Shown here: piece after piece, positions 1-64,000 of the stretch | Position numbering within the stretch: the first letter of the stretch is position 1 | Layout of the letters: the number at the start of each line of letters is the position of its first letter | Assembly (NCBI GenBank): GCA_017656425.1 | Contig: JACDNV010000001.1 | Coordinates: 266,132 to 330,131, forward strand | Length of the DNA: 64,000 nt | Origin: Candidatus Neomarinimicrobiota bacterium | GTDB lineage: Bacteria > Fidelibacterota > UBA2242 > B5-G15 | Direction: 5' to 3' | Notes under the pieces: generated by a model | What the model was told of the DNA's origin: nothing | Databases searched by the model: none | The model's input: only the letters and a program-made list of their open reading frames with translations | Made by a program: the position numbers and the translations under genes

Positions 1-1124
1 GAAAAACGAGCACTTCTACCTGTGGGCAATACGTGATTTGTTCCAGCCCAGTAATCACCAATGGGCTCAGGAGTCTCATCTCCAATAAATACAGCTCCAG
101 CATTTTTTATGCGATGCAGTATAGAATCAGCATCCTTTAGATGTAGCTCAAGGTGCTCCGGAGCAATGGCATTGACTATCTCGATAGCTTCCTCCAAACT
201 CTTTACTTTTACAATCGCCCCATTCTCTGTAATTGACCTAGATGCAATCTCTTTTCTTTCAATTTCCTGTAAAAATTTATCAATAGACTTGCAGATTCTC
301 TCAGCATTTTCATTATCTATCGTTACACAAATAGCTTTTGATAATGGATCATGTTCTGCCTGTGATAACATATCTATCGCTATATATTCGGGATTAGCGC
401 TATCATCAGCCATAACAACAACTTCACTAGGTCCCGCAATAGAATCAATTCCAACATATCCAAAGACCTGCCTTTTCGCCTCTGCAACATAAACATTTCC
501 CGGACCCGTTATTTTATCGACAGGTCTTATACTTTCTGTTCCAAATGCCAGAGCAGCGATTGCATGTGCTCCCCCCACAACGTATACTTCTTTAATCTCC
601 AGCATATCAAGAATAGCTGCCACATATTTATTTAACCTGCCTGTTCTGGTATCAGGCGGTGATACTACTACTATTTCTTTAACACCCGCTACCATAGCCG
701 GGACTACATTCATTAAAACAGAAGACGGATAGCTTGCTGTCCCACCCGGTACATATAACCCTGCCCTTTCAACCGGCACCAATCGTTGTCCCATCAAAAT
801 ACCGGAACTTTTTAACTCCCAGCTGGATATATTTTTCAACTCCTGGTGATGAAAATGTTTTATATTTTCATATGCCTGGTGAAACAGATCGAGTTCCTCT
901 TTGGAAACTTTATTCTCCTCGTCAAAGTCATCCTTATCAGCTTTCACACTTTTCCTCTTGATACCATCAAATTTCATAGTGTATCTCAAAAGTGCTTTAT
1001 CACCATTCATCCTAACATCGTTTATAATTTCGCTTACACTACCGGAAACTTCAATTTGTTTTAAACGGTCAAAATAATAATTATCAATAAAGTCTTTTAT
1101 ATTCTCAAAAATTTTTATAGGCAT
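1..1124 (-). CDS. hisD: Histidinol dehydrogenase (partial, 3' end beyond window)
   Basis: This enzyme oxidises L-histidinol to L-histidine in two NAD-dependent steps, the last steps of histidine synthesis. I translated the minus strand from the ATG at 1124, which follows a good AAGGAG site ten bases after the hisG stop. The product starts MPIKIFENIKDFIDNYYF and runs without a stop to the left edge. It contains the conserved stretches GLYVPGGTASYPSSVLM, VVSPPDTRTG, ITGPGNVYVAEAK, IAGPSEVVVMAD and SQAEHDP, and near the edge GTNHVLPTG, all typical of HisD. The C-terminal part (the end of the catalytic and dimer-swapped region) is missing only because the window ends. It is the second gene of the operon, directly behind hisG, and so falls under the same leader control. 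The identification is secure. Confidence 0.95.
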   Translation of the reverse strand, partial: MPIKIFENIKDFIDNYYFDRLKQIEVSGSVSEIINDVRMNGDKALLRYTMKFDGIKRKSVKADKDDFDEENKVSKEELDLFHQAYENIKHFHHQELKNISSWELKSSGILMGQRLVPVERAGLYVPGGTASYPSSVLMNVVPAMVAGVKEIVVVSPPDTRTGRLNKYVAAILDMLEIKEVYVVGGAHAIAALAFGTESIRPVDKITGPGNVYVAEAKRQVFGYVGIDSIAGPSEVVVMADDSANPEYIAIDMLSQAEHDPLSKAICVTIDNENAERICKSIDKFLQEIERKEIASRSITENGAIVKVKSLEEAIEIVNAIAPEHLELHLKDADSILHRIKNAGAVFIGDETPEPIGDYWAGTNHVLPTGRSARF

Positions 1125-1134
1125 AAAAATCTCC

Positions 1135-2004
1135 TTAATATATAACTTTATTCAAAGGATACTCGATAATGTCGGTAGCTCCGTAGTCTTTCAATTGTGG
1201 TATAATTTCTCTAACAACTTTCTCATCTACAATCACTTCAAGAGCTACCCAATCTTTATCAAGTAAAGGAGATATAGTTGGTTCTTTCATTGCAGGTACA
1301 AATTTCTTTATTTCCTCAACTTTATCTTTTCGGATATTGAATTTTAATCCTACTTTTTCCTTTGCCCTTATTGCCCCCTGTAATAGAAGAGCTATGTTAT
1401 CAATTTTCCTTTTTTTCTTTTTATCCATATATGATTCTTTATTAGCAATAAACCTCGTAGTAGATTCAAGGACTGTATCGATTATTCTCAAATTGTTAGC
1501 TCTTAAGGACGATCCAGTTTCTGTCAATTCGACAATAGCATCTACCAATCTTGGGGCTTTCACTTCTGTTGCCCCCCATGAGAATTCTACCTCGGCTTTT
1601 ACACCCTTTTTCTCCAGATATCTCTTTGTAAGATTTACCGCTTCTGTAGCAATTCTTTTGCCATTTAAATCATATACAGACTGAATCGGTGAATCATTCG
1701 GCACAGCAAGCACCCATTTAACAGGAGAGAAACTGCTTTTGGCATATACAAGTTCACATACCTCAACTACATCAGCCCCAGATTCAATTATCCAATCGAG
1801 ACCTGTTAGACCTGCATCAAGAACATTTTTCTCAACGTACTTAGCCATCTCCTGAGCTCTTACAAGTATTGCCTCTATCTCATTATCATCACATACAGGG
1901 AAATAGCTTCTAGCACTTACACGAAACCTAAAACCTGCCAGCCTGAATAATTCAAATGTGCTTTCTTGCAAACTACCTTTTGGCAAACCAAGTCTTAATA
2001 TCAT
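1135..2004 (-). CDS. hisG: ATP phosphoribosyltransferase, long form
   Basis: HisG condenses ATP with PRPP, the first and feedback-regulated step of histidine synthesis. The protein begins [17 protein letters not shown] and has the HisG signature around [25 protein letters not shown]-binding type segment reads [24 protein letters not shown]-terminal part of about 75 residues (near [20 protein letters not shown] to the end) matches the ACT-like regulatory domain of long-form HisG, so a separate HisZ is not expected. I chose the ATG at 2004 because it has GGAGG nine bases upstream and gives the usual length of about 290 residues. The open frame extends further upstream to a TTG at 2106, but that extension only reads through the attenuator hairpins. 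hisD follows after ten bases. Confidence 0.95.
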
Positions 2005-2039
2005 AATTATTGTTCCTCCATTTTTTTCTTTCATTGGAA

Positions 2040-2139
2040 TTGAGGACACGGGATAAAAAACCCGGGTCCTCAACTCCCTCACCTGAGAACCCGGGTCTTC
2101 TCTCAAATTAAAAACATCACCCGGAAATTCTCTCAGGTG
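2040..2139 (-). promoter_or_regulatory. Histidine operon transcription attenuator (four-strand leader)
   Basis: On the minus-strand RNA four segments can pair in two exclusive ways. Strand A (2139-2131, CACCTGAGA) is perfectly complementary over 9 bp to part of strand B (2088-2080). Strand B (2096-2084) pairs over 13 bp, with one G-U, with strand C (2072-2060), and this hairpin is followed directly by a run of six U (2060-2055), making a standard intrinsic terminator. Strand C (2073-2061) also pairs over 12 bp with one mismatch with strand D (2052-2040). So A:B plus C:D prevents termination, whereas B:C terminates. The ACCCGGGT core and the TGAG motif recur in the strands. The overlap of A with the His-rich leader frame gives the logic of histidine control. 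Confidence 0.78.
2060..2096 (-). terminator. Attenuator terminator hairpin ahead of hisG
   Basis: A 13-bp stem (2096-2084 with 2072-2060; core ACCCGGGT, one G-U pair) and an 11-base loop are followed on the minus strand by UUUUUU at 2060-2055. It lies 51 bases before the hisG start, so it can only act as a conditional terminator inside the leader. Confidence 0.8.
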
Positions 2140-2179
2140 GGCATTTTAAATGGTAATGTCGATGATATACTAACTTCAT
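2117..2179 (-). CDS. Putative histidine leader peptide
   Basis: This is a 20-codon open frame on the minus strand, ATG at 2179 and TGA at 2117-2119, reading [20 protein letters not shown]. Three of five consecutive codons (2164-2150) are histidine CAT, in the order His-Arg-His-Tyr-His. The frame overlaps the first antiterminator strand of the hisG leader. A ribosome stalled on the His codons would leave that strand free, while one that reaches the stop codon would cover it, which is the geometry expected for attenuation. I see no strong Shine-Dalgarno site in front of the ATG, which is the main weakness. The call rests on position, His-codon density and the matching RNA structures. Confidence 0.72.
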
Positions 2180-2508
2180 AAAAAATATCAATCAAATCTC
2201 AATACGATTTAAATATGCCTTAAAATTTTTAATCTTTCAATGAAATATTTTCCACAAAAAACATCTTAAATTTTTATTGCTTTTACAAAAACAAATTAAA
2301 AAACAAGCCTAATTACATTAAACTTTGCAACTTTGCATTCTTTTATATATATTATAACTGATATTTGATCAATTACAAAATTTTGTGACTTAAATCAAGC
2401 GGCAAAAGTTTTTAATCCCAAAAAGTGATAGAAAACATATTAAAATAAATAAATAAAGTATAAACTTTTATCGGCTGAAAAGTAAAGTGTAATTGAAAAA
2501 CCGAAAAG

Positions 2509-3435
2509 GTGGAAATGAGGAAGAATAAAATAATAATACTTGCCATAAAAATAGTCGTAATAATAGCGATCACTACGCATTTATTGTTAATTAATAGCCA
2601 TGATTCTGTCGGTAGCAGTAGAGGAGAAATACCTCCTGCATATTCAAACTTGATTAATCAGCTAGAAAAGGAAGGTTTCCACAGAGACTTTTTGATTAAT
2701 TTATATTCCGATCCAAGAGTAGAATTCTATGAACAATCGATTTATAAAAATATTATCGATAATGTCTCTAGCTATGTTTCAGATATATATAGAGAAAAAG
2801 TTCAAATATATGATATTGACGATTTTATACGTGAATACGATGATTATCTAAAAGCTGCTGAAGAAAGGTTTAATGTTGAAAAAGAAACAATCGTAGCAAT
2901 ACTTTTCACAGAGACGAAACTCGGGAAAATAATCGGCAAATATCCTGTTTTCAACGTTCTCAGCTCATTAGCCGTAGCAAGTGAGCCTAAAAATCTACAA
3001 AAGATAGAACACTACGTAAACATAAAATACCATTATTATGACTATGACACTAGACAACAAGTAATAAGAAAGTTAAAAGAAAGAGCAATAGAACGTAGCA
3101 ATTGGGCGAAAAGCGAGCTTGTCTCTCTTCTGAAACTTCATTTAACAACAAAAATTGATGCCCTTTCTCTAGTGGGCTCATATGCTGGGGCGTTTGGTTT
3201 ACCTCAATTTATGCCATCAAGTATGATAAAATATGGAGTTGATGGTGATAATGACGGAGATATAGACCTATATTCCTACCCCGATGCTATCATGAGCGTA
3301 GCAAATTTCCTAAGTAATTCCGGGTGGAGCAAACATCACGTCAACAAAAGGAGAGCCTTGCTCAGATATAACTACAGCAGCAGATACGTCAGACGCGTTC
3401 TTAACCTCGCTTCTTTATTAAACAAAAGATATTAA
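2509..3435 (+). CDS. MltB-type lytic murein transglycosylase
   Basis: Members of this family cleave the MurNAc-GlcNAc bond of peptidoglycan to form anhydro-MurNAc ends. After a short basic start and one hydrophobic segment (residues about 7-28, signal or membrane anchor) comes the SLT_2/MltB domain. The catalytic glutamate motif reads AILFTETKLGKIIGKYPVFNVLSSLA (Glu in TETKLG). The typical later block reads SYAGAFGLPQFMPSSMIKYGVDGDNDGDIDLYSYPDAIMSVANFL. The length of about 308 residues fits a compact MltB. The first in-frame start is GTG at 2509, but the ATG at 2515 is better spaced from the AGGTGG site and is the more likely start. The gene is divergent from hisG and convergent with the kinase-like gene at 3442. 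Confidence 0.88.
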   Translation: MEMRKNKIIILAIKIVVIIAITTHLLLINSHDSVGSSRGEIPPAYSNLINQLEKEGFHRDFLINLYSDPRVEFYEQSIYKNIIDNVSSYVSDIYREKVQIYDIDDFIREYDDYLKAAEERFNVEKETIVAILFTETKLGKIIGKYPVFNVLSSLAVASEPKNLQKIEHYVNIKYHYYDYDTRQQVIRKLKERAIERSNWAKSELVSLLKLHLTTKIDALSLVGSYAGAFGLPQFMPSSMIKYGVDGDNDGDIDLYSYPDAIMSVANFLSNSGWSKHHVNKRRALLRYNYSSRYVRRVLNLASLLNKRY

Positions 3436-3441
3436 TAAATA

Positions 3442-4464
3442 CTATAAAATAATGCTTTTGCAAGGGAACTTCAAAATCAGTGTATTTGCCCTGTTATTGT
3501 TTTGGTATGTGTACTCAACTTCATATTTGGACATTAATCCACTCAGTCCCTCTAATGACCAGTCCAGATTAAAATGTTTTTTTGTATATTCACAAAAGGA
3601 GAGATTTTTTACTGACTTATCAATATTATCTGAGATTATTCTTGATAGATCCCTCCCATTACTTTCAAATTTAATCAATACCTTACCATCTTCATAACCA
3701 GTTTCGATTTTTAATTTTTTAGAACTAATTCCTTCCATACTCTTAACAACGATATAAAAAAATGCCAGGAATATCTGGGAAAGGTCTATAAATCTACCGA
3801 ATATAACTTTTGGTACAATTTTTAAACTCAGTTCTTTTTCTATCTCATGTTTAATATAAGAATTGGCATTTAGATATTCCATATTCGTAACAATGAGTTT
3901 ATTTATATCAATGGAGTCAAAATCTTCATTCCTTTCTTTAATACTTTTATGACTTATATTTTCCAATATTCTCTGTATCTTCCTTAACTCAGCAATGATC
4001 TCATTAGTCCCCTCTGATTCAATACCTTTCATTTTAAACATTTGCAACTTATTTAAAGCAACCGTAAGTGGGCTACTAAGATTATGGACTATACCAGGAA
4101 TACTCAGCCCCATATAAGCATAGCTTCTTGTAATTCTTGTAATATTGTAATACATGTCAACAATTGATATTACAATTTGGTCATCCAATAGAAAAGAATT
4201 CAATGCAATTGGGAAGTTAATATTACCCCCAGGAAAGTATAATACCTGTTCTATGTCTTTTCCTGACCTAACTTTTTCTATATGCTCTAATAATAAATGT
4301 ACAACATTTTCATCATCAATTAGATCCTTAACAGTTCCTTCTGTATCTTTAAAAGCCAAAAAGTCTTTTACATCATCAGAAACGTGAATAACCTCATCTT
4401 CTTTAAATACTATAGTTGACATATGTAACCTATCTAATACCTTCCCTAATTCAGATAAATCCAT
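3442..4464 (-). CDS. Degenerate histidine-kinase-like protein (PAS-like + HisKA-like)
   Basis: The protein is soluble, with no membrane segment. Residues 1-110 look like a PAS-type sensor fold (KEDEVIHVSDDVKDFLAF). Residues 115-160 carry an H-box-like motif, IVHNLSSPLTVALNKLQMFK, with His127 in the place of the phosphorylated histidine of HELRTPL-type boxes. The remaining 170 residues have the length and position of an HATPase domain (DIDINKLIV... through KKLKIETGYEDGKVLIKFESNG), but I cannot find a clear N box or the DxGxG motif. ATP binding is therefore doubtful and it may be a scaffold or phosphotransfer module. It is the last gene of the long minus-strand run after rho, and no response regulator is nearby. 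Function unknown beyond signalling. Confidence 0.6.
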   Translation of the reverse strand: MDLSELGKVLDRLHMSTIVFKEDEVIHVSDDVKDFLAFKDTEGTVKDLIDDENVVHLLLEHIEKVRSGKDIEQVLYFPGGNINFPIALNSFLLDDQIVISIVDMYYNITRITRSYAYMGLSIPGIVHNLSSPLTVALNKLQMFKMKGIESEGTNEIIAELRKIQRILENISHKSIKERNEDFDSIDINKLIVTNMEYLNANSYIKHEIEKELSLKIVPKVIFGRFIDLSQIFLAFFYIVVKSMEGISSKKLKIETGYEDGKVLIKFESNGRDLSRIISDNIDKSVKNLSFCEYTKKHFNLDWSLEGLSGLMSKYEVEYTYQNNNRANTLILKFPCKSIIL

Positions 4465-4562
4465 TAATACTATGCGCCTGTCAATAATAATATTTTAATA
4501 AACTAATTTCCATCTATTGTAAAAATAAATCAATACTAAGGATATTTTCAAATAAAATTAAC

Positions 4563-5822
4563 CTACTGATTCATTGTCTTTAAAAATTCTCTGTTATTTT
4601 TTGTTTTTTTCATCTTATCAATTAAAAATTCCATTGCTTCTATAGGATTCATTTCATTTAATAATTTTCTCAATATCCAGACCCTCTGTAGTTCCATCTG
4701 AGACAACAATAACTCCTCTTTTCTGGTTCCTGATCTGTTTATATCTATCGATGGGAATATCCTTCTGTCACTTAGTCTTCTATCGAGAACCAATTCCATA
4801 TTACCTGTACCTTTAAATTCCTCAAATATTACATCATCCATTCTACTTCCTGTATCAATCAAGGCGGTAGCAATAATTGTTAAGCTTCCTCCCTCCTCAA
4901 TATTACGAGCGGAGCCAAAAAACCTCTTGGGTTTATGTAATGCATTCGCATCAATACCTCCTGACAAAATTTTCCCACTATGAGGAACCACAGCATTATG
5001 TGCTCTGGCAAGTCGGGTAATACTATCGAGTAGAATCACCACATCAAACTTTAACTCAACCATTCGTTTTGCTTTCTGTAATACCATCTCAGCTACCTGT
5101 ACATGCCTCTCTGGTGGTTCATCAAAAGTTGAACTAACCACCTCTGCTTTAACGGACCTTTCCATATCGGTAACTTCTTCCGGTCTTTCATCGATTAGTA
5201 ATACAATTAATATTATTTCTGGATGATTAGCAGTTATACTATTTGCAATATGCTGTAACAGCGTTGTTTTACCCGTCTTTGGCTGTGCTACAATTAGCCC
5301 CCTTTGCCCTTTCCCAATTGGACACAACAAATCCATAATTCTCATCGATATATTATCAGAGTCCATCTCCAATCTGATTCTTTCCATCGGATATAATGGT
5401 GTCAGATTATCAAAAGGAATTTTATTTTTTACCAATTCAGGATCCATCCAATTAACAGCCTCAACTTTTAAAAGAGCAAAAAACTTTTCATTATCCTTTG
5501 GTGGTCTTATTTCACCAGATACTATATGCCCAGTCTGAAGATTAAATCTTTTAATCTGTGAAGGAGAAATATATATATCATCGGGGCCAGGTAAATAACT
5601 CTGCTTCTCCGAGCGAAGAAAACCATACCCTTCATCAGTAACTTCAAGAATGCCAGTAGCAAAAAGTCGACCTTCATTTGAGGCTTTTGCCTGCAGTATT
5701 TTTAACGCAAGTTCATGTCTGTTTACCTCATCGGAACCATTAACACCAAATTTTCTAGCAAGCTCGATCAGTTCACGTGTTTTCATCAAATTCAATTTAT
5801 TGATGGTAATTTCTTCTTCCAT
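4563..5822 (-). CDS. rho: Transcription termination factor Rho
   Basis: Rho is a hexameric RNA-dependent ATPase that ends transcription. It has an N-terminal Rho-N helical region (residues 1-50, [18 protein letters not shown]), then the cold-shock RNA-binding domain (about 54-125, [14 protein letters not shown] ... [16 protein letters not shown]). The ATPase core follows, with P-loop AQPKTGKTT at about 179-187, [16 protein letters not shown], Walker [17 protein letters not shown], the Q/R loops ([22 protein letters not shown]) and [26 protein letters not shown]. At 419 residues it is full length without the insertions seen in some phyla. The ATG at 5822 is preceded by AGGGGAGAG. It lies 52 bases downstream of folC. 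Confidence 0.97.
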
Positions 5823-5874
5823 TCTATTCCACTCTCCCCTTTTTTACTTAAATTAGTTTAAAAATGCAAAAAGA

Positions 5875-7158
5875 TTAGTTATTCTTTGCGTTTGCCCGGA
5901 TTGCACTATATACATCATTCGCTATATAGTGACTTCCCGTAATTAATAAAACTCGCTCATCTCTTATTGAAAGACTTCTTAAAAATGCCCCTATATTCTT
6001 CAATTCAGAAATTCCAGCTGTAAAATTCAATAAACGTTCTAATCTAGGTTTGAGTTCATTAAAAGTATAAAATCCATTAAAATTCGATATAATATATACA
6101 TTACCATTCACTTTTACAAGTCTTTTAAGTATGAGGTCTATATTTTTTGTTTTTTTTACAGCCATGATAATGTCAATCTTTTTGTCAGGGAAAACTTCTT
6201 TAAGTGTGTTAAGGACACTGTCAAAACCTGATTCATTGTGAGCAACATCATAATATATAAGAGGATTTTTATTTAATAACTCAAGCCTAGCTTTCCAGTT
6301 TATTTCCTCCATCCCTTTTTTTAATATATCTTCATTAAATTCACAAAAACCATTTCTAGAAAGGCTTTCTAAGGCAGCTAAGGAAGCTTTAAGATTATCC
6401 ACTTGATGTTTACCAATTAAAGGGAATTTCACACTTTTCACATTTTTATTATCGGTTATTATATCGACAACTTGAAATGAAGGCTCAATTTTACAGACCT
6501 TTACTTTTATAATATCCGGAGCATAAACATATTTAAAATTACTTTCCTTACATTTTTTAATGAAATAACTTTTTATCCGTGGGTGCTGTCTTGAAAATAC
6601 AACATTCACACCACTCTTGACTATTCCAAATTTTTCCATCGCTATATTGAGAAGTTTGTCACCCAGATACTCCTGATGGTCCCTTGAAATGCTTGTTATT
6701 ATAGAAACTATAGGATTGACTACATTCGTAGCATCCCATCTGCCTCCCATTCCAACTTCAATTACCGCAACATCAATATTATTTTCAGCAAAATACTTAA
6801 AAGCCAAAGCCGTTGTGACCTCAAAAAAACTGGCATCAATCCTCTCGACCTTATTCTTAATGGAATTTATGAAGTCGATAATATAACTATCTCCAATCAT
6901 CTTGTTGCCAACCACTATTCTCTCATTAAATCTTAATAGATGAGGAGAGGTATAACGCCCCGTTTTGTATCCAGCTTCCTTTAAGACACTATGCAGTATA
7001 GCACAGACACTCCCTTTCCCATTTGTTCCAGCAACATGGATTGAATGAAATTTCCTTTCAGGATTCCCAAGATAATCAAGTAGTTTTCTAATCCTGTCGA
7101 GACCGGGTTTAATTACCTCTGGTCTCAGGTTAAATAGATATTGAATTGTTTTGTCCAT
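5875..7158 (-). CDS. folC: Folylpolyglutamate synthase / dihydrofolate synthase
   Basis: FolC adds glutamate to dihydropteroate and to reduced folates in an ATP-dependent, Mur-ligase-like reaction. Visible motifs are the P-loop HVAGTNGKGSVCAIL at residues 41-55, TSPHLLRFNERIVV, the central-domain VGMGGRWDATNVV followed by ISRDHQEYLG, and the C-terminal domain entry YYDVAHNESGFDSVL. The length of 427 residues is normal. It follows murI by 16 bases and precedes rho in the same direction. Bifunctionality (DHFS as well as FPGS) is inferred from the bacterial family; folP or folA are not in this window. Confidence 0.94.
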   Translation of the reverse strand: MDKTIQYLFNLRPEVIKPGLDRIRKLLDYLGNPERKFHSIHVAGTNGKGSVCAILHSVLKEAGYKTGRYTSPHLLRFNERIVVGNKMIGDSYIIDFINSIKNKVERIDASFFEVTTALAFKYFAENNIDVAVIEVGMGGRWDATNVVNPIVSIITSISRDHQEYLGDKLLNIAMEKFGIVKSGVNVVFSRQHPRIKSYFIKKCKESNFKYVYAPDIIKVKVCKIEPSFQVVDIITDNKNVKSVKFPLIGKHQVDNLKASLAALESLSRNGFCEFNEDILKKGMEEINWKARLELLNKNPLIYYDVAHNESGFDSVLNTLKEVFPDKKIDIIMAVKKTKNIDLILKRLVKVNGNVYIISNFNGFYTFNELKPRLERLLNFTAGISELKNIGAFLRSLSIRDERVLLITGSHYIANDVYSAIRANAKNN

Positions 7159-7174
7159 AATTGATTTAAAACGA

Positions 7175-7984
7175 TTATTCCAAAAAGACCTTTTCTATAT
7201 TTTTTAATCTCTGTCCCATGAAAAAACTAGCAATCTCTTCAAATTTTTGTGGATAATCCGATACAAAAAATCTATCTTCGATTTCTAAATCTTTATCATG
7301 ATCCGCCAGCAGATTGATTTTTTTGAAAATTCTATACACTTCATTAGCTACCTCAATAGAAGAATCAATAATAATTACTTTACTATCGAAGTAATTTTTA
7401 ATAGAATCCTTTAATAGCGGATAATGAGTGCATCCAAGTATTAAGGTATCAATTTTACCTTTTAGTGAGCTTAAATAATAATCTATTACACTGTCAACAA
7501 TAGCACCATTTAACAATCCTTCTTCAATCAGAGGAACAAACAATGGGCAAGCCTTCTGTATTACCTTAATATCAGGTTTCAAATTGTTCAACATCAATTT
7601 GTAAGTATCAGAATTCATTGTTGCAATCGTACCAATTACTCCTATAGTACCTTCTTTTGTCACTTCAACTGCCTTTTTGCATGCTGGCTCAACCACCCCT
7701 ATTACCGGTACATTACATTTTAGCTTTAACTCTTCAAGGGCTATGCTCGATGAAGTGTTACAAGCTACAACAATAAATTTTACTCCGTTGTCCTCAAGAA
7801 ATTGTGATATTTGCAATGAATATCTGATTACAGTTTCACTGCTCTTTGAACCATAAGGCACCCTCGCTGTATCACCAAAATAAACTATTTTCTCATATGG
7901 CAATATCTTTTTTATTTGTTTTACAACTGTTAACCCACCAAGTCCTGAATCAAAAATGCCAATAGGTCTATTGTTATCTACCAC
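7175..7984 (-). CDS. murI: Glutamate racemase
   Basis: MurI makes D-glutamate for peptidoglycan. Near the N-terminus is RPIGIFDSGLGGLTVVKQI, followed by YFGDTARVPYGSKS. Both catalytic cysteines are present, in VACNTSSSIALEEL and LGCTHYPLL. The frame is open up to a TTG at 8020, but that would add residues resembling no racemase. The GTG at 7984, nine bases after a GAGG site, gives 269 residues, the usual size, and overlaps the end of the upstream amidase gene by 11 bases, suggesting translational coupling. Together with the amidase, ftsB-like gene and transglycosylase it forms a cell-wall neighbourhood. Confidence 0.93.
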   Translation of the reverse strand: MVDNNRPIGIFDSGLGGLTVVKQIKKILPYEKIVYFGDTARVPYGSKSSETVIRYSLQISQFLEDNGVKFIVVACNTSSSIALEELKLKCNVPVIGVVEPACKKAVEVTKEGTIGVIGTIATMNSDTYKLMLNNLKPDIKVIQKACPLFVPLIEEGLLNGAIVDSVIDYYLSSLKGKIDTLILGCTHYPLLKDSIKNYFDSKVIIIDSSIEVANEVYRIFKKINLLADHDKDLEIEDRFFVSDYPQKFEEIASFFMGQRLKNIEKVFLE

Positions 7985-9512
7985 CAACAATTTCCTCTTC
8001 ACATACTTTCTTGAATTCAATTATACTCTCACATAGAGTCTCAGCTATCATCTGTCTGTATTTGGAACTATTTAATTTCTTTTCATCAGCTGGATTTGTC
8101 ATATATCCGATCTCACATAAAAGGCTCGGCATTGATGCGCCTATTAATACATAGAATCCCGCTTGCTTTACACCTCTATTTTTAAAGGGAACCTTCTCTT
8201 CAAAATTCTCTGAAACTATTTCAGCCAACCTTTCACTATCCTTCATATAAGCAGACAGCACCATATTAGCGAGAATGTTTGTTATGTCATCATAGCCCTT
8301 ATATTTTTCCTGATCTTCCTTTGACTCGAGTCTAATTACAGAATTTTCCTTTTCTGCCACCGCAATTGCATCCTCGCTTTTACCAGGTCTTAAAAGATAA
8401 AATTCAATACCAGATACACGACTACTTTTGCGAGAAGCATTAACATGTAAACTTATAAATAACTTCCCATTCTCATTATTGGCTATCTGGGTTCTTTTCC
8501 ATAGTGGTAGAAATACATCTTTCTTTCGTGTATAAACAACGCGTATCCCCTTTTTTTCAAGCAGTCTACCCAGTCTCAACGCAATATCAAGAACAATATC
8601 TTTCTCATTTAATCTATATCGTCTCCTGGGAGTACCTACATCCTTACCCCCATGTCCAGGATCCAGAACAACAGTGTCGATGTACCAAGAGCTTTTTGCC
8701 CTCTCTATTTTCTCTTTGATAACATTACTATCTGGGAAAAACAGAGAGGCAAGTATTTTACCTGTAGTATAATCATAATGAACATCAGAGGATATGAAAT
8801 TCTTATTAAAATTAAAGATAATTTGTACTGACTCCCCTAATTGCAGAACTTTTATCCCTTCTATATAGACAGATTCATTTATAAATGGAATATTATTCGA
8901 ATCAACTCTAGCACCATATATAGTCAGATAAAATTGTTGGTTATTATTCCTGAAATAATATGAAAAATCTTTATCTGAAAAAGGTTTATCAGCATCTATT
9001 ATTACAACCAAACCATTGACCTTATCGGTGGCCTTTATTTTACTTATATTCCCAAGGACAAGAGTAGACGGCTTAAATAACCTGGATTTTCTATATATCG
9101 ATACCTCAATGTTATCTTTATTAATCCTGAAGGACAGATTTGGGAAACCTGATATTTTTAATGCGTTCAAGAACCTACTGGCTGGAGCATATATATCGTT
9201 TCCAACTAATAACACTGGATATTTAATATTCACTACATCTGTACCGATAACAAGGAAAGAACTATTTATTGTAAACTTTATTATCTTTTTATCAATGAAT
9301 ATAAGCAACTTACCATTCTCAGGCCGATAATATGTCCTTGCACCAATCTTCTTCGTAAAATCATTCAACGATACGTATGAAATAGTATCATATTTTGCAA
9401 TACGGACTCTGAAATTTTTATTAAGCTCAGGGAAATTAACACTCATATAGCTGGAAAAGGCTATATTAGCCAGCAAAACTATCAATCCAGATACTCTCAA
9501 AAAGTTTTTCAT
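7974..9512 (-). CDS. N-acetylmuramoyl-L-alanine amidase (Amidase_3 family)
   Basis: This is a zinc amidase that removes stem peptides from peptidoglycan, AmiC-like in architecture. After a signal peptide (MKNFLRVSGLIVLLANIAFSS) come about 250 residues of beta-rich AMIN-like and copper-amine-oxidase-like domains (DVVNIKYPVLLVGNDIYAPASRFLNAL). The C-terminal Amidase_3 domain starts at VVLDPGHGGKDVG. The zinc ligands are visible: His in DPGHGG, Glu in RLNEKDI, His in FISLHVNAS, and the late catalytic Glu in SLLCEIGYMTN. The open frame begins at 9554, but the ATG at 9512 starts the signal peptide and is four bases past the upstream gene's stop. It is probably periplasmic and used in cell separation. 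Confidence 0.92.
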   Translation of the reverse strand: MKNFLRVSGLIVLLANIAFSSYMSVNFPELNKNFRVRIAKYDTISYVSLNDFTKKIGARTYYRPENGKLLIFIDKKIIKFTINSSFLVIGTDVVNIKYPVLLVGNDIYAPASRFLNALKISGFPNLSFRINKDNIEVSIYRKSRLFKPSTLVLGNISKIKATDKVNGLVVIIDADKPFSDKDFSYYFRNNNQQFYLTIYGARVDSNNIPFINESVYIEGIKVLQLGESVQIIFNFNKNFISSDVHYDYTTGKILASLFFPDSNVIKEKIERAKSSWYIDTVVLDPGHGGKDVGTPRRRYRLNEKDIVLDIALRLGRLLEKKGIRVVYTRKKDVFLPLWKRTQIANNENGKLFISLHVNASRKSSRVSGIEFYLLRPGKSEDAIAVAEKENSVIRLESKEDQEKYKGYDDITNILANMVLSAYMKDSERLAEIVSENFEEKVPFKNRGVKQAGFYVLIGASMPSLLCEIGYMTNPADEKKLNSSKYRQMIAETLCESIIEFKKVCEEEIVGGR

Positions 9513-9516
9513 TTTA

Positions 9517-11313
9517 TTATTTATCCCAGAGATAATAACATGTTTGAAAAACAACTCTATTCTTCTCTTTTATATCATATTTTCTATCAATTTCCAAATT
9601 CCTTTTATATGCCAGATTGAGTTCAAATTTATCATTAATATGACCTTTAAAAACTATGAAAAATCTGTGACCATTTCCATATAAATTTACCAGATCGATA
9701 TTATATGAGACTGAAGGCTCAACTATCGAAGACATAGATCCTGCCTTATTAAAATACTCAGAAATCCCGATATACACAATCCAATTCACCATCTCATACC
9801 TCAGGGATAACATCGCAAGTGTTGACTTTAATTCCTGTTTAAATAATTTCATGACAATGATATTCTTAAATAAAAATTGTTTCACTATCCTATAGTGAAT
9901 ATTAAACCTCATCTTTAAACTTTCATTCGGACTTGATGGATTGTCCCTGTATATATCCAGTCCAAAATTAACTTTTTTCCTAACAGGTATATAAATATAT
10001 AGTCTGTCCAACCTGCTCCACGTATCATCACTATCAAAGATACGCCTGTGGAAATCTAAAAAGAAACTTATATTAAAAATTTCAAATCTTTTCATAATCG
10101 AAAATAAAAATCCTTCCTCATTCACATTGTATGAGGAAAAATACTTTCTGCTTCTTCCCAGGCGAGAAAAGAGGTATGGATTCATCCTTCTATAACCTGT
10201 CGCAATTCTAACTCTATTTACATCCACCTTAATTCCCTCAATGAAAGAAATATATTTGTCAATCAACGCCACCTCTCCAACATAACTAACCTTATCAAAA
10301 GTCATCCGATGATAGAGTGATATATAACTATAATCATCATCGTTGCATAAAAATTCAATAACTTTATTATAGGTCATCTTACCAAATAAAATTCCACATT
10401 TACCAGCATTGAAACTTCTATTAAATCCTATACCACACAGATTTTCAGCAACTGCATTTTTAGAAATAATTTCACCTTGGCTCACATGATAACCTGATGT
10501 AATAAATTTTGTAACGGTATCGTTATTTACCCTTGCATCCAGATTCCGCTTGGAATAAAAAATTAAAATATCACCTGTTCTAAAATTTACTTTAGCAGCA
10601 ATCCCACTCAGAAAATGATCTTCACTATATCCTATATACTGTCTTACTCCTGATTTTGATATATAGATATTGTTATAACCATCCCTGACAAATCTAGAAA
10701 ACAGGCTATTGCTAAATAAAATCCCTGCTCCCCATTTTATCCTGTATGAACCAGCCATTAATTCACATCTATTGTGAAATACATTCAGAGAAATAGCGAA
10801 TTTATAACTATCAAAAAAGCTTTTCTCACCTTGATCCATTTCATTACTAAAAGCTGTAAATAGAAACCTGTCACTATATACAATTTGTTGTTTTATTTTA
10901 CTCAATGGATATTTATTTAAATAGTTATTATCCAAGGAAATGAAATTAATAATATCATATTTTTTATAATCATCTTTCCTGATTATGAAAAACAATCTTA
11001 TAACGGCAATTTCATTTTCGGAAAAACCTATTTTTGATAGATCGCTCCATTTACTAACTCCCGCAAATTGCTTCATATTTACTAAAATTTTATACTTCAA
11101 ATCCACACTAATAGGTAAGCCTAATATATCGTCCCTTGTAACCTCAGACAGAATAACCGGATTATTTTTATATTCATTTATAATATCCTCAAGCTCATCA
11201 GCACTAATATTTCCCTCATCCAGATAATCTACAATCTCTGAATAATCCTGTGATAGACCAGTATTTACAAAAATAATTAAAAGCAAAATAAACATAATTA
11301 CTTTAAATAACAT
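9517..11313 (-). CDS. Predicted outer-membrane beta-barrel protein with N-terminal helix-hairpin-helix
   Basis: A signal peptide (MLFKVIMFILLLIIFVNTGLS) is followed by about 90 residues that look like a ComEA-type helix-hairpin-helix pair (DDILGLPISVDLKYKILVNM and GVSKWSDLSKIGFSENEIAVIRLFF). After this come some 450 residues of alternating hydrophobic/polar strands rich in Tyr, Phe and Asn, such as RCELMAGSYRIKWGAGILF, ending in a strand with aromatic residues (NRVVFQTCYYLWDK). Proteins of this design occur in Bacteroidetes-like lineages, but I know of no assigned function. It lies between the PorV-like gene (overlap 16 bases) and the amidase (gap 4 bases), so it probably works in envelope assembly or transport. 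Function not assigned. Confidence 0.6.
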   Translation of the reverse strand: MLFKVIMFILLLIIFVNTGLSQDYSEIVDYLDEGNISADELEDIINEYKNNPVILSEVTRDDILGLPISVDLKYKILVNMKQFAGVSKWSDLSKIGFSENEIAVIRLFFIIRKDDYKKYDIINFISLDNNYLNKYPLSKIKQQIVYSDRFLFTAFSNEMDQGEKSFFDSYKFAISLNVFHNRCELMAGSYRIKWGAGILFSNSLFSRFVRDGYNNIYISKSGVRQYIGYSEDHFLSGIAAKVNFRTGDILIFYSKRNLDARVNNDTVTKFITSGYHVSQGEIISKNAVAENLCGIGFNRSFNAGKCGILFGKMTYNKVIEFLCNDDDYSYISLYHRMTFDKVSYVGEVALIDKYISFIEGIKVDVNRVRIATGYRRMNPYLFSRLGRSRKYFSSYNVNEEGFLFSIMKRFEIFNISFFLDFHRRIFDSDDTWSRLDRLYIYIPVRKKVNFGLDIYRDNPSSPNESLKMRFNIHYRIVKQFLFKNIIVMKLFKQELKSTLAMLSLRYEMVNWIVYIGISEYFNKAGSMSSIVEPSVSYNIDLVNLYGNGHRFFIVFKGHINDKFELNLAYKRNLEIDRKYDIKEKNRVVFQTCYYLWDK

Positions 11314-12098
11314 CCTACCCCATAATAAACGGTACCAGGTAATACCCCATGATTCAAATACGATATGGATACCTTAAGAAAACTCAGATTCAAACTGATA
11401 CCTGCTGAGAACCTATCCGGATATATCTGATAACCCGCTAATAAATCAATATACTTTATTGGAGATATTTTGTATCCCATTCTGAAAGTAAATGGATAGA
11501 GAATATCCTTGTACAATTCTAAGTAAAGACTTAAAACTTGCGTTACCCTGTAGTTTACTGCATAGTAAAATTCTTGAGGAATATTGCTATACATTTTCCC
11601 TTTCAAACCATCCTCTATATTGCGAAAGAGCACAGATATCAAAAGTTTTTTGTTTATATCATAAGCAAAGCCCATATCAAATGTAACTCTCATTGAGGAA
11701 ACATACTTTTTAACAATAACTTCATATACATTCAAATTAACACCGGTGGAAAAACTATCCACTATTTTTACTGATAATCCCATACTGAAGAAGCTTTCTA
11801 TATACAGATCGCCACCCATACGACTGCCTATAAATCTTAAATTCCACTTTTTCCCTCTATTTAACACAGCCACTATCTGATGAAACTTTAATTCTTTTAT
11901 CCCAAAAATGTTGCCAGTGTTAAAAGAAAACATAGAACCACTGGTAAAACTCAGTGTTGCAGGATTTAGAAAAGGTTCGCAAACAGATGAGACCCCTCCC
12001 AATGCCATAGACTGTGAATTAAAGTTTTGAACTTCGAAAGCTGGGAAAGTAAAAGAGTAGAATAAAAAATATACAGAAAGAAATTTCCATACTTTCAC
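11298..12098 (-). CDS. PorV/PorQ-like outer-membrane protein
   Basis: The 266-residue protein has a signal peptide (MKVWKFLSVYFLFYSFTFPA). Next is the motif SMALGGVSSVCEPFLNPATLSF, the N-terminal hallmark of the PorV/FadL-like family (ALGG ... NPA). The rest is a regular series of amphipathic strands ending in TVYYGVGCYLK. PorV-like proteins shuttle or anchor type IX secretion substrates, but the family is broad and this copy may instead be a structural barrel. It overlaps the following gene by 16 bases and comes directly after motB, in the same operon. Confidence 0.65.
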   Translation of the reverse strand: MKVWKFLSVYFLFYSFTFPAFEVQNFNSQSMALGGVSSVCEPFLNPATLSFTSGSMFSFNTGNIFGIKELKFHQIVAVLNRGKKWNLRFIGSRMGGDLYIESFFSMGLSVKIVDSFSTGVNLNVYEVIVKKYVSSMRVTFDMGFAYDINKKLLISVLFRNIEDGLKGKMYSNIPQEFYYAVNYRVTQVLSLYLELYKDILYPFTFRMGYKISPIKYIDLLAGYQIYPDRFSAGISLNLSFLKVSISYLNHGVLPGTVYYGVGCYLK

Positions 12099-12132
12099 TA
12101 TTTATCCTAATTATTATTGCCGCAACGAAAGA

Positions 12133-12810
12133 TTATCTTCGTGTCAGATCAGCATCAACGTAGATCTCTACACGCCGATTCTTTGCTCTACCTGTTGGAG
12201 TATTATTACTAGCAATTGGTCGAAATTCCCCATAGCCCATTGCACTGAAATATTTTTCCGGTATCCCTGTATTTTCTATCAGAAACTTTACAACATTTAA
12301 TGCTCTGGCAGTGGATAATTCCCAGTTATTTTTATATTTACCAGAACGTATAGGCAAATTATCGGTATGTCCTTCGACCCTGATTTCCACATCAAGATTG
12401 ATACCTTCTTTCTTCAGAATCCTTTCAAAACGATTAAGTTCGGGATATCTATCAAGGTTCAGCAGTCTTGACTGTCCTATTATGTAGCCAATATTTCTCA
12501 ATATTGGCTTAAATTCATTTTTTATTTCTGCTTCATTTATGTTAAAGACAATTGAACTACTCATTAATAACTTTACACCTTTGGTGTCTCTTGTGACTTT
12601 TATCAAATTCTTAAGCCTTGATTCCCTTATATAAGATTCTATATCTTTTTTTGTCTCATCAAGTAAAACATCTATTACCCTGTATATGTTGCTCTGTGCT
12701 TCATTAACAATTATTAGAGTAAGAACAAAAAACGTTAATAGGAGGGTAACCATATCAGCATATGTTATAGCCCAGAAGTTCTTAGGAGCCTCTATTTTTC
12801 TGTCAGACAT
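12133..12810 (-). CDS. motB: MotB-like stator protein with OmpA domain
   Basis: MotB anchors the ion-driven stator to peptidoglycan. The short cytoplasmic start (MSDRKIEAPKNFWAITYADM) leads into one membrane segment carrying the ion-binding Asp19 (TYADMVTLLLTFFVL). The C-terminal OmpA domain shows VEGHTDNLPI, WELSTARALNVVKFL and MGYGEFRPIASNNTPTGRAKNRRVEI. At 225 residues it is a short MotB. It overlaps motA by eight bases. No other flagellar gene is in the window, so it may power flagella encoded elsewhere or another process such as gliding or envelope energisation. Confidence 0.88.
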   Translation of the reverse strand: MSDRKIEAPKNFWAITYADMVTLLLTFFVLTLIIVNEAQSNIYRVIDVLLDETKKDIESYIRESRLKNLIKVTRDTKGVKLLMSSSIVFNINEAEIKNEFKPILRNIGYIIGQSRLLNLDRYPELNRFERILKKEGINLDVEIRVEGHTDNLPIRSGKYKNNWELSTARALNVVKFLIENTGIPEKYFSAMGYGEFRPIASNNTPTGRAKNRRVEIYVDADLTRR

Positions 12811-13645
12811 TATTTAGAGTCTCCTTTTCCCTTTCTTTCATAGGGACAAAGGTTATCAACTTTTCTTTGACAATAAGTGGGTGTTCTCTATTATGCAGGC
12901 ATAAAATTCCCTCAATCATTACCTCCTTAAGCATAATTTCTTCCTCAGACCTTCTTTTAAGCTTACCTCCAATCGGGATAAATAAAAGATTGGCTAAAAT
13001 TAACCCATAAAATGTCGTAAGTAGAGCCATCCCCATACCACCAAGCAATTCTTTAAATTGAGCCGTTATGTCAAAATTTATTGTTTCAAGAAGAGCATCT
13101 ATGCCACCCGCTACACCAGTAGATACTGTAAAATTTTTCAGCATTACTATAAGACCGATAATGGTTCCAACCATACCAAAAGCCGGTGCATATGTGCCCA
13201 TATAGAAAAATATCTCCTGCCCAAGCTGATGTCTCTTTCTCATATTCGACAGTTCAAGTTGAAGATAATTTCTTAATCTGTCGGGGTTCTTTTCATTAAT
13301 AGCTAATTCAAGTCCATTTCTCATAAAAGCATCTTCAATATTTGGCAGATCCTCTTCGAGTGAAACTATACTATTTTTTCTAACTTTATCTGACAATTTA
13401 ACAAATTGATCTATAACCTCTTCATATTTCAACTTTTCTCTCTTAAATACATTTTTCAGTACTTTGAATACACGCCATACAACCTTGAACGGATAATTAA
13501 CAAATGTCGCAGCAAGTGTCCCACCAAGCACCAGTAATAGAGACGGATAATCCCAGAAATAGTTTGCAGCACCCTCCTTGGCAAAAATCGCAAAAATAAT
13601 AAGACCAATACCACTAATAATTCCAAATAAAGTTGTTAAATCCAT
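12803..13645 (-). CDS. motA: MotA-like proton/sodium channel stator protein
   Basis: MotA forms the ion channel with MotB. The protein has four membrane segments in the MotA pattern: MDLTTLFGIISGIGLIIFAIF, WDYPSLLLVLGGTLAATFVNYP, then a cytoplasmic loop (KREKLKYEEVIDQFVKLSDKVRKNSIVSLEEDLP) with conserved charged residues, then YAPAFGMVGTIIGLIVML and GMGMALLTTFYGLILANLLFIPIGGKL. Its length of 280 residues is typical. It is cotranscribed with motB and lies downstream of the ftsB-like gene with a 33-base gap. Confidence 0.9.
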   Translation of the reverse strand: MDLTTLFGIISGIGLIIFAIFAKEGAANYFWDYPSLLLVLGGTLAATFVNYPFKVVWRVFKVLKNVFKREKLKYEEVIDQFVKLSDKVRKNSIVSLEEDLPNIEDAFMRNGLELAINEKNPDRLRNYLQLELSNMRKRHQLGQEIFFYMGTYAPAFGMVGTIIGLIVMLKNFTVSTGVAGGIDALLETINFDITAQFKELLGGMGMALLTTFYGLILANLLFIPIGGKLKRRSEEEIMLKEVMIEGILCLHNREHPLIVKEKLITFVPMKEREKETLNNV

Positions 13646-13678
13646 TATATTTACATATTAACTATCTATATTTTTTAT

Positions 13679-15312
<1,634 letters not shown>

Positions 15313-15313
15313 T

Positions 15314-15347
15314 CAAATTTATACTATTTGTCAATAATAGACAAATA
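15314..15347 (-). promoter_or_regulatory. Candidate eno promoter with inverted-repeat operator
   Basis: On the minus strand a TTG (15344-15342) is followed 20 bases later by TAAATTTG (15321-15314), which fits the Bacteroidetes-type TTG-N19-TAnnTTTG promoter. A perfect 8-bp inverted repeat, TATTTGTC and GACAAATA with 7 bases between (15325-15347), overlaps it and could bind a dimeric repressor. The promoter lies 29 bases before the eno start. The operator role is inference. Confidence 0.4.
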
Positions 15348-15435
15348 ACATCAAATAATCTTAAAAATGCTATATTCCAGTTTGAATATTAATTTAATTG
15401 CTTCTAATTTCCTTTGTTATATTGAATAGAACGCA

Positions 15436-16020
15436 ATGAAAATACTGATCTGCATAGCAGGTGAAAGAGAAATAAATATCAATATAGTTAAAAACCAGCT
15501 GAAAGATATATATTTAAAAATTAAATATACTGGCATAGGAGTAAAAGATAAGGAAAGCCTGAAACATTTTATCAAAAAAGAAAAGTTTTCACATGTTATA
15601 AATGCTGGAACAGCAGGAATAGTAAGTGACAAGGTCAATCTCTTCGATATTATCTTGCCATCAGTTTTTTATAGCTTTAAAGATGATAAGGTGATTTGCT
15701 GTGATTCTATATTTACTAAAAACATCAATAAAAATTGGAAAAGAGTAGGAATTATCACCGTAGATAAACCAATAACATCAATACATCAAAAAAGTGAAAT
15801 ACAAAAAAAATATATCGACGCTGGAATAGTTGATATGGAATCATATTATATTTCAAAAATTTGTAATGATTTGAATATCCATTTTATATCAATCAAAGTA
15901 GCTACAGACTACTGCAATACTGATACAACAAGAATATTTTACAAAAACCTATCAAGAATCAAAGAAATCCTTACCAGTGCTACTATAGAACTGATTAAAA
16001 ATTTGATAAAAAATGAATAG
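15436..16020 (+). CDS. Nucleoside phosphorylase / nucleosidase family protein (MTAN/MqnB-like)
   Basis: The 194-residue protein belongs to the PNP/MTAN fold. It starts MKILICIAGEREININIVKNQL. It has the phosphate/nucleoside loop HVINAGTAGIVSDKVNLFDIILP and the late substrate-binding block GIVDMESYYISKICNDLNIHFISIKVATDY, in which the Met-Glu pair binds the ribose and Asp contacts the base. It is shorter than typical MTAN (about 230 residues), which leaves the exact substrate (methylthioadenosine, S-adenosylhomocysteine, futalosine or other) open. Its stop overlaps the next gene by eight bases. Confidence 0.7.
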   Translation: MKILICIAGEREININIVKNQLKDIYLKIKYTGIGVKDKESLKHFIKKEKFSHVINAGTAGIVSDKVNLFDIILPSVFYSFKDDKVICCDSIFTKNINKNWKRVGIITVDKPITSIHQKSEIQKKYIDAGIVDMESYYISKICNDLNIHFISIKVATDYCNTDTTRIFYKNLSRIKEILTSATIELIKNLIKNE

Positions 16021-16870
16021 CGAACTTGTATCAGTGATAATTCCGACATACAACAGAGTTTCTTTCCTGACACGGGCTATTGAATCAGTATTAAACCAAA
16101 CCTACAGGAATATTGAACTAATTATAGTAGACGATGGATCAGAGGATAAAACGGAAAAAGTTATTAAAAAATATGCAGGATTATTAAAGTATATTCGCAT
16201 ACCACATTCCGGAGTATCAGCTGCTAGGAATACTGGAATAAAACATGCAAAGGGGAAATGGATATCATTTCTGGATTCAGATGATTACTGGCTTGAGAAA
16301 AAACTTGAAATACAAATGAATTATATGAAAGAAAACACTCATTATCTCATATCACAAACCGATGAGGTCTGGATAAGACATGGCAAGCGTGTAAACCCAA
16401 TGAATAAACATAAAAAATACGAGGGATGGATATTTTTTCAATCACTACCACTCTGCATTATAAGCCCATCAGCTGTGGTAATTCATAAAAAAGTTTTTAA
16501 AGACATCGGATATTTTGATGAGAGATTTCCTGTTTGTGAGGATTATGATCTATGGCTTAGAGTCACTTTGAAGTACCCTGTGGGCCTTATTAACGAAAAA
16601 CTTATAGTAAAAACAGGTGGACATTCCACACAGTTATCCAGAACATTCTGGGGTATGGATAGATACAGAGTACTGGCATTGGAAAAAATTCTCAAAGCTA
16701 GACTTGACGATGAAAAAAGGCTTGCAGTCATGAATGAAATTGTAAAAAAATTGAAAGTTTTATCGACTGGCAGAAACAAAAGAAAACATCTGCCTGATAT
16801 TTATAAACCAAAATTGGAGTATTATAAAAATGAACTCGAAAAATTTAAAAGTAAAATTGGTAAAATTTGA
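16013..16870 (+). CDS. Glycosyltransferase family 2
   Basis: This is an inverting GT-A sugar transferase that likely extends a surface polysaccharide or glycolipid. Clear motifs are SVIIPTYNRVSFLTRAIESVLNQTY, ELIIVDDGSEDKT, SGVSAARNTGIKHAKGKWISFLDSDDYW (the DxD metal site is SDD) and the acceptor-side FDERFPVCEDYDLWLRVTLKYP (ED is the likely catalytic base). No membrane segment is visible. The C-terminal 60 residues are a basic, charged helical tail. It overlaps the nucleosidase gene and the downstream ParB-like gene, so the four plus-strand genes from 15436 to 18859 look like one operon. Confidence 0.9.
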   Translation: MNSELVSVIIPTYNRVSFLTRAIESVLNQTYRNIELIIVDDGSEDKTEKVIKKYAGLLKYIRIPHSGVSAARNTGIKHAKGKWISFLDSDDYWLEKKLEIQMNYMKENTHYLISQTDEVWIRHGKRVNPMNKHKKYEGWIFFQSLPLCIISPSAVVIHKKVFKDIGYFDERFPVCEDYDLWLRVTLKYPVGLINEKLIVKTGGHSTQLSRTFWGMDRYRVLALEKILKARLDDEKRLAVMNEIVKKLKVLSTGRNKRKHLPDIYKPKLEYYKNELEKFKSKIGKI

Positions 16871-17750
16871 AAACCTAAATGTTGGAGATAGAGAGTTTGA
16901 TTTTTTTAAATTAAAATCCTCAAGGAGTTCTATCGTTCCTATTATCATTGAACCTTTAAATTTAAAATATAAAATAATCTATGGATACCACCTATTACAC
17001 ATTTATATTGAATACAGTTTTGACTCTATCCCTGCCATTTTACCGAAAACGGGTTCTATAAAAGAAAAAATTGTCTTTATCTTAAATTACCATCAAAAGT
17101 TTTTCAAACTATTTCCAACGGAGATATCAAGAATAGCTGGATACATTCTAAAAAACAAAATTGAAATAGATGAACAGATATTAAAAACACTAAGAATAAG
17201 CGATTATAAAAACAGAATTGATGAGATAGCAAAAATCAAGGACTTAAATAGAGTCATAACAGACTATCTCGATGAAAAGTTTGCTCCTATTAAAACATGC
17301 ATTTATACAGTCCGATTAGACAGTGAAGCAAGAAAATACGTGGAGAAATTAATAATAAAATTTAAACCCTCTCTCAGCATTTACAACGAAATAGCTCAAA
17401 ATCTTTACGAAATATCAAGAAGAGACAGTATTAAGGTGAGTAAGATTCTAACAAAGTACAAATTAAACAAGATGATTGAAAAAAGAGGTACAAATCTCGA
17501 AGAAATTAGAAAAGAAATTTACAGGATTCGTTATCCCACTATATCAAGATATAATAAAAATATAGAAAACTTAATAAGAAAGAAAAATATTCCTAAATAT
17601 ATAAAGATTAACTGGGATAAAACACTGGAAAAAAGAACTCTAGAGATTAATATTAAAATTGATGAAAATATTAAAGATAATAGATTAAAAGAATTTGTAA
17701 CAGATGATTTTTTAAAAACAATAAAATCTATTCAGGAAATTATTAGATGA
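16830..17750 (+). CDS. ParB-like domain protein, partner of SPL-like enzyme
   Basis: The first 75 residues resemble a ParB/sulfiredoxin-like fold: VKFENLNVGDREFDFFKLKSS, then VPIIIEPLNLKYKIIYGYHLLHIYIE and FDSIPAILP, matching the PiiV...yxlIxGxrRlxA...ipa pattern in degenerate form. The remaining 230 residues are lysine-rich and helical, with a segment (EISRIAGYILKNKI) in the place of the ParB helix-turn-helix. The ATG at 16830 lies inside the glycosyltransferase gene with no clear ribosome site. The stop overlaps the radical SAM gene by four bases (ATGA), so the two are probably translated together. A role as a partner of the downstream SPL-like enzyme is inferred only from this coupling. 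Confidence 0.55.
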   Translation: MNSKNLKVKLVKFENLNVGDREFDFFKLKSSRSSIVPIIIEPLNLKYKIIYGYHLLHIYIEYSFDSIPAILPKTGSIKEKIVFILNYHQKFFKLFPTEISRIAGYILKNKIEIDEQILKTLRISDYKNRIDEIAKIKDLNRVITDYLDEKFAPIKTCIYTVRLDSEARKYVEKLIIKFKPSLSIYNEIAQNLYEISRRDSIKVSKILTKYKLNKMIEKRGTNLEEIRKEIYRIRYPTISRYNKNIENLIRKKNIPKYIKINWDKTLEKRTLEINIKIDENIKDNRLKEFVTDDFLKTIKSIQEIIR

Positions 17751-18859
17751 TAAAAGTCTATGTAGAAAAAGAAACCTTACAGGAATACTGGACACAGGAA
17801 ATACTAAAATATTATAAAAACTATGAAATTATCAATTCCGAAGAGGAAATTTTTAATAAAATACAACCAGAAGAAATGAAAAATACTTTACTGGTAAAGA
17901 AAAGTAAGGGTGAAATAGTCAAAGATTGCCCTGGGACGCAGGAATCTTATCTATGCTGCGGATATAAGGTAATAAATCAGACAATAAATTGTCCTCTTGA
18001 TTGTTCTTACTGCATATTACAATATTACATAAATAAGCCTGTAACAATAATTTACACAGACTTTGAAGATATTTTTAAGCAGGCAGAAAAACTAATTAAA
18101 ATTATGGGGAAGAATATTTTAAGAATTGGGACCGGCGAATTATCAGATAGTCTTGCCCACAAGGGCACAATTGTCTTCGCAAAGGAAGCAGTGAAATTTT
18201 TTTCAAAGAAGAAAAATGTATTTTTTGAGCTGAAGACAAAAACAACAAACATCGATGAAATATTAAATGTGGAACACAATGAAAATATAGTCCTATCATG
18301 GTCTGTGAATCCAGATAAAATCGTAATGAGTGAAGAGAAATTATCAGCAAGTCTGTCAGCTCGTATAAAGGCGGCGAAAAGATCTATAGACGCTGGATTT
18401 CTTGTTGGATTTCACTTCGATCCAATTGTTTATTACAAAAATTGCGAAATTGACTATGAAAAAGTTGTTGATATGATATATGAGAATATCCCTCCTGAAA
18501 AGATTGCATGGATAAGCCTCGGTAGTTTAAGATACCCACCTGCAACAAAAGATAAAATCTCAGATAGGCATCCGGAAACCAAGATTATTTACCAGGAGAT
18601 GATAAAAGGACTTGATGGTAAGTTACGTTACCCACGTCCCTTGAGAACTATGCTATACAGGAAGGTCTATGATAAATTAATGAACGTTAATGAACCGCCG
18701 TTTGTATATTTTTGTATGGAAAGTAAAGAGGTATGGCAGGATATTATGGGTTGGTATCCAGAAAATAATGAAGAATTCGAAAACAGATTTGCAATAGAAT
18801 TATATAAAAGATTTAAGCATTCAGGCTTAATAAAACCCAAGAGAAAATTTAAATTTTAG
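17747..18859 (+). CDS. Spore-photoproduct-lyase-like radical SAM protein
   Basis: SPL uses an iron-sulfur cluster and S-adenosylmethionine to reverse a thymine dimer photoproduct. Here the cluster motif has the SPL-type spacing CxxxCxxC in INCPLDCSYCILQYYINKPVTIIYTDFED. Other family blocks are LRIGTGELSDSLAHKG, FFELKTKTTNIDEIL, LSWSVNPDKIVMSEEKLSASLSARIKAA and AGFLVGFHFDPIVYY, followed by PRPLRTMLYRKVYDKL. The length of 370 residues matches SPL homologues found in non-sporing bacteria, where the substrate is not established. It ends the plus-strand operon and faces the Nudix gene. Confidence 0.85.
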   Translation: MIKVYVEKETLQEYWTQEILKYYKNYEIINSEEEIFNKIQPEEMKNTLLVKKSKGEIVKDCPGTQESYLCCGYKVINQTINCPLDCSYCILQYYINKPVTIIYTDFEDIFKQAEKLIKIMGKNILRIGTGELSDSLAHKGTIVFAKEAVKFFSKKKNVFFELKTKTTNIDEILNVEHNENIVLSWSVNPDKIVMSEEKLSASLSARIKAAKRSIDAGFLVGFHFDPIVYYKNCEIDYEKVVDMIYENIPPEKIAWISLGSLRYPPATKDKISDRHPETKIIYQEMIKGLDGKLRYPRPLRTMLYRKVYDKLMNVNEPPFVYFCMESKEVWQDIMGWYPENNEEFENRFAIELYKRFKHSGLIKPKRKFKF

Positions 18860-18900
18860 AATATGAATTATGGATTTATAAAATTTTCCATCTATAAATT

Positions 18901-19473
18901 TTAAATCTTGATATTGTATTTCTCTCTTAATTGTTCATTTTCTAACAAATATTCTGCAATAAATACTCCGATGATTGTCTTTGAGTCCTTTATCTTACCA
19001 TCAAAAATCATTTCCACCACCGAATCAAGATCAATTTTTAGAACCTGGATATTCTCATCTGAATCAGGTCTCTGACCAATATATTCTAGATTATCTGCCC
19101 AAAAGATATAGAGTTTTTCATTAGTATAGCCGACAGAAGGATAGAAATAAAATATATATCTCAGTTCACCAATCTTATAGCCAGTCTCCTCTATTAATTC
19201 CCTTCGAATCGTCTCTTCTGGATTCTCACCTGGATCTATCTTACCTGCAGGCAGCTCAATCGTCACCTCTCTAACCGGATAGCGGTATTGCCGGACAAAG
19301 ACAATTTTCTTATCACCAAGATATGGAATTACAACAGAAGCACCAGGATGCTTTATATACTCACGAGCGGCTTGTCTTCCATCCGGAAGTCTGACCTCAT
19401 CAATATAAACATCAAGGAGCTTACCTGTAAATATTTTTTTAGAATTGACCTGTTCCTCATACAATTTTTTCAT
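18901..19473 (-). CDS. Nudix hydrolase, ADP-ribose pyrophosphatase type
   Basis: Nudix enzymes of this class hydrolyse ADP-ribose or related nucleoside diphosphate derivatives. The Nudix box is complete: GKIDPGENPEETIRRELIEETGY (G-x5-E-x7-REL-x2-EE-x-G). The N-terminal VNSKKIFTGKLLDVYIDEVRLPDGR and HPGASVVIPYLGDKKIVFVRQYRYPV are characteristic of the NudF/ADPRase branch. The length is 190 residues. Upstream on the same strand lies a strongly paired leader (19498-19588) that may regulate it. Confidence 0.9.
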   Translation of the reverse strand: MKKLYEEQVNSKKIFTGKLLDVYIDEVRLPDGRQAAREYIKHPGASVVIPYLGDKKIVFVRQYRYPVREVTIELPAGKIDPGENPEETIRRELIEETGYKIGELRYIFYFYPSVGYTNEKLYIFWADNLEYIGQRPDSDENIQVLKIDLDSVVEMIFDGKIKDSKTIIGVFIAEYLLENEQLREKYNIKI

Positions 19474-19497
19474 AATATCGACTTAAGGTTTATATAT

Positions 19498-19588
19498 GAG
19501 GGAGATGACCCAATTGGGAGGAGATCCCAAGGAAGGAGGGAGGTTTGTAGATAATAGCGGATAAGGCGTCCTCAAGGTCATCCCCCTC
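19498..19588 (-). promoter_or_regulatory. Structured leader upstream of Nudix gene, class unknown
   Basis: On the minus-strand RNA, 19588-19576 pairs with 19510-19498 in a 13-bp helix, all Watson-Crick except one G-U that would be an A-C mismatch on the other strand. This supports transcription toward the Nudix gene. Inside lies a second hairpin, TTGGGA-(TCTCC)-TCCCAA. The element ends 25 bases before the Nudix start. I do not recognise a known riboswitch class in it. Confidence 0.5.
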
Positions 19589-19983
19589 GCGGATTACCAA
19601 TTCCCTACAACAAATACCATAGGTAATATAAGGATTATTTAAGATTAATTCATAAAAAATTTATATGCGTGATAAAATGAGTTGAAAAAAATATATTTTG
19701 AAAAATTAAGCGCATTAGCAACCATTAGTATTTCATACCATAAATTATTCTAAGCAATCACTCTAATTTATAAATAGATATTTGTGAACTTTTATAAATT
19801 ATTACGTTTTTTATGACAAAATGTTCAGCATTTACCTGAATAACTTATTTCTAAAAACGTGGGGGCTTCAGGTACATAGTGGTACAGATCATAGTTAAGG
19901 TTAATCGGAGAGGTTAATGTATCTTTGCCGAGTAATTTATCGACTATTATTCGTAGAATCCCTATTCGGGAGAGGAGGCATAA

Positions 19984-20088
19984 ATGCGATACTTTGGGAT
20001 ATTTTATAATCTTTCAGGATATTTACCAGGGTTTCGAATTTTTTATATGAGTTTTTTCTCAGGAAATCGAAATAGAATTGGTATATAA
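19984..20088 (+). CDS. Small ORF with strong Shine-Dalgarno, possible relic
   Basis: ATG at 19984 is preceded by AGGAGG and CATAA spacing, very like the starts of the secreted-protein genes downstream. It encodes 34 residues, MRYFGIFYNLSGYLPGFRIF and 14 more, with no recognised domain and no clear signal peptide. It may be the surviving 5' end of a lost gene or a real small protein. Confidence 0.25.
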   Translation: MRYFGIFYNLSGYLPGFRIFYMSFFSGNRNRIGI

Positions 20089-20232
20089 ATACTCAAGCAA
20101 TAATTTCATAGAGATTATTGTCGATGTTACACTTTTCTCATATGTATAGAAATAAAGTTGTTTTCCAGAGCTTACTGGAATATTGTAGTTCATGTCTTTT
20201 CTTATCTTTGATTCCTTTTCTAAAAATCTAGC

Positions 20233-20262
20233 AGAGCATAGCCTGTCCACGGGCTATGCTCT
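20233..20262. repeat. Perfect 11-bp hairpin
   Basis: Arms AGAGCATAGCC and GGCTATGCTCT enclose eight bases. On the minus strand a run of five T follows a few bases later, so it could be a weak terminator. On the plus strand no T run follows. It lies 17 bases left of the 44-bp direct repeat. Confidence 0.5.
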
Positions 20263-20279
20263 CATCACTCATTACCCTC

Positions 20280-20323
20280 AATTTAATCAATTCTATCGTA
20301 CCACCATGTGCATGAACTTTCCC
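20280..20323 (+). repeat. 44-bp direct repeat, left copy (island boundary)
   Basis: This 44-bp sequence, beginning AATTTAATCAATTC and ending CATGAACTTTCCC, is identical base for base to 32917-32960 in the same orientation. The two copies enclose the whole secreted-protein island of about 12.6 kb. It directly precedes a copy of the island's promoter module. Confidence 0.92.
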
Positions 20324-20340
20324 AAATATTTAAAAAAAGG

Positions 20341-20370
20341 ACTTGATAAAAAATTTTGAATTGATAATAT
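20341..20370 (+). promoter_or_regulatory. Promoter module copy 0
   Basis: ACTTGATA followed by 16 bases and TAATAT lies in a context (AAATATTTAAAAAAAGGACTTGA) shared with three other sites in the island. It is about 330 bases ahead of the gene at 20698 and lacks the G run seen in copies 1 and 3. Confidence 0.4.
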
Positions 20371-20697
20371 TGTTTATTAAAAGATAAGATATTGTATATG
20401 AAATGGATAATCAATAACCATGATTGTGATGAGTTAAGAGATATTTCATATAATCCTTGGGTTGCAATTTTTACAACAGGATAGGAAAAATATGGTGAAG
20501 ATTAGGGGGAGATGACCATAAGTGGAAAAGGTATACTATGGTCGCAAGTGGTAGTTTTGCCATTAGAATGCAAATGAAGAAGAGTAAAAATGTATAACAT
20601 TGACTGTTCCAGTGATTCTAATTTTGCGTTTTTTGGCGAACAGTATGTGCATTTCAAGTATTTAATTGACAGTGTTATATATAGGGAGGAGGGATAA

Positions 20698-21687
20698 ATG
20701 AAAGTGTCAGTAAGAAATTGGAATGTTTTAGCAGTTGTTTTAATAAGTTTTTTGATTTGTAATAAATACGGATGTGGAAAGAATCCTTTTGGTAATGATA
20801 CAGAAACATATAGATGGTATGAGGTAGAGAGTCCAACGGAAGAGAATTTATATTCTGTATATTTTGTGAATTCTAATGATGGTTGGGCGGTGGGAGACAG
20901 AGGGACCATTATTCACTATGATGGGAGTGAATGGCACAATGTAGTTACTCCTGTAAATTGTAATCTGCATGATGTCTATTTTGTTTCATCTCACAATGGA
21001 TGGGCAGTGGGTGATTCTGGCACTATTTTGCACTATGATGGTAATTATTGGCAAAATATCTCATCTTTCAATAGTAAACATTCTTTCACCTCAATCTATT
21101 TTGTTTCAGATAACATTGGTTACATTTGCAGTTGGGAGGGGTCTATAATTTTCTATAATGGTGCAGAATGGGTGTTGAGTTATAATAGAGATAGTGCTGG
21201 CTGGATGTCACTCTATTTCATATCAGAGGATGATGGATGGGTAGTAGGTTGGATTGGTATTATGCACTACACAAATGGTATTTGGGAATATGTTGATACC
21301 CTTAATTCCCTTTTTAATAGTGTATTCATGTTATCTTTAAATTTAGGGTGGGCAGTAGCGAGTCCAGCCAAATCTGGTCCTAATACTGCCCAGACCTGGC
21401 GTTATGATGGTATCAAGTGGGAGCAGGTGGAAAATCCAGCTCCCGTGGACTCCTGGGGGCTTTCTGATATATACTTTGTTGATGAAAATAACGGGTGGGC
21501 AGTTGGACACCGCGGTCCAGGGGATGAAGAAAAGCCTAGAGGATACATTATGTATTACAATGGTACCTCATGGACTTTGGCAGAGAGCAGTATAGGTGAT
21601 TGCCTAAAATCGGTATACTTTCTTTCTCGAGATGAGGGATGGGCGGTAGGAATGAACGGCACGATACTGCACTATTGTGGCGATTGA
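20698..21687 (+). CDS. Secreted YCF48-like / 'GWAVG' repeat protein
   Basis: After a hydrophobic N-terminus (residues 10-22, possible lipoprotein signal with Cys near 26, though the lipobox is not canonical) the protein consists of about six or seven copies of a repeat of roughly 40 residues. The consensus is SVYFVxSNDGWAVGDxGTIxHYDGxxW, as in LYSVYFVNSNDGWAVGDRGT and LHDVYFVSSHNGWAVGDSGT. This is the YCF48/BNR-like beta-propeller pattern found in large extracellular proteins. No type IX sorting domain is present at its end (ILHYCGD). ATG at 20698 follows GGAGGAGGG. The role is unknown; surface binding is likely. Confidence 0.72.
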   Translation: MKVSVRNWNVLAVVLISFLICNKYGCGKNPFGNDTETYRWYEVESPTEENLYSVYFVNSNDGWAVGDRGTIIHYDGSEWHNVVTPVNCNLHDVYFVSSHNGWAVGDSGTILHYDGNYWQNISSFNSKHSFTSIYFVSDNIGYICSWEGSIIFYNGAEWVLSYNRDSAGWMSLYFISEDDGWVVGWIGIMHYTNGIWEYVDTLNSLFNSVFMLSLNLGWAVASPAKSGPNTAQTWRYDGIKWEQVENPAPVDSWGLSDIYFVDENNGWAVGHRGPGDEEKPRGYIMYYNGTSWTLAESSIGDCLKSVYFLSRDEGWAVGMNGTILHYCGD

Positions 21688-21882
21688 TTTGTTTTTAAGA
21701 GATGGAAATAAACCCGGATATGGGATGGGTTGAAAGTTAACTGGGGAAAGGATATAGTGAAAGATTATGGAGGTAAGCTAACAAATTTAAAAAGTAGAAA
21801 TGGAGGTAAAGGGTTGTCGTAAGATAGAGATTTCAGGGTGATTGAAGAGACAGATGTTTTTTTATTTGTTGGGGTGATGGCC

Positions 21883-22390
21883 ATGAGGTTTGGAAGTTTA
21901 ATGAGGATATTTGTTCTAACTATTTTTCTTTTTGTATATGGATTTTTAAGTAGTTGTAGGGAAGGAGATTCGGATGATTTAATTTCTGATGATTTATTTG
22001 AAATGTGTGGTTCGGGAGATTCGACGATAGTCAGTGGTGAGATAGATAGAAATACAATATGGAAATTCTAGGGGCTTAATAGAGTATAGTTCCATATCAG
22101 TTCATGGATTTAATTCAGCAGGGATTTTTTGTGACTACCCTACGAATCCGATAATCAGGAATAATAATATTAAATGTGGAATGGGTGTATTTGCAGTTAG
22201 GGGATGAGGATTTTTAGATGGTAATTATCTTGAGGCTTACGATGGTACAGCAGATGTGACATTAGGGTATCCTGTTGATCCGGTAGGAGATGGTATTTGT
22301 AATACGACATCTACCTACAGAATTCCTTTATTTAAAAATGTTGATGGAGTTACGAATCCGAGATCTACTCCGAATCCACTGGATTGGTAG
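21883..22390 (+). pseudogene. Decayed copy of the beta-helix lipoprotein gene at 31861
   Basis: The intact start, MRFGSLMRIFVLTIFLFVYGFLSSC, is a lipoprotein signal. It continues to DSTIVSGEIDRNTIWKF and stops at 22069, where the paralogue at 31861 has EADSTVIQGDITKNITWIL. The middle of the gene is deleted. From about 22100 another frame gives AGIFCDYPTNPIIRNNNIKCGMGVFAVRG, then an in-frame TGA, then GFLDGNYLEAYDGTADVTLG and a C-terminus ending STPNPLDW. All of these match the paralogue's SGIHSINGANPIIFNNNIEY...GGGFLNGNYL...MSTPNPLDW. Sequence downstream of both stops is also related. The gene is therefore an internally deleted, frameshifted and stop-containing duplicate. Confidence 0.85.
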
Positions 22391-22574
22391 AAGGTAATTA
22401 TGTGGACTTTACCGCTTCGTATTTCTAATGGAAAAGATCGCAGTATTCGATATAGAGAGTTTGATAAAGGAGTAAATGTATAATATTTATAAACTACTCC
22501 CATCTAATCCTACCACTGCCCCTAGTTCTTTCCGAAGAATACAATTTTAGACAAGCAATTTCCTGATTCTTTTC

Positions 22575-22894
22575 ATAGATTGATACTTACTGGTAAAGAT
22601 TATTCAAATGGACTATAAAACTTGAGAGCTGAGATGATATTGAAGGAAGATAATAGCAGGCATGTATTTACAAGAAAAATTGTATTGGTGAAGTATTTAA
22701 GAATAGTTGATTTTGTTTGTATTTGTATAGTGATTTTATAAAAGCCGATCTTGAAGCGTCGACTTTTTCTTTGTTTAATAAAAATTAGGTGTATTAATAT
22801 AAAAGTTAAATATTTGATAGAATTTTATAATTCGAGGAGAATTAATTTTTGAAAAATTTAAAAAAGGGCTTGACAAAAGATTATGGGGGGGTAT
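22575..22894 (+). repeat. Duplicated module R1: protein tail relic, terminator and promoter
   Basis: This stretch is closely similar to 29905-30222. It begins with a broken copy of the C-terminal end of the M6 protein (FTGKNYSSGIYILRAEM...HVFTRKIVL in the intact gene; here with an early stop and changed residues). It continues through a decayed terminator (22742-22765, one mismatch in the stem) and ends in the TTGACA promoter module. It shows that a whole 3'-end-to-promoter unit was duplicated. Confidence 0.85.
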
Positions 22895-22899
22895 ATTTA
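22870..22899 (+). promoter_or_regulatory. Promoter module copy 1
   Basis: TTGACA, 16 bases ending in seven G, then TATATT. It fits a sigma-70 promoter with short spacing and also TTG-N19-TATATTTA. About 190 bases before the gene at 23088. It belongs to a repeated family of upstream regions. Confidence 0.5.
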
Positions 22900-23087
22900 T
22901 TTATATAAAAAGCGGAATTAGAAATGAAAAGTTATCAGGAGATAAATGTTGTGGGTAATCTGGGGGATAGAACTTTTAATAATTTCAATATATCTTTAGA
23001 GATAATAAAAGATGGTGAATAATAGAAACGAGTTTTTAAAATATTAATAGTGGTAGTATTATCTGTAATAAGGAGGAATATTTAAAT

Positions 23088-24431
23088 ATGTTAAGGGTAA
23101 TTTTATTAACAAAAGGTAAAATAAGAAACCTTTCTCTAATAATTCTAATTGTTTTAAAATTTTTTATTGATTCGGCTTTCGCGCAAAAATGGATAAATAT
23201 TTGTCCAGACTTTATTCCTGATTCAATATATAGGCTCGATGGTACATTTAAAAATCAAAATGAAGGTTGGATTATACCAATAGGTGAACTTCCTCAGAAT
23301 TTATATCGTACTACTAATGGCGGCAGTTCCTGGGTGATACAAATGAGCAGTGATAGTATTTTATGTTTCGATATTCTATTTGTTGATGATTACTACGGCT
23401 GGATGAAGGCGAAAAAACGAGTTGCCACTTCTCATACGTATAAGTATTGTTTATATAGTACTAAAGATGGTGGGAATACTTGGCAAAAAGTATCATCCCC
23501 ACCTTCATATTATCATGTATATACATTTATAGATTCATTAACTGGTTTTGCGGGTGGTGAAAACTCTATTTATTATACGACTGATGGTGGGTTAACCTGG
23601 CACCCTACTAAGATTGAATCAGACGCAAGATTTGGGATAACTGATATCTTTTTTGTTGATAGGCAATATGGCTGGGCGGTTGGCGGTAGAAGTGATATTA
23701 TTGATTGCGGGATTATTCTTAGTACTAATGATAGTGGCAAGACATGGTTTGTCCAAGAACCAGAAACTTATATGTTGCAGGCGGTTTACTTCTCCAGTAG
23801 ACAGCACGGATGTGCAGTGGGATTTAATTGTGTTGGAGGAGGAATGATATTGATAACCAATGATGGTGGTAATAGCTGGAAAGATAATAGTTTACCATCT
23901 CCAATATTAAATGACGTTGTTTTTATAGATGATAGTACTGGATGGGTTGTGGGTGATTATGGGATTATAGGATATACAGAAGATGGAGGTAATACATGGA
24001 AAAAGATTGAATCTGGGACAGATGCTTATCTATATAAGATAGTTTTTGTTGAGAATGGGAAAGTAGGATACATTTTTGGAACCAGAAATACACTTCTTAA
24101 ATACGACAACAAAAATAATGTTATCAAAGAAAGCAATTTTACTTTTTCTGATAAGTTTAAGCTTTATCAGAACTATCCGAATCCATTTAATAATGTGACT
24201 GTTATAGAGTATAAGTTAATGGAAACAAATGATGTAACTCTAAATATATATGATCTCAATGGAAGAAGAATTACATCACTTGTATGTGGAATTAGACAAA
24301 ATCCAGGAATGTATAAAATAATCTGGGATGGAAAAGATAACGAAGAGAATTTTGTAAACTCTGGTATATACTTTTATGAACTGAAAGCCGGGAATCTAAG
24401 AAATATTAGAAAAATGATCTTAATACGTTAA
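23088..24431 (+). CDS. Secreted YCF48-like propeller protein with type IX sorting domain
   Basis: The signal peptide (NLSLIILIVLKFFIDSAFAQ) is followed by about 330 residues of YCF48/BNR-like repeats such as TTNGGSSWVIQMSSD, STKDGGNTWQKVSSP, YYTTDGGLTWHPT, FVDRQYGWAVGG and TEDGGNTWKKIESG. The last 85 residues form a type IX secretion C-terminal domain: FKLYQNYPNPFNNVTVIEYKL, LNIYDLNGRRIT, WDGKDNEENFVNSGIYFYELKAG and KMILIR. It is thus exported across the outer membrane and released or anchored there. ATG at 23088 follows AAGGAGG. The gene lies downstream of promoter module copy 1. Confidence 0.85.
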   Translation: MLRVILLTKGKIRNLSLIILIVLKFFIDSAFAQKWINICPDFIPDSIYRLDGTFKNQNEGWIIPIGELPQNLYRTTNGGSSWVIQMSSDSILCFDILFVDDYYGWMKAKKRVATSHTYKYCLYSTKDGGNTWQKVSSPPSYYHVYTFIDSLTGFAGGENSIYYTTDGGLTWHPTKIESDARFGITDIFFVDRQYGWAVGGRSDIIDCGIILSTNDSGKTWFVQEPETYMLQAVYFSSRQHGCAVGFNCVGGGMILITNDGGNSWKDNSLPSPILNDVVFIDDSTGWVVGDYGIIGYTEDGGNTWKKIESGTDAYLYKIVFVENGKVGYIFGTRNTLLKYDNKNNVIKESNFTFSDKFKLYQNYPNPFNNVTVIEYKLMETNDVTLNIYDLNGRRITSLVCGIRQNPGMYKIIWDGKDNEENFVNSGIYFYELKAGNLRNIRKMILIR

Positions 24432-24454
24432 AATAAAAAAGGGGAGGGGGCATT

Positions 24455-24685
24455 ATGTTAAGAAAAATTCAGGCTATTATTAAGAAGCTTGTGTTAGTTA
24501 GCCTTATTGTATCCAATCAATTCCATTATGCACAGGCTCCATTCGTAAGCTTTGAGAAAAATATGCGAATTGATGAAAATACAGGTATTCCAATTTCTAT
24601 TTACAATGTTAAATCCAGAATTTACTCAGGTTCACCTGAACAAATCGCGAGGCAATTTCTTAAAGAGAATTATGAATTAAATTAA
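24455..24685 (+). pseudogene. Truncated secreted protein, FTP-like propeptide only
   Basis: This is a 76-residue product with a good ribosome site (GGGGAGGGGG). A signal peptide (KLVLVSLIVSNQFHYAQA) is followed by MRIDENTGIPISIYNVKSRIYSGSPEQIARQFLKENYELN, the pattern that opens the FTP propeptide of thermolysin- or fungalysin-like peptidases and other secreted FTP proteins. The frame stops exactly where promoter module copy 2 begins (AAAATTAGGTGTG). This suggests that recombination replaced the rest of the gene. It may still be translated, but a catalytic domain is absent. Confidence 0.65.
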
Positions 24686-24797
24686 AAATTAGGTGTGTTA
24701 ATATAAATGCTTAAATATTTGATAGAATTGTTTAGTTAGATGGGAAAATATTTTAGAAAAATTTGAAAAAGGACTTGACAAAGAATTATTAGGGTAA
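24686..24797 (+). promoter_or_regulatory. Promoter module copy 2
   Basis: The upstream part (ATTAGGTGTGTTAATATAAA ... AATATTTGATAGAATTGTTT) is shared with copies 1 and 3. The promoter TTGACA, 17 bases, TAAAAT lies about 45 bases before the ATG at 24844. The module abuts the stop codon of the truncated gene without any terminator. Confidence 0.55.
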
Positions 24798-24843
24798 TAA
24801 AATAATATTAATGGCATAAAGTTGGCAAAAAGGGGATAGCTTG

Positions 24844-26505
24844 ATGAAAGGTTTTTCGTTTATTTTTAGGGTTTTAATTATTATCCTGATACCGTTACTT
24901 TCTCTCAAGCCCCAATGGCCAAGCTCAGTTGAAGAGGAATTAATAATAGGGGGAGGCAGGTATCCACAGGCAGTTAGTGATGGTAATGGTGGGGTTATAG
25001 TTTGCTGGCAGTGGTTTGGGGAGCCCGGTGGTATTTACATGCAGAGGGTAGATAAACACGGGTACAAATGCTTTCCGGAACCAATTCATATACAAGGATT
25101 ACATGATTCGGAAACTCTCATGGATCATAAGATTGTTACAGATGGAAGAGGTGGTGTTTACGTGTTGTTTCAGGATATAATTTTCTGGGATTATCCAAAT
25201 ATTCAGAATAGACATTTAAGGTTGCATCACATAGATAGCAGTGGCAATTTTCTATGGGGGAAAGGTGGGATTCTGATAGCTACTCCTGTTGATACTACCA
25301 TTCGATGTTACCATGATCCAACCGGGAGTTGTATATATGATGATGAAGGCGGAGTGGTTGTAGCATGGCAGGATTATCGCTATACAGATCGATATTTACC
25401 CTATGGCCATGTATTTATCCAGAAATATAATTCTAATGGAAAAAGTCTGTGGGACAGTGGAGGAGTGCAACTAACAGATAATTTGATTAGATGTCCATAC
25501 CCGAAGCTCTGTACGGATGGGAACGGCGGAGCCTACGTATATTACAGGAAACTTCATAGAGTTGATAGGTATGGTATGAAAAGATGGGGAAGCGGTGTTA
25601 AGTTTTCCGATTCTGGGGTGCACAATCTGAATTATGATCTTCAAGGAGGTGTATACTGTGTTGGCTTTTACTACCCTAAATATCCTGAAGGCTACCTATA
25701 TTGTCTAAGGTTAGATTCTTCTGGAACTCCAATCTGGAATCAGAGAGTATTTCTCGACACTATATACTCAGGAAAGTTTCCATACAGAATTTTAAGTGTA
25801 ATCAACATAGACTCCTCAATTTCTATAGTCACACCTGATAATCGTTTATTTCGCATTAGCCCTGATGGAGATATGATATATGGTAACGAAGGCATTCTGA
25901 TCGATACGATGGCTGGAAAGGTAAAGAGACTTTTAACTGATATAGATGGTTCAAACATACTTTTATGGGGAAAAGGGGAGGGTATTTATATAAGTACGTA
26001 TGATAGATATGGCAATCCTGGCTGGAAAAATCAACCCATACTGATTGCAAGGGATAAGGGCAATGACTATGTAATGGTTGGAGATGCAGTAATAAATGAT
26101 GATGGCTCAGTTATAATAGTTATAGAAACTGGCTATGGCTATATAACGGTAAAAAGGATAACAAGTGATGGTAAAATAGGGGGGGATGATGTTGGAATAG
26201 ATGAAAATAAGGAATCCAGATATATAAAATATTTTCAATTATATGGAAATTGTCCAAATCCTTTTAATGAAGCTACGGTAATATCATACAGGCTTTATAG
26301 GAGGGGAAAGGTAGAGCTTAGTATATATAATATTGAAGGTAAAGAGGTTGCCAAATTAGTTAACAATGAGCAATTTCCTAGTGATTACGAGGTTCGGTGG
26401 GATGGGAAGAATAAAAGTGGAGAGAAAGTTCCGAGTGGGATTTACATTGCAGTTTTGGAGGTAGCTGGGTATAGAAAATCATTTAAAATTACATTAGTTA
26501 GATAA
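24844..26505 (+). CDS. Secreted beta-propeller-like protein with type IX sorting domain
   Basis: The start is ATG at 24844; a TTG directly before it also opens the frame. A signal peptide (MKGFSFIFRVLIIILIPLLS) leads to about 440 residues with recurrent blocks: AVSDGNGGVIVCWQ, IVTDGRGGVYVLFQD, IYDDEGGVVVAWQDYR, LCTDGNGGAYVYYRK. These have the shape of a propeller of D-G-xGG-V-V-xW blades. A type IX C-terminal domain ends the protein: FQLYGNCPNPFNEATVISYRL, ELSIYNIEGKEVAKL, VRWDGKNKSGEKVPSGIYIAVLE and KITLVR. The substrate is unknown. It is followed after 17 bases by the M6 gene. Confidence 0.8.
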   Translation: MKGFSFIFRVLIIILIPLLSLKPQWPSSVEEELIIGGGRYPQAVSDGNGGVIVCWQWFGEPGGIYMQRVDKHGYKCFPEPIHIQGLHDSETLMDHKIVTDGRGGVYVLFQDIIFWDYPNIQNRHLRLHHIDSSGNFLWGKGGILIATPVDTTIRCYHDPTGSCIYDDEGGVVVAWQDYRYTDRYLPYGHVFIQKYNSNGKSLWDSGGVQLTDNLIRCPYPKLCTDGNGGAYVYYRKLHRVDRYGMKRWGSGVKFSDSGVHNLNYDLQGGVYCVGFYYPKYPEGYLYCLRLDSSGTPIWNQRVFLDTIYSGKFPYRILSVINIDSSISIVTPDNRLFRISPDGDMIYGNEGILIDTMAGKVKRLLTDIDGSNILLWGKGEGIYISTYDRYGNPGWKNQPILIARDKGNDYVMVGDAVINDDGSVIIVIETGYGYITVKRITSDGKIGGDDVGIDENKESRYIKYFQLYGNCPNPFNEATVISYRLYRRGKVELSIYNIEGKEVAKLVNNEQFPSDYEVRWDGKNKSGEKVPSGIYIAVLEVAGYRKSFKITLVR

Positions 26506-26522
26506 CAAGGGAGGGGGAAACT

Positions 26523-29500
26523 ATGAGAGCAAATTTTTTACTTTCATTAATGGTTTCTTTAATATTCGTATCAATCTCAATAGCAGGTTATTATGACAGT
26601 GGGTATATCGAATGGAAGCAACCTAACGGAGTTACATTTATAGCCAGGCTGGTGTGGGATGAGATTAGCTGCAATTTTGAGACGAAGGACGGCTATCAAA
26701 TTATCAGAGGAGATGACTACTACTATTACTATGCAATTCTTGATGAGAACGGAGATTTCAAAGCGTCAAATCACAGGGTTGGTATTGATCCACCTTTGAA
26801 GGAGTCGTACAAATTAAAAAGGAAAGGGAAGGCTCTTGTTGAAATAGAGGCGAGGAGGAAAGCTAGGAATGAAGCCAGAAAGAAAGCGTTAGCGGAGATG
26901 TCTAAGAAATTTAGACAAAGGCTCTCGAAGTACAGCAATGGTCTTGGAAAAGTTACTACGGCCTCAGATCCGTATAACATGGGTATTGTGCTGGTTGAGT
27001 TTTCCGATGTTAAACGTTACAAAGACTCTGAACATCCCAATGGGTACAATGTTGATGACTTCAACAACATGATGTTTTCAACAAATCATGTATGGTACGA
27101 TCCAGAAGGATAACAGGGCATCCATCCTGAAGAGGATTGTATTTACGGCAGTTTCCGTGAGTATTGGGAGGAGCAGACCAATGGGGTTGTAACTTTCACT
27201 GAAAACAGCGGGGTAATATATCCTCCCGGTAGTTCAGACCCATGGCATGAGCTAAGCGGAACAAAGACGTATTACAACGGTCTGGGAAGCGCCATTAGTA
27301 CAATAGTAAATGAACTGGGATTGGACAATCCTCCGTATGATGAGTACGATAAGATAGCCATCATTTATGCGGGCGAAACATTCTATGGGGGAGGTTTATC
27401 ACCGCATGCACGCTATCTTAATGATCGTTATTATATCATTGGAGAACGACATCAAAGGTTAAATAGTGGGTGGGGATTTACCCATATTGGCGGACATTGT
27501 CACGAATTTGGGCATTGTCTTGGTTTACCTCACTTAGCAGATGGTTCCTACGAAAATGCCAACGAAGTTGATTATTACGCCTTGATGGAAGTGGGTGATA
27601 TGTGCGGTCCCGAAAAAAACGGAGCCTGTCCATCAGGGATTAATCCCTTTTATAAAATATCTAATGGATGGGTTAGTGCTGAAAATATTCACTATATTTC
27701 CAAGAACGTCAAAAACCTTACCATATTTTATAATTATCTTAGTCCCCACTATTATGTTATCGATAGAAGTTTAAGTGGTTCAAATAAGTTTTTTATACTG
27801 GAAAATCGACTAAGAGATGGTTTCGACTATTACACACCCAACGATCCAAACTATCAGGGGGAACCTGATGATCCAAATGGAAATCAGGGAGGGCTTCTCG
27901 TATGGAGGGTTGAGCCTACATGGATTCACTTGATACTAGCTGATGATGAGATAAGCGATAGATACTGGGACCCCGAGTGGGAGAATAGATCATACTCCAG
28001 GGACCCTTTCCCCATCTTTCAGCGTCAAGATTTGAATGGGAGTACCGTTCCAAACAACGACTTCCGCAATGGTTCGGAATCTCACTATGCATTTCAGAAT
28101 ATAGTGTGGGATAATAACAACAAAACTGTTAGTCTGGAGGTGTACATAAACGCTTCGGGAGGTGAAATCAGTGAGAATACTACATGGGAGAAAGACGTTT
28201 TTATCTATGATGATATCACCATCGATATGGATGTAACTTTAACCATAGGTTCTGGAGTAAGGGTTGAATTTGCCCCCGGGACAAAAATGATTGTAAATGG
28301 TCAACTTGTAGCTCAGGGTACATCAAATGAACCCATAATCTTCACCTCTTCCAAACCCAATCCATCGCCTGGCGATTGGAAGGGGATAAGGATATATGGA
28401 GATGGTTCAAAGCTAAGATACTGTGAGATAAAATATGCAGTTACAGGAGTTCGTAATTTTAAAACAGTATCCAATATTATGAATTCTAAGATAACCGATT
28501 GTCATTATGGTGTATTTATATATTACATGTATAGTAATAACCATGACTGGCAATATGTTGATAATTGTCAATTTTACGACAATTTAATAGGTATTTTTTA
28601 CATTAGAAATCGTGGTTCGATAGGTGGAAACATTATGGAAAATAATTCAACAGCGGTACGTGTTTATTGGACATTATATCCTGAGGATGTATCTATATAT
28701 CATAATATTATCAGAAATTGTGGTATAGGTTTGTCCTTTGATGATGCTGGTGCAATGATACAATGGTGTGATATATATAACAATACTTGGGGTATTTTTG
28801 CAGGTAGTTATTCAGATATTTGGTTTAGGGAGGATAATTATGATGGGAAAAATGTGATAGTGTATAATAGCTATTGTGGAATTCGTTTGGAGGATGAGGC
28901 TACAGCAAATTTGTATAGATCAGGAAGTACAATTTGCTCAAATGGAACGTGGAACTTGTCAAATTGGACAGATTGGACAGTGAATGCTAGATATAATTAT
29001 TGGGGGAGTGTGCCTCCTGATCCTGATAAATTTGAGGGTGATGTTTATTATGTGCCATACTTATATAGAGATATTACAGGCAGATATCCACCAGGATTAG
29101 TTAAGGAGATAGCAAAGGATATCACAGATGATATAAATAGTTTTGAGAATAAAAATATTAGTGTTGATGCGAATATAAAGAGTCTGTTCGAAAGAGCTAA
29201 AAACTTTGAGATGGAAAAGAGATATGAAGAAGCGGCAGATATTTTTTATAAGATTATGGATAGATATCCAGATAATCCTGTTTCGGTATTATCCTGGAAA
29301 AAATATATGAGATGCAAGAATAAAATTGATAGTTCATTTAATGAGAAGGATTTATTGAGAGATATATCTGAAAAATATAGGGATAAATTACTGGGACAGG
29401 AAGCATCATTATATCTTATTGGATATTTAATAAGTGACAAGAATTATGATAAAGCGATATCAATTTGTGAGTATTTGAAAGAAAATAGTAATAATCTTAA

Positions 29501-30026
29501 GATAGTTCGTCATGCACTTTACGATCTATGGATGATAAAGTATGGATTAATGAGAGATAATAAAGAAGGTCATCTGATAACTGATGAGTATGAGGATAAG
29601 TGTGGAGTTGATATAGATCTCATATATATGAGATTGGAGATGGGCGATATAGATATTAAAAAAGCGAAAGAAATGTTGAAAATGCTCGATAAAGGTTTAT
29701 ACAAAGAGGCACCACAACCGTCAGAAAATTTTGTTGTAATACCAGATAGTTATGAATTAAAAGAAAATTATCCGAATCCATTTAATGTAATGACGAATAT
29801 AGAGTTCTGTTTACCAGAGGAGAGTAGAGTAAGGATTATGGTTTATGATTTGAGGGGTAGGTTGATAGAGAAAATAGCAGACAGGGATTATAAGGCTGGA
29901 AGCTATAGATTGATATTTACAGGTAAAAATTATTCAAGTGGAATATACATCTTAAGAGCTGAGATGATATCGAAGGAAGATAATAGCAGGCATGTATTTA
30001 CAAGAAAAATTGTATTGTTGAAATAG
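26523..30026 (+). pseudogene. M6-family metallopeptidase interrupted by one in-frame TAA
   Basis: Two open frames (26523-27113 and the remainder to 30026) lie in the same frame, separated only by TAA at 27111-27113. Reading through gives 1167 residues. They comprise a signal peptide (MRANFLLSLMVSLIFVSISIAG), a propeptide region with a Lys/Arg/Ala-rich helix, an M6 (immune inhibitor A-like) domain with zinc motif HEFGH at 27501-27515, and a beta-helix region (TTWEKDVFIYDDITIDMDVTLTIGSG onward). A helical repeat region follows (ERAKNFEMEKRYEEAADIFYKI), then a type IX sorting domain (ELKENYPNPFNVMTNIEFCL to KIVLLK). The stop falls before the catalytic site, so without readthrough the protease is lost. 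No other lesion is visible, so the mutation is recent, a sequencing error, or a readthrough site. Confidence 0.85.
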
Positions 30027-30071
30027 TTAGGAATAGTTGATTTTGTTAGTATTTGCATAGTGATTTTATTG

Positions 30072-30102
30072 AAGCCGATCTTGAAGGGTCGGCTTTTTCT
30101 TT
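30072..30102 (+). terminator. Intrinsic terminator of M6 gene
   Basis: Stem AAGCCGA / TCGGCTT with a ten-base loop is followed by TTTTTCTTTG, 45 bases after the M6 stop. A mismatched copy exists at 22742-22772. Confidence 0.75.
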
Positions 30103-30111
30103 GTTTAATAG

Positions 30112-30226
30112 AAATTAGGTGTATTAGTATAAAAGTTTAAATATTTGATAGAATTGTTTAGTTCAAGTGGGAATTATTTTAGAAATATTTAAAAAAAGAC
30201 TTGACAAAAGATTATTTGGGGGTAAA
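30112..30226 (+). promoter_or_regulatory. Promoter module copy 3
   Basis: The shared upstream block (ATTAGGTGTATTAGTATAAA ... ATATTTGATAGAATTGTTTA) ends in TTGACA, 16 bases finishing in five G, then TAAATT. About 75 bases before the start at 30303. Nearly the same sequence stands ahead of the genes at 23088 and 24844. Confidence 0.55.
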
Positions 30227-30302
30227 TTAGAAGAAGGCAAAGATAAAGCTGAAATGAAGTGTTTAAAGTATATAAATGCTACAACCTTCTTGGGGAGGGG
30301 TA

Positions 30303-31817
30303 ATGTATTCAATTAGCAGAAAATTTACTTACTTTATGTTTTTGTTAGTGTTTCTATTTTTTCTGTTTAAATCCTTATTTGGTGAGAATTACGTAATAAT
30401 AAAAGGAAAAATAATTGATAGCGATACAGGGGTCGGTATAGATAGAGCAAAAGTTTACTTCATAAACGAAGGCACGGGCGATACGTTAATAACCTTCTCA
30501 GACAGTAATGGAAACTATTCAATTCAGTTAACAATAACGAAAATATCAGGTGAGGAAAATAACGGTTTAATACCAAAAAAATACAGACTGTATCAAAATT
30601 ACCCAAATCCCTTTAATCCAGGAACTGTGATAGAGTTTGAATTGCCTGAGCCAGGTCGGGTGAAGATTGTAGTCTACGATCTATTAGGTAAGGTAGTCAA
30701 AGTGCTGACAGATCGTGAATATCCTGAAGGTATTTCGCGTGTTTGCTGGGATGGGACAGATGAATTCGGGAGATATGTTTCTGCCGGGGTTTACTTTTAT
30801 AGAATGAAGGCCGGTGAATTTACTGATTCTAGAAAGATGGTTCTTCTTGATGAAGGGGGAGATAGAAAGATATCGGGAAAAGGAGCAAAAGCTCTGGCAA
30901 GTGCCTCGATGGCAATTAGCAGTAGGACCATTATTCAGAATGTATTCACAATTCGCGTTGAAAAGACTGGGTATTATCTTTTTGTCGAAAAAGGGTTTGT
31001 TGTTAGCTTACAGGATACAGTTATTGAGAAAAATATAGTACTTTATAATAAAATCACGTGCGATATATGGACTGCTGAGAACAGTCCATATGTTATGGAT
31101 AGCACATTGGTGATTGAAGAGGGCAGGACTCTTGTTATCGAGCCAGGGGTAACTGTAGCTTTTAAGAGTTGGTGGAGTAAACTGATAGTAAAGGGCAAGT
31201 TGATAGCCTGTGGGACGGAATCTGACTCTATCAGGTTTACGTCTTACGAAGACCCCGAATCTCATTGGATTTCCTGGGGTGGGGTTGAATTCGACTCATG
31301 CGATAGCGAGACCCGTCTTGAATATTGCCTGTTTGAGAAAATTACGGGAAAAGATTTTGTAATACTATGTGATAATTCATCACCGACTTTTAGTCACATT
31401 AAATTCTCGTTATGTGATGTACTTGTTGAAACGGGAGGAAGTACAATTCAATGTATAAACAATTCATTTCCAGCTATTGAGTATTCTGTATTTTCTGGAG
31501 GCAGTTACGAGTTCAGTTGTATTTCCTGCGCCACTCTACGGGATAGCTTTATCAACCGTAGTTCTTCCAATCCAAGGATATTTAATAATGATTTTTACAT
31601 TTATGAGGGTGGATATGCTGTTTGCGGCGGGGGATTTCTCGATATGAACTACATTGAGATAGTAAATTGGCCTAATCCGCCCATAATAGATACATCTCTC
31701 GGGGATCCTGTTGATGAGGTTGGTGATGGGATTTTTACAACAAATTCAAGAAGTTGCAAGAATGTTGATGGGATTACCAATCCAAGGGCTAGACCGCATT
31801 TTGCAAACCACAGGTAA
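30303..31817 (+). CDS. Secreted protein: CarboxypepD_reg-like, internal type IX-like domain, beta-helix
   Basis: ATG at 30303 directly follows GGGGAGGGGTA; the open frame goes back to 30276 without a better start. Domain order is unusual. A signal peptide or anchor (FTYFMFLLVFLFFLFKSLFG) comes first, then a short carboxypeptidase-regulatory-like Ig fold (VIIKGKIIDSDTGVGIDRAKVYF). Next comes a complete type IX sorting-like domain in the middle of the chain (YRLYQNYPNPFNPGTVIEFEL ... WDGTDEFGRYVSAGVYFYRMKAGEF). After this a beta-helix domain (DIWTAENSPYVMDSTLVIEEGRTLVIEPGVTVAF) runs to the C-terminus. The beta-helix part is homologous to the gene at 31861 and to the pseudogene at 21883, so the protein may be a fusion created by recombination. 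Confidence 0.75.
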   Translation: MYSISRKFTYFMFLLVFLFFLFKSLFGENYVIIKGKIIDSDTGVGIDRAKVYFINEGTGDTLITFSDSNGNYSIQLTITKISGEENNGLIPKKYRLYQNYPNPFNPGTVIEFELPEPGRVKIVVYDLLGKVVKVLTDREYPEGISRVCWDGTDEFGRYVSAGVYFYRMKAGEFTDSRKMVLLDEGGDRKISGKGAKALASASMAISSRTIIQNVFTIRVEKTGYYLFVEKGFVVSLQDTVIEKNIVLYNKITCDIWTAENSPYVMDSTLVIEEGRTLVIEPGVTVAFKSWWSKLIVKGKLIACGTESDSIRFTSYEDPESHWISWGGVEFDSCDSETRLEYCLFEKITGKDFVILCDNSSPTFSHIKFSLCDVLVETGGSTIQCINNSFPAIEYSVFSGGSYEFSCISCATLRDSFINRSSSNPRIFNNDFYIYEGGYAVCGGGFLDMNYIEIVNWPNPPIIDTSLGDPVDEVGDGIFTTNSRSCKNVDGITNPRARPHFANHR

Positions 31818-31860
31818 TAAAAAAGTGAATAAGTTGACATTTTTATGACTGGGAAGCACA

Positions 31861-32760
31861 ATGAGTAAATATTTTAAAATAATTGAATTATTTATGATGG
31901 TTACTTTTTTACTATGTTGTGATATGTTCAAAAATATTCTTGATGGTGATAATGAAAGCGAGGCTGATTCTACTGTTATTCAGGGTGACATAACAAAAAA
32001 TATTACGTGGATATTAGCGGGAAGTCCATATATTATAAGTGATACTATAACTGTGGATGAAGGGGTGAAGCTTACTATTGAACCGGGAGTAATAGTTAAA
32101 TTTACGGATTATTCGGCTCTAATTATTAAGGGTCAGCTTTTGGCAGATGGAAATATTGAAAATAAAATTACATTTACTGCTTGGGATGATGATTTTGGTC
32201 CATATTATGAAGATTCATGGGTTGGAATAATGTTTGATTCGTGTGCTTTAGAACAAAGCCTTATGAAATATTGTATAATTGAAAAGAGTGTTGGATGGAA
32301 TGGCTTATCCCCAGTTCTGATAAAAGATTGTTCACCAACTATTTCACATTGTACTTTTAGATCCTATATGCCTTTGTGGGATAGCGGTGGTTCTTATATG
32401 CTATGTATGGGGGATTCTAAACCGTTAATCGAATATAATTGCATTCCCCAATTAATTTCAGCATATCGAGGTAGTGGTATACATTCCATAAATGGTGCTA
32501 ATCCGATTATTTTTAATAATAATATTGAATATGACGGAGTAAATGAATGTTGGGCTGTAGATGGAGGGGGCTTCTTGAATGGTAATTATTTATTTAGTGT
32601 AATAAATAATGATACTATAGTAGACCTATCTTTGGGAATTCCTGTTGATGAAATAGGAGATGGTGTTTTTAATACAACCTCCACAAATGAACCTCCGGGA
32701 TTTATGAATGTGGACGGAGTTACAAATCCGATGTCTACGCCGAATCCTCTGGATTGGTAG
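31861..32760 (+). CDS. Beta-helix lipoprotein
   Basis: The 299-residue protein has an N-terminal lipoprotein-like signal (ELFMMVTFLLCC). A beta-helix follows, opening with QGDITKNITWILAGSPYIISDTITVDEGVKLTIEPGVIVKF and repeating short right-handed coils (LMKYCIIEKSVGW, ISHCTFRSYMP, IIFNNNIEYDG). The C-terminus reads DLSLGIPVDEIGDGVFNTTSTNEP ... VDGVTNPMSTPNPLDW. The fold is typical of extracellular carbohydrate-binding or carbohydrate-cleaving proteins, but no catalytic residues can be assigned. It is the intact member of a three-copy set in the island, with the pseudogene at 21883 and the C-terminal half of the previous gene. Confidence 0.7.
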   Translation: MSKYFKIIELFMMVTFLLCCDMFKNILDGDNESEADSTVIQGDITKNITWILAGSPYIISDTITVDEGVKLTIEPGVIVKFTDYSALIIKGQLLADGNIENKITFTAWDDDFGPYYEDSWVGIMFDSCALEQSLMKYCIIEKSVGWNGLSPVLIKDCSPTISHCTFRSYMPLWDSGGSYMLCMGDSKPLIEYNCIPQLISAYRGSGIHSINGANPIIFNNNIEYDGVNECWAVDGGGFLNGNYLFSVINNDTIVDLSLGIPVDEIGDGVFNTTSTNEPPGFMNVDGVTNPMSTPNPLDW

Positions 32761-32916
32761 AAGGTAATAGTATGAGCTTTTTCCCTTTACTTTTCAGTAG
32801 GTAATAGGGGTAATATTTCAATGAGAAAAATTACAGTTTTTGATATAGAGAGTTTAATAAATGATGAAATGTATAACATCTGTCAACTCGTCCTATCTAA
32901 TCTCACCAGAGCTCTT

Positions 32917-32960
32917 AATTTAATCAATTCTATCGTACCACCATGTGCATGAACTTTCCC
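32917..32960 (+). repeat. 44-bp direct repeat, right copy (island boundary)
   Basis: Identical to 20280-20323. It lies 62 bases upstream of tRNA-Lys, and in this copy the sequence afterwards (GGAAAAGATTG) differs from the left copy, fixing the repeat boundary. Confidence 0.92.
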
Positions 32961-33022
32961 GGAAAAGATTGTAAAACACTTTGCCATTTAATAATTTAAA
33001 TTTTAAATTTGAAAGCTATTTG

Positions 33023-33095
33023 GGGCGCATAGCTCAGTAGGTAGAGCAACGGCCTTTTAAGCCGTGGGTCGCAGGTTCGATTCCTGCTGCGCTCA
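33023..33095 (+). tRNA. tRNA-Lys (anticodon UUU)
   Basis: Seventy-three bases fold as a cloverleaf. The acceptor stem is GGGCGCA with TGCGCTC (one G-U) and a discriminator A. The D arm is around AGCTCAGTAGGTAGAGC and the anticodon stem is ACGGC/GCCGT with loop CTTTTAA, giving UUU. The T arm is CGCAG-GTTCGAT-TCCTGCTG type. The CCA end is not encoded. It is the only RNA gene of the classical kind in the window and marks the right edge of the secreted-protein island. Confidence 0.96.
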
Positions 33096-33149
33096 CAGAA
33101 AACAAATGTCTGGATAAACCAGGCTTACTCATTTCATCTAAAACTCAAT

Positions 33150-35546
33150 TTACTTTCTTACCGCAATATCAAGCACTTCAGACATCTCTTTTACAAAATC
33201 AAATCGCATCTCTTTCTTTATTTCTTTTGGTATCTCTACAAGGTCTTTTTTATTTTGCTCAGGCAATATTACTCTCTTCAATCCGGCTCTATGTGCCGCC
33301 AGCACTTTTTCTTTTATACCACCGACGGGAAGCAAGGCACCGCGTAAAGTAATCTCACCCGTCATTGCTAAATTATTTTTCACCTTCTTCTTTTTAAGCA
33401 AAGAGTATATAGCTGTTAAGATAGTAACCCCTGCCGAGGGTCCATCCTTGGGTATAGCACCTGCAGGCACATGAACATGTATGTCTATATTCGAAAATAT
33501 ATTCTCATCAATACCGAGTTCTTTAGAATTAGATTTTATGTAACTCAATGCAGCCTCTGCAGATTCCTTCATTACATCCCCGAGTTGACCAGTAAGATGT
33601 AATTTCCCAGTTCCCTTCATTGATGTAGCTTCAATAAACAAGATATCACCACCAGCCATCGTCCAGGCAAGACCAATCGCAATACCCGGCTTTGATACCC
33701 TCTCACCAATATCAAAAATATATTTTTCTGGTCCAAGGTACTTAAAGACAGCATTTCTATCTATGGTAAACGTCCTTCTCGATTTTTTCTCTGCATATAT
33801 TGTAGCTATTCTTCTACATATATTTGCAATCTCCCTTTCAAGATTCCTGACTCCAGCTTCCCTTGTGTAGCTTCTTATAATATATTTAATAGCATCTTCT
33901 TCAAATTCTACTTTTAGTTTACTTAATCCATGCTCCCTTAGCTGCTTTGGTATAAGGAATTTTTTTGCTATCTGAACCTTTTCTTCTTCTGTATAACCGG
34001 GAAACTCAAGTATTTCCATCCTATCACGTAAAGCAGGCAATATTGTATCTACAATATTTGCCGTAGCTATGAACATTACTTTGGACAAATCGTAACTTAC
34101 CTCAAGGTAATGATCACTAAAGGAATGATTCTGCTCGGGGTCCAATACTTCCAATAATGCAGATGATGGATCACCACGAAAGTCTTGACCAATCTTATCA
34201 ATCTCATCTATCATAAAGATTGGATTACTGGAACCAGCTTTCTTAATACCCTGAATTATTCTACCGGGCAATGCACCAATATAGGTTCTCCTATGACCTC
34301 TTATTTCCGCCTCATCGTGAACACCACCGAGTGACATTCTTACGAATTTTCTGCCCATTGCTCTTGCTATCGACATGCCCATGGATGTTTTTCCAACACC
34401 AGGTGGACCAATAAAGCATAGAATAGGCCCCTTGACTGTTTCTTCACCTTCCTCCTCTTTCTTTAGCTTCCTTACTGCAAGATATTCAATTATTCTATTC
34501 TTAACTTTATCCAGTCCATAATGGTCCTCATCAAGAATCTCTCTAGCTCGTTTTATATCTACATTATCCTCTGTAAAAATACCCCACGGTAGATCAACCA
34601 GCCAATCAAGATAAGTTCTGGATACCGTATACTCTGGAGATGAAGGCGGAATCTTCTGAAGTCTATCTAGCTCCTTCAAGGCTACATTTCGAGCTTCATC
34701 GGTCATTTTACTCTCTTTTATCTTCTTCTCAAGCTCCTTCAACTCCAATGTCGACTCATCTTCACCCAATTCCCTCTTTATAGCCTTTAACTGCTCTCGT
34801 AAAAAATATTCTCGTTGTGCTTTACTTATCTCATCTTGAACCTCCGATTGAATCTGCTCACCAAGCTCAATTCTCTGTATCTCTCTATTAATGATAACCG
34901 TTGCTTTTTCCAGTCTGTCCCTGACATCCAACTCCATGAGTATTTCCTGTTTTTCCGCTACTGGAATATTCATTAAGCCAATTGCTCTATCAACTAACCT
35001 CCCAGGATGCTGAATGTTAGTTAGTATTTGAGCATGCTCCTCAGTAAGATAGGGGGCAACTTTTATTAATCGTTGAAATATCTGCCGCAAATTGGTTACA
35101 AGAGCATCGACCTCCAAGCTGGGGGTATAAATTTCCTGGGCTCTCGCTACTTTACCCATATAAAATGGATCACTCTGGGTATATTCTACTACTTTTGCTC
35201 TATCCAAACCCTGGACTATCGCACTCTTGCTACCATCAGGCATCTCAAAAATTTTCAATACTTGAGCGACAGTGCCCCATTCATAAAGGTCTTCAGGTTT
35301 TGGATCATCAATAGAACCTTCCTTCTGGGCAATAACCATTATTTTTCTGTGTTCTTCATCCAGATTTTCAATGAGTTTTAACGACTTCGGTCTTCCTATA
35401 TAGATCGGAATTACATGGTTGGGGAATAAAACCGTATTCCTTAAAGCCATAATAGGTAAAATTTCCGTAGAAGTAAAAATTATATTTTTTCCCTTATCCT
35501 TTTTCTCACCAAGTTTAATTAAACTTTTGTCTTTCTTATCACTCAT
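33150..35546 (-). CDS. lon: ATP-dependent protease Lon
   Basis: Lon degrades misfolded and regulatory proteins. The N-terminal LON substrate domain (ILPIMALRNTVLFPNHVIPIYIGR) is followed by the helical linker. The AAA+ module has Walker A CFIGPPGVGKTSMG, Walker B NPIFMIDEIDK and sensor residues in SYDLSKVMFIATANIVDTILPALRDRMEI. The C-terminal protease domain has catalytic Ser in PKDGPSAGVTI and Lys in GGIKEKVLAA. The ATG at 35546 follows GAGGAG and gives 798 residues; the frame is open a little further upstream but has no site there. It overlaps the upstream toroid gene by eight bases. Confidence 0.97.
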   Translation of the reverse strand: MSDKKDKSLIKLGEKKDKGKNIIFTSTEILPIMALRNTVLFPNHVIPIYIGRPKSLKLIENLDEEHRKIMVIAQKEGSIDDPKPEDLYEWGTVAQVLKIFEMPDGSKSAIVQGLDRAKVVEYTQSDPFYMGKVARAQEIYTPSLEVDALVTNLRQIFQRLIKVAPYLTEEHAQILTNIQHPGRLVDRAIGLMNIPVAEKQEILMELDVRDRLEKATVIINREIQRIELGEQIQSEVQDEISKAQREYFLREQLKAIKRELGEDESTLELKELEKKIKESKMTDEARNVALKELDRLQKIPPSSPEYTVSRTYLDWLVDLPWGIFTEDNVDIKRAREILDEDHYGLDKVKNRIIEYLAVRKLKKEEEGEETVKGPILCFIGPPGVGKTSMGMSIARAMGRKFVRMSLGGVHDEAEIRGHRRTYIGALPGRIIQGIKKAGSSNPIFMIDEIDKIGQDFRGDPSSALLEVLDPEQNHSFSDHYLEVSYDLSKVMFIATANIVDTILPALRDRMEILEFPGYTEEEKVQIAKKFLIPKQLREHGLSKLKVEFEEDAIKYIIRSYTREAGVRNLEREIANICRRIATIYAEKKSRRTFTIDRNAVFKYLGPEKYIFDIGERVSKPGIAIGLAWTMAGGDILFIEATSMKGTGKLHLTGQLGDVMKESAEAALSYIKSNSKELGIDENIFSNIDIHVHVPAGAIPKDGPSAGVTILTAIYSLLKKKKVKNNLAMTGEITLRGALLPVGGIKEKVLAAHRAGLKRVILPEQNKKDLVEIPKEIKKEMRFDFVKEMSEVLDIAVRK

Positions 35547-36525
35547 TTTTTTTCTCCTCGACGCTAACACCTTTTTCCTTTGACTCTTCCAACTCCTTTA
35601 AACACAAAAGAAGACGCAATGTTACACCAAAATCCCCTTTCTTAGATAAACCTGCGACGCTTGGGAATAAACCATCTTTCATTTGCTGGTCAATCATCCA
35701 GTTTAAAGCCTTCTTAAATTTTGGATGAGTATGAAAATCACTAAGAGGTGATATAGCTTCGATCATTCGTAATGTACCACCCCTAAAAAGTCCTATATCC
35801 GTATAATCTGTATATAAGTAATTCCATGCTTCGGCTTCATGAAATAGGTTTGTTTCATTTTTTTGTAAAAAATTCTCAAGCACAAATTTCGCTGCTCTTG
35901 AAGCTGTCTCAGAATTCTTCAATCTTGAATGTGAACTAAAAGCCTGCAAAATCACGATTGAAGCCCATATGTCACTTTTGCATGTTTTAAAAGATTTACC
36001 TGGTAACATTGTCGCAGGAGATAACCACCCACCGTCCTCACGTTGCTTTCTTGCTATCCACCTAAAACCTCTATCTACAAAAGGATTACCGCCCAGGCCA
36101 AATCGAACCAGCAGTAATAATGCAAGACCATGGTGATGATAATGAAGCGGAAATTTTCCATCTGGTTTTTGCAATTTCAATAGACATATAATCGCTTTTT
36201 GAATCTGAGGCATTTCCCTATTACATCCCAGATCATAAAGATGGCTCAACATTTTAAGCTGAGTTAAAAATTGCATTGAGCGTTGTTGCTCTTCGATAGA
36301 GTAGTTCTCTTTTAATTGCCATGTTCCATCATCATTTTGGCTCGATAAAATTTTATTTCTTATCTTATCTCTCTCGAGCTTGCTTTCCAATTTTTCTATT
36401 AATTCTTTATCATCAGGGAAGAATTCAATAGCAGTCCTGTATTTTATATACACAGGTGCTTTATCCATAATGATTGGGATTGGATCAGTTTTCAATAATC
36501 TAAACCAGTTTTTTTGTTTTGACAT
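35539..36525 (-). CDS. Alpha/alpha-toroid protein with prenyltransferase/squalene-cyclase-like repeats
   Basis: The 328-residue protein contains repeated QxxDGxW-type blocks: ILSSQNDDGTWQLKE, LLKLQKPDGKFPLHY, WIARKQREDGGWLSPA and MIDQQMKDGLFPSVAG. These form an alpha/alpha toroid like squalene-hopene cyclase or complement-type domains. The DxDD catalytic motif of cyclases is not present, and the chain is about half cyclase length, so it is probably not a true cyclase. Its coupling to lon (8-base overlap) and to a HAD phosphatase (34-base overlap) gives no clear hint. Function unknown. Confidence 0.6.
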   Translation of the reverse strand: MSKQKNWFRLLKTDPIPIIMDKAPVYIKYRTAIEFFPDDKELIEKLESKLERDKIRNKILSSQNDDGTWQLKENYSIEEQQRSMQFLTQLKMLSHLYDLGCNREMPQIQKAIICLLKLQKPDGKFPLHYHHHGLALLLLVRFGLGGNPFVDRGFRWIARKQREDGGWLSPATMLPGKSFKTCKSDIWASIVILQAFSSHSRLKNSETASRAAKFVLENFLQKNETNLFHEAEAWNYLYTDYTDIGLFRGGTLRMIEAISPLSDFHTHPKFKKALNWMIDQQMKDGLFPSVAGLSKKGDFGVTLRLLLCLKELEESKEKGVSVEEKKNE

Positions 36526-37184
36526 ATTACATTTTCCCCTTCAAGTTTATCTAAAATGTATTTCACTTCACCGTAATTATTAGCAATATATCTGGTTACC
36601 TCTTTAATCTCATCTCTTGAAAAAGTTGTTGTCAGACCAATAGTGTCTATACCCGCACTTATCGCCGACTTTATACCAACAATGGTATCTTCGATGGCAA
36701 CGACTTTATCAGGTTTGACACTAAGTTTTAAACATGCCTTTATATACGGTTCAGGGTGGGGTTTTGTATTTTTAACATCATGAGAAGTTATTATAATATC
36801 AAACATGTTTTCGATTTTCGTGTTCTCGAATATCCATTTCAATACAGAGCCTGATGTTGAAGTTACCAGTGCCGTTCTATATTTTTTCCTTATAGAATTA
36901 TAAAACTGTAAAAAGCCATCCACATAATCTATATGCTCAAGAAATTCTTGTTTTAAGTAATCCCGTCCCTTCTTCTTCAATACATCTACTGGACCTTTTA
37001 TATTAAATCTTCTTTTTATGTAATTATAAAAAGCGTTCTCTGAGATACCTTTAAAAAGCTTCCACTCATCCTCAGATATATTAATTCCATATTCTTCAAA
37101 TAACTTCCTCTCGGCTCGCTCATAAAGCGGCTCTGTATTTACAACAACGCCATCAAAATCAAATAAAACAGCTTCCTTCCCCAT
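36492..37184 (-). CDS. HAD-superfamily phosphatase (beta-phosphoglucomutase-like)
   Basis: This is a class I HAD hydrolase. Motif I FDFDGVVVNTEPLYER carries the nucleophile Asp and acid-base Asp. A helical cap follows, then motif II LVTSTSGS, motif III Lys in DVKNTKPHPEPYIKA and motif IV VVAIEDTIVGIKSAISAGI. This arrangement matches the beta-phosphoglucomutase/phosphoglycolate phosphatase branch; the substrate cannot be read from the sequence. ATG at 37184 was chosen rather than a TTG two codons earlier. Its end overlaps the toroid gene by 34 bases. Confidence 0.85.
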   Translation of the reverse strand: MGKEAVLFDFDGVVVNTEPLYERAERKLFEEYGINISEDEWKLFKGISENAFYNYIKRRFNIKGPVDVLKKKGRDYLKQEFLEHIDYVDGFLQFYNSIRKKYRTALVTSTSGSVLKWIFENTKIENMFDIIITSHDVKNTKPHPEPYIKACLKLSVKPDKVVAIEDTIVGIKSAISAGIDTIGLTTTFSRDEIKEVTRYIANNYGEVKYILDKLEGENVICQNKKTGLDY

Positions 37185-37190
37185 ATCCAA

Positions 37191-38324
37191 ATCCCTTTAA
37201 GGTAGTTTTAATTAAAAAAGAGCATATACCGACGTGCACATACTATGCCAAAAAATATTTTCATAATAAGCATCGAGATAAAGAGGACATTATAGCAGAT
37301 AAGTAGTAGCTCTAAATAACTCAGTCTATTCATCCAGTAAATTTAAAAAATTTATCTGATTAATACTTTTATTATTATCATTATTTAAGACATTTGGTTA
37401 TATAAAATCATTCAAGCCTGTCAAAATTTAATATATTACATATGAATTAGACATAGATAGACAATTCAGTTCTCTATTTCTAAAGAAGATTACTTAACCT
37501 TGAGCAGATATCACACCAAAATTGTCAGAAACATTGAGTCCATAAAAATTTCTATTAAAAACGATTTTTACGAAAATATAACAAATCCTCCTCGGAGTAT
37601 AATCATTGATATATTTTACCTGATCAAATACATCATCTTTCCCCAGTAATTTATTTAATTGAATTTTGATATTACTATTTAATTCAGGATGCCATATATA
37701 TTTTTTTGTTATCTACAGGTATACATAATCATGTTTTCAACATCATTAAAATTACCCATAATGATTAAAAGCGAATCTTATGCCATCACTTTGCCTATAA
37801 AATCAAGTTAATTGTATAATCCCGATAATATTCTTTAATTGCCTTTTAATAATTCACTTATATATTGATAATATTAATGGCTGATACTTTCCTTAAGAAC
37901 GGATTAACAGAATTACCACCTGATAAAATTCTATATGGATATGTGTTTGTCAACATATATTATTTAACCGTTGGGATTTACCTTTCCCATTAAATAATTA
38001 GCTTAATTATATTGTAATGATAACAATAATGTACTTATTACTATTATGTTATTATTTCTCGTATGAAATCTTCAGCTTTAATCCACTTTTAGCTAATATT
38101 CTATCTCTCTCAATTAAATCGGTCAGAATACATTTTAAACCCTACTCCCAAATTCATACATCGAGTCTTCCTTACCTCAATGTGCTTATACTCTCCCATC
38201 AGTAACACCTATCCATAGTCAAGTCCACTCCGGTCATTTTCCCCTATAACTCTAAGCTCTTTAGACAAGGAAAATGGTAAAAGGGTAACTATAAGAACAA
38301 ATCAGACAATCCTTCTATACATTA
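37191..38324. other. Gene-free AT-rich stretch
   Basis: More than 1.1 kb without a convincing gene on either strand. The longest frame (62 codons near 38017) lacks a ribosome site and any family feature. I see no tRNA, terminator hairpin or repeat shared with the rest of the window. It separates the lon/HAD group from the trehalose locus. Confidence 0.6.
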
Positions 38325-39539
38325 TCAATATTCATCTAATACATATTTTAGTATTTCCAGGTAATCCAGTAACATCCTGGTAATTAAAAATTTATCCAAT
38401 ACAACTTTCCGTGCATTCTCACCTAGCTCTTTTGAAAGATTCGGATTCTTTATAAGCTCAATAATTCTCTCGGCAAATCCCTCATAATCATACGGATCGA
38501 GTAAAAATCCATTATATCCATCCTTTATCTGAAGAGGTATTCCGCCAACATTTGAAGCTACTACAGGCTTCTTCTTCCATAAAGCCTCTGTAACTACCAG
38601 ACCAAACCCCTCTCGTATAGACTTCTGCACGACTACATTAGAAATTGTTTGAAGTATGTTTACAAGAACATTATTCTCCGAAGTAATTAAAATTATATCA
38701 CCCTTCTCAAGAAATTTATTTGCCTTTTTCTCGACTTTTCTATATATGATTAATCCTTCAGGATCATCAGTGGCCATACTGCCACATAGAACCAATCTAC
38801 AATCAATTTTTTTCCTAACCATCTTATATATCTCTATTAACCCTTCAGGGTCCTTCCACTTATCAAATCTCGATATTTGAGTTATTATCGGTTTATCAGT
38901 TGGTATTCCAAATTTTTTCAAATACTTATTGATAACCTTCGTTGGTAATTGAATATTCTTCGGGGATAGGGGATCTATAACTGGATACACAACCCTCTGC
39001 TCGACATAAAGATCATCCTTGAGATATTTTTCATTTGATACTATGGCAAGATCATACCTAAGAATAAACCCTTTTAAAAATTCCCACAACTCTTTATTGG
39101 GATTGGTTATATCTACATGACATCTCCATATCCATGGCTGGGTCTTTTTATAAAAATTTATAAGAGGCAAGGGCTGTGGATCATGTATTATTACAACATC
39201 ATGGTCAATATGTGTATAAATGGAAAAATTTTCATTGGACTGTATATAGAGGTCTTTCTTGATCTTCGTAAGATTAATTTTATCACCCTGTAGAGCATTG
39301 TGAAACTTCTTTGTTATATTGAATAAATCAGGATTCCCCCTTATTATCCGCCAGCCCGTATCAATTCCAATGTCATTCATTAAAGGGACAAGACTATTTA
39401 GAATCTCAGCAACTCCACCTCCGAGATAGGTGGAATTAAAATGAATTATTCTTTTACCTGCGATACCCCTGGCCTTTCTATATATCTCATGCAGTACTTT
39501 ATCCCCCACTATTGAACGATAATTAATTAAATGTATCAT
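38325..39539 (-). CDS. treT: Trehalose glycosyltransferring synthase (TreT-like, GT4)
   Basis: TreT makes trehalose from NDP-glucose and glucose in one step and is usually reversible. The sequence follows the family throughout: REIIG-like YRSIVGDKVLHEIYRKARGIAGKRIIHFNSTYLGGGVAEILNSLVPLM, WRIIRGNPDLFNITKKFHNALQG, VIIHDPQPLPLI and the GT4 E-x7-E motif in REGFGLVVTEALWKKKPVVASNVGGIP. The length is 404 residues, as expected. It lies three bases after the OtsA-OtsB fusion gene, so two different trehalose routes share one operon. Confidence 0.85.
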   Translation of the reverse strand: MIHLINYRSIVGDKVLHEIYRKARGIAGKRIIHFNSTYLGGGVAEILNSLVPLMNDIGIDTGWRIIRGNPDLFNITKKFHNALQGDKINLTKIKKDLYIQSNENFSIYTHIDHDVVIIHDPQPLPLINFYKKTQPWIWRCHVDITNPNKELWEFLKGFILRYDLAIVSNEKYLKDDLYVEQRVVYPVIDPLSPKNIQLPTKVINKYLKKFGIPTDKPIITQISRFDKWKDPEGLIEIYKMVRKKIDCRLVLCGSMATDDPEGLIIYRKVEKKANKFLEKGDIILITSENNVLVNILQTISNVVVQKSIREGFGLVVTEALWKKKPVVASNVGGIPLQIKDGYNGFLLDPYDYEGFAERIIELIKNPNLSKELGENARKVVLDKFLITRMLLDYLEILKYVLDEY

Positions 39540-39542
39540 CTG

Positions 39543-41750
39543 TCACTCCCCCTGATCTGACATTAATTTTATTATAAATTCCCTCACCTCTTTATAATCT
39601 CTTAATCTAAACTTGGCACTGGTAGAGCCAAAGCCTACCTTTATAGTTATTCCATCGTCGGATAGAGACCGAAACATATCCTCATCTGTCCAATCATCAC
39701 CGATAGCAAGTATGAAATCACTATCTATTTCTTTGAGCCACTCTCTTACTGCTCGTCCTTTTCCAATTTCCGAATTCTTAATCTCTACAACCTTATTCCC
39801 CTCAAGCACCTGCAGGTTTGTTCCAGCGATCATATATGACAGGTTTTCCACAAGATCCCTCGCTCTTATATATCCCAAATCGGAATTCACACCCCTATAA
39901 TGCCAGACCAAAGAAAATTCCTTCTCCTCTATGGATGACCCCGGTGTCTTGTCAACATAATATTCCATTACAGATCTTATCTCATCCTTCCAGCTATTAT
40001 CTACATCCTCCAGTTTATACCATGAGCCACTTTTTTTCTTAAACCACGCGCCATGTTCTCCCGTAAGATTTACACCGATATCACTAAACCATTCATCCAT
40101 TGTTTCTCTATCTCTACCACTTATTAAAACCACCTCGTTTTCCCTACTCAAATCTTTCAGTACCCTGATAAGTTCAGAATCAGGGCGAGCTTCTTTTACT
40201 CTTCTGAAAAAAGGAATAAGGGTACCATCATAATCAAGGAAAAATAACCTTCTGTTGGCATTATCATACATTTCTTTTATCTTTGTAAAAACCGTCTCAC
40301 TAATAACGTCCGAAACCGCTTCTTCCTGCTCTGCTTTAACTCTTTTCAAACTATCTAGAAAGTCTTCTACCCATCTGTAAACATCATATCTTTTCAATTT
40401 ATTAAACATCAATGATACTCTGTCCCTAGCTTCACTAATCGGCATTTCCATGGATTTCTTAATCGCACTTACAAGCTCATCCATATTATTGGGATTTACA
40501 ATGATTGCCTCCGACAACTCTATAGCCGACCCAGCCATTTCGCTTAAAACTAACACCCCTGCATCAGGATATTTAGTTGAAATAAACTCTTTTGATACAA
40601 GGTTCATACCATCTCTGAATGGGGTTACGATCGCTACATCAGAAATTTTATAAAAAGCTATTAATTCTTCTTGCCTAAAACTTCTGTAGAAATATTCTAT
40701 CGGCAGCCAATCTATTGAACGATATTTAGAGTTTATTCTGCTAACATGTCTATCTAACTCATCTTTTAATTTTCCATAATATTCTACCTTCCACCTTGAT
40801 GGTACCACAATCATAAGCAATGTAACTTTTCCTCTGTATTCTGGATATTTATCCAGAAACCTTTCAAAAGCTAAAACCTTCTGTACAATCCCTTTTGTAT
40901 AATCAAGCCTATCAACTGACAATATAACTTTCTTATCACCATATCTATTTCTCAATGATCCAACTTTTTGCTTAATAAAAATATCATTAGATGACTCATT
41001 AAATCTATCAACATCAATACCAAGCGGAAACGTATCGGCTTTTATAACTCTATTTATTACCAGCAATTCATTAAAAAAATGCTCAACTCCAAGTATGTGC
41101 TTAATAGAACTTAAAAAATGTCTCAAGTAATCATAGGTATGGAAGCCAATCAAATCAGCACCTATTAATCCCTGCAAAATTTCCTCCCTCCAGGGTAACA
41201 GTCTAAAAATTTCATAGGAGGGAAATGGTATATGCAGAAAAAACCCAATACTGGCATCAGGTATTTTCTGACGCAACAAACCCGGCAATAACATCAAATG
41301 GTAATCTTGAATCCATATAATTGAACCTTCAGTATAAATTTCTAAAACAGTATCAAGAAATCTATCATTTACCTTCTTATAGTACTCCCAAGATTTCTTA
41401 TTGTATTCTGCATGCTCTATAAAGTAATGAAACAAAGGCCATATTGCTTTATTACTGAAACCCTCATAATACCACTTATACTCGCTCTTTGTAAGAAAAA
41501 GCGGGAACATATTTTTCTCCCTTAGCAGTCTAATTATAGATGTTCGCACCGGTCCTTTTATATCAAACATTCCGGGCCAGCCAACCCAGATACTTTCGTA
41601 TCTGCCAGCTAAAGACCTTAATCCACTTGCGAGACCACCTGGAGAAGGTTTTACATCTATTTTACCCTTCCTATAAGATATGGTAACAGGTAATCTATTT
41701 GAAACAATAATCAGTTTATTATCACTTTCCTTCGTCTTTAGCTTTTTCAT
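39543..41750 (-). CDS. Fused trehalose-6-phosphate synthase / phosphatase (OtsA-OtsB)
   Basis: Residues 1 to about 480 are a GT20 trehalose-6-phosphate synthase. They show IVSNRLPVTISYRKG, PSPGGLASGLRSL, WVGWPG, IWIQDYHLMLLPGLLR, IGFFLHIPFPSYEIFRLLPWR, FHTYDYLRHF, SVDRLDYTKGI and VTPFRDGMNLVSKEF. From about 500 to 735 is a HAD trehalose-6-phosphate phosphatase: FFLDYDGTLIPF, VVLISGRDRETM, LTGEHGAWF and ILAIGDDWTDEDMF. The single protein can thus make trehalose from UDP-glucose and glucose-6-phosphate. The start overlaps the upstream PAS-protein gene by 29 bases. Confidence 0.95.
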   Translation of the reverse strand: MKKLKTKESDNKLIIVSNRLPVTISYRKGKIDVKPSPGGLASGLRSLAGRYESIWVGWPGMFDIKGPVRTSIIRLLREKNMFPLFLTKSEYKWYYEGFSNKAIWPLFHYFIEHAEYNKKSWEYYKKVNDRFLDTVLEIYTEGSIIWIQDYHLMLLPGLLRQKIPDASIGFFLHIPFPSYEIFRLLPWREEILQGLIGADLIGFHTYDYLRHFLSSIKHILGVEHFFNELLVINRVIKADTFPLGIDVDRFNESSNDIFIKQKVGSLRNRYGDKKVILSVDRLDYTKGIVQKVLAFERFLDKYPEYRGKVTLLMIVVPSRWKVEYYGKLKDELDRHVSRINSKYRSIDWLPIEYFYRSFRQEELIAFYKISDVAIVTPFRDGMNLVSKEFISTKYPDAGVLVLSEMAGSAIELSEAIIVNPNNMDELVSAIKKSMEMPISEARDRVSLMFNKLKRYDVYRWVEDFLDSLKRVKAEQEEAVSDVISETVFTKIKEMYDNANRRLFFLDYDGTLIPFFRRVKEARPDSELIRVLKDLSRENEVVLISGRDRETMDEWFSDIGVNLTGEHGAWFKKKSGSWYKLEDVDNSWKDEIRSVMEYYVDKTPGSSIEEKEFSLVWHYRGVNSDLGYIRARDLVENLSYMIAGTNLQVLEGNKVVEIKNSEIGKGRAVREWLKEIDSDFILAIGDDWTDEDMFRSLSDDGITIKVGFGSTSAKFRLRDYKEVREFIIKLMSDQGE

Positions 41751-43683
41751 AGAGTTCCTTATAAATGTCTGAATATAATTTTTTCATGCAATCAGGACAA
41801 ATGCTATGAGTAAAATCCACATCTGTGTTTTCTGATATGTATTTCTCTACATCATTCCAGTAACCTTGATCATCCCTTATCTTTTTGCAATTCGCACAAA
41901 TAGGTAACAGACCAGATAACTCCTTTACCTCCCTTAAAGCTTTACGTAATTTTCTTAGTAACTTTTCTCGCTCATACTCTTCTATCTTATGTTTTAAAGC
42001 AATCGCAATTTGTACAGCCACCTCTTCCAGAGTCCTCACTTCCTTAGACAACTCGCTATTTTTCATATATTCAAAAATTATCATAGCACCGACAATTTTC
42101 CTTTTCACTTTTAATGGTAAACCTATGGCTAATTTTGGTAAATATTCAATATTTTCTATATCTATATCCGACTTTTCTATAACATCTATCATTTGGTTAG
42201 TCGATAAGATTATCATTTTTTCATTTCTCATTACTTCCCTTGATAAAATCTTCAATAGCCTTTTTCCGTAAAATTTTATTGGAACAGTACAATTATAGTA
42301 GGGAATACTTAAATATTTGCCCCTATGATTTATTGTGAAAAATATATTCTCAACATCAACCACCTTTTTCATCGAGGAATGTATCTCTTCTAGAAAATCT
42401 TTAAAAGCCCTCTTAGTGTACACAGCATTCGATATTTCAAAAAACGCGATATTCATATTTTCTGCTTTTACTCTTGCCGAAACGTCCTTGTATATAGCGA
42501 ATCTACCTACAATCTCTCCTTTATCAAAAATTGATACAGCAGAAATAGACACAGGAATCTTCTTACCGTCTCTCCTCTTTCGATACGTATCATAGAAAAT
42601 GTATCCTGTATTGGACATCTTATTAAGCCTCTTGCCTTCTTCTCTTATTTCATCGGGAACCATTACATCATCAATAAACTTACCCCGAACTTCATCCATT
42701 TTCCATCCAAATACTTCCTCAAATCTTTTATTTACCTCAAGAATATAAAAATTTCTATCCATATAGACCATTGGCTCGGGATTATAGAAAAATATCCTTT
42801 CAAACTTTTCCTTTTCCCTTCTTAATTCCTCCTCAATGTTCTTAATCTGAGTGATATCTCTGGAAATTCCAACAAGCCCAATGATATCTCCTTCCCTGTT
42901 AAACATTGGAACCTTTGTAACACTTACCCACCTTTTTTTACCTTCGGTTTCAATTAGCTCTTCCTTTCTTACTATACTTTTGCCTTTCTGAATTACTTCC
43001 TTCTCATCCCTTTCGGATTCTTCCGCAAATTTCCTATCAAAAAAATCATAATCGGTCTTGCCATATGCCTTCTCCGGACTTGATAAACCAAGCCTTTTAG
43101 CATGATAGTCGCTTATTAAAATAAACCGTGACTGTTTATCTTTAAAAAAGATTCCATCGGGAATACTTTTAAGTAAGGTATCCAGCATCTCTTTCTCATA
43201 TTGAGAGAATCCTGTAATTCTATTATCCAGATAAATTCTAAACTTCATTTCCAGAATTCCAGATAAAGTTTCTAATACTGAATCTTCAATAGATTCTTTA
43301 TTAAAGGTAGAAAAAAATATTAAACCATCGTATGATAGACCTGATAGTTTAAAAGTTATACAAAAAACATTGTCCAGTGTATACCCATTTACCTTAACTC
43401 TTCCGACAAGATATTTGCTATCTTTGTGATCTCTATCCTTAAATATATTTTTATAATCATCGGGAGATAATCTCAGAGGACCTCTATATTTTTTATTCCC
43501 ACTTTCATAAATATTGAGAATTACAAGTTTTTTATCAACTTTGTTAACAAATCCAACTCCAATAATATCAATGTAACTACATTCACCCATTATAGACAGT
43601 ATATCTTTGGAAAGGTCTATAATCCTTTTATATCCAGTCACCTCGACCTTTACAATTTTATTTATTATTTCATTTAAATTCAC
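41722..43683 (-). CDS. Multi-PAS sensor protein with C-terminal zinc-type cysteine motif
   Basis: The 653-residue soluble protein has an N-terminal region of unknown type (1-160). PAS domain 1 is at about 165-285 (LLKSIPDGIFFKDKQSRFILISDYHAKRLG ... VGISRDITQIK) and PAS domain 2 at about 290-405 (FFYNPEPMVYMDRNFYILEVNKRFEEVFGW ... AIYKDVSARV). A GAF-like region covers about 410-560. A coil ends in LSGLLPICANCKKIRDDQGYWNDVEKYISEN and SICPDCMKKLY. The CxxC...CxxC tail is common in PAS sensors that lack a kinase. No kinase or cyclase domain is present. It overlaps otsA-otsB, suggesting a sensing role for the trehalose genes. Confidence 0.8.
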   Translation of the reverse strand: MNLNEIINKIVKVEVTGYKRIIDLSKDILSIMGECSYIDIIGVGFVNKVDKKLVILNIYESGNKKYRGPLRLSPDDYKNIFKDRDHKDSKYLVGRVKVNGYTLDNVFCITFKLSGLSYDGLIFFSTFNKESIEDSVLETLSGILEMKFRIYLDNRITGFSQYEKEMLDTLLKSIPDGIFFKDKQSRFILISDYHAKRLGLSSPEKAYGKTDYDFFDRKFAEESERDEKEVIQKGKSIVRKEELIETEGKKRWVSVTKVPMFNREGDIIGLVGISRDITQIKNIEEELRREKEKFERIFFYNPEPMVYMDRNFYILEVNKRFEEVFGWKMDEVRGKFIDDVMVPDEIREEGKRLNKMSNTGYIFYDTYRKRRDGKKIPVSISAVSIFDKGEIVGRFAIYKDVSARVKAENMNIAFFEISNAVYTKRAFKDFLEEIHSSMKKVVDVENIFFTINHRGKYLSIPYYNCTVPIKFYGKRLLKILSREVMRNEKMIILSTNQMIDVIEKSDIDIENIEYLPKLAIGLPLKVKRKIVGAMIIFEYMKNSELSKEVRTLEEVAVQIAIALKHKIEEYEREKLLRKLRKALREVKELSGLLPICANCKKIRDDQGYWNDVEKYISENTDVDFTHSICPDCMKKLYSDIYKELYEKAKDEGK

Positions 43684-43702
43684 ATTTTCCTCAAAAAAAT
43701 TT

Positions 43703-46129
43703 TTAACGATTCAAAAGTACTTTGCTCCTTAACAATTTTAGTATTTCCATTGCTATAAACTTTGTATTCCTGCTACCTGTTTCCTCACTGGGACCAACAC
43801 AGACAGGACAGCCAGAAGAGCAAAAACACTCTTCAATCAACTTATAAGTTGTCTCCACAAGCTCATCAAATTTATAATAAAGGTCTTCAGAAAGTCCTAT
43901 CCCGCCGGGATAGTTGTCAAATATAAAAATAGTCGGTTCAAACTTACCTATTTTTTCGGGACTTATTTTCATCTCTGGTCTTGACTCATCAGCCATTGTA
44001 TACACTCCCCTTGAGAAGGGTGTTGACCTTACATACCAATTCGCATTTCTATCACCAATTGCTCGATTCATGTCCTTGGGATCGACCATTATCAAAACGG
44101 AACCTGCATGATGCAACGCATAGGATAAGCCAAGCACCCCACTTATATTTTCACTTTTCGAATAAGGTAAATCATCAAGGAATGACCGTGTCAATGTAAA
44201 CCATAATGCATTGGTCACCATTTCCTGCTCAGGAAGATTTATCTTTCCATATCCAAGATTCTCTGAAGTGTAAAACTTAATCTTTTTAAAACCAACAGCT
44301 TTATTTGTTACAAGAACCTCACCATTTTCCAGAATAACAGAATCAAATTTCTTCGACTCATATATATCAAGAATTCTCACATGAGTATAATCAATAGACA
44401 TTGTGAAGTAATCAGCATTGGATTCCCTTACAAATGCTTTCTTCCCTTCCCAATCCAATTCTTCGACAAAATATTGATTTCCATCAACCATATAAATTGC
44501 ACCTGGATATATTGTTGTCGGTACCGAATAAAAATCCACCTCACCAATCACTTTATCACACTCATCTCTATTAACTACCACAAAGTTTTCATGGGAGATA
44601 CTCCTGATGTTGATATGACTCGCAGGATAATCCTCTGATTCCCAGTACCATCTATCGCCCTGTTTTACCACTTCGCCACTTTTATTCAGCATTCCAAGAA
44701 TAGCCTTTGTATTTTCAATGGATATATTACCGAAGGTTTCACTACCGGAAAAAGGTAGTTCAAAACTTGCACATTTTATATGATCAACCAGTATCATAAC
44801 ATTGTTTGGATTTATCCTTGCACATTCTGGATTCCTGTCAAAAAAGTAACTCGGATTATTTATTATAAACTGATCCACAGGGAAGCTCCTTGCCACAAGA
44901 ATCGCACAGGATAGAGCACCCCTTCTACCTGACCTACCAGCCTGTTGCCAGACTGATGATATATATCCAGGGAAACCAGCAATAATTGACACATCAAGAC
45001 TACCAATATCAATTCCTAGCTCAAGGGCATTTGTCGCAATCACACATTTAATATAGCCCTCTTTCAATCCTCTCTCAATTTCTCTCCTTCTATATGGCAA
45101 ATAGCCCCCTCTGTATCCAGCGATTATCTCTTTGCCTGCTTTATCAGATCTTCCTCTCTCAAAATCATCTTTAAGATATTTTGTTAGAATCTCAACATTT
45201 AGCCTCGATAGAGCAAAAATAATTACTGATATGTTATTATCAATGAATATTCTCGCAAGATTTCTTGTCTGGTGCAAATAATTTGCCCTGATTCCAAGTT
45301 CATTATTGACAATTGGTGGATTATAAAAGATAAAATACTTATCACCAGTTGGAGCTCCACTTTTGTCTATTAGGACAAAATCCTCTTCGGTAAGGTTTTC
45401 TGCATGCTCTTTTGGATTTGTTATTGTTGCCGAGCAGCATATAAATTGTGGATTAGAGCCATAAAACCTACATATTCTCTTTAGTCTCCTGATTACATTT
45501 GTGAAATGAGACCCAAAAACTCCACGATAAATATGCAGTTCGTCTATAACTATAAATTTTAAATTGGTGAACAGTTTAACCCACTTCGTATGATGTGGAA
45601 GTATACCCTGATGCAGCATATCAGGATTCGTTACAATTATGTTCCCACGCTGTCTTATCCTCTGTCTTATATTCTGGGGAGTATCACCGTCGAATGTCTG
45701 AGCATATACATCAATTCCCAACTTATTTATAATATCATTTAATTCAAAAATCTGATCCTGGGATAACGCTTTTGTCGGGAAAATATATAATGCCCTCGAC
45801 TCACTATCTTCAATTATGGAGTTTACCACTGGCATGTTATAACAGAGTGTCTTACCACTTGATGTGGGAGTCTGGATACAGACATTCTTGCCTTCTTTAA
45901 TTAATCTCCATGCTTCAGCCTGATGTGAATAAAGCTTTTCAATACCTCTTTTGATAAGAGCTTCTTTCAAATCTCTGTTCAAATCATCGGGGAAATCAGC
46001 ATAAGAACCATTATTACCAGGTATTAACTTTGTTGCAGTAATACTGGCTTTAAAAGATAAATGATTCCTCAAACGCTCTATAATTTCTTCCAGCGTCAGG
46101 ATGGAATTTATTGAGTTTTCCTTGTTAAT
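43703..46129 (-). CDS. MrfA-like DEAD/DEAH helicase with DUF1998 zinc domain
   Basis: This family comprises repair helicases such as MrfA of mitomycin repair. Visible are Walker A TPTSSGKTLCYN, DELHIYRGVFGSHF (DEVH-type box), SATITNPKEHA, the second RecA domain with GYRGGYLPYRRREIERGL and ATNALELGIDIGSLDVSIIAGFPG followed by QQAGRSGRRG. The DUF1998 region has the four-cysteine cluster CFCSSGCPVC. The first standard start in frame is TTG at 46072, but similarity with the family suggests about 15 more residues (INKENSINSILTLEEIIERL). An ATT at 46129, seven bases after AAGAGG, would supply them, so an unusual start codon is possible. Confidence 0.88.
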   Translation of the reverse strand: MNKENSINSILTLEEIIERLRNHLSFKASITATKLIPGNNGSYADFPDDLNRDLKEALIKRGIEKLYSHQAEAWRLIKEGKNVCIQTPTSSGKTLCYNMPVVNSIIEDSESRALYIFPTKALSQDQIFELNDIINKLGIDVYAQTFDGDTPQNIRQRIRQRGNIIVTNPDMLHQGILPHHTKWVKLFTNLKFIVIDELHIYRGVFGSHFTNVIRRLKRICRFYGSNPQFICCSATITNPKEHAENLTEEDFVLIDKSGAPTGDKYFIFYNPPIVNNELGIRANYLHQTRNLARIFIDNNISVIIFALSRLNVEILTKYLKDDFERGRSDKAGKEIIAGYRGGYLPYRRREIERGLKEGYIKCVIATNALELGIDIGSLDVSIIAGFPGYISSVWQQAGRSGRRGALSCAILVARSFPVDQFIINNPSYFFDRNPECARINPNNVMILVDHIKCASFELPFSGSETFGNISIENTKAILGMLNKSGEVVKQGDRWYWESEDYPASHINIRSISHENFVVVNRDECDKVIGEVDFYSVPTTIYPGAIYMVDGNQYFVEELDWEGKKAFVRESNADYFTMSIDYTHVRILDIYESKKFDSVILENGEVLVTNKAVGFKKIKFYTSENLGYGKINLPEQEMVTNALWFTLTRSFLDDLPYSKSENISGVLGLSYALHHAGSVLIMVDPKDMNRAIGDRNANWYVRSTPFSRGVYTMADESRPEMKISPEKIGKFEPTIFIFDNYPGGIGLSEDLYYKFDELVETTYKLIEECFCSSGCPVCVGPSEETGSRNTKFIAMEILKLLRSKVLLNR

Positions 46130-46737
46130 CCTATTACCTCTTTTTGTTGTAAATACCTTTCAAGACTTTCTGGATTATCAAAAAGATATGTGTGAAATCC
46201 AATTTTCTCTGCAGGTAAAAGATTAGCTTGCAGATCATCTATAAATATAATTTCATTTGCCTTTGCTTTTAGCTTACTCATTACAGATGTGTAAATTCTC
46301 TTATCAGGTTTTACATATCCAAAATCATAGGAAAAAAACAGATAATCAAAATACCCGAATATATCATAATTTTTATTTATCGATTCAATATGAAGTGGAT
46401 TCGTATTTGATAATATACCCTTCTTTATATTCCTATCGATTTTCTTCACAAGCTCTATCATTTGCTCATTTAATTTAAAACAGCTCGCCCAGATTTCTAT
46501 AAGCTCTTCTTTATTTACCTCATTTGTAAGATTAAAACGCCTCTTCAATCCTGCAACATAGTCTTCTATGGCAATCTTTCCCTTCTCAAAATTTTTTTCC
46601 AGATTAGATTCAGGAAAATCTAAGAGCTTCTCTACAGGTTCACCAGTAATGTCAGAAAAAATCCTGAGAGCTTCTTCCTTGTCAACATTTACTATTACAT
46701 TGCCAAGATCAAAAAGGACAAACTTTATATAAGACAT
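46108..46737 (-). CDS. HAD-IA family hydrolase
   Basis: The 209-residue protein has motif I VLFDLGNVIVNVD, motif II ILSNTNPLHIES, motif III FGYVKPDKRIYTSVM and motif IV EIIFIDDLQANLLPAEKIGF. The DLGNV form of motif I is usual for the YihX/epoxide-hydrolase-N-like branch that dephosphorylates sugar phosphates such as glucose-1-phosphate. Substrate unknown. Its 3' end may overlap the extended start of the helicase gene. Confidence 0.82.
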   Translation of the reverse strand: MSYIKFVLFDLGNVIVNVDKEEALRIFSDITGEPVEKLLDFPESNLEKNFEKGKIAIEDYVAGLKRRFNLTNEVNKEELIEIWASCFKLNEQMIELVKKIDRNIKKGILSNTNPLHIESINKNYDIFGYFDYLFFSYDFGYVKPDKRIYTSVMSKLKAKANEIIFIDDLQANLLPAEKIGFHTYLFDNPESLERYLQQKEVIGLTRKTQ

Positions 46738-46749
46738 TATTAATAAACT

Positions 46750-47742
46750 TCAGCTACCTGTTTCAGATACAATTTCTGTTTCTACTCTTCCATACTCTAT
46801 ACCAGCGTGATTCTTAAGAACAGGGTTTTCGTATTTTTCGAGTTTGGTCAAGATGGTCTCACCAATCAGCTTCAAATGTTTTAAAATCTGGATGATAACA
46901 TACGCAGGGACTTCCCTATTACCACTCAAGGACTTTACAGCTGCTCCATAATATTTCCCATCTTCACCTTTTAACCCAATAGCTCCTATACCATCATCTC
47001 CCGTCTTTGATACACCCTTACCACCAGTAGCGATTATAAATTCTGTATCAAATCTATTTCTCCCAGCAACATGCTGCGGATTCAATGCCATAGCGGTAAC
47101 CACCTTACGGAGATTTTCATCTTCCTCAGCAATTAATTTCTTATACATAATAGCAAGATTTTTTAATGGTAAAAAATATGTAGGAGAGTTGCAATTATCA
47201 ATAGCAGTGGGAATTTTCTCCATTTCGGAGTAAGTCTGTATTTTCTCAAAAATATTCTTTTGTATCGGATGATTTTCCAGATTATAATTTTCAATTGCGA
47301 CATCCATAGCCTTTGCCATTGCTATCATTCCAATGTGAGTTCCTGAACAGGCATTGTGCACCGTGGTAGGTCTTTTCCCCTGTAATATCAACTGTTCATA
47401 GCTCGACCTATCAATGGGAGGATGAACTCCACACTGTAAATCATCGACAGTTATATCAACTTTCCTCATCATCTCCCTTAATAAATCAACATGAATGACT
47501 TCTCCGTTGTGTGTCGAACACAAAAGAGCAAGTTCCTCATTTGTCAATCCATATTTGTCTACTATACCTGCCTCCAACATTGCTACAGCTTGAAAGGGTT
47601 TTGCAGCAGAACGGATATAGGATGGGAAATTCTGATCACCTGCTGAAAAAATTACCTTGCCATGATCGTTAACTACAACCGCATAGCTAATGTGAAAATT
47701 CTCTATTATATTGCCTCTGAAAAATTTCGTTATCAATCTCAT
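46750..47742 (-). CDS. Asparaginase (Rhizobium AnsA / PF06089 type)
   Basis: The protein hydrolyses L-asparagine to aspartate and ammonia in the family. It begins VTKFFRGN-like (ITKFFRGNIIENFHISYAVVVNDHGKV) and continues with SYIRSAAKPFQAVAMLEAG, LALLCSTHNGE, TVHNACSGTHIGMIAMAKAM, PTAIDNCNSPTYFLPL and FIIATGGKGVSKTGDDGIGAIGLK. These include the Ser/Lys pair (SAAKPFQ) typical of this serine-hydrolase-like class. At 330 residues it is full length. It lies 15 bases after the PdxJ-like gene. Confidence 0.88.
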   Translation of the reverse strand: MRLITKFFRGNIIENFHISYAVVVNDHGKVIFSAGDQNFPSYIRSAAKPFQAVAMLEAGIVDKYGLTNEELALLCSTHNGEVIHVDLLREMMRKVDITVDDLQCGVHPPIDRSSYEQLILQGKRPTTVHNACSGTHIGMIAMAKAMDVAIENYNLENHPIQKNIFEKIQTYSEMEKIPTAIDNCNSPTYFLPLKNLAIMYKKLIAEEDENLRKVVTAMALNPQHVAGRNRFDTEFIIATGGKGVSKTGDDGIGAIGLKGEDGKYYGAAVKSLSGNREVPAYVIIQILKHLKLIGETILTKLEKYENPVLKNHAGIEYGRVETEIVSETGS

Positions 47743-47757
47743 GTACCAAATCTCCTT

Positions 47758-48456
47758 TCACTTACCCTCAACTAGAATAATATATTCTTTTAAGACTTCA
47801 GAAAGCCCTTTAAAAATTGCCTCCGCCAATAATATATCATCCAATGAGATAAATTCAAAATCAACAATATTAATTAAAGAATCTATAACACGTCTATTTA
47901 AACCCCCAGATATAGAGACCCTCATACCGTTTTTCTTTGCAACTCTAGCACTATGAGCTATTTGCTCCAGTTTTTTGTTATATTCAATGTGCATCTCTTC
48001 AAGAGCCAATGAATCTGAAGCCAGCTCAATCTCATCACATCCATATTGATAGGCAAATTTTAAAAATTTCAAATCCGGCTGCAGTCTGATAACAAATCCA
48101 ATCTCTTCCCTATTACTGAACTCAGAAGTTACCTCTTTTATTTTTTTTGACGGCAGAAAAACAGATAAATCATCGCTAGATGGATCAATCAGTGTTATTA
48201 CGTCAGGTTTATATTGCAACAGGCGCTGAATTATACCCTTTTCAGGAACAACCCTGACATTTATCCTCGCCTCAGTCATTGACTTGACTGTATCGAGAAA
48301 AAGCTCTATATCATCTACTACATCATAGGAAAAACAGATACCATGAATATTATTCACTTCTAATAGACCTACAATATTATAAATATTAGAAAGCTTAAGC
48401 CTGAAATATTTTTCAAACTTAATAAAAGAATCTAAATTAACTTCTAAATAGGCCAT
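47758..48456 (-). CDS. PdxJ-like TIM-barrel protein lacking the catalytic histidines
   Basis: The 232-residue chain aligns by eye to pyridoxine 5'-phosphate synthase. It shows LEVNLDSFIKF, KPDVITLIDPS, GFVIRLQPDLKFLKFAYQYGCDEIEL, EQIAHSARVAKKNGMRVSISGGLNRRVIDSLINI and ISLDDILLAEAIFKGLSEVLKEYI. The residues needed for catalysis in PdxJ are replaced. The HLREDRRH-like loop reads CFSYDVVDD, the Glu of NLEMA is Arg in NVRVV, and the His of NAGHGL is Gly in SISGGL. It therefore probably does another reaction or binds a phosphate ligand only. It stands in a run with the deacetylase and asparaginase genes. Function unknown. Confidence 0.6.
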   Translation of the reverse strand: MAYLEVNLDSFIKFEKYFRLKLSNIYNIVGLLEVNNIHGICFSYDVVDDIELFLDTVKSMTEARINVRVVPEKGIIQRLLQYKPDVITLIDPSSDDLSVFLPSKKIKEVTSEFSNREEIGFVIRLQPDLKFLKFAYQYGCDEIELASDSLALEEMHIEYNKKLEQIAHSARVAKKNGMRVSISGGLNRRVIDSLINIVDFEFISLDDILLAEAIFKGLSEVLKEYIILVEGK

Positions 48457-48465
48457 TTTATACTC

Positions 48466-49647
48466 TTATTCTACAATTTCAGATGCATATGTTAATATAA
48501 CATCTGAAAAATAATTTTCCTCAATTAATTTTTTGAAAACCTCTAATGTCTCCGCTTTTACATGTCCAATCCCAATAGCTTTTCCCTTTCTCTTAGCTAT
48601 CTCCTTTAACTTATCGAACTTAGCCCTAATTTCGTTTAAATCTGTCTCATTATCAAGAAATACCGATCTTACCGCAGTCTTTACACCATTTTGCCTCATA
48701 ATATCAAAAGCTACACTTTTAGGAGATGTGAGACTATCAATGAAATATAAACCCTTTTCCTTTATATTCAACGCAACAATTCTCATCAACGATGGATCCT
48801 GAGTTGCCAATGATCCCATATGATTATTAATCCCAACTGCTTCGGGCAATTCCATAACAGCCATATTCAATTTTTCATTTACTTCGACAGGGCTCATACC
48901 TGTCCGCAACATAAATTCCTCTTCACCATAATTATATCTGCTATTCGCTTCTATAGCTTCCATTGGCATATGAATTATAACCTCTTTGCCAGCTCTTTTT
49001 GATTCAGCTGATATGATCCTCGAGTATCTATGCCCTGGAATTACCGAAATATTGAATTTCACACCCAATTCAAGAAATTCCTTAACTATATCATTATACC
49101 CATAACCAAAATCATCTATTATTATTGCTATTCTTGGCTTTATCAAAAACTCTTTACTGAAATATCTAATAAGACCGAGATTATCCTTCTTCAGAACCAG
49201 AATATAACCTGTAGGTTTCTTACTATAGCTTACAAAATATACGTATCCCTGATTCTCTCCAATTTGTGATCTTTTATAGATTTCGTATCCATTCCGATTC
49301 AGTATCCTGAAAACGGTTTTTTCCGACTCAATAAGTGATCTGGATTCATCAATCTCATATACCATTGTCCCTTTTGGAAGGGTCACCTTTTTGAATCTCT
49401 TTATATCAACATAATGAAATCCATTCTTAATTAAATCTGACTTTACTTTGAATACAAATCTCCTATAACCCTCAGCCAAAATGTAGCTGTCTGAAGGTTT
49501 TGAAACGGGCATGAAATAATATACGATAAAACCGATAGCAAGAATTATTAATATAAAGATATACCTTAATCTATTTTCGTCCTTTATTTTTTTTAAAACC
49601 TCTCCGTAAGGCTTTTTTAAATACCTAACCCGTTTCTTTTTTTCCAT
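48466..49647 (-). CDS. Divergent polysaccharide deacetylase (YibQ/DUF610 type)
   Basis: One membrane anchor near the N-terminus (LRYIFILIILAIGFIVYYF) and a 130-residue linker precede a deacetylase fold. It contains PRIAIIIDDFGYGYNDIVKEFLEL (motif I with two Asp), KFNISVIPGHRYS, EVIIHMPMEAIEAN (His motif), VGINNHMGSLATQD (HxxS) and KGLYFIDSLTSPKSVA. A C-terminal IGIGHVKAETLEVF completes the family pattern. YibQ-like proteins sit near cell-division or peptidase genes in other bacteria; the substrate is unproven. It starts directly after the UPF0280 gene stop. Confidence 0.88.
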   Translation of the reverse strand: MEKKKRVRYLKKPYGEVLKKIKDENRLRYIFILIILAIGFIVYYFMPVSKPSDSYILAEGYRRFVFKVKSDLIKNGFHYVDIKRFKKVTLPKGTMVYEIDESRSLIESEKTVFRILNRNGYEIYKRSQIGENQGYVYFVSYSKKPTGYILVLKKDNLGLIRYFSKEFLIKPRIAIIIDDFGYGYNDIVKEFLELGVKFNISVIPGHRYSRIISAESKRAGKEVIIHMPMEAIEANSRYNYGEEEFMLRTGMSPVEVNEKLNMAVMELPEAVGINNHMGSLATQDPSLMRIVALNIKEKGLYFIDSLTSPKSVAFDIMRQNGVKTAVRSVFLDNETDLNEIRAKFDKLKEIAKRKGKAIGIGHVKAETLEVFKKLIEENYFSDVILTYASEIVE

Positions 49648-50364
49648 TTAAATTTCAATCAATTCAATATTTCCTTTTACTCCTAATTTATCATTTTTTA
49701 TTACTAAAATACCATCTATTTCATCTTGTTTAGTAGCCTTTGAAACAATCATTTCAATATCATTTTCATTCTTTATCATATTGGCTATAGAGGTAGCCAC
49801 TGCATCAGCCAAAATTGTTGACTTTGAAACCACGACTACAGCATCCGCCTTCCCAAAGCTTAAAGAATGTCCAACAGTCCCCGATGAGGTACAGACTCCT
49901 ATCGGCATTATTTTAGCTTTTATTTTTATTCCTATTCTGCCTGAAAAAACCGAATCACCAGCGTATATAGCTATATTCCTATCCTTTTTTGAACTTAAAA
50001 ATATATCTCCCCCATTCTCTATTATCACTTCATCAGTATATTTTAAAAGGTCTTTACCAACATATTCGGCAACAGCCCCAGCCACGCCCGCCATGGGACC
50101 AACATCTGCAACCCTACTATAAAAAATCATATCTTTTACAATATCAGGTGCCATTCGGTCATCATTAATTGGATTCAAACTTTTTAAGAACTCAGGACGT
50201 TTCCGAACGTAATCCTCAAGAATTCTTCTATACCTGTCAAGCAATCCTACCGCTTCAATAGATAAATCACGATCACTTTGAATAAAAAGCTCACTTTCTT
50301 TTATTCTGACTGTAAAAGAAATCAAATCCTTTGTTTTACACCAGCTTTGATAAAATCTTTCCAT
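49648..50364 (-). CDS. UPF0280 (COG2122, ApbE-like fold) protein
   Basis: The sequence has the family blocks MERFYQSWCKTKDLISFTVRIKESELFIQSD, VADVGPMAGVAGAVAEYVG, VIIENGGDIFL, GVCTSSGTVGHSLSFGKADAVVVVSKS and ADAVATSIANMI. COG2122 proteins are linked to homocysteine synthesis together with DUF39 and NIL-ferredoxin proteins, which is exactly the context here. The ATG at 50364, preceded by GGAGG, overlaps the ferredoxin stop by one base (TAATG); the longer frame to 50397 starts inside the ferredoxin gene. Confidence 0.88.
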   Translation of the reverse strand: MERFYQSWCKTKDLISFTVRIKESELFIQSDRDLSIEAVGLLDRYRRILEDYVRKRPEFLKSLNPINDDRMAPDIVKDMIFYSRVADVGPMAGVAGAVAEYVGKDLLKYTDEVIIENGGDIFLSSKKDRNIAIYAGDSVFSGRIGIKIKAKIMPIGVCTSSGTVGHSLSFGKADAVVVVSKSTILADAVATSIANMIKNENDIEMIVSKATKQDEIDGILVIKNDKLGVKGNIELIEI

Positions 50365-50771
50365 TAAAATGTTGCCTCCATAGCTCCTACCGGGCATGCA
50401 AGGATGCAGTGTTCACAAGCAATACAATCATCTTCGATAAATTCTACTTTCATTGTATCTATATCCATTAATAAAGCTTTGGTAGGACAGACTGAAATAC
50501 ATACTCCACAGTGTACACACTTTTCATCGTTCTTCATTATTCTTTGTTTTAATGTCTGTATTATTATTCCCTTAGATTTCAAATATTCGATACCTTCATT
50601 GTAATTTTTATCTTTACCTTTTAATTCTATAACCAACAGACCCTCTTCATCCGGGGTAACATAAGCCTTCAGTATATTAAACTCCAGATCAAAATCTTTT
50701 ACAAGCTTACATATAATCGGTTGATCTACAAGACTTGGTGGGAATTTTAGTACAATCTTTTTATTTATCAT
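50364..50771 (-). CDS. NIL-domain ferredoxin, 2[4Fe-4S]
   Basis: Residues 1-75 are a NIL domain (KKIVLKFPPSLVDQPIICKLVKDFDLEFNILKAYV), a small ligand-binding fold. Residues 80-135 hold two classical cluster motifs, CVHCGVCISVCPTKAL and CIACEHCILACPVGAM. In methanogens the orthologous pair with DUF39 is needed to make homocysteine from aspartate semialdehyde and sulfide. The gene lies 15 bases after the DUF39 gene and one base into the UPF0280 gene, so the three are one translational unit. Confidence 0.92.
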   Translation of the reverse strand: MINKKIVLKFPPSLVDQPIICKLVKDFDLEFNILKAYVTPDEEGLLVIELKGKDKNYNEGIEYLKSKGIIIQTLKQRIMKNDEKCVHCGVCISVCPTKALLMDIDTMKVEFIEDDCIACEHCILACPVGAMEATF

Positions 50772-50786
50772 TTATTTACCTCACAT

Positions 50787-51971
50787 TTACCTTATAATTT
50801 TTACTTCTTTCTCCCAGCCTGGGAGCCTTTCCACAGGTTCCGTTAATAAAAACTTGCCTTCCTCAATCCACTTTTTTAATTCATTAGCAATCTTTCTTGC
50901 CATATAATAACTTGCAAGAGATCCAGTTGGTATTCCTTTCCCACATATTTTTATCTCGCCACTTCTCAATTCTTTATAGGTAACCTCTTTAATAATTTCC
51001 CCCGTTCCTTGAGGATAAGCCCGACTGTAATCAACTACAGGAGCATAAATATCGACATCACTTACAGAAGTATAAAATGCCATTTCTTCATCTAATATAG
51101 GGATAGGTATCCCCATCCCAACATAAAGAGAAGCACCATAACCGGTAATTGATGCTCCTTTCAAATATTCCGGGCTCATTTGTTTTAAATCACCAATAAC
51201 CGCTATCGTACCCGCAGGTCTCTTGGGCACACCTCTTTCAGTTCTCTCTACATCAGGATTATGCTGTGTGCCATACCAGGATATATAACCAACCCCACCA
51301 CCTAGAAAAATTCTGGTGCCTATACCAATAGTCTTATAAAATGGGTCATTTAAAAGCGGAGACAATTGACCGGCGCTGGAGTAATTGGCATTTCCCATCC
51401 TTGGTCTTAAAACGCCCAAATATGTATAAATCACTTTATCCGAAAGATTTACAGCAACATTATAGTTTTGATAACTATTTCGCGGGTTATAAAGAATAGC
51501 ATTTCGAAGATTTTTAATATTTATAAATTCATCCAGCTCTTTGCCCGGATAGCAATCTGTACCGTATGCTTCAACTTTTAAATGAACATCTTTACCCGCA
51601 ACCAGATCCTCAATTACATGTCCTCCACCATATCTAAACCTACCAGGATAATATTTATTTTTTGGATCATCCTCAGGTAGCGCCGTCGCCCCTATTAAGA
51701 CATCAAGCGCAGCATATCCTGCATATGCTGGTACATCATTAAGATAACACTTACCGCCACCTATTTTTATCGTAGGTTTCCTTGGACCTATATTGAAATA
51801 AGCACCACTGGAGCACATTGGACCGAAGGTCCCCGTAGTTACTACGTCTACCTCCTTTACAGCACGAGACTCGCCCTTTTTCCTTACTATTTCTATCATC
51901 TCCTCTGCTGTGACAACTACTGCTTTACCAGATTTTATTTTCTCATTAATTTCCTGAATTGTCTTTCCCAT
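50787..51971 (-). CDS. DUF39 / homocysteine biosynthesis protein
   Basis: This 394-residue protein belongs to the DUF39 family (COG1900), shown in methanogens to convert aspartate semialdehyde to homocysteine using sulfide with its NIL-ferredoxin partner. Typical blocks are VDVVTTGTFGPMCSSGAYFNIG (Cys53), KIGGGKCYLNDVPAYAGYAALDVLIGAT, VKAYGTDCYPGKE-like VEAYGTDCYPGKE (Cys140), NYNVAVNLSDKVIYTYLGVLRP, FLGGGVGYISWYGTQHNP and VGMGIPIPILDEE. The two cysteines correspond to the ones considered catalytic. The ISL3 insertion sequence lies 146 bases upstream, so promoter disruption is possible. Confidence 0.92.
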   Translation of the reverse strand: MGKTIQEINEKIKSGKAVVVTAEEMIEIVRKKGESRAVKEVDVVTTGTFGPMCSSGAYFNIGPRKPTIKIGGGKCYLNDVPAYAGYAALDVLIGATALPEDDPKNKYYPGRFRYGGGHVIEDLVAGKDVHLKVEAYGTDCYPGKELDEFINIKNLRNAILYNPRNSYQNYNVAVNLSDKVIYTYLGVLRPRMGNANYSSAGQLSPLLNDPFYKTIGIGTRIFLGGGVGYISWYGTQHNPDVERTERGVPKRPAGTIAVIGDLKQMSPEYLKGASITGYGASLYVGMGIPIPILDEEMAFYTSVSDVDIYAPVVDYSRAYPQGTGEIIKEVTYKELRSGEIKICGKGIPTGSLASYYMARKIANELKKWIEEGKFLLTEPVERLPGWEKEVKIIR

Positions 51972-52109
51972 ATCAGGCTACCCTCATTGTTAAAATATTC
52001 TGGGAAAGTTAAAAATTTTAATAATAGTTTGAAAATTAAAATAATAAAGACACAATTTAATAAAGACCAAAGATTTGTTATTTCTTGCTAATTATCGATT
52101 ATAGCTTTT

Positions 52110-52117
52110 GAAAAATG
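52110..52117. repeat. Target site duplication, left
   Basis: GAAAAATG, identical to 53400-53407 on the other side of the insertion sequence. Confidence 0.9.
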
Positions 52118-53399
52118 GGCTATACTGGTATTTTTATGGGTAAAGGCTTAATCCACCGAGAAAAAACATGATAGCTGTTCTTAGATTTTCATATCTCTTA
52201 AAACACCTGGCTGTAAAAATAATCTCTTGAATAATCGAATTCATTGTCTCTGATATCGAATTGGTAATCTTATGTATGACATAATTGATTATACCTGATG
52301 TATGTTTGATAAAAAGATTTACTACCTCAATAATTGGCCTTAATCCCGTCTCTCTTGCATTATAAACCCACTCTGTAAAAAAGAACTTTGCATCATTTAT
52401 TGATTGACTGTTAAAATATTCTCTGAAGTTCTCTTTCACTAACCATGCTTGAGAGGTCTTTAGATTAATATCACGTATCTGTTGAAATCTTGTCCTTTGC
52501 TTATCAGTCCACTTCTCTTGATTCTTAAGAAAGATATATCGACTACCCTTGAGAATCTTTCTCTCTTTAATAGATATAGCCCTCATCTCTTCTCTTCTTA
52601 CTGAATCAACCGCATTGTTCAGATATTTCATTAAATGAAATCTATCGTGGACTATATCTGCTGACTTTAAACATTCTCTGGTAGCATTTATGTATGGTCT
52701 CCACATATCCATGCAAACCGCTTTTACTCCCTCTCGTTGCTTTGTGTCTAATGTGTTTCTGATTAACGATAAAGCCGAACTTTTTTGTCTACCTTCAATA
52801 AGTCCTAATACACGCTTTTTATCAATATCTGTTAACACTGTTATGTAACTATGTCCTCGACGATAACTCTTCTCATCTATACCTACATAACTTATCTCTC
52901 CACTCAACTCCCGACGGGATAAACCCCTCTCTACAGCCCTTTGCATTATCCTGTGTACCTGATCAAAACTTATTCGTAATATCTCTCCTACCTTCTTCTG
53001 TTTCTTAAATAACAATAACATGTCTATGGCTAATCTCTCAAATAAAATTGTAAAACGACTATGAGACTCCGACCAGGGAACTTCTATACTTAATACACCA
53101 TGCTTTGAACATTTAACCCGTGGAACTGAACATACTATAAAGGTCTTTAGTTGACAGGTATCTAAGTGCCTCCATCTCCTCTCCCTTCGATGATCGTAAA
53201 TACTACATTCTCTACCACACTCAGGACATTTCGCTGTGTTAGACACGTATTCAACCTTAACAAGAACCTCTTCATCTTCAAGAGAAAGTTCAACCCCGGT
53301 AACTTCCCAGGGATATTCAATCCCTAATATCTGCTGATATAATTCCTTGCTCTTCATACCTAATTCTAACTATTTATCCACACAAAATCCAGTAGTGCC
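52118..53399 (-). mobile_element. Complete ISL3-family insertion sequence with 8-bp target duplication
   Basis: The element is 1282 bp with imperfect terminal inverted repeats. The left end reads GGCTATACTGG..., the right end read inward GGCACTACTGG..., and about 20 of 28 bases agree. Immediately outside stand identical octamers GAAAAATG at 52110-52117 and 53400-53407, the 8-bp duplication expected for ISL3. It carries one transposase gene whose stop lies within the left repeat. Intact ends and flanks suggest a fairly recent insertion. Confidence 0.93.
52134..53357 (-). CDS. ISL3-family transposase
   Basis: The 407-residue DDE transposase has an N-terminal zinc finger (AKCPECGRECSIYDHRRERRWRHLDT with further Cys in RVKCSKHG). 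A helix-turn-helix region follows (KKQKKVGEILRISFDQVHRIM). The catalytic domain has Asp in VGIDEKSYRRGHSY, Asp in VCMDMWRPYINA followed by VHDRFHLMKYLNNAVD, and Glu in TNSISETMNSIIQ. This arrangement is diagnostic for ISL3. The frame is full length and undamaged, so the element could be active. Confidence 0.95.
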   Translation of the reverse strand: MKSKELYQQILGIEYPWEVTGVELSLEDEEVLVKVEYVSNTAKCPECGRECSIYDHRRERRWRHLDTCQLKTFIVCSVPRVKCSKHGVLSIEVPWSESHSRFTILFERLAIDMLLLFKKQKKVGEILRISFDQVHRIMQRAVERGLSRRELSGEISYVGIDEKSYRRGHSYITVLTDIDKKRVLGLIEGRQKSSALSLIRNTLDTKQREGVKAVCMDMWRPYINATRECLKSADIVHDRFHLMKYLNNAVDSVRREEMRAISIKERKILKGSRYIFLKNQEKWTDKQRTRFQQIRDINLKTSQAWLVKENFREYFNSQSINDAKFFFTEWVYNARETGLRPIIEVVNLFIKHTSGIINYVIHKITNSISETMNSIIQEIIFTARCFKRYENLRTAIMFFLGGLSLYP

Positions 53400-53407
53400 G
53401 AAAAATG
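53400..53407. repeat. Target site duplication, right
   Basis: GAAAAATG, the partner of 52110-52117. Confidence 0.9.
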
Positions 53408-53598
53408 AAATAAAGAAACAACTTAATAAATATAGCCTTTCTATATGTAGTTTTGTCAAACGCTTAAATATGAATTTGGTTAATCAGTTTGCATCGGGAT
53501 ATAAAATTTAATACAATGGTAGTATCTTAGCACTCATTTAAATACATATTGTTTTAATTATCCAACAATAAATGTATTGTCAGTGTGTTATCTATAAA

Positions 53599-55320
53599 TT
53601 ATAAAAGAATCTCATCTGCGTGCATGATATCGGAGAATTCTTCGTTTTTAATTCTCTCAATATTTCTATTTGCTTTGCCGAGTGCATCGATTATGTAACG
53701 ATTGGCAATATAGATCTTTCTATTATTAATTTCTGCTTCATCCAGAAGTAAATATCCGATATATAGGTAACTGTATAACTCCACAAGGTCCTGTGCTGCT
53801 ACATCCTGAAAATCGTTATCCTTCTTTTCTCTAACATATTCCAGAGACTCCAGAAATATCTCCCTTATTTTCTTCAAAATTTCGTTCAATCTACTAAGAT
53901 TTCCCCGATACTGCTTATTCATCTTTTCATTAAAATAATCCTGAAGAATATCATTTATAACACCACCTATCGCTGCTACTATTTGCATCTGAGATGTACC
54001 TTCGTAAATATTTGTTATCCTTACATCACGATAAAGTCTTTCAATTGTAAAATCTTTCATATAGCCAGTACCACCATGAATTTGGAGGGCATCATAACAT
54101 ATTTTATTTGACGTCTCTGTAATTACATATTTTGTCATCGGAGTAAGCATATTGGCAATTTTAGTAACCTCTTTCAACCTTTTGTTATCCTCAGAAAAAT
54201 CTTTTCCGACGGCTTTATATTTTTTTATCTTTTTCTCAAGAGCATTTTTTAAATCCACCCAATAAGACGTAGAATACAATAAAGACCTACATGCTTCAAG
54301 CGATACTTTCATATCAATCAGCATATTTGTTACCACAGGTATATCGTAAATTGGACGTCCAAACTGTACCCTTTCCCTTGCATATTTCAAAGCCTCTTCA
54401 TAAGCTGCCTGAGCTATGCCCAGAGCCTGAGCGGAGACACCAAGTCTTGCTCCATTCATCAAATCCATAACATATTTTATTAATCCAAACTTTCTTTGCC
54501 CAATCATCTGTGCAGGTGTATCGTTGAACTGTAGTTCACATGTAGGTGATCCGTGAATTCCAAGTTTATCCTCAATCCTTCTAACTACTAGTGAATCGTC
54601 ATTGTAGCAGACAAATAAACTTAAACCTCTTGCATCTTTTGTCCCTGGCTCGGAGCGTGCTAATACAAGCAATACATCGCCACATCCGTTTGTAATAAAT
54701 CTCTTCACGCCTCTCAAACGCCATGTACCATTCTCATCTTGATACGCAGAAAGTTTAACAGCCTGTAAATCAGATCCTGCATCGGGCTCTGTCAAAGCCA
54801 TAGCACCTGTAAATTTGCCACTTGCAAATCCAGGGAGAAATTCCCTCTTCTGCTCCTCACTACCATATTTATTTATTGTCTCCGCTATATCCTGAAGCCC
54901 AAATAAATTCATTAGCGACGCGTCAGCACGGGAAACCATTTCTATCGCCATCATGTAAATCGATGTAGGAAAATTTAACCCACCATATTCCCTTGGCAGA
55001 GTCATTCCCATCAGTTCAGCCTGAGACAATCTATTAAGATTTTCTTTTGTCCCTTCGGCATAATAAACCTTTCCATCTACTAATCTATTACCCTCTCTAT
55101 CAACATCTTCCGCACTTGGCGCAATAATATTTGCTGAAATATCACCCACAATTTCCAAAACTTTTCTATAACTATCCATCGCATCTCCGTAGTCGGATGG
55201 TGCATAGGGAAATCTCTCCGTCTGTGTATAATCATCCTCAATAATTCTTACTATCTCTTCCAGATTTAGTTTTTCAAAGTGAAAAAGTAAATCCTTATTA
55301 TCTATAAAAAAATTCTCCAT
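53599..55320 (-). CDS. Acyl-CoA dehydrogenase with extended C-terminus
   Basis: This FAD enzyme introduces a 2,3-double bond in an acyl-CoA. Visible blocks are LNRLSQAELMGMTLPREYGGLNFP, FTGAMALTEPDAGSDLQAVKLSA, RGVKRFITNG, GARLGVSAQALGIAQAAYEEALKYARERVQFGRPI and LQIHGGTGYMKDFTIERLYRDVRITNIYEGTSQMQ. The last contains the catalytic Glu of the medium-chain type (IYEGTSQ). At 573 residues it exceeds the usual 380 by a C-terminal helical part of about 110 residues and some insertion. It is cotranscribed with EtfA and EtfB, its electron acceptor. The substrate is unknown. Confidence 0.93.
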   Translation of the reverse strand: MENFFIDNKDLLFHFEKLNLEEIVRIIEDDYTQTERFPYAPSDYGDAMDSYRKVLEIVGDISANIIAPSAEDVDREGNRLVDGKVYYAEGTKENLNRLSQAELMGMTLPREYGGLNFPTSIYMMAIEMVSRADASLMNLFGLQDIAETINKYGSEEQKREFLPGFASGKFTGAMALTEPDAGSDLQAVKLSAYQDENGTWRLRGVKRFITNGCGDVLLVLARSEPGTKDARGLSLFVCYNDDSLVVRRIEDKLGIHGSPTCELQFNDTPAQMIGQRKFGLIKYVMDLMNGARLGVSAQALGIAQAAYEEALKYARERVQFGRPIYDIPVVTNMLIDMKVSLEACRSLLYSTSYWVDLKNALEKKIKKYKAVGKDFSEDNKRLKEVTKIANMLTPMTKYVITETSNKICYDALQIHGGTGYMKDFTIERLYRDVRITNIYEGTSQMQIVAAIGGVINDILQDYFNEKMNKQYRGNLSRLNEILKKIREIFLESLEYVREKKDNDFQDVAAQDLVELYSYLYIGYLLLDEAEINNRKIYIANRYIIDALGKANRNIERIKNEEFSDIMHADEILL

Positions 55321-55325
55321 AACCC

Positions 55326-56342
55326 TTACCTCAATTTATGTTTAAAGACCTCAATAAACATTGGAATTACTTCCATGGCATTACCAACAATTTTATAATG
55401 GGCAATGTCAAAAATTGGTGCCTCTGGATCTGTATTTATTGCTATTATCTTCTTTGCCTCTTGCATGCCAGCTCTATGCTGTATTGCACCCGAAATACCA
55501 CAAGCAATATACAACTTCGGTCTAACAGTTACCCCTGTTTGCCCAATTTGTCTCTCATGTTCTATAAAACCAGCATCAACAGCTGCTCTGCTACCACCAA
55601 CTTCACCACCCAATAGATGTGCAAGCTCATACAAAATTTTAAAATTCTCCCTCGAACACATCCCGTATCCACCTGCCACTATAATCTGGGCTGACTTCAG
55701 ATCAACTTTTTTCTCGGATCTACACTGCTCTACGATTTTTATAACTTCATCGATAGAATCAGATTTATACTCAAAACGGGTTATTTTCCCTTCGTTGTAA
55801 CCCGGGATTTCAACCTTTTCCATCACTCCTTCGCGTACCGTCGCCATCTGAGTCGGGCTATCCGGCGAGATAATTGTAGCTATTATATTACCACCAAATG
55901 CTGGTCTTATCTGTAGAAGGAGATTTTTATATTCTTTCCCAAGATATCTCACATCAGAAATCTGCAAATCAGTACAATCAGCTGTCAGACCACTTCTTGT
56001 AGCAGAAGCTACTCTTGGAGCAAGGTCTCGACCTATATGAGTAGCTCCAAAAATCACCACTCTTGGTTTCAGTCTGGTTACCAGATCAATAATTACCCTG
56101 GCATATGGTAATGTCAAATAGTACTTCAACTTCTCATGATCAATTAGTAATACCTCATCCGCACCAAATCTGAACGTTTCCTTAGCGATATTTTCTACTT
56201 TATACCCGAGAAGAACCGCCACTAGCTTCTCATTAAGTGTATTTGCAAGCTTTCTACCTTTAGATAACAACTCAAAGCTTACATCAGCAGGTTTTCCATC
56301 CCTCTGCTCTATAAAAACCCAAACATTACTATTCTCACTCAT
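55326..56342 (-). CDS. etfA: Electron transfer flavoprotein alpha subunit
   Basis: EtfA carries the FAD that takes electrons from acyl-CoA dehydrogenases. The N-terminal domain (VWVFIEQRDGKPADVSFELLSKGRKLAN) is followed by the FAD domain: VAGGYGMCSRENFKILYELAHLLGGEVGGSRAAVDAGFIEHERQIGQTG, then LYIACGISGAIQHRAGMQEAKKIIAINTDPEAPIFDIAHYKIVGN. All FAD-binding blocks are intact, and the length is 338 residues. The neighbours are acyl-CoA dehydrogenase five bases downstream and etfB eleven bases upstream. Confidence 0.96.
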   Translation of the reverse strand: MSENSNVWVFIEQRDGKPADVSFELLSKGRKLANTLNEKLVAVLLGYKVENIAKETFRFGADEVLLIDHEKLKYYLTLPYARVIIDLVTRLKPRVVIFGATHIGRDLAPRVASATRSGLTADCTDLQISDVRYLGKEYKNLLLQIRPAFGGNIIATIISPDSPTQMATVREGVMEKVEIPGYNEGKITRFEYKSDSIDEVIKIVEQCRSEKKVDLKSAQIIVAGGYGMCSRENFKILYELAHLLGGEVGGSRAAVDAGFIEHERQIGQTGVTVRPKLYIACGISGAIQHRAGMQEAKKIIAINTDPEAPIFDIAHYKIVGNAMEVIPMFIEVFKHKLR

Positions 56343-56353
56343 AAAAATCTCCT

Positions 56354-57244
56354 TTAACCAAAAATTCTATCTGCCATTAGTTCATCTATCAGCCTACCCA
56401 AGCCTTCCTTTGTAGGCTCTATCACGACAGGTTCCTTTGATGCTAAAACTACCGAATCTATTTTATATACTTTCGTTGGTGAACCTCTAAGACCGCACCG
56501 CTCTTCAGGAAGTTGTAATTCTTTCGCTGTTATAGTCTTTATTAGTAAGCCTTTATCATCATATTCCTTGATTAAATTATCAAGATATGGAACCTGTGTG
56601 TCATCAATTATCTCGCTCAGTTCAAAAATAGTCTTTGCTTTTTTATAATACATTACCCTTTTGGCCGAGAACGGTCTTGGTTCAGCTGCATCCTTTACAA
56701 TAGTCAACAGTACAGGTAATCTGGACTCAACGATTTCATACCCGCCATCAATTCTTTTTTTCACAATTATATGGTCTTTATCCAGCTCCAGAATTTCCTC
56801 CGTATAGGTTATCTGTGGGATACCGAGTTTTTCAGCAGTCTGAGGACCCACCTGTGCTGTGTCTCCGTCAATAGCCTGCCTTCCCGCCATAATTAAGTCA
56901 AATTCGCCAAGATATTTAATAGCCTCACTCAGGACATAACTCGTCGCAAGAGTATCAGCACCGGCAAACTTTACATCGGATATTAAATAAACCTTGTCTG
57001 CCCCCATATATAGACTCTCTCTTAATATATCCGCAGCCCTCGGTGGACCCATTGATATCACAGTTACACTACCACCATATTTTTCCTTAACTCTTAACGC
57101 AATTTCAAGAGCAACCTTGTCCTCAGGATTAAAAATTGCAGGTAGTTTTGAACGATTAATTGTACCATCCTCTTTCATCACGTTGCCAGTTATGTTTGCT
57201 GTATCGGGTACCTGCTTTACTAATACCACAACTCTATAAGACAT
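56354..57244 (-). CDS. etfB: Electron transfer flavoprotein beta subunit
   Basis: EtfB binds AMP and forms the dimer with EtfA. The sequence begins MSYRVVVLVKQVPDTANIT and shows NPEDKVALEIALRVKEKYGGSVTVISMGP, ADTLATSYVLSEAIKYLGEFDLIMAGRQAIDGDTAQVGPQTAEKLGIPQITY and GLRGSPTKVYKID. The ATG at 57244, preceded by GAGGG, is preferred over an earlier in-frame start at 57256. It is the first gene of the etfB-etfA-acyl-CoA dehydrogenase operon, behind a terminator that ends the M16 gene. Confidence 0.95.
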   Translation of the reverse strand: MSYRVVVLVKQVPDTANITGNVMKEDGTINRSKLPAIFNPEDKVALEIALRVKEKYGGSVTVISMGPPRAADILRESLYMGADKVYLISDVKFAGADTLATSYVLSEAIKYLGEFDLIMAGRQAIDGDTAQVGPQTAEKLGIPQITYTEEILELDKDHIIVKKRIDGGYEIVESRLPVLLTIVKDAAEPRPFSAKRVMYYKKAKTIFELSEIIDDTQVPYLDNLIKEYDDKGLLIKTITAKELQLPEERCGLRGSPTKVYKIDSVVLASKEPVVIEPTKEGLGRLIDELMADRIFG

Positions 57245-57322
57245 AACATCCCTCAAATTTTAGCTTCAAACTTATAAAAAAGATTAAAAAAATAAAAACA
57301 ATACATCGAATTTAAAATTATG

Positions 57323-57357
57323 AAAAAAGGCTGCACCAGTCAATGACCAGCACAGCC
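57323..57357 (-). terminator. Terminator after M16 peptidase gene
   Basis: Stem GGCTGTGCTGGTC with a partner containing several G-U pairs is followed on the minus strand by six T. It separates the M16 gene from etfB. Confidence 0.7.
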
Positions 57358-57380
57358 CTTTATATGGGGAGGGGAATTAT

Positions 57381-60137
57381 CTACTCAATCAGGTTACCTT
57401 CGGTGTCGATCAAATGTATCTCAGTAAACCCAGCTTTCTTAATAGAACCCATAATTTTTTCTTTATCTCCGACTACCACCCATATTAGCTTATCGGGATG
57501 GATAGTTTTCTTAGCCGCCTTCTGAAGTTTAGAAATATCAAGACTTTTTACCTCATCTGGATATTTCTTATAATAATCACTCGGTAAATCGTAAATAACA
57601 ATCTCGGCAAGCGATGATAATATACTTCTGTTTGTCTCCCATCTACCAGGAAGACTTAATACCATATTTTTCACTGTTTTATCAAATTCCTCTTCAGTTA
57701 TAGGCTCTTCAGTCAATATTCCATTTAACTCGCCTAAAATCTCATTCATAGCATCAGCTGTTTTATCAATTTGCACCGGTGCGTATACAATAAAGGGAGG
57801 TTGACCTCTGGCATCGAGAACCAAAGACCTTGCTCCGTATGACCAGTGTTTTTCTTCTCTCAAATTCATATTAATTCGAGAGGTAAAGGTACCTCCCAGA
57901 ATTCTATTCATAGCTTCAATTGCTAAATTATCAGGATCATTTTTAAGTGGAGCTATATGTCCAGCTATTATTACCGACTGAGGTGATTGAGGTTTATCCA
58001 TTATATATACTACAGATTTTTCAGGGAATGTAACCTTAGAGATTTTTATTTCAGGAACTCCTCCAGGTTTCCACTTGCTAAAATATTTGTCAAGAATTGC
58101 TCTTAAATCACTTCGAGTAATATCTCCTACAACAATAAGTTTGGAGTTGTTTGGTTTGAACCATACCTTATAATAATTCACAAGGTCTTCTCGTGTTATT
58201 GAGTTTATAGATTCAATAGTACCAGATCCTGTCATTGGGTTTCCGTAGGGATGATCTTTCCCATATATAAATCTAGGCAATACGCGAAGCGCCATATATA
58301 CAGGACGTGCCATCTCCTGTTGTATATTAGCTATAATCCTTTTCCTTACTCTTTCTATCTCATCCGATGGAAATGAAGGATTTAATACAACTTCGCTGAA
58401 TAACTCAAAGGCTTTATCAAGAGTTGTATTTAGAGAAGTCAGATTTACATAGGAATAATCAAGATTTGCACCTGTAACTATACTCGCACCAATTCTTTCT
58501 AATTCATCATTTAATTCAAGGCTTGTGTACTTTCTTGTTCCCTCATTCAACATATCCATCGCAAAATTTGCTACTCCAGGCTTTGATAACTGATCAGATG
58601 AATATCCAGCATTTATAATTAACATTGCATTGACAGCGGGAATTGATTTTCTTTCTACAAGATAAACCTCAAGCCTATTATTCATTTCGAACTTTACAAA
58701 ATCAGGAAACTCCGGCTCTGGTGGACTTCCTACTTCAGGCAATTTTGCTCTATCAACATCCCCTAATGTACTCGTATAATTGGGGAATGGATGCACCTCA
58801 AGAACAAAATAACCAGGCCCCATCCACTTCCTTGCTGTAGACAATATATCCTTCTTAGTTACCTTCGCAACCCATTGTAACTGCCTTTTATAGTGAGAAG
58901 GGTCTCCTATAAAAACCTGATTTCTCGCAAGAATATCTGACTTACCACCAAAACCACCAATTCTTTCTATACCTCTTATAAAATCAGAGAAATAACCAAT
59001 CTTCACCCTATCGAGCTCATCATCCGTTGGTCCTTTAGTCAAGAACTTATCTATTTCTTCGTTAAGGATTCTCTCAACTTCTCCCATATCAGCATCATTA
59101 CGCAAGTCCACAACAATTATAAGCTGTCCTGCGATTTCTTTTAAATCAGCAAATACCGATACATTGGTTGCCAGCTGTTCATCATAAACTAATCTTTTGT
59201 ACAACCTTGAGGTTTTTCCAGATGCCAGTATATCAGCAATGAGCTCAAATTCCGTTCCCTCTTTAGAACCATACTCTGGAATGTTGTAAACCCTGTACAA
59301 TCGAGGTTGTGGAACTCTATCCTGCATTACAAATCTGTGCTCTCCCCTTAAAACAGGAATCCATCTATCAAACTTTTCAATTGGAGGTCCACTGTGGAAA
59401 CTACCAAAATATTTCTCAACTTTTTCTTTTATCTCCTCGGGATTCACATCTCCAGCGATAACAAGTGTGGCATTTGCAGGACCATAATATGTCTTAAACC
59501 ACTCGCGAACATCCTCTAAGGTAGCTGACTTCAAGTCTTCTTCATATCCTATAACAGGCCAGGAATAGGGATGTTCGCTGGGGTAGGTATGTTCAGCAAT
59601 TATTCTCCACGCTTTGCCGTACGGTTGATTTTCATATTGTTTTTTCTCATTAATAACAACACCACGTTGTTCATCAAGTTTTGCCTGATCTATTGCTCCA
59701 AGCAGATGTCCCATCCTGTCAGATTCCATCCACAACGCCAGATCAATTGCATTAACAGGTACATTTTCAAAATAGTTCGTCCGATCATTATTAGTTGTAC
59801 CGTTCATATCAGTAGCACCAACTTTTTCGAAAGGTTTAAAGTATTCATCATTATAATGTTCTGAACCATTAAACATTAAATGTTCAAAAAGATGCGCAAA
59901 ACCTGTCTTACCTCTTTTTTCATTTTTTGAACCCACATGATACCAGATATTTACCGCAACTATTGGTGCTTTGTGGTCCTCATGCACTATAAGGGTTAAT
60001 CCATTATTTAAAACATACTTTTTGTAAGGAATATCGATTTTTTTAATCAGGTCTTCATACTTCGAAATATCACTTTTCCCAAGAGCAAAGGTAAAAATAA
60101 ATATAAGGAGCACTACAATTGAAAATCTTTTCTTCAT
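57381..60137 (-). CDS. M16-family zinc peptidase (two-domain, secreted)
   Basis: A signal peptide (MKKRFSIVVLLIFIFTFALG) precedes a two-domain inverzincin. The first half has the inverted zinc motif HLFEHLMF (HxxEH) after KTGFAH and the downstream Glu in QRGVVINEKKQYE. The second half (from about FPDFVKFEMNNRLEVYLVERKSIPAV) is the inactive partner with FAMDMLNEGTRKYTSLEL and the R/Y segment in NLREEKHWSYGARS. Its length of about 918 residues fits bacterial periplasmic M16B proteins. ATG at 60137, preceded by GAGG, begins the signal peptide. It forms its own transcription unit, ended by the hairpin near 57340. Confidence 0.93.
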   Translation of the reverse strand: MKKRFSIVVLLIFIFTFALGKSDISKYEDLIKKIDIPYKKYVLNNGLTLIVHEDHKAPIVAVNIWYHVGSKNEKRGKTGFAHLFEHLMFNGSEHYNDEYFKPFEKVGATDMNGTTNNDRTNYFENVPVNAIDLALWMESDRMGHLLGAIDQAKLDEQRGVVINEKKQYENQPYGKAWRIIAEHTYPSEHPYSWPVIGYEEDLKSATLEDVREWFKTYYGPANATLVIAGDVNPEEIKEKVEKYFGSFHSGPPIEKFDRWIPVLRGEHRFVMQDRVPQPRLYRVYNIPEYGSKEGTEFELIADILASGKTSRLYKRLVYDEQLATNVSVFADLKEIAGQLIIVVDLRNDADMGEVERILNEEIDKFLTKGPTDDELDRVKIGYFSDFIRGIERIGGFGGKSDILARNQVFIGDPSHYKRQLQWVAKVTKKDILSTARKWMGPGYFVLEVHPFPNYTSTLGDVDRAKLPEVGSPPEPEFPDFVKFEMNNRLEVYLVERKSIPAVNAMLIINAGYSSDQLSKPGVANFAMDMLNEGTRKYTSLELNDELERIGASIVTGANLDYSYVNLTSLNTTLDKAFELFSEVVLNPSFPSDEIERVRKRIIANIQQEMARPVYMALRVLPRFIYGKDHPYGNPMTGSGTIESINSITREDLVNYYKVWFKPNNSKLIVVGDITRSDLRAILDKYFSKWKPGGVPEIKISKVTFPEKSVVYIMDKPQSPQSVIIAGHIAPLKNDPDNLAIEAMNRILGGTFTSRINMNLREEKHWSYGARSLVLDARGQPPFIVYAPVQIDKTADAMNEILGELNGILTEEPITEEEFDKTVKNMVLSLPGRWETNRSILSSLAEIVIYDLPSDYYKKYPDEVKSLDISKLQKAAKKTIHPDKLIWVVVGDKEKIMGSIKKAGFTEIHLIDTEGNLIE

Positions 60138-60354
60138 GTCAACCTCTAGTAATACTTTCAACTCTTTTTAATAATTAAATTATACATAACTAAATTTAAA
60201 ATTAATAAACTTTATCCAAAAGAATTTTACTATCTAAGGGGCAAATACATACACAAAATAATCTATTTCAATAGCTTTGGTGCTATAAATATAAAGTGAC
60301 GAAAATATTTGTCATGTAGCTTTTTGTTCTGTGTTTTGGTTTAGGGATATACTT

Positions 60355-60431
60355 ATAGAACGTTGCCAGCATAGAAGAAGTCTTGGTAAACAAAAACTTT
60401 TGCAACATTAACTTATTATGTTGTGTTAGGG
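60355..60431 (-). repeat. attC-like site 0 (degenerate)
   Basis: A degenerate member of the attC-like set. The plus strand begins AACGTTGCCAGCATA, like site A's AACGGTTCCAGCATA, and ends TATGTTGTGTTAGG, giving complementary CATA/TATG inner arms. It marks the left end of the array. Confidence 0.45.
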
Positions 60432-60467
60432 GGAATACTATTGATCTATGCGATAAAGTAATGTATA

Positions 60468-60743
60468 TCAATTCAATGAAAGTTCCCCACATGTAAAAAC
60501 TATAAAGGTGTCTCTTATTTTTCCTTTAAATTTGACTCGTAAGCTATCTACCTCAAATTCTGAAGGTAAATTAATTGGGTCATAATGTTCGCCATCATCA
60601 GCTATTATTCCATAAAATCCACCTTCAAAGTCCAGATATATAACTGTCCCCTTACCCTCAACAATATCATAATCATTTGATACACAACCAGACAATATAA
60701 TAAGACAGAACAATAACACTTCCAAAAGGTTTAGAGTCCTCAT
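60468..60743 (-). CDS. Small lipoprotein with possible terminal frameshift (cassette gene)
   Basis: A lipoprotein signal (MRTLNLLEVLLFCLIILSGC) is followed by EGKGTVIYLDFEGGFYGIIADDGEHYDPINLPSEFEVDSLRVKFKGKIRDTF, a small domain I know from hypothetical proteins of several phyla that usually ends in a MWGTxVEI-like motif. Here the frame ends FTCGELSLN, but a one-base shift in the T5 run gives YMWGTFIELIYI, so the end is probably frameshifted or the read has an error. The start is ATG at 60743 after GGAG; it lies 52 bases from attC-like site A. Function unknown. Confidence 0.6.
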   Translation of the reverse strand: MRTLNLLEVLLFCLIILSGCVSNDYDIVEGKGTVIYLDFEGGFYGIIADDGEHYDPINLPSEFEVDSLRVKFKGKIRDTFIVFTCGELSLN

Positions 60744-60794
60744 ATCAAACAACTCCAATCAGCTGATATACATCTAAGAAATAGCCACTATGTC

Positions 60795-60874
60795 GCCTAA
60801 CGGTTCCAGCATAAAAGGAGTTGCCAAAGGCAATTTGGGCGAAGGGTAGCGAAGACTTTTATCCGCTGTTAGTA
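60795..60874 (-). repeat. attC-like site A
   Basis: The plus strand begins GCCTAAC (minus GTTAGGC, matching the GTTRRRY core) and ends GTTAGTA. Inside are complementary CATAAAAG/CTTTTAT arms and the hairpin TTGCC-AAA-GGCAA. Its length is about 80 bp. It separates the lipoprotein cassette from the permease cassette. Confidence 0.7.
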
Positions 60875-60876
60875 GA

Positions 60877-60923
60877 CCCGAACGAGGTGAGGGCAAGGCA
60901 ACGAAGTTGTCGCAGAGTTCGGG
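60877..60923. repeat. Additional hairpin next to attC-like site A
   Basis: CCCGAAC (60877-60883) is complementary to GTTCGGG (60917-60923), with a small GCAAC/GTTG hairpin inside. It lies between site A and the permease stop and may be part of an extended or second decayed site. Confidence 0.4.
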
Positions 60924-60964
60924 GGCAAAATTCATCTTCACAGTTATACAACCTTCTCCAGTCA

Positions 60965-61708
60965 TCATATTGCCTTAACCAGCACAATTATTGCGAGAAT
61001 CACAATGAATAATGAAAGCCCAATTTCTAGCCACAGTGGCTTTGTCTTCAAAGACATTAAACTACCTATTCGGGCTCCAATTATTGAGCCTACGACTACC
61101 ACTACAGCGGGGAGAAACATTATATTGCCGCGAGACCAAAACACAATCGCTCCTGCAATTGCTGTAAAAATAGTCGCAAACAGTGATGTGGCTATTGCTT
61201 TTCGAATACTAAGTCCTATTATTTTTAGGAAAGGGGGAAATAAACTACCCCCACTACCTCCACGTAGAATTGTTAGAAAGTTGAGAAAGAATGCTCCTAA
61301 AATGATAATATTTGGGCTTGGATTAATGTTTTGTGCTATTTGTGGAAAAGTTCTATTCATATGAATCCCTAATACACTTATAATGGATACGATAACAAAA
61401 ATAATTACTAAAACCAATGTTGAGATATATCCCGTTAAAAATGCCCCTGTTAAAGTACCCATTATCCCGCCAATTATTACATATGGAGCAATTTCCCAAT
61501 CTATGTTCTTTCTATGACTTATAGCGCCAGTAAAGGAGGACAATGGTATAACTACTAAATTTATTCCAAAAGCGCTTAACAAGGGCAATCCGGCAACATA
61601 AAGAAGTGGTATCCTTATAGATCCTCCTCCTATACCAAACATACCACTCATAAATCCGGCAAAAAGACCTATGAAAAGATATATAAGCATTTGTGTTATT
61701 GGTTCCAT
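60965..61708 (-). CDS. TauE/SafE-family permease (cassette gene)
   Basis: The 247-residue integral membrane protein has seven or eight hydrophobic segments. These include LIYLFIGLFAGFMSGMFGIGGGSIRIPLLY (the G-x-GGGxxxxPxL family hallmark), FTGAISHRKNIDWEIAPYVIIGGIMGTLTGAFLTGYIS and the second repeat LRGGSGGSLFPPFLKIIGLSIRKAIATSLFATIF with VVVVGSIIGARIGSLMSLKTKP. The family exports sulfite, sulfoacetate or related organosulfur anions; the substrate here is unknown. The start (GAGGG site) lies 36 bases from attC-like site 2, consistent with a single-gene cassette. Confidence 0.88.
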   Translation of the reverse strand: MEPITQMLIYLFIGLFAGFMSGMFGIGGGSIRIPLLYVAGLPLLSAFGINLVVIPLSSFTGAISHRKNIDWEIAPYVIIGGIMGTLTGAFLTGYISTLVLVIIFVIVSIISVLGIHMNRTFPQIAQNINPSPNIIILGAFFLNFLTILRGGSGGSLFPPFLKIIGLSIRKAIATSLFATIFTAIAGAIVFWSRGNIMFLPAVVVVVGSIIGARIGSLMSLKTKPLWLEIGLSLFIVILAIIVLVKAI

Positions 61709-61743
61709 TTTATTTCCCTCATCATATTTTGTCCCTGAATTTT

Positions 61744-61825
61744 TGTTAACGGTTTTAGGGTATGCGAAGTTCCGACTTGTCGGAATTTGAGTAAGCAGTA
61801 GCGAACTGCATACCCGCTGTTAATC
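61744..61825 (-). repeat. attC-like site 2
   Basis: Plus-strand ends TGTTAAC and GTTAATC enclose GGGTATGCGAAG/CTGCATACCC arms and the hairpin TTCCGACTTGTCGGAA. It is 82 bp long. The end of the cupin gene reads into it. Confidence 0.7.
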
Positions 61826-62150
61826 GACATTGCTTTAAACTTTTCACTACCTGTATGCCCATTATTTTAACGCCATCATTTGTCTTCATAGATAATGTTG
61901 CTGGTTCAGTAATAAGGCACTGCCCTTCTTTAATATTTATTATTTCCTGATTAACTCTTACTTCTGCTGCCCCCTCGATAACATAGAAAATAACATAAGA
62001 AGCCATTTCACAAGTTGGCATCTCTCCACCGGCTTGAAGCTCAATAATTCTTGCTTTAAATTCCTTAGCCTTATAAAAGACATTCTTATCCCCTTCCTCA
62101 TACGGATATGCTTTCATTGCTTTAAGATCAAACACTTGCATCCTCTTCAC
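61755..62150 (-). CDS. Small cupin-domain protein (cassette gene)
   Basis: The 131-residue protein has a single cupin barrel: ARIIELQAGGEMPTCEMASYVIFYVIEGAAEVRVNQEIINIKEGQCLITEPATLSM. The usual metal-binding histidines of motif 1 are not obvious (Cys and Met stand near the expected places), so metal binding is uncertain. The last 25 residues or so (QCRLTAGMQFATAYSNSDKSELRIP) come from the attC-like palindrome and are unlikely to be ancestral. ATG at 62150 overlaps the upstream permease stop by four bases. Confidence 0.75.
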   Translation of the reverse strand: MKRMQVFDLKAMKAYPYEEGDKNVFYKAKEFKARIIELQAGGEMPTCEMASYVIFYVIEGAAEVRVNQEIINIKEGQCLITEPATLSMKTNDGVKIMGIQVVKSLKQCRLTAGMQFATAYSNSDKSELRIP

Positions 62151-62707
62151 CTCCTAAGATTTGTTTGTTTTTTTTTATCACTCCATTCAATTAGTCTTTC
62201 TATTAATATTCCCATTATAGCCACAAAAATAATGGTTAAAATGAGTCTTGCTGCCATAAATTTTGGCCCAAGAAATTGAAGCTCTACCACCTCTTGTGGA
62301 ATTTTTATGCATGCCCATGCAGAGATAAACGCAATGATACAGGATATTTTGGCGCCTTTTTTAATTAAAGCAGAAGCCATAGGAAAAGCTACATAAAGAG
62401 GGCCTGTTGGCAATGACCCCATCAATATGCCAAGAAAAACAGCCTTTATTCCAGCAGCTTTACCTAAGTATCTCACAACCATTTCTTTTGGTACAAACAC
62501 ACTGAAAAGACCCATCAATACCATCACAGCAGGAAGTATCAAAATCATTTCAATAAAGAAGTTCCATGAAGTTGTGATTACTGCCTCTTGTTTGTCAGGA
62601 AAAATTGATAGTAAAGCTATTGTAATAATTAAAGTGATTCCAAGAATGATAGCATCTCTTTTCATCCCCTTTCTTTGTGTTCCTTTTTCTTTAACATAAT
62701 CTTTCAT
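62147..62707 (-). CDS. ArsP-like permease half protein B (cassette gene)
   Basis: The 186-residue membrane protein has about five hydrophobic segments: DAIILGITLIITIALLSIF, FFIEMILILPAVMVLMGLFSVF, VFLGILMGSLPTGPLYVAFPMASALIKKGAKISCIIAFISAWACIKIPQE and LILTIIFVAIMGILIERLIEW. The GxLPTGPLYVAFPMAxxLxxxGA block is typical of the ArsP/DUF318 permease family, in which full-length proteins carry two such halves. It overlaps both neighbours by four bases (ATGA), so three proteins are made together. Substrate unknown. Confidence 0.75.
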   Translation of the reverse strand: MKDYVKEKGTQRKGMKRDAIILGITLIITIALLSIFPDKQEAVITTSWNFFIEMILILPAVMVLMGLFSVFVPKEMVVRYLGKAAGIKAVFLGILMGSLPTGPLYVAFPMASALIKKGAKISCIIAFISAWACIKIPQEVVELQFLGPKFMAARLILTIIFVAIMGILIERLIEWSDKKKQTNLRR

Positions 62708-63186
62708 AGAAACACCCCCATGATAATACCAATAATGATTGCAATAACAAAACTTATACCATTTCTCATTAAAGCCATTTTCTTTCCTAATTCCTTTATT
62801 TCTAAGGGCAGTGTAACCACGCCAATCATGGTTAAAGTGGTAATGAACACTGCAACTGAGGTAACTGATGCTCCGCTTTTGAGGAGAGATGCTGCTAATG
62901 GGAAAGAAATTAAAGAGGGGATGTGCAAAAATGCTCCCAACAATGCTACAATAAGTACTCCCCCGAAACCTGCTTGTTCACCAACGATTTTAGAAATTTG
63001 ACTTTGTGGTATGAAACCTAAAAGCAGACCTATAAAGATTATAATAATGAGAACTGAAGGGATAATACGAAAGAATGACTTTAATGATACAGTTAGTGCT
63101 TGTTTTGTTTTTATCCGATCCTTAATAATCGCAAATATTAAACAGCCAAAAGTAAAAACATTTATAAATATGGTAGTTGTATTCAT
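62704..63186 (-). CDS. ArsP-like permease half protein A (cassette gene)
   Basis: This is the other half-size permease. Segments include IFINVFTFGCLIFAIIKDR, IIPSVLIIIIFIGLLLGFIP, VLIVALLGAFLHIPSLISFPLAASLLKSGASVTSVAVFITTLTMIGVVTLPLE and ISFVIAIIIGIIMGVFL. It aligns with the downstream protein in the loop G-x-L-x-P-x-x-x-x-FPxAxxLxxxGA. The frame extends back to 63294, but that part is attC-like sequence; the ATG at 63186 has AAGGAA upstream and lies 33 bases from the site, as in the other cassettes. Together with the next gene it probably forms one transporter. Confidence 0.75.
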   Translation of the reverse strand: MNTTTIFINVFTFGCLIFAIIKDRIKTKQALTVSLKSFFRIIPSVLIIIIFIGLLLGFIPQSQISKIVGEQAGFGGVLIVALLGAFLHIPSLISFPLAASLLKSGASVTSVAVFITTLTMIGVVTLPLEIKELGKKMALMRNGISFVIAIIIGIIMGVFL

Positions 63187-63218
63187 GGTATATTCCTTAA
63201 TAAATATATAGCAATGTA

Positions 63219-63303
63219 GTATAACGTTTCGGGGATATGTGAAGTCCCGCTTTGCAGGATTTGGGCGTAGCCAAAGGCGGAGCCATATATCCACCTGTTA
63301 GGC
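63219..63303 (-). repeat. attC-like site 3
   Basis: The plus strand begins GTATAAC and ends GTTAGGC, so the minus strand starts GCCTAAC (matching RYYYAAC) eight bases after the acetyltransferase stop. Arms GGATATGTG/CATATATCC and hairpin-forming CCCGCTTTGCAGG type inner sequence are visible. It is 85 bp long. Confidence 0.72.
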
Positions 63304-63310
63304 GAAGTTA

Positions 63311-63907
63311 TCATTTTAATTCTTTCGTCATTCTATAAAATTGTAATATTTTATCTCTTTGTAAAGGTACTGAAAACTCTTTTATTATTTCATAACCCAA
63401 TTTCTTGTAAAAGCCAATTGCACCTATATTATTCTTCTCAACATCTAGTACTATCCTTTTAGCGCCCATTATCTCTGCTTCTTGTTCAACTTCAAACATC
63501 AACCTTTTTCCCACTCCCATTCCTCTGTACTTAGGGTATGTAGCAATATTGCTGATATAATATTCGCCCTCGTGTAGTTTTCCAACCGTAGCATTAAATT
63601 TCATTAATAACGATAACCTACATATTATAACAACACCTATTCTCTTAAATAACAAAAATCCCGTTTTTAAATTTTCTTGTTTCTTTGTTTGCCAATCATA
63701 CCCCAAGACCATACCAGCTTTCTTTTCATCGACTTCAGCAAAATATACATTTTCAAAAGAAAATAAATTAGAATGACGACAAAACAAATCTTGTAATACT
63801 GAGTGTATCCTTCTGCTGAAAAGAATTTGAAAATAGGGAGCAGAGATAAGCATCAAATTGGAAAAATCTTTCTTGTCATCTAAAGTGGCTTTTCTAACTT
63901 TTATCAT
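63311..63907 (-). CDS. GNAT-family N-acetyltransferase (cassette gene)
   Basis: The 198-residue protein has the GNAT acetyl-CoA fold: IKVRKATLDDKKDFSNLM, EYYISNIATYPKYRGMGVGKRLMFEVEQEAEIMGAKRIVLDVEKNNIGAIGFYKKLGYEIIKEF. The pyrophosphate loop is RGMGVGKRL. The acceptor may be a small molecule or a protein; it cannot be told. It has AAAGGTG before ATG 63907, which is 36 bases from attC-like site 4, and its stop is eight bases from site 3. Small acetyltransferases are among the most common integron cassette genes. Confidence 0.9.
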   Translation of the reverse strand: MIKVRKATLDDKKDFSNLMLISAPYFQILFSRRIHSVLQDLFCRHSNLFSFENVYFAEVDEKKAGMVLGYDWQTKKQENLKTGFLLFKRIGVVIICRLSLLMKFNATVGKLHEGEYYISNIATYPKYRGMGVGKRLMFEVEQEAEIMGAKRIVLDVEKNNIGAIGFYKKLGYEIIKEFSVPLQRDKILQFYRMTKELK

Positions 63908-63942
63908 AGTTTACACCTTTGTTCATATCGTTTAATAATTAC

Positions 63943-64000
63943 GCCTAACGTTTGGCGGACATGCGAATTTCGGCTTTGCCGAATTTTGGCGGAGCGAAGC
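63943..64000 (-). repeat. attC-like site 4 (cut by window end)
   Basis: The plus strand begins GCCTAACGTTTGGCGGACAT (minus core GTTAGGC). The inner hairpin TTTCGGCTTTGCCGAA and GGCGGAGCGAAGC follow up to the window edge. The array therefore continues to the right. Confidence 0.7.

Follow-up and report, generated by a model that had tools for sequence, protein, structure and literature searches.

An element on the minus strand (2179-2036), lying 5' of hisG and the histidine (his) operon of an uncultured Neomarinimicrobiota (Marinimicrobia) bacterium, is very probably a ribosome-mediated transcription attenuator of that operon. It was analysed within a window of 64,000 nucleotides, by which we mean the whole stretch of DNA under study, and compared with the hisG upstream regions of relatives. 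The element combines the sequence features that define this class of regulator: a conserved leader peptide with His codons, an intrinsic terminator and an alternative antiterminator that overlaps the end of the leader (Table 1). The mechanism is almost certainly of a known kind, his attenuation. What stands out is its spread across a phylum and, in one small clade, an additional helix (C:D).

The leader, antiterminator and terminator

Table 1. Features of the his leader and its surroundings; positions are those of the window.
Feature	Position	Strand	Remarks
Candidate sigma-70-type promoter TTGAAA-17-CATATT	2212..2240	(-)	consensus scan; weak, 9/12
Leader peptide frame, 20 codons	2117..2179	(-)	ATG 2179, stop TGA 2119-2117; sequence and translation
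Strand A, first block CACCTGAGA	2131..2139	(-)	pairs with TCTCAGGTG (2088-2080), 9 bp core
Strand A, second block CCGGGT	2119..2124	(-)	overlaps the leader stop codon; pairs with ACCCGG (2096-2091)
Strand B ACCCGGGTTCTCAGGTG	2080..2096	(-)	common to antiterminator and terminator
Strand C GAGGACCCGGGT	2060..2071	(-)	3' arm of the terminator; pairs with ACCCGGGTTCTC (2096-2085)
Six-T tract of the intrinsic terminator	2055..2060	(-)	sequence
Strand D CCCGTGTCCTCAATTCC	2036..2052	(-)	partner of C plus its 5' flank (2077-2061) once read-through has occurred
Shine-Dalgarno-like GGAGG of hisG	2015..2019	(-)	predicted to pair with D when B holds C
hisG	1135..2004	(-)	long form (C-terminal regulatory domain present); opens the his operon; PF01634, PF08029, TIGR00070, TIGR03455

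Downstream of hisG, the operon continues on one strand with hisD, hisC, a HAD-like frame, hisB, hisH and hisA, as read from translated frames (with a family-library test for hisG and hisD); hisD lies next to hisG, inside the window. The HAD-like frame between hisC and hisB in the operon of the window's genome (298 residues; L146:2005-2901) is, judged by eye, perhaps a histidinol-phosphatase, because HisB is short here. On the 5' side, the neighbour of the attenuator is a divergent transglycosylase gene, so the hairpins terminate no other transcript. A bidirectional terminator was rejected, as the plus-strand side has no T tract and no gene enters from there. The leader region occurs once in the window's genome, which excludes a repeat or mobile element. 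Within the region, the consensus scan returned 8 promoter-like sites, compared with 2.7 +/- 1.9 in shuffled sequences; since shuffles also yield such sites, the promoter call is suggestive only.

The His codons of the leader are its codons 6, 8 and 10 (2164-2162, 2158-2156 and 2152-2150), which form the run His-Arg-His-Tyr-His. They account for 3/20 codons, a share exceeded in most relatives, and the frame in the window has no clear ribosome-binding site. In many relatives (e.g. L005, L024, L025, L029 and L031) a -10-like box was seen ~8-12 bases 5' of the leader start codon, and in such relatives a leaderless RNA may serve as the template for the leader peptide. Across relatives, the spacing associated with a leaderless start was overall not above the null.

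Folding of the whole leader gave an energy z-score of -6.2, with an equally stable structure in 0/200 shuffles. The A:B duplex was calculated at -30.3 kcal/mol (z -5.6), and CCCACCTGAG of strand A is retained in the sister genus (G001). The B:C terminator spans 12-14 bp at -26.4 kcal/mol (z -5.7), and the A:B and B:C helices are mutually exclusive. When the last His codon occupies the A site, the ribosome would cover 2167-2138 and nearly all of strand A would stay free, whereas a ribosome at the leader stop would cover 2134-2105, including the whole second block of A. An earlier note on this DNA had described a 20-codon His leader, a 9-bp A:B helix, a 13-bp B:C terminator, six U and a C:D helix, with the His codons placed such that a stalled ribosome frees A and a ribosome at the stop covers it. 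All of these elements are found in the minus-strand sequence and the placement holds; the listing omitted the second A block (CCGGGT with ACCCGG), and strand D runs four bases past the range given there, to 2036.

From this arrangement we infer ribosome stalling, termination and a response to histidine at the leader. Under scarcity of histidyl-tRNA, the ribosome would stall at the His codons (2164-2150) and leave strand A exposed; A would pair with B once B is made, C would stay unpaired and RNA polymerase would continue into hisG. With ample histidine, the ribosome would reach the stop codon (2119-2117) and mask A, upon which B:C would form and transcription would stop at the U tract (2060-2055). 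At the U tract, equilibrium folding favours B:C over A:B for any ribosome position (-42.0 versus -36.1 kcal/mol in the window). The antiterminator must consequently act kinetically, forming before C is made.

A structured 5' leader ahead of an amino-acid operon would also be expected of riboswitches that bind tRNA, such as T-boxes, or other ligands. Against this, no Rfam family other than those of tRNA genes reached threshold in the window or in the loci of ten relatives, no match to the T-box model was obtained, and a relaxed Rfam scan of the leader returned chance matches only. We consider the probability of a riboswitch to be close to nil.

Conservation across the phylum

To place the attenuator in its wider context, hisG upstream regions were collected from 64 Neomarinimicrobiota loci, several of which come from one genus, so that the loci are not independent. 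As controls we used 62 hisG loci from outside the phylum, including Planctomycetota, Lentisphaerae, Omnitrophota and Campylobacterota; their HisG proteins share ~55-65% identity with the query. Among named relatives, the nearest is the Candidatus Neomarinimicrobiota MAG QNCQ01000248.1, our G001, with a HisG identity of 85%.

The loci were screened by a script whose criteria were a short frame holding three or more His within seven residues and, 3' of it, a hairpin with a T tract. It detected a His-clustered leader with a terminator in 51/64 loci of the phylum and in 0/62 controls. Eight loci missed by the script for reasons of orientation or threshold (L011, L018, L020, L036, L044, L046, L047 and L141) were clear by eye. 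This raises the number of loci with a His leader and an intrinsic terminator to 59/64, against 0/62 controls, which argues that the attenuator is not a product of chance; as this inspection by eye covered loci of the phylum only, the strict comparison is 51/64 versus 0/62.

These counts also bear on another explanation, in which a factor-independent hairpin simply ends an upstream transcript or stabilises the mRNA, the His frame arose by chance and no leader is translated. The absence of a clear ribosome-binding site and the presence of three His codons only would fit such a hairpin in the window. However, His-rich frames are found at this position again and again across the phylum but are absent from the controls, and with a divergent 5' gene there is nothing to terminate, which makes this explanation highly improbable.

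The antiterminator was assessed in 52 leader units by pairing the 5' arm of the terminator with the segment that begins at the last His codon and ends 12 bases beyond the stop. Complementarity exceeded that of dinucleotide shuffles (p <= 0.05) in 28/52 units, including the window, where ~3 were expected (mean z -2.1). In many relatives the paired block sits at the stop codon and would be masked by a ribosome that terminates there. In several families A:B complementarity was not significant by this simple duplex test, and the antiterminator there may be placed differently. A comparison of hisG upstream regions among relatives had been proposed by the earlier note as a check on the attenuator, and both its leader with terminator and its A:B complementarity are borne out by these results. 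Judged by the upstream sequences, hisG is usually under attenuation control in the phylum, and the window is no singular case.

Further elements were observed in individual genomes. L026 (G002, same order) carries tandem units from ~340 to 80 bases 5' of hisG, with the leaders MKRNLTHWHHHHSNYRLM and MKNNTNNHHIHHHGHWISG, each followed by its own terminator. A selenocysteine tRNA gene lies near hisG at L024:461-549. In L182 (G028), a frame containing NYWFWWRY precedes a strong hairpin and a T tract 5' of trpE; from its sequence, this upstream element is likely a trp attenuator. In the window's genome, no leader with a terminator was found in the upstream regions of thrA/hom, ilvB, trpE and pheA.

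The leader peptide is missing from 5/64 loci, three of which (L012, L016 and L021) belong to one family and show HisR-type features. Directly 5' of hisG, these three loci have a gene of the TrpR family (YerC/YecD, HisR-like; family test for L021) and a palindrome, CACTTTAC-GTAAAGTG, that matches the published HisR consensus. The HisR-like gene and the palindrome replace the leader, as expected if HisR and the attenuator are alternative controls. In L008 (G004), repeated AACAAGGATTGAAAC motifs resembling CRISPR repeats were seen 5' of hisG, where the leader would be.

A helix downstream of the terminator

In the window, strand C can form a second helix with strand D, which consists of 12 + 4 bp: GGAGTTGAGGAC (2077-2066) pairs with GTCCTCAATTCC (2047-2036) and CGGG (2064-2061) with CCCG (2052-2049). 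The C:D energy is -27.6 kcal/mol (z -6.4). When C was paired with the downstream region as a whole, the energy was -28.9 kcal/mol for the window and -27.4 kcal/mol for G001, both beyond those of shuffles. A comparable arm was absent from the 50 other units tested, the next best being G028 (-18.7, p 0.25); a few weak pairings of C with downstream sequence (p 0.01-0.02) are as expected from 50 tests. C:D as a phylum-wide feature was accordingly rejected, the arm being seen solely in the two-genus family of the window, of which the genome sets searched contained no further members.

Between the window and the sister genus, the region from B to D is 84% identical, while the leader frame has diverged over much of its length. 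The C:D pairs are mostly unchanged in this comparison of two sequences, with one G-U in place of an A-U, which amounts to conservation with little covariation.

The earlier note had taken C:D for an added antiterminator arm that locks up the 3' strand of the terminator. Strand C is indeed common to C:D and B:C, and once D exists, C:D shifts the balance towards A:B by about 12 kcal/mol. Yet D, being situated 3' of the U tract, is not yet transcribed when intrinsic termination is decided, and the arm is missing outside the two-genus family, whereas the terminator is present in all relatives. An antiterminator role for C:D is therefore very unlikely. Since D is transcribed later than the U tract, the helix cannot influence termination there and can act on read-through RNA only.

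In that RNA, the combination of A:B and C:D is the best fold once D exists, by 12 kcal/mol in the window and by 19 kcal/mol in G001. In the window's genus and its sister, read-through RNA would fold C with D, so that the A:B form becomes the stable one; on energetic grounds, C:D is predicted to lock it in that form. Our best guess at its role is that C:D most likely fixes or stabilises the 5' end of the read-through RNA.

A more elaborate role for the arm would be dual control, with a relay from A through B, C and D to the Shine-Dalgarno (SD) sequence that passes the decision of the leader ribosome on to hisG translation, such that RNA escaping the terminator would still be controlled by histidine. 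We regard such a relay as unlikely, and the same holds for its proposed detail, a scheme in which A:B with C:D leaves the SD open, while B:C lets D pair with the SD and keeps leaky read-through silent. Folding of the window agrees with the scheme: with A:B and C:D formed, the SD core is largely accessible (probability of being unpaired about 0.75-0.9), compared with about 0.02 when B:C is forced, D then being its partner, and with a ribosome at the stop the full-length RNA favours B:C with D:SD (0.91). However, D:SD pairing was no stronger than with shuffled D (p 0.63 and 0.88). In G001, closure of the SD is partial and involves other partners, and C:D remains the preferred helix even when a ribosome sits at the stop, from which it follows that the D:SD coupling is not conserved. 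D was thus rejected as an anti-SD arm, its pairing being predicted in the window but no better than in shuffles and absent from G001. An alternately sequestered SD that is conserved in relatives, the mark of a dual transcription/translation attenuator, was not found. The reading of the leader as a transcription attenuator, with C:D forming after read-through, is the one we retain.

Relation to known systems and significance

Ribosome-mediated his attenuation has been described in Proteobacteria, and the E. coli his leader contains seven His codons in a row. The enterobacterial hisL (Rfam RF00514 His_leader) likewise consists of a His-codon leader, alternative antiterminator and terminator and a U tract, with hisG as the first gene. 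The window differs in its three interspersed His codons, the location of the antiterminator strand at the leader stop and the extra C:D helix after the U tract. No covariance-model match to RF00514 was found at the gathering score in the window, in the relaxed scan of the leader or in the loci of ten relatives.

Outside the Proteobacteria, attenuators with His leaders of three to five His codons have been proposed for the Bacillus cereus group, Peptostreptococcaceae and Erysipelotrichales (PMC9413887). These Firmicutes leaders likewise have a terminator and antiterminator before his genes; they belong to another phylum, and an arm after the terminator is not described in the text consulted. 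In Flavobacteriaceae, a conserved structured element that is absent from Rfam precedes hisG, and clues to leader-peptide attenuation have been found before amino-acid operons (PMC9723704). The element is known from the transcriptome and structure in Flavobacterium psychrophilum (PMC9723704) and is likened to ours by description, not by sequence. The earlier note had implied that his attenuation is rare outside Proteobacteria; similar leaders in some Firmicutes (PMC9413887), the structured element before hisG in Flavobacteriaceae (PMC9723704) and the usual presence of such leaders in this phylum speak against that view. The type IX secretion of the lineage, to which that note also referred, is irrelevant to the mechanism.

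A search of the open-access literature found no paper on attenuation or a leader peptide in Marinimicrobia, although an earlier mention elsewhere is possible. His attenuation thus appears to be how a large uncultured phylum usually controls hisG, in a form that is not in Rfam and has no description in the open-access literature searched. The some 59 leaders provide a set from which an RNA model can be built. With one family that has a HisR-type repressor gene instead and one genome with tandem attenuators, the exchange of one control for another should be traceable on the tree. The C:D arm, in turn, raises a testable question, namely what purpose is served by a helix that would form only after read-through.

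Follow-up and report, generated by a model that had tools for sequence, protein, structure and literature searches.

The right end of contig JACDNV010000001.1 (C1) of a Candidatus Neomarinimicrobiota bacterium carries a run of genes separated by attC-like palindromes, which raises the question of what kind of recombination system assembled it. The window, meaning the whole stretch of 64,000 nucleotides that was analyzed, spans C1:266132-330131 of 330131, and its position 64000 is the end of the contig. The genome comprises 2.8 Mb in 50 contigs and is 99.66% complete. MAG assemblies underlie the analysis. A preliminary description had proposed an integron-like array of five sites, with no integrase in view and in an understudied lineage, and both of the latter points hold.

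Integrons are recognized by features of both enzyme and site. An additional domain is treated as defining IntI (Ghaly 2022), and extrahelical bases (EHBs), UCS and VTS are reported to be common to all known attC sites, with the first EHB absolutely conserved (Bouvier 2009, PMC2727003). How the I2 domain and the EHBs arose together constitutes a chicken-and-egg paradox, as neither seems useful alone (Escudero 2016, PMC4792948). We conclude below that the segment is probably the distal part of a relic cassette array, belonging to an integron-like system with a tyrosine recombinase that lacks the I2 patch (‘patch-less’) and with mostly EHB-less sites.

The cassette array at the contig end

The array in the window is real, and its cassettes, comparable to the mobile ones through which integrons spread antibiotic resistance, consist of single genes and one small operon (Table 1). 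All genes of the array are on the minus strand; the plus strand is the bottom (folded) strand in integron terms. Sites s2-s5 share a plus-strand pattern that runs from TAACG through a bulge (4-6 nt), a stem (9-11 bp) and a variable terminal hairpin region to TGTTA, and they possess the attC boxes RYYYAAC and GTTRRRY, while s1 departs from the R' box. Thus four of the five sites initially described stand (s5 being truncated), and s1 is degenerate, at best a decayed distal site. Start codons had been placed 33-52 nt from a site boundary; the distances to R' measure 36 nt for the GNAT acetyltransferase (63907), 33 nt for the first ArsP-like gene (63186), 36 nt for TauE (61708) and 52 nt for the lipoprotein (60743). 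Genes ending at or inside sites were also found as described, with the C-terminus of the cupin-like protein encoded by s3. This architecture would fit the definition of a CALIN (two or more consecutive attC sites with no integrase gene).

Table 1. Sites and cassette genes at the right end of the window (window coordinates).
Feature	Coordinates	Strand	Description
s1	60355-60433	+	At best a decayed attC-like site, distal-most (last) of the array; R2 E 0.086; R' is GTTCTAT, not GTTRRRY
Cassette 4	60468-60758	-	Small predicted lipoprotein; no family match; probable start 60743, 52 nt from R' of s2
s2	60795-60876	+	attC-like; R2 E 7.3e-13; 88% identity to the site upstream of TauE in L116
Cassette 3	60965-61708	-	TauE/SafE family permease; PF01925 E 1.6e-36
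s3	61744-61827	+	attC-like; R2 E 3.3e-14; boundary GTTAACA at 61744-61750 (minus strand)
Cassette 2, gene c	61755-62150	-	Small cupin-like protein; Cupin_2 E 3e-4, below the curated cut-off; stop inside s3
Cassette 2, gene b	62147-62707	-	Half-length ArsP_1-type permease; PF03773 E 3.7e-13
Cassette 2, gene a	62704-63186	-	Half-length ArsP_1-type permease (ArsP-a); PF03773 E 6.7e-10; ATG at 63186
s4	63219-63305	+	attC-like; R2 E 3.5e-14; one unpaired base 2 bp into the L stem
Cassette 1	63311-63907	-	GNAT acetyltransferase; PF00583 E 6.7e-17; stop 6 nt before s4
s5	63943-64000	+	attC-like, cut by the contig end; R2 E 0.0022; core GTTAGGC on the minus strand

Homologues of the TauE cassette (about 69-96% DNA identity) occur on five MAG contigs assigned to other organisms (L114, L115, L116, L119 and L120). 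Homology to the window starts at 61757 in L114 and at 61751 in L119, beside the GTT core, where these contigs read GTTAGCA and GTTAGTA, respectively; in L120 it ends within the s2 site. Such breaks at the R' core are expected from cassette insertion at R'.

The sites form a covarying family

Two covariance models were used, R1 built from s2-s4 and R2 built from 30 sites of other genomes only, with the window genome left out. The independent model R2 scores four of the five window sites well (E 3e-14 to 2e-3), in agreement with the earlier proposal that cassettes lie between attC-like sites. R1 recovers s5 (E 5e-5), which was outside its training set, and 25 places in the genome; s1 was not found in this genome search.

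Genome-wide, there are 28 sites at E≤0.1, with arrays on C1 (the window), C8, C18, C19 and C20, pairs on C1 (66.7-67.4 kb) and C6, and a single site on C9. Scatter unrelated to gene boundaries had been named as the mark of REP-like elements; the palindromes are not scattered, nearly all 28 being in arrays at gene boundaries. In all of the genome’s own arrays, all listed ORFs that lie between sites share the cassette strand, and the sites follow a stop and precede a start. Cassettes of the sister arrays include R-M, bSEFIR, OLD-like and other defence genes. A search for shared ends joining C1 to C18, C20 or C19 found none. The same site family is present in other genomes.

Across the 30 foreign sites, pairing holds in 95.5% of pair cells (shuffled, 78.5%; slid, 29-45%), and double changes number 76 vs. 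21; among 27 sites of the genome itself the values are 87.9% vs. 76.2%, with 56 vs. 18 double changes. Fitting the alignments to the structure biases them towards it, and the slid and shuffled controls offset part of this. The R stem is 93.8-96% paired. The L stem varies freely in sequence with pairing retained, loops are variable, and site length and terminal structure vary widely. Most R2-type sites have a central spacer of 1/5 nt, an asymmetry greater than that of canonical attC sites. The evidence for the sites is the shared model together with covariation, because single-site fold energies are unconvincing except for s3: only s3 beats its shuffles (z -4.1), s2 and s4 are at about -0.3, and a scanner that relied on nothing but fold energy was of no use for finding sites. 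No window site has a gathering-level match in Rfam.

Recombinase remnants and attI-like sites

The integrase had been expected to the right of the window, unless the array were a cassette cluster without one. The contig stops at position 64000 and no intact integrase, only fragments, was found across the 99.66% complete genome, so that an intact one at that place is unlikely. IntI (TIGR02249) has no match over the cut-off in this genome; an intact IntI elsewhere on it was considered and rejected, as only fragments occur.

Beyond two Xer genes, the genome retains four recombinase remnants. Those on C20 (an N-terminal piece fused to a C-terminal piece) and C19 (an N-terminal half with a broken frame) belong to the IntI type, each being located at the distal side of its array. 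The remnants on C8 and C18 are at the proximal array end, in cassette orientation, and are nearer to the patch-less recombinase type: the C8 remnant has 60% identity to the patch-less recombinase of G004 vs. 33-41% to IntI, and the C18 remnant 40% over 101 aa to the patch-less type vs. an IntI match of only 29-37 aa. Both contigs also have an attI-like site, on C8 at 103290 (CATATTCGAAAAGTTCGGATATGAACGA followed directly by GTTATC) and on C18 at 33818 (AATATAACAAC followed directly by GTTAGGC), both built like the one in G004 (TATCCGAACCTGTTCGGATATAACCAA followed directly by GTT), and both sites directly precede R2-type arrays. The sister arrays on C8 and C18 are each headed by an attI-like site and a dead patch-less gene, with the same type of site following. 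As contig C1 ends inside s5, leaving the attI and recombinase of the window array out of sight, its builder is taken from these sister arrays, and the site family together with the sister arrays suggests that the window array, too, is linked to the patch-less enzyme.

The patch-less recombinase in relatives

The patch-less recombinase aligns with IntI over its full length except for the IntI-specific insertion (the I2 patch), which is absent. It matches PF13495 and PF00589, with N-terminal SAM-like and catalytic domains as in IntI, its best solved structure by profile is IntI4 (2A3V), and intact relatives keep the motifs RHSFATHLL, LLGH and YTH. The XerA, XerC and XerD models also match it well. 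A profile of this recombinase, run over 245 genomes of the phylum, scored one set of genes (group A) at 368-503 bits, a second (group B) at 282-346 bits and Xer genes at ≤183 bits. Group B genes reside beside ksgA or cation-efflux genes without an attI and are probably ordinary Xer-type genes, set apart from the cassette integrases.

Where a group A gene has any 3' flank, in most cases an attI-like region comes next, its end reading [A/T]AC and then GTT, or similar. Five of the 12 group A contigs that end within 600 bp (G003, G004, G012, G025 and G035) break exactly at the attI GTT or one base later, with a probability by chance, roughly estimated, near 1e-8; these breaks likely result from different cassettes following the attI in the sampled population. 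The IntI contigs of G010 and G076 break likewise.

Three genomes (G014, G016 and G019) have R2-type sites downstream of an intact group A gene, and an R2 search of 20 IntI loci found no site. Five R2-positive genomes (G010, G011, G015, G018 and G022) have no patch-less cassette integrase above the threshold. In relatives, then, intact patch-less genes are followed by attI-like sites and by cassettes with mostly EHB-less hairpin sites.

In the recombinase tree, rooted at its midpoint, group A, plasmid homologues and IntI fall into one clade (83/87) that excludes group B and Xer. IntI is recovered as one clade (100/100) beside or among group A, and group A falls on one side of a branch in 57% of the bootstrap trees. 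With moderate support, the patch-less clade groups with IntI, and positions sister to or ancestral to IntI are both compatible with the tree.

Extrahelical bases

For EHB scoring, a single neutral stem aligner in which either arm may bulge was applied, with a blind filter that kept false positives. The aligner recovered the known bulges of the class 1 control attCs aadA1 and dfrA1 (from plasmids). A bulge on the R''-L'' arm is present in 14 of 19 IntI-linked sites vs. 1 of 12 patch-less-linked sites (Fisher p 6e-4), and the five IntI-linked sites without a bulge look like chance matches. Among R2-type sites, such a bulge occurs in about 2/17 of those in the genome itself and about 4/26 of those in relatives. 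IntI-linked attCs of the same phylum have EHBs at regular positions. Within the genome, an EHB-like base was seen in s4 and in the sites at C18 38977 and C20 35267.

Comparison with known systems

The system resembles IntI integrons (class 1, Vibrio and Treponema-like reversed intI were compared) in its GTTRRRY/RYYYAAC cores, in a single orientation and in cassettes that each combine a gene or small operon with a folded site. Insertion would likewise take place at GTT, and an attI-like site, of the patch-less type, adjoins the recombinase in the sister arrays and in relatives. The unpaired central spacer and variable terminal structure are shared as well, and the position of attI downstream of the recombinase gene is like that in archaeal integrons (PMC9668308). 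In contrast to IntI integrons, the recombinase lacks the I2 insertion and belongs to a separate clade from IntI, and most of the sites have no EHBs and an asymmetric 1/5-nt spacer. Judged from sequence, the label of IntI integron appears to fail on the two defining features tested, the I2 patch of the linked enzyme and the EHBs; of the integron-like array first proposed, the cassette layout stands and the reading as a plain IntI integron does not, given the patch-less remnants on C8 and C18 and the mostly EHB-less sites. That the system would be integron-like in action is well supported by its anatomy.

Homologues of the patch-less recombinase on Bacteroidota plasmids head arrays of co-oriented genes. 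The recombinases of such arrays on Bacteroides and Parabacteroides plasmids fall in the patch-less clade, and the arrays of Bacteroides ovatus and Parabacteroides contain SMI1/KNR4, Imm26, PoNi and Tdi1 immunity genes, separated by short hairpin repeats. Recombinase-associated acquired interbacterial defence (rAID) arrays of gut Bacteroidales combine a tyrosine recombinase, co-oriented short genes and conserved intergenic motifs (PMC12247911), and gene content suggests that the plasmid arrays are rAID arrays. rAID genes are mostly T6SS immunity genes, with a shorter motif that has ATT for GTT, unlike the window array, whose cassettes (GNAT, ArsP-like permeases, cupin-like protein, TauE and lipoprotein) include no orphan T6SS immunity genes. 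Another member of the patch-less clade is TnpF (tpnF), encoded beside tet(X3) on Acinetobacter plasmids, where a palindrome and a GTTATG attI-like site occur after TnpF, directly before tet(X3). It differs from the present system in that the TnpF match begins at query residue 48 and only one site arm remains after tet(X3).

Alternative explanations

The window array, probably a relic, resembles a CALIN in that sites and cassettes are arrayed with no integrase gene in view, and an ordinary CALIN, i.e., a decayed IntI integron with attCs that happen to have few EHBs, would account for the GTTRRRY R' cores and the R'' cores. IntI is intact in 30 of 100 relatives, IntI fragments persist in this genome (C19 and C20), and, since attC x attI recombination is reported to survive deletion of EHBs (Bouvier 2009, PMC2727003), IntI may still move EHB-less cassettes. 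We nevertheless hold this origin to be improbable: the remnants at proximal array ends and the attI sites (C8, C18) are of the patch-less type, R2 sites are absent from the 20 IntI loci, and IntI-linked attCs of the phylum have regular EHBs. The site family and the sister-array attI sites point instead to the patch-less enzyme. Far less probable still are REP/BIME-like repeats, terminators or an assembly artefact, which could be suspected from palindromes between genes and from a contig that ends at a feature; the 28 sites in 2.8 Mb are nearly all arrayed, after a stop and before a start and on one strand, they have no gathering-level Rfam match, homology breaks with cassette precision, and other genomes share the family. 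REP elements were rejected given the strong covariation and the arrayed sites at gene boundaries, and terminators were rejected as well.

A different doubt concerns the mode of recombination rather than the enzyme. The patch-less array could be an ordinary double-stranded, Xer-like recombination system in which the hairpins are inverted binding arms only, as might be expected of enzymes without I2 that match the XerA/XerC/XerD models well, and XerCD has no structural adaptation for single strands (Escudero 2016, PMC4792948). We regard this as rather unlikely, though less so than an IntI origin, since free sequence change of the L stem with pairing kept is what structure-based rather than sequence-based recognition would produce, and since site length and terminal structure are so variable.

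Under the favoured reading of an integron-like system with a patch-less recombinase, cassettes would enter at attI and leave by excision at G^TT in the R' box. Recognition of the site would be by its fold, as structure is kept while sequence varies, and the recognized form would probably be single-stranded DNA or a cruciform, with strand choice set by the asymmetric 1-nt/5-nt spacer instead of EHBs. In this genome the system appears to be dead, and the array would persist as a cluster without its own enzyme.

Possible implications for integron origins

We tentatively raise the possibility, which we do not favour over others, that patch-less integrases with folded EHB-less sites are a living pre-IntI state, in which capture by hairpin sites came first and I2 and EHBs later, and that the rAID arrays of Bacteroidales, like the capture of tet(X), are the work of this clade. 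A clade that has cassettes, attI and folded sites but no patch and, for the most part, no EHBs would offer a testable intermediate or a parallel solution to the paradox of integron origins. It would also bring rAID arrays, some CALINs and perhaps the capture of tet(X) under a single mechanism, and its integrases would escape current integron searches that depend on the IntI patch. As a related system without a part thought essential for integrons, these elements may show how integrons began.

Remnants of IntI

A true IntI was formerly also present in this genome, since two IntI pseudogene remnants persist, each on the distal side of one of the sister arrays of attC-like sites. Among relatives, not just contigs with patch-less recombinases but IntI contigs too (L028 and L033) terminate precisely at the GTTA of attI or attC.

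IntI pseudogene remnants, with positions within each sequence record
Record	Position	Location	State
L080	6606-6947	distal side of array C20	internal deletion
L082	276-661	distal side of array C19	frame broken

Cassette contents

Cassettes of the sister arrays carry defence-like genes (L082, 5468-19728; L081, 8082-10079), whose products include bSEFIR, PDC-S02, DNA methyltransferases, a UvrD-like helicase and an OLD-like nuclease. One cassette in the window holds an adjacent pair of half-length ArsP_1 permeases (62147-63186), both corresponding to the N-terminal half of the family. Homologues of window cassette 3, which encodes a TauE/SafE family permease, occur on two contigs binned as archaea (L115 and L119; Bathyarchaeota and Desulfurococcales MAGs), reflecting either cross-domain transfer or mis-binning.

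Patch-less recombinases and plasmid arrays

Some integrases that lack the IntI-specific insertion (patch-less) have an N-terminal extension of ~110-150 residues (L122, L124, L126 and L178); the extension at the relative's locus G019, the one compared with Pfam, matched no family. Immunity-gene arrays lie behind a patch-less integrase on Bacteroides and Parabacteroides plasmids (L239, 8829-16804; L242, 8829-16204), with short hairpin repeats that have ATT instead of GTT. The description of recombinase-associated acquired interbacterial defence (rAID) fits these arrays. The Chryseobacterium plasmids L240 and L243 also encode a patch-less integrase, followed in L240 by two long, near-identical palindromic units (GTTGGGAAAAATCGCCC...) flanking cassettes. 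On pHH1107 (FJ012881; L238, 5690-7150), the gene for the patch-less recombinase TnpF is followed by an attI-like palindrome with a GTT core, directly behind which tet(X3) starts. A single arm of a possible attC-like site lies 3' of tet(X3), which may have been captured here as a cassette.
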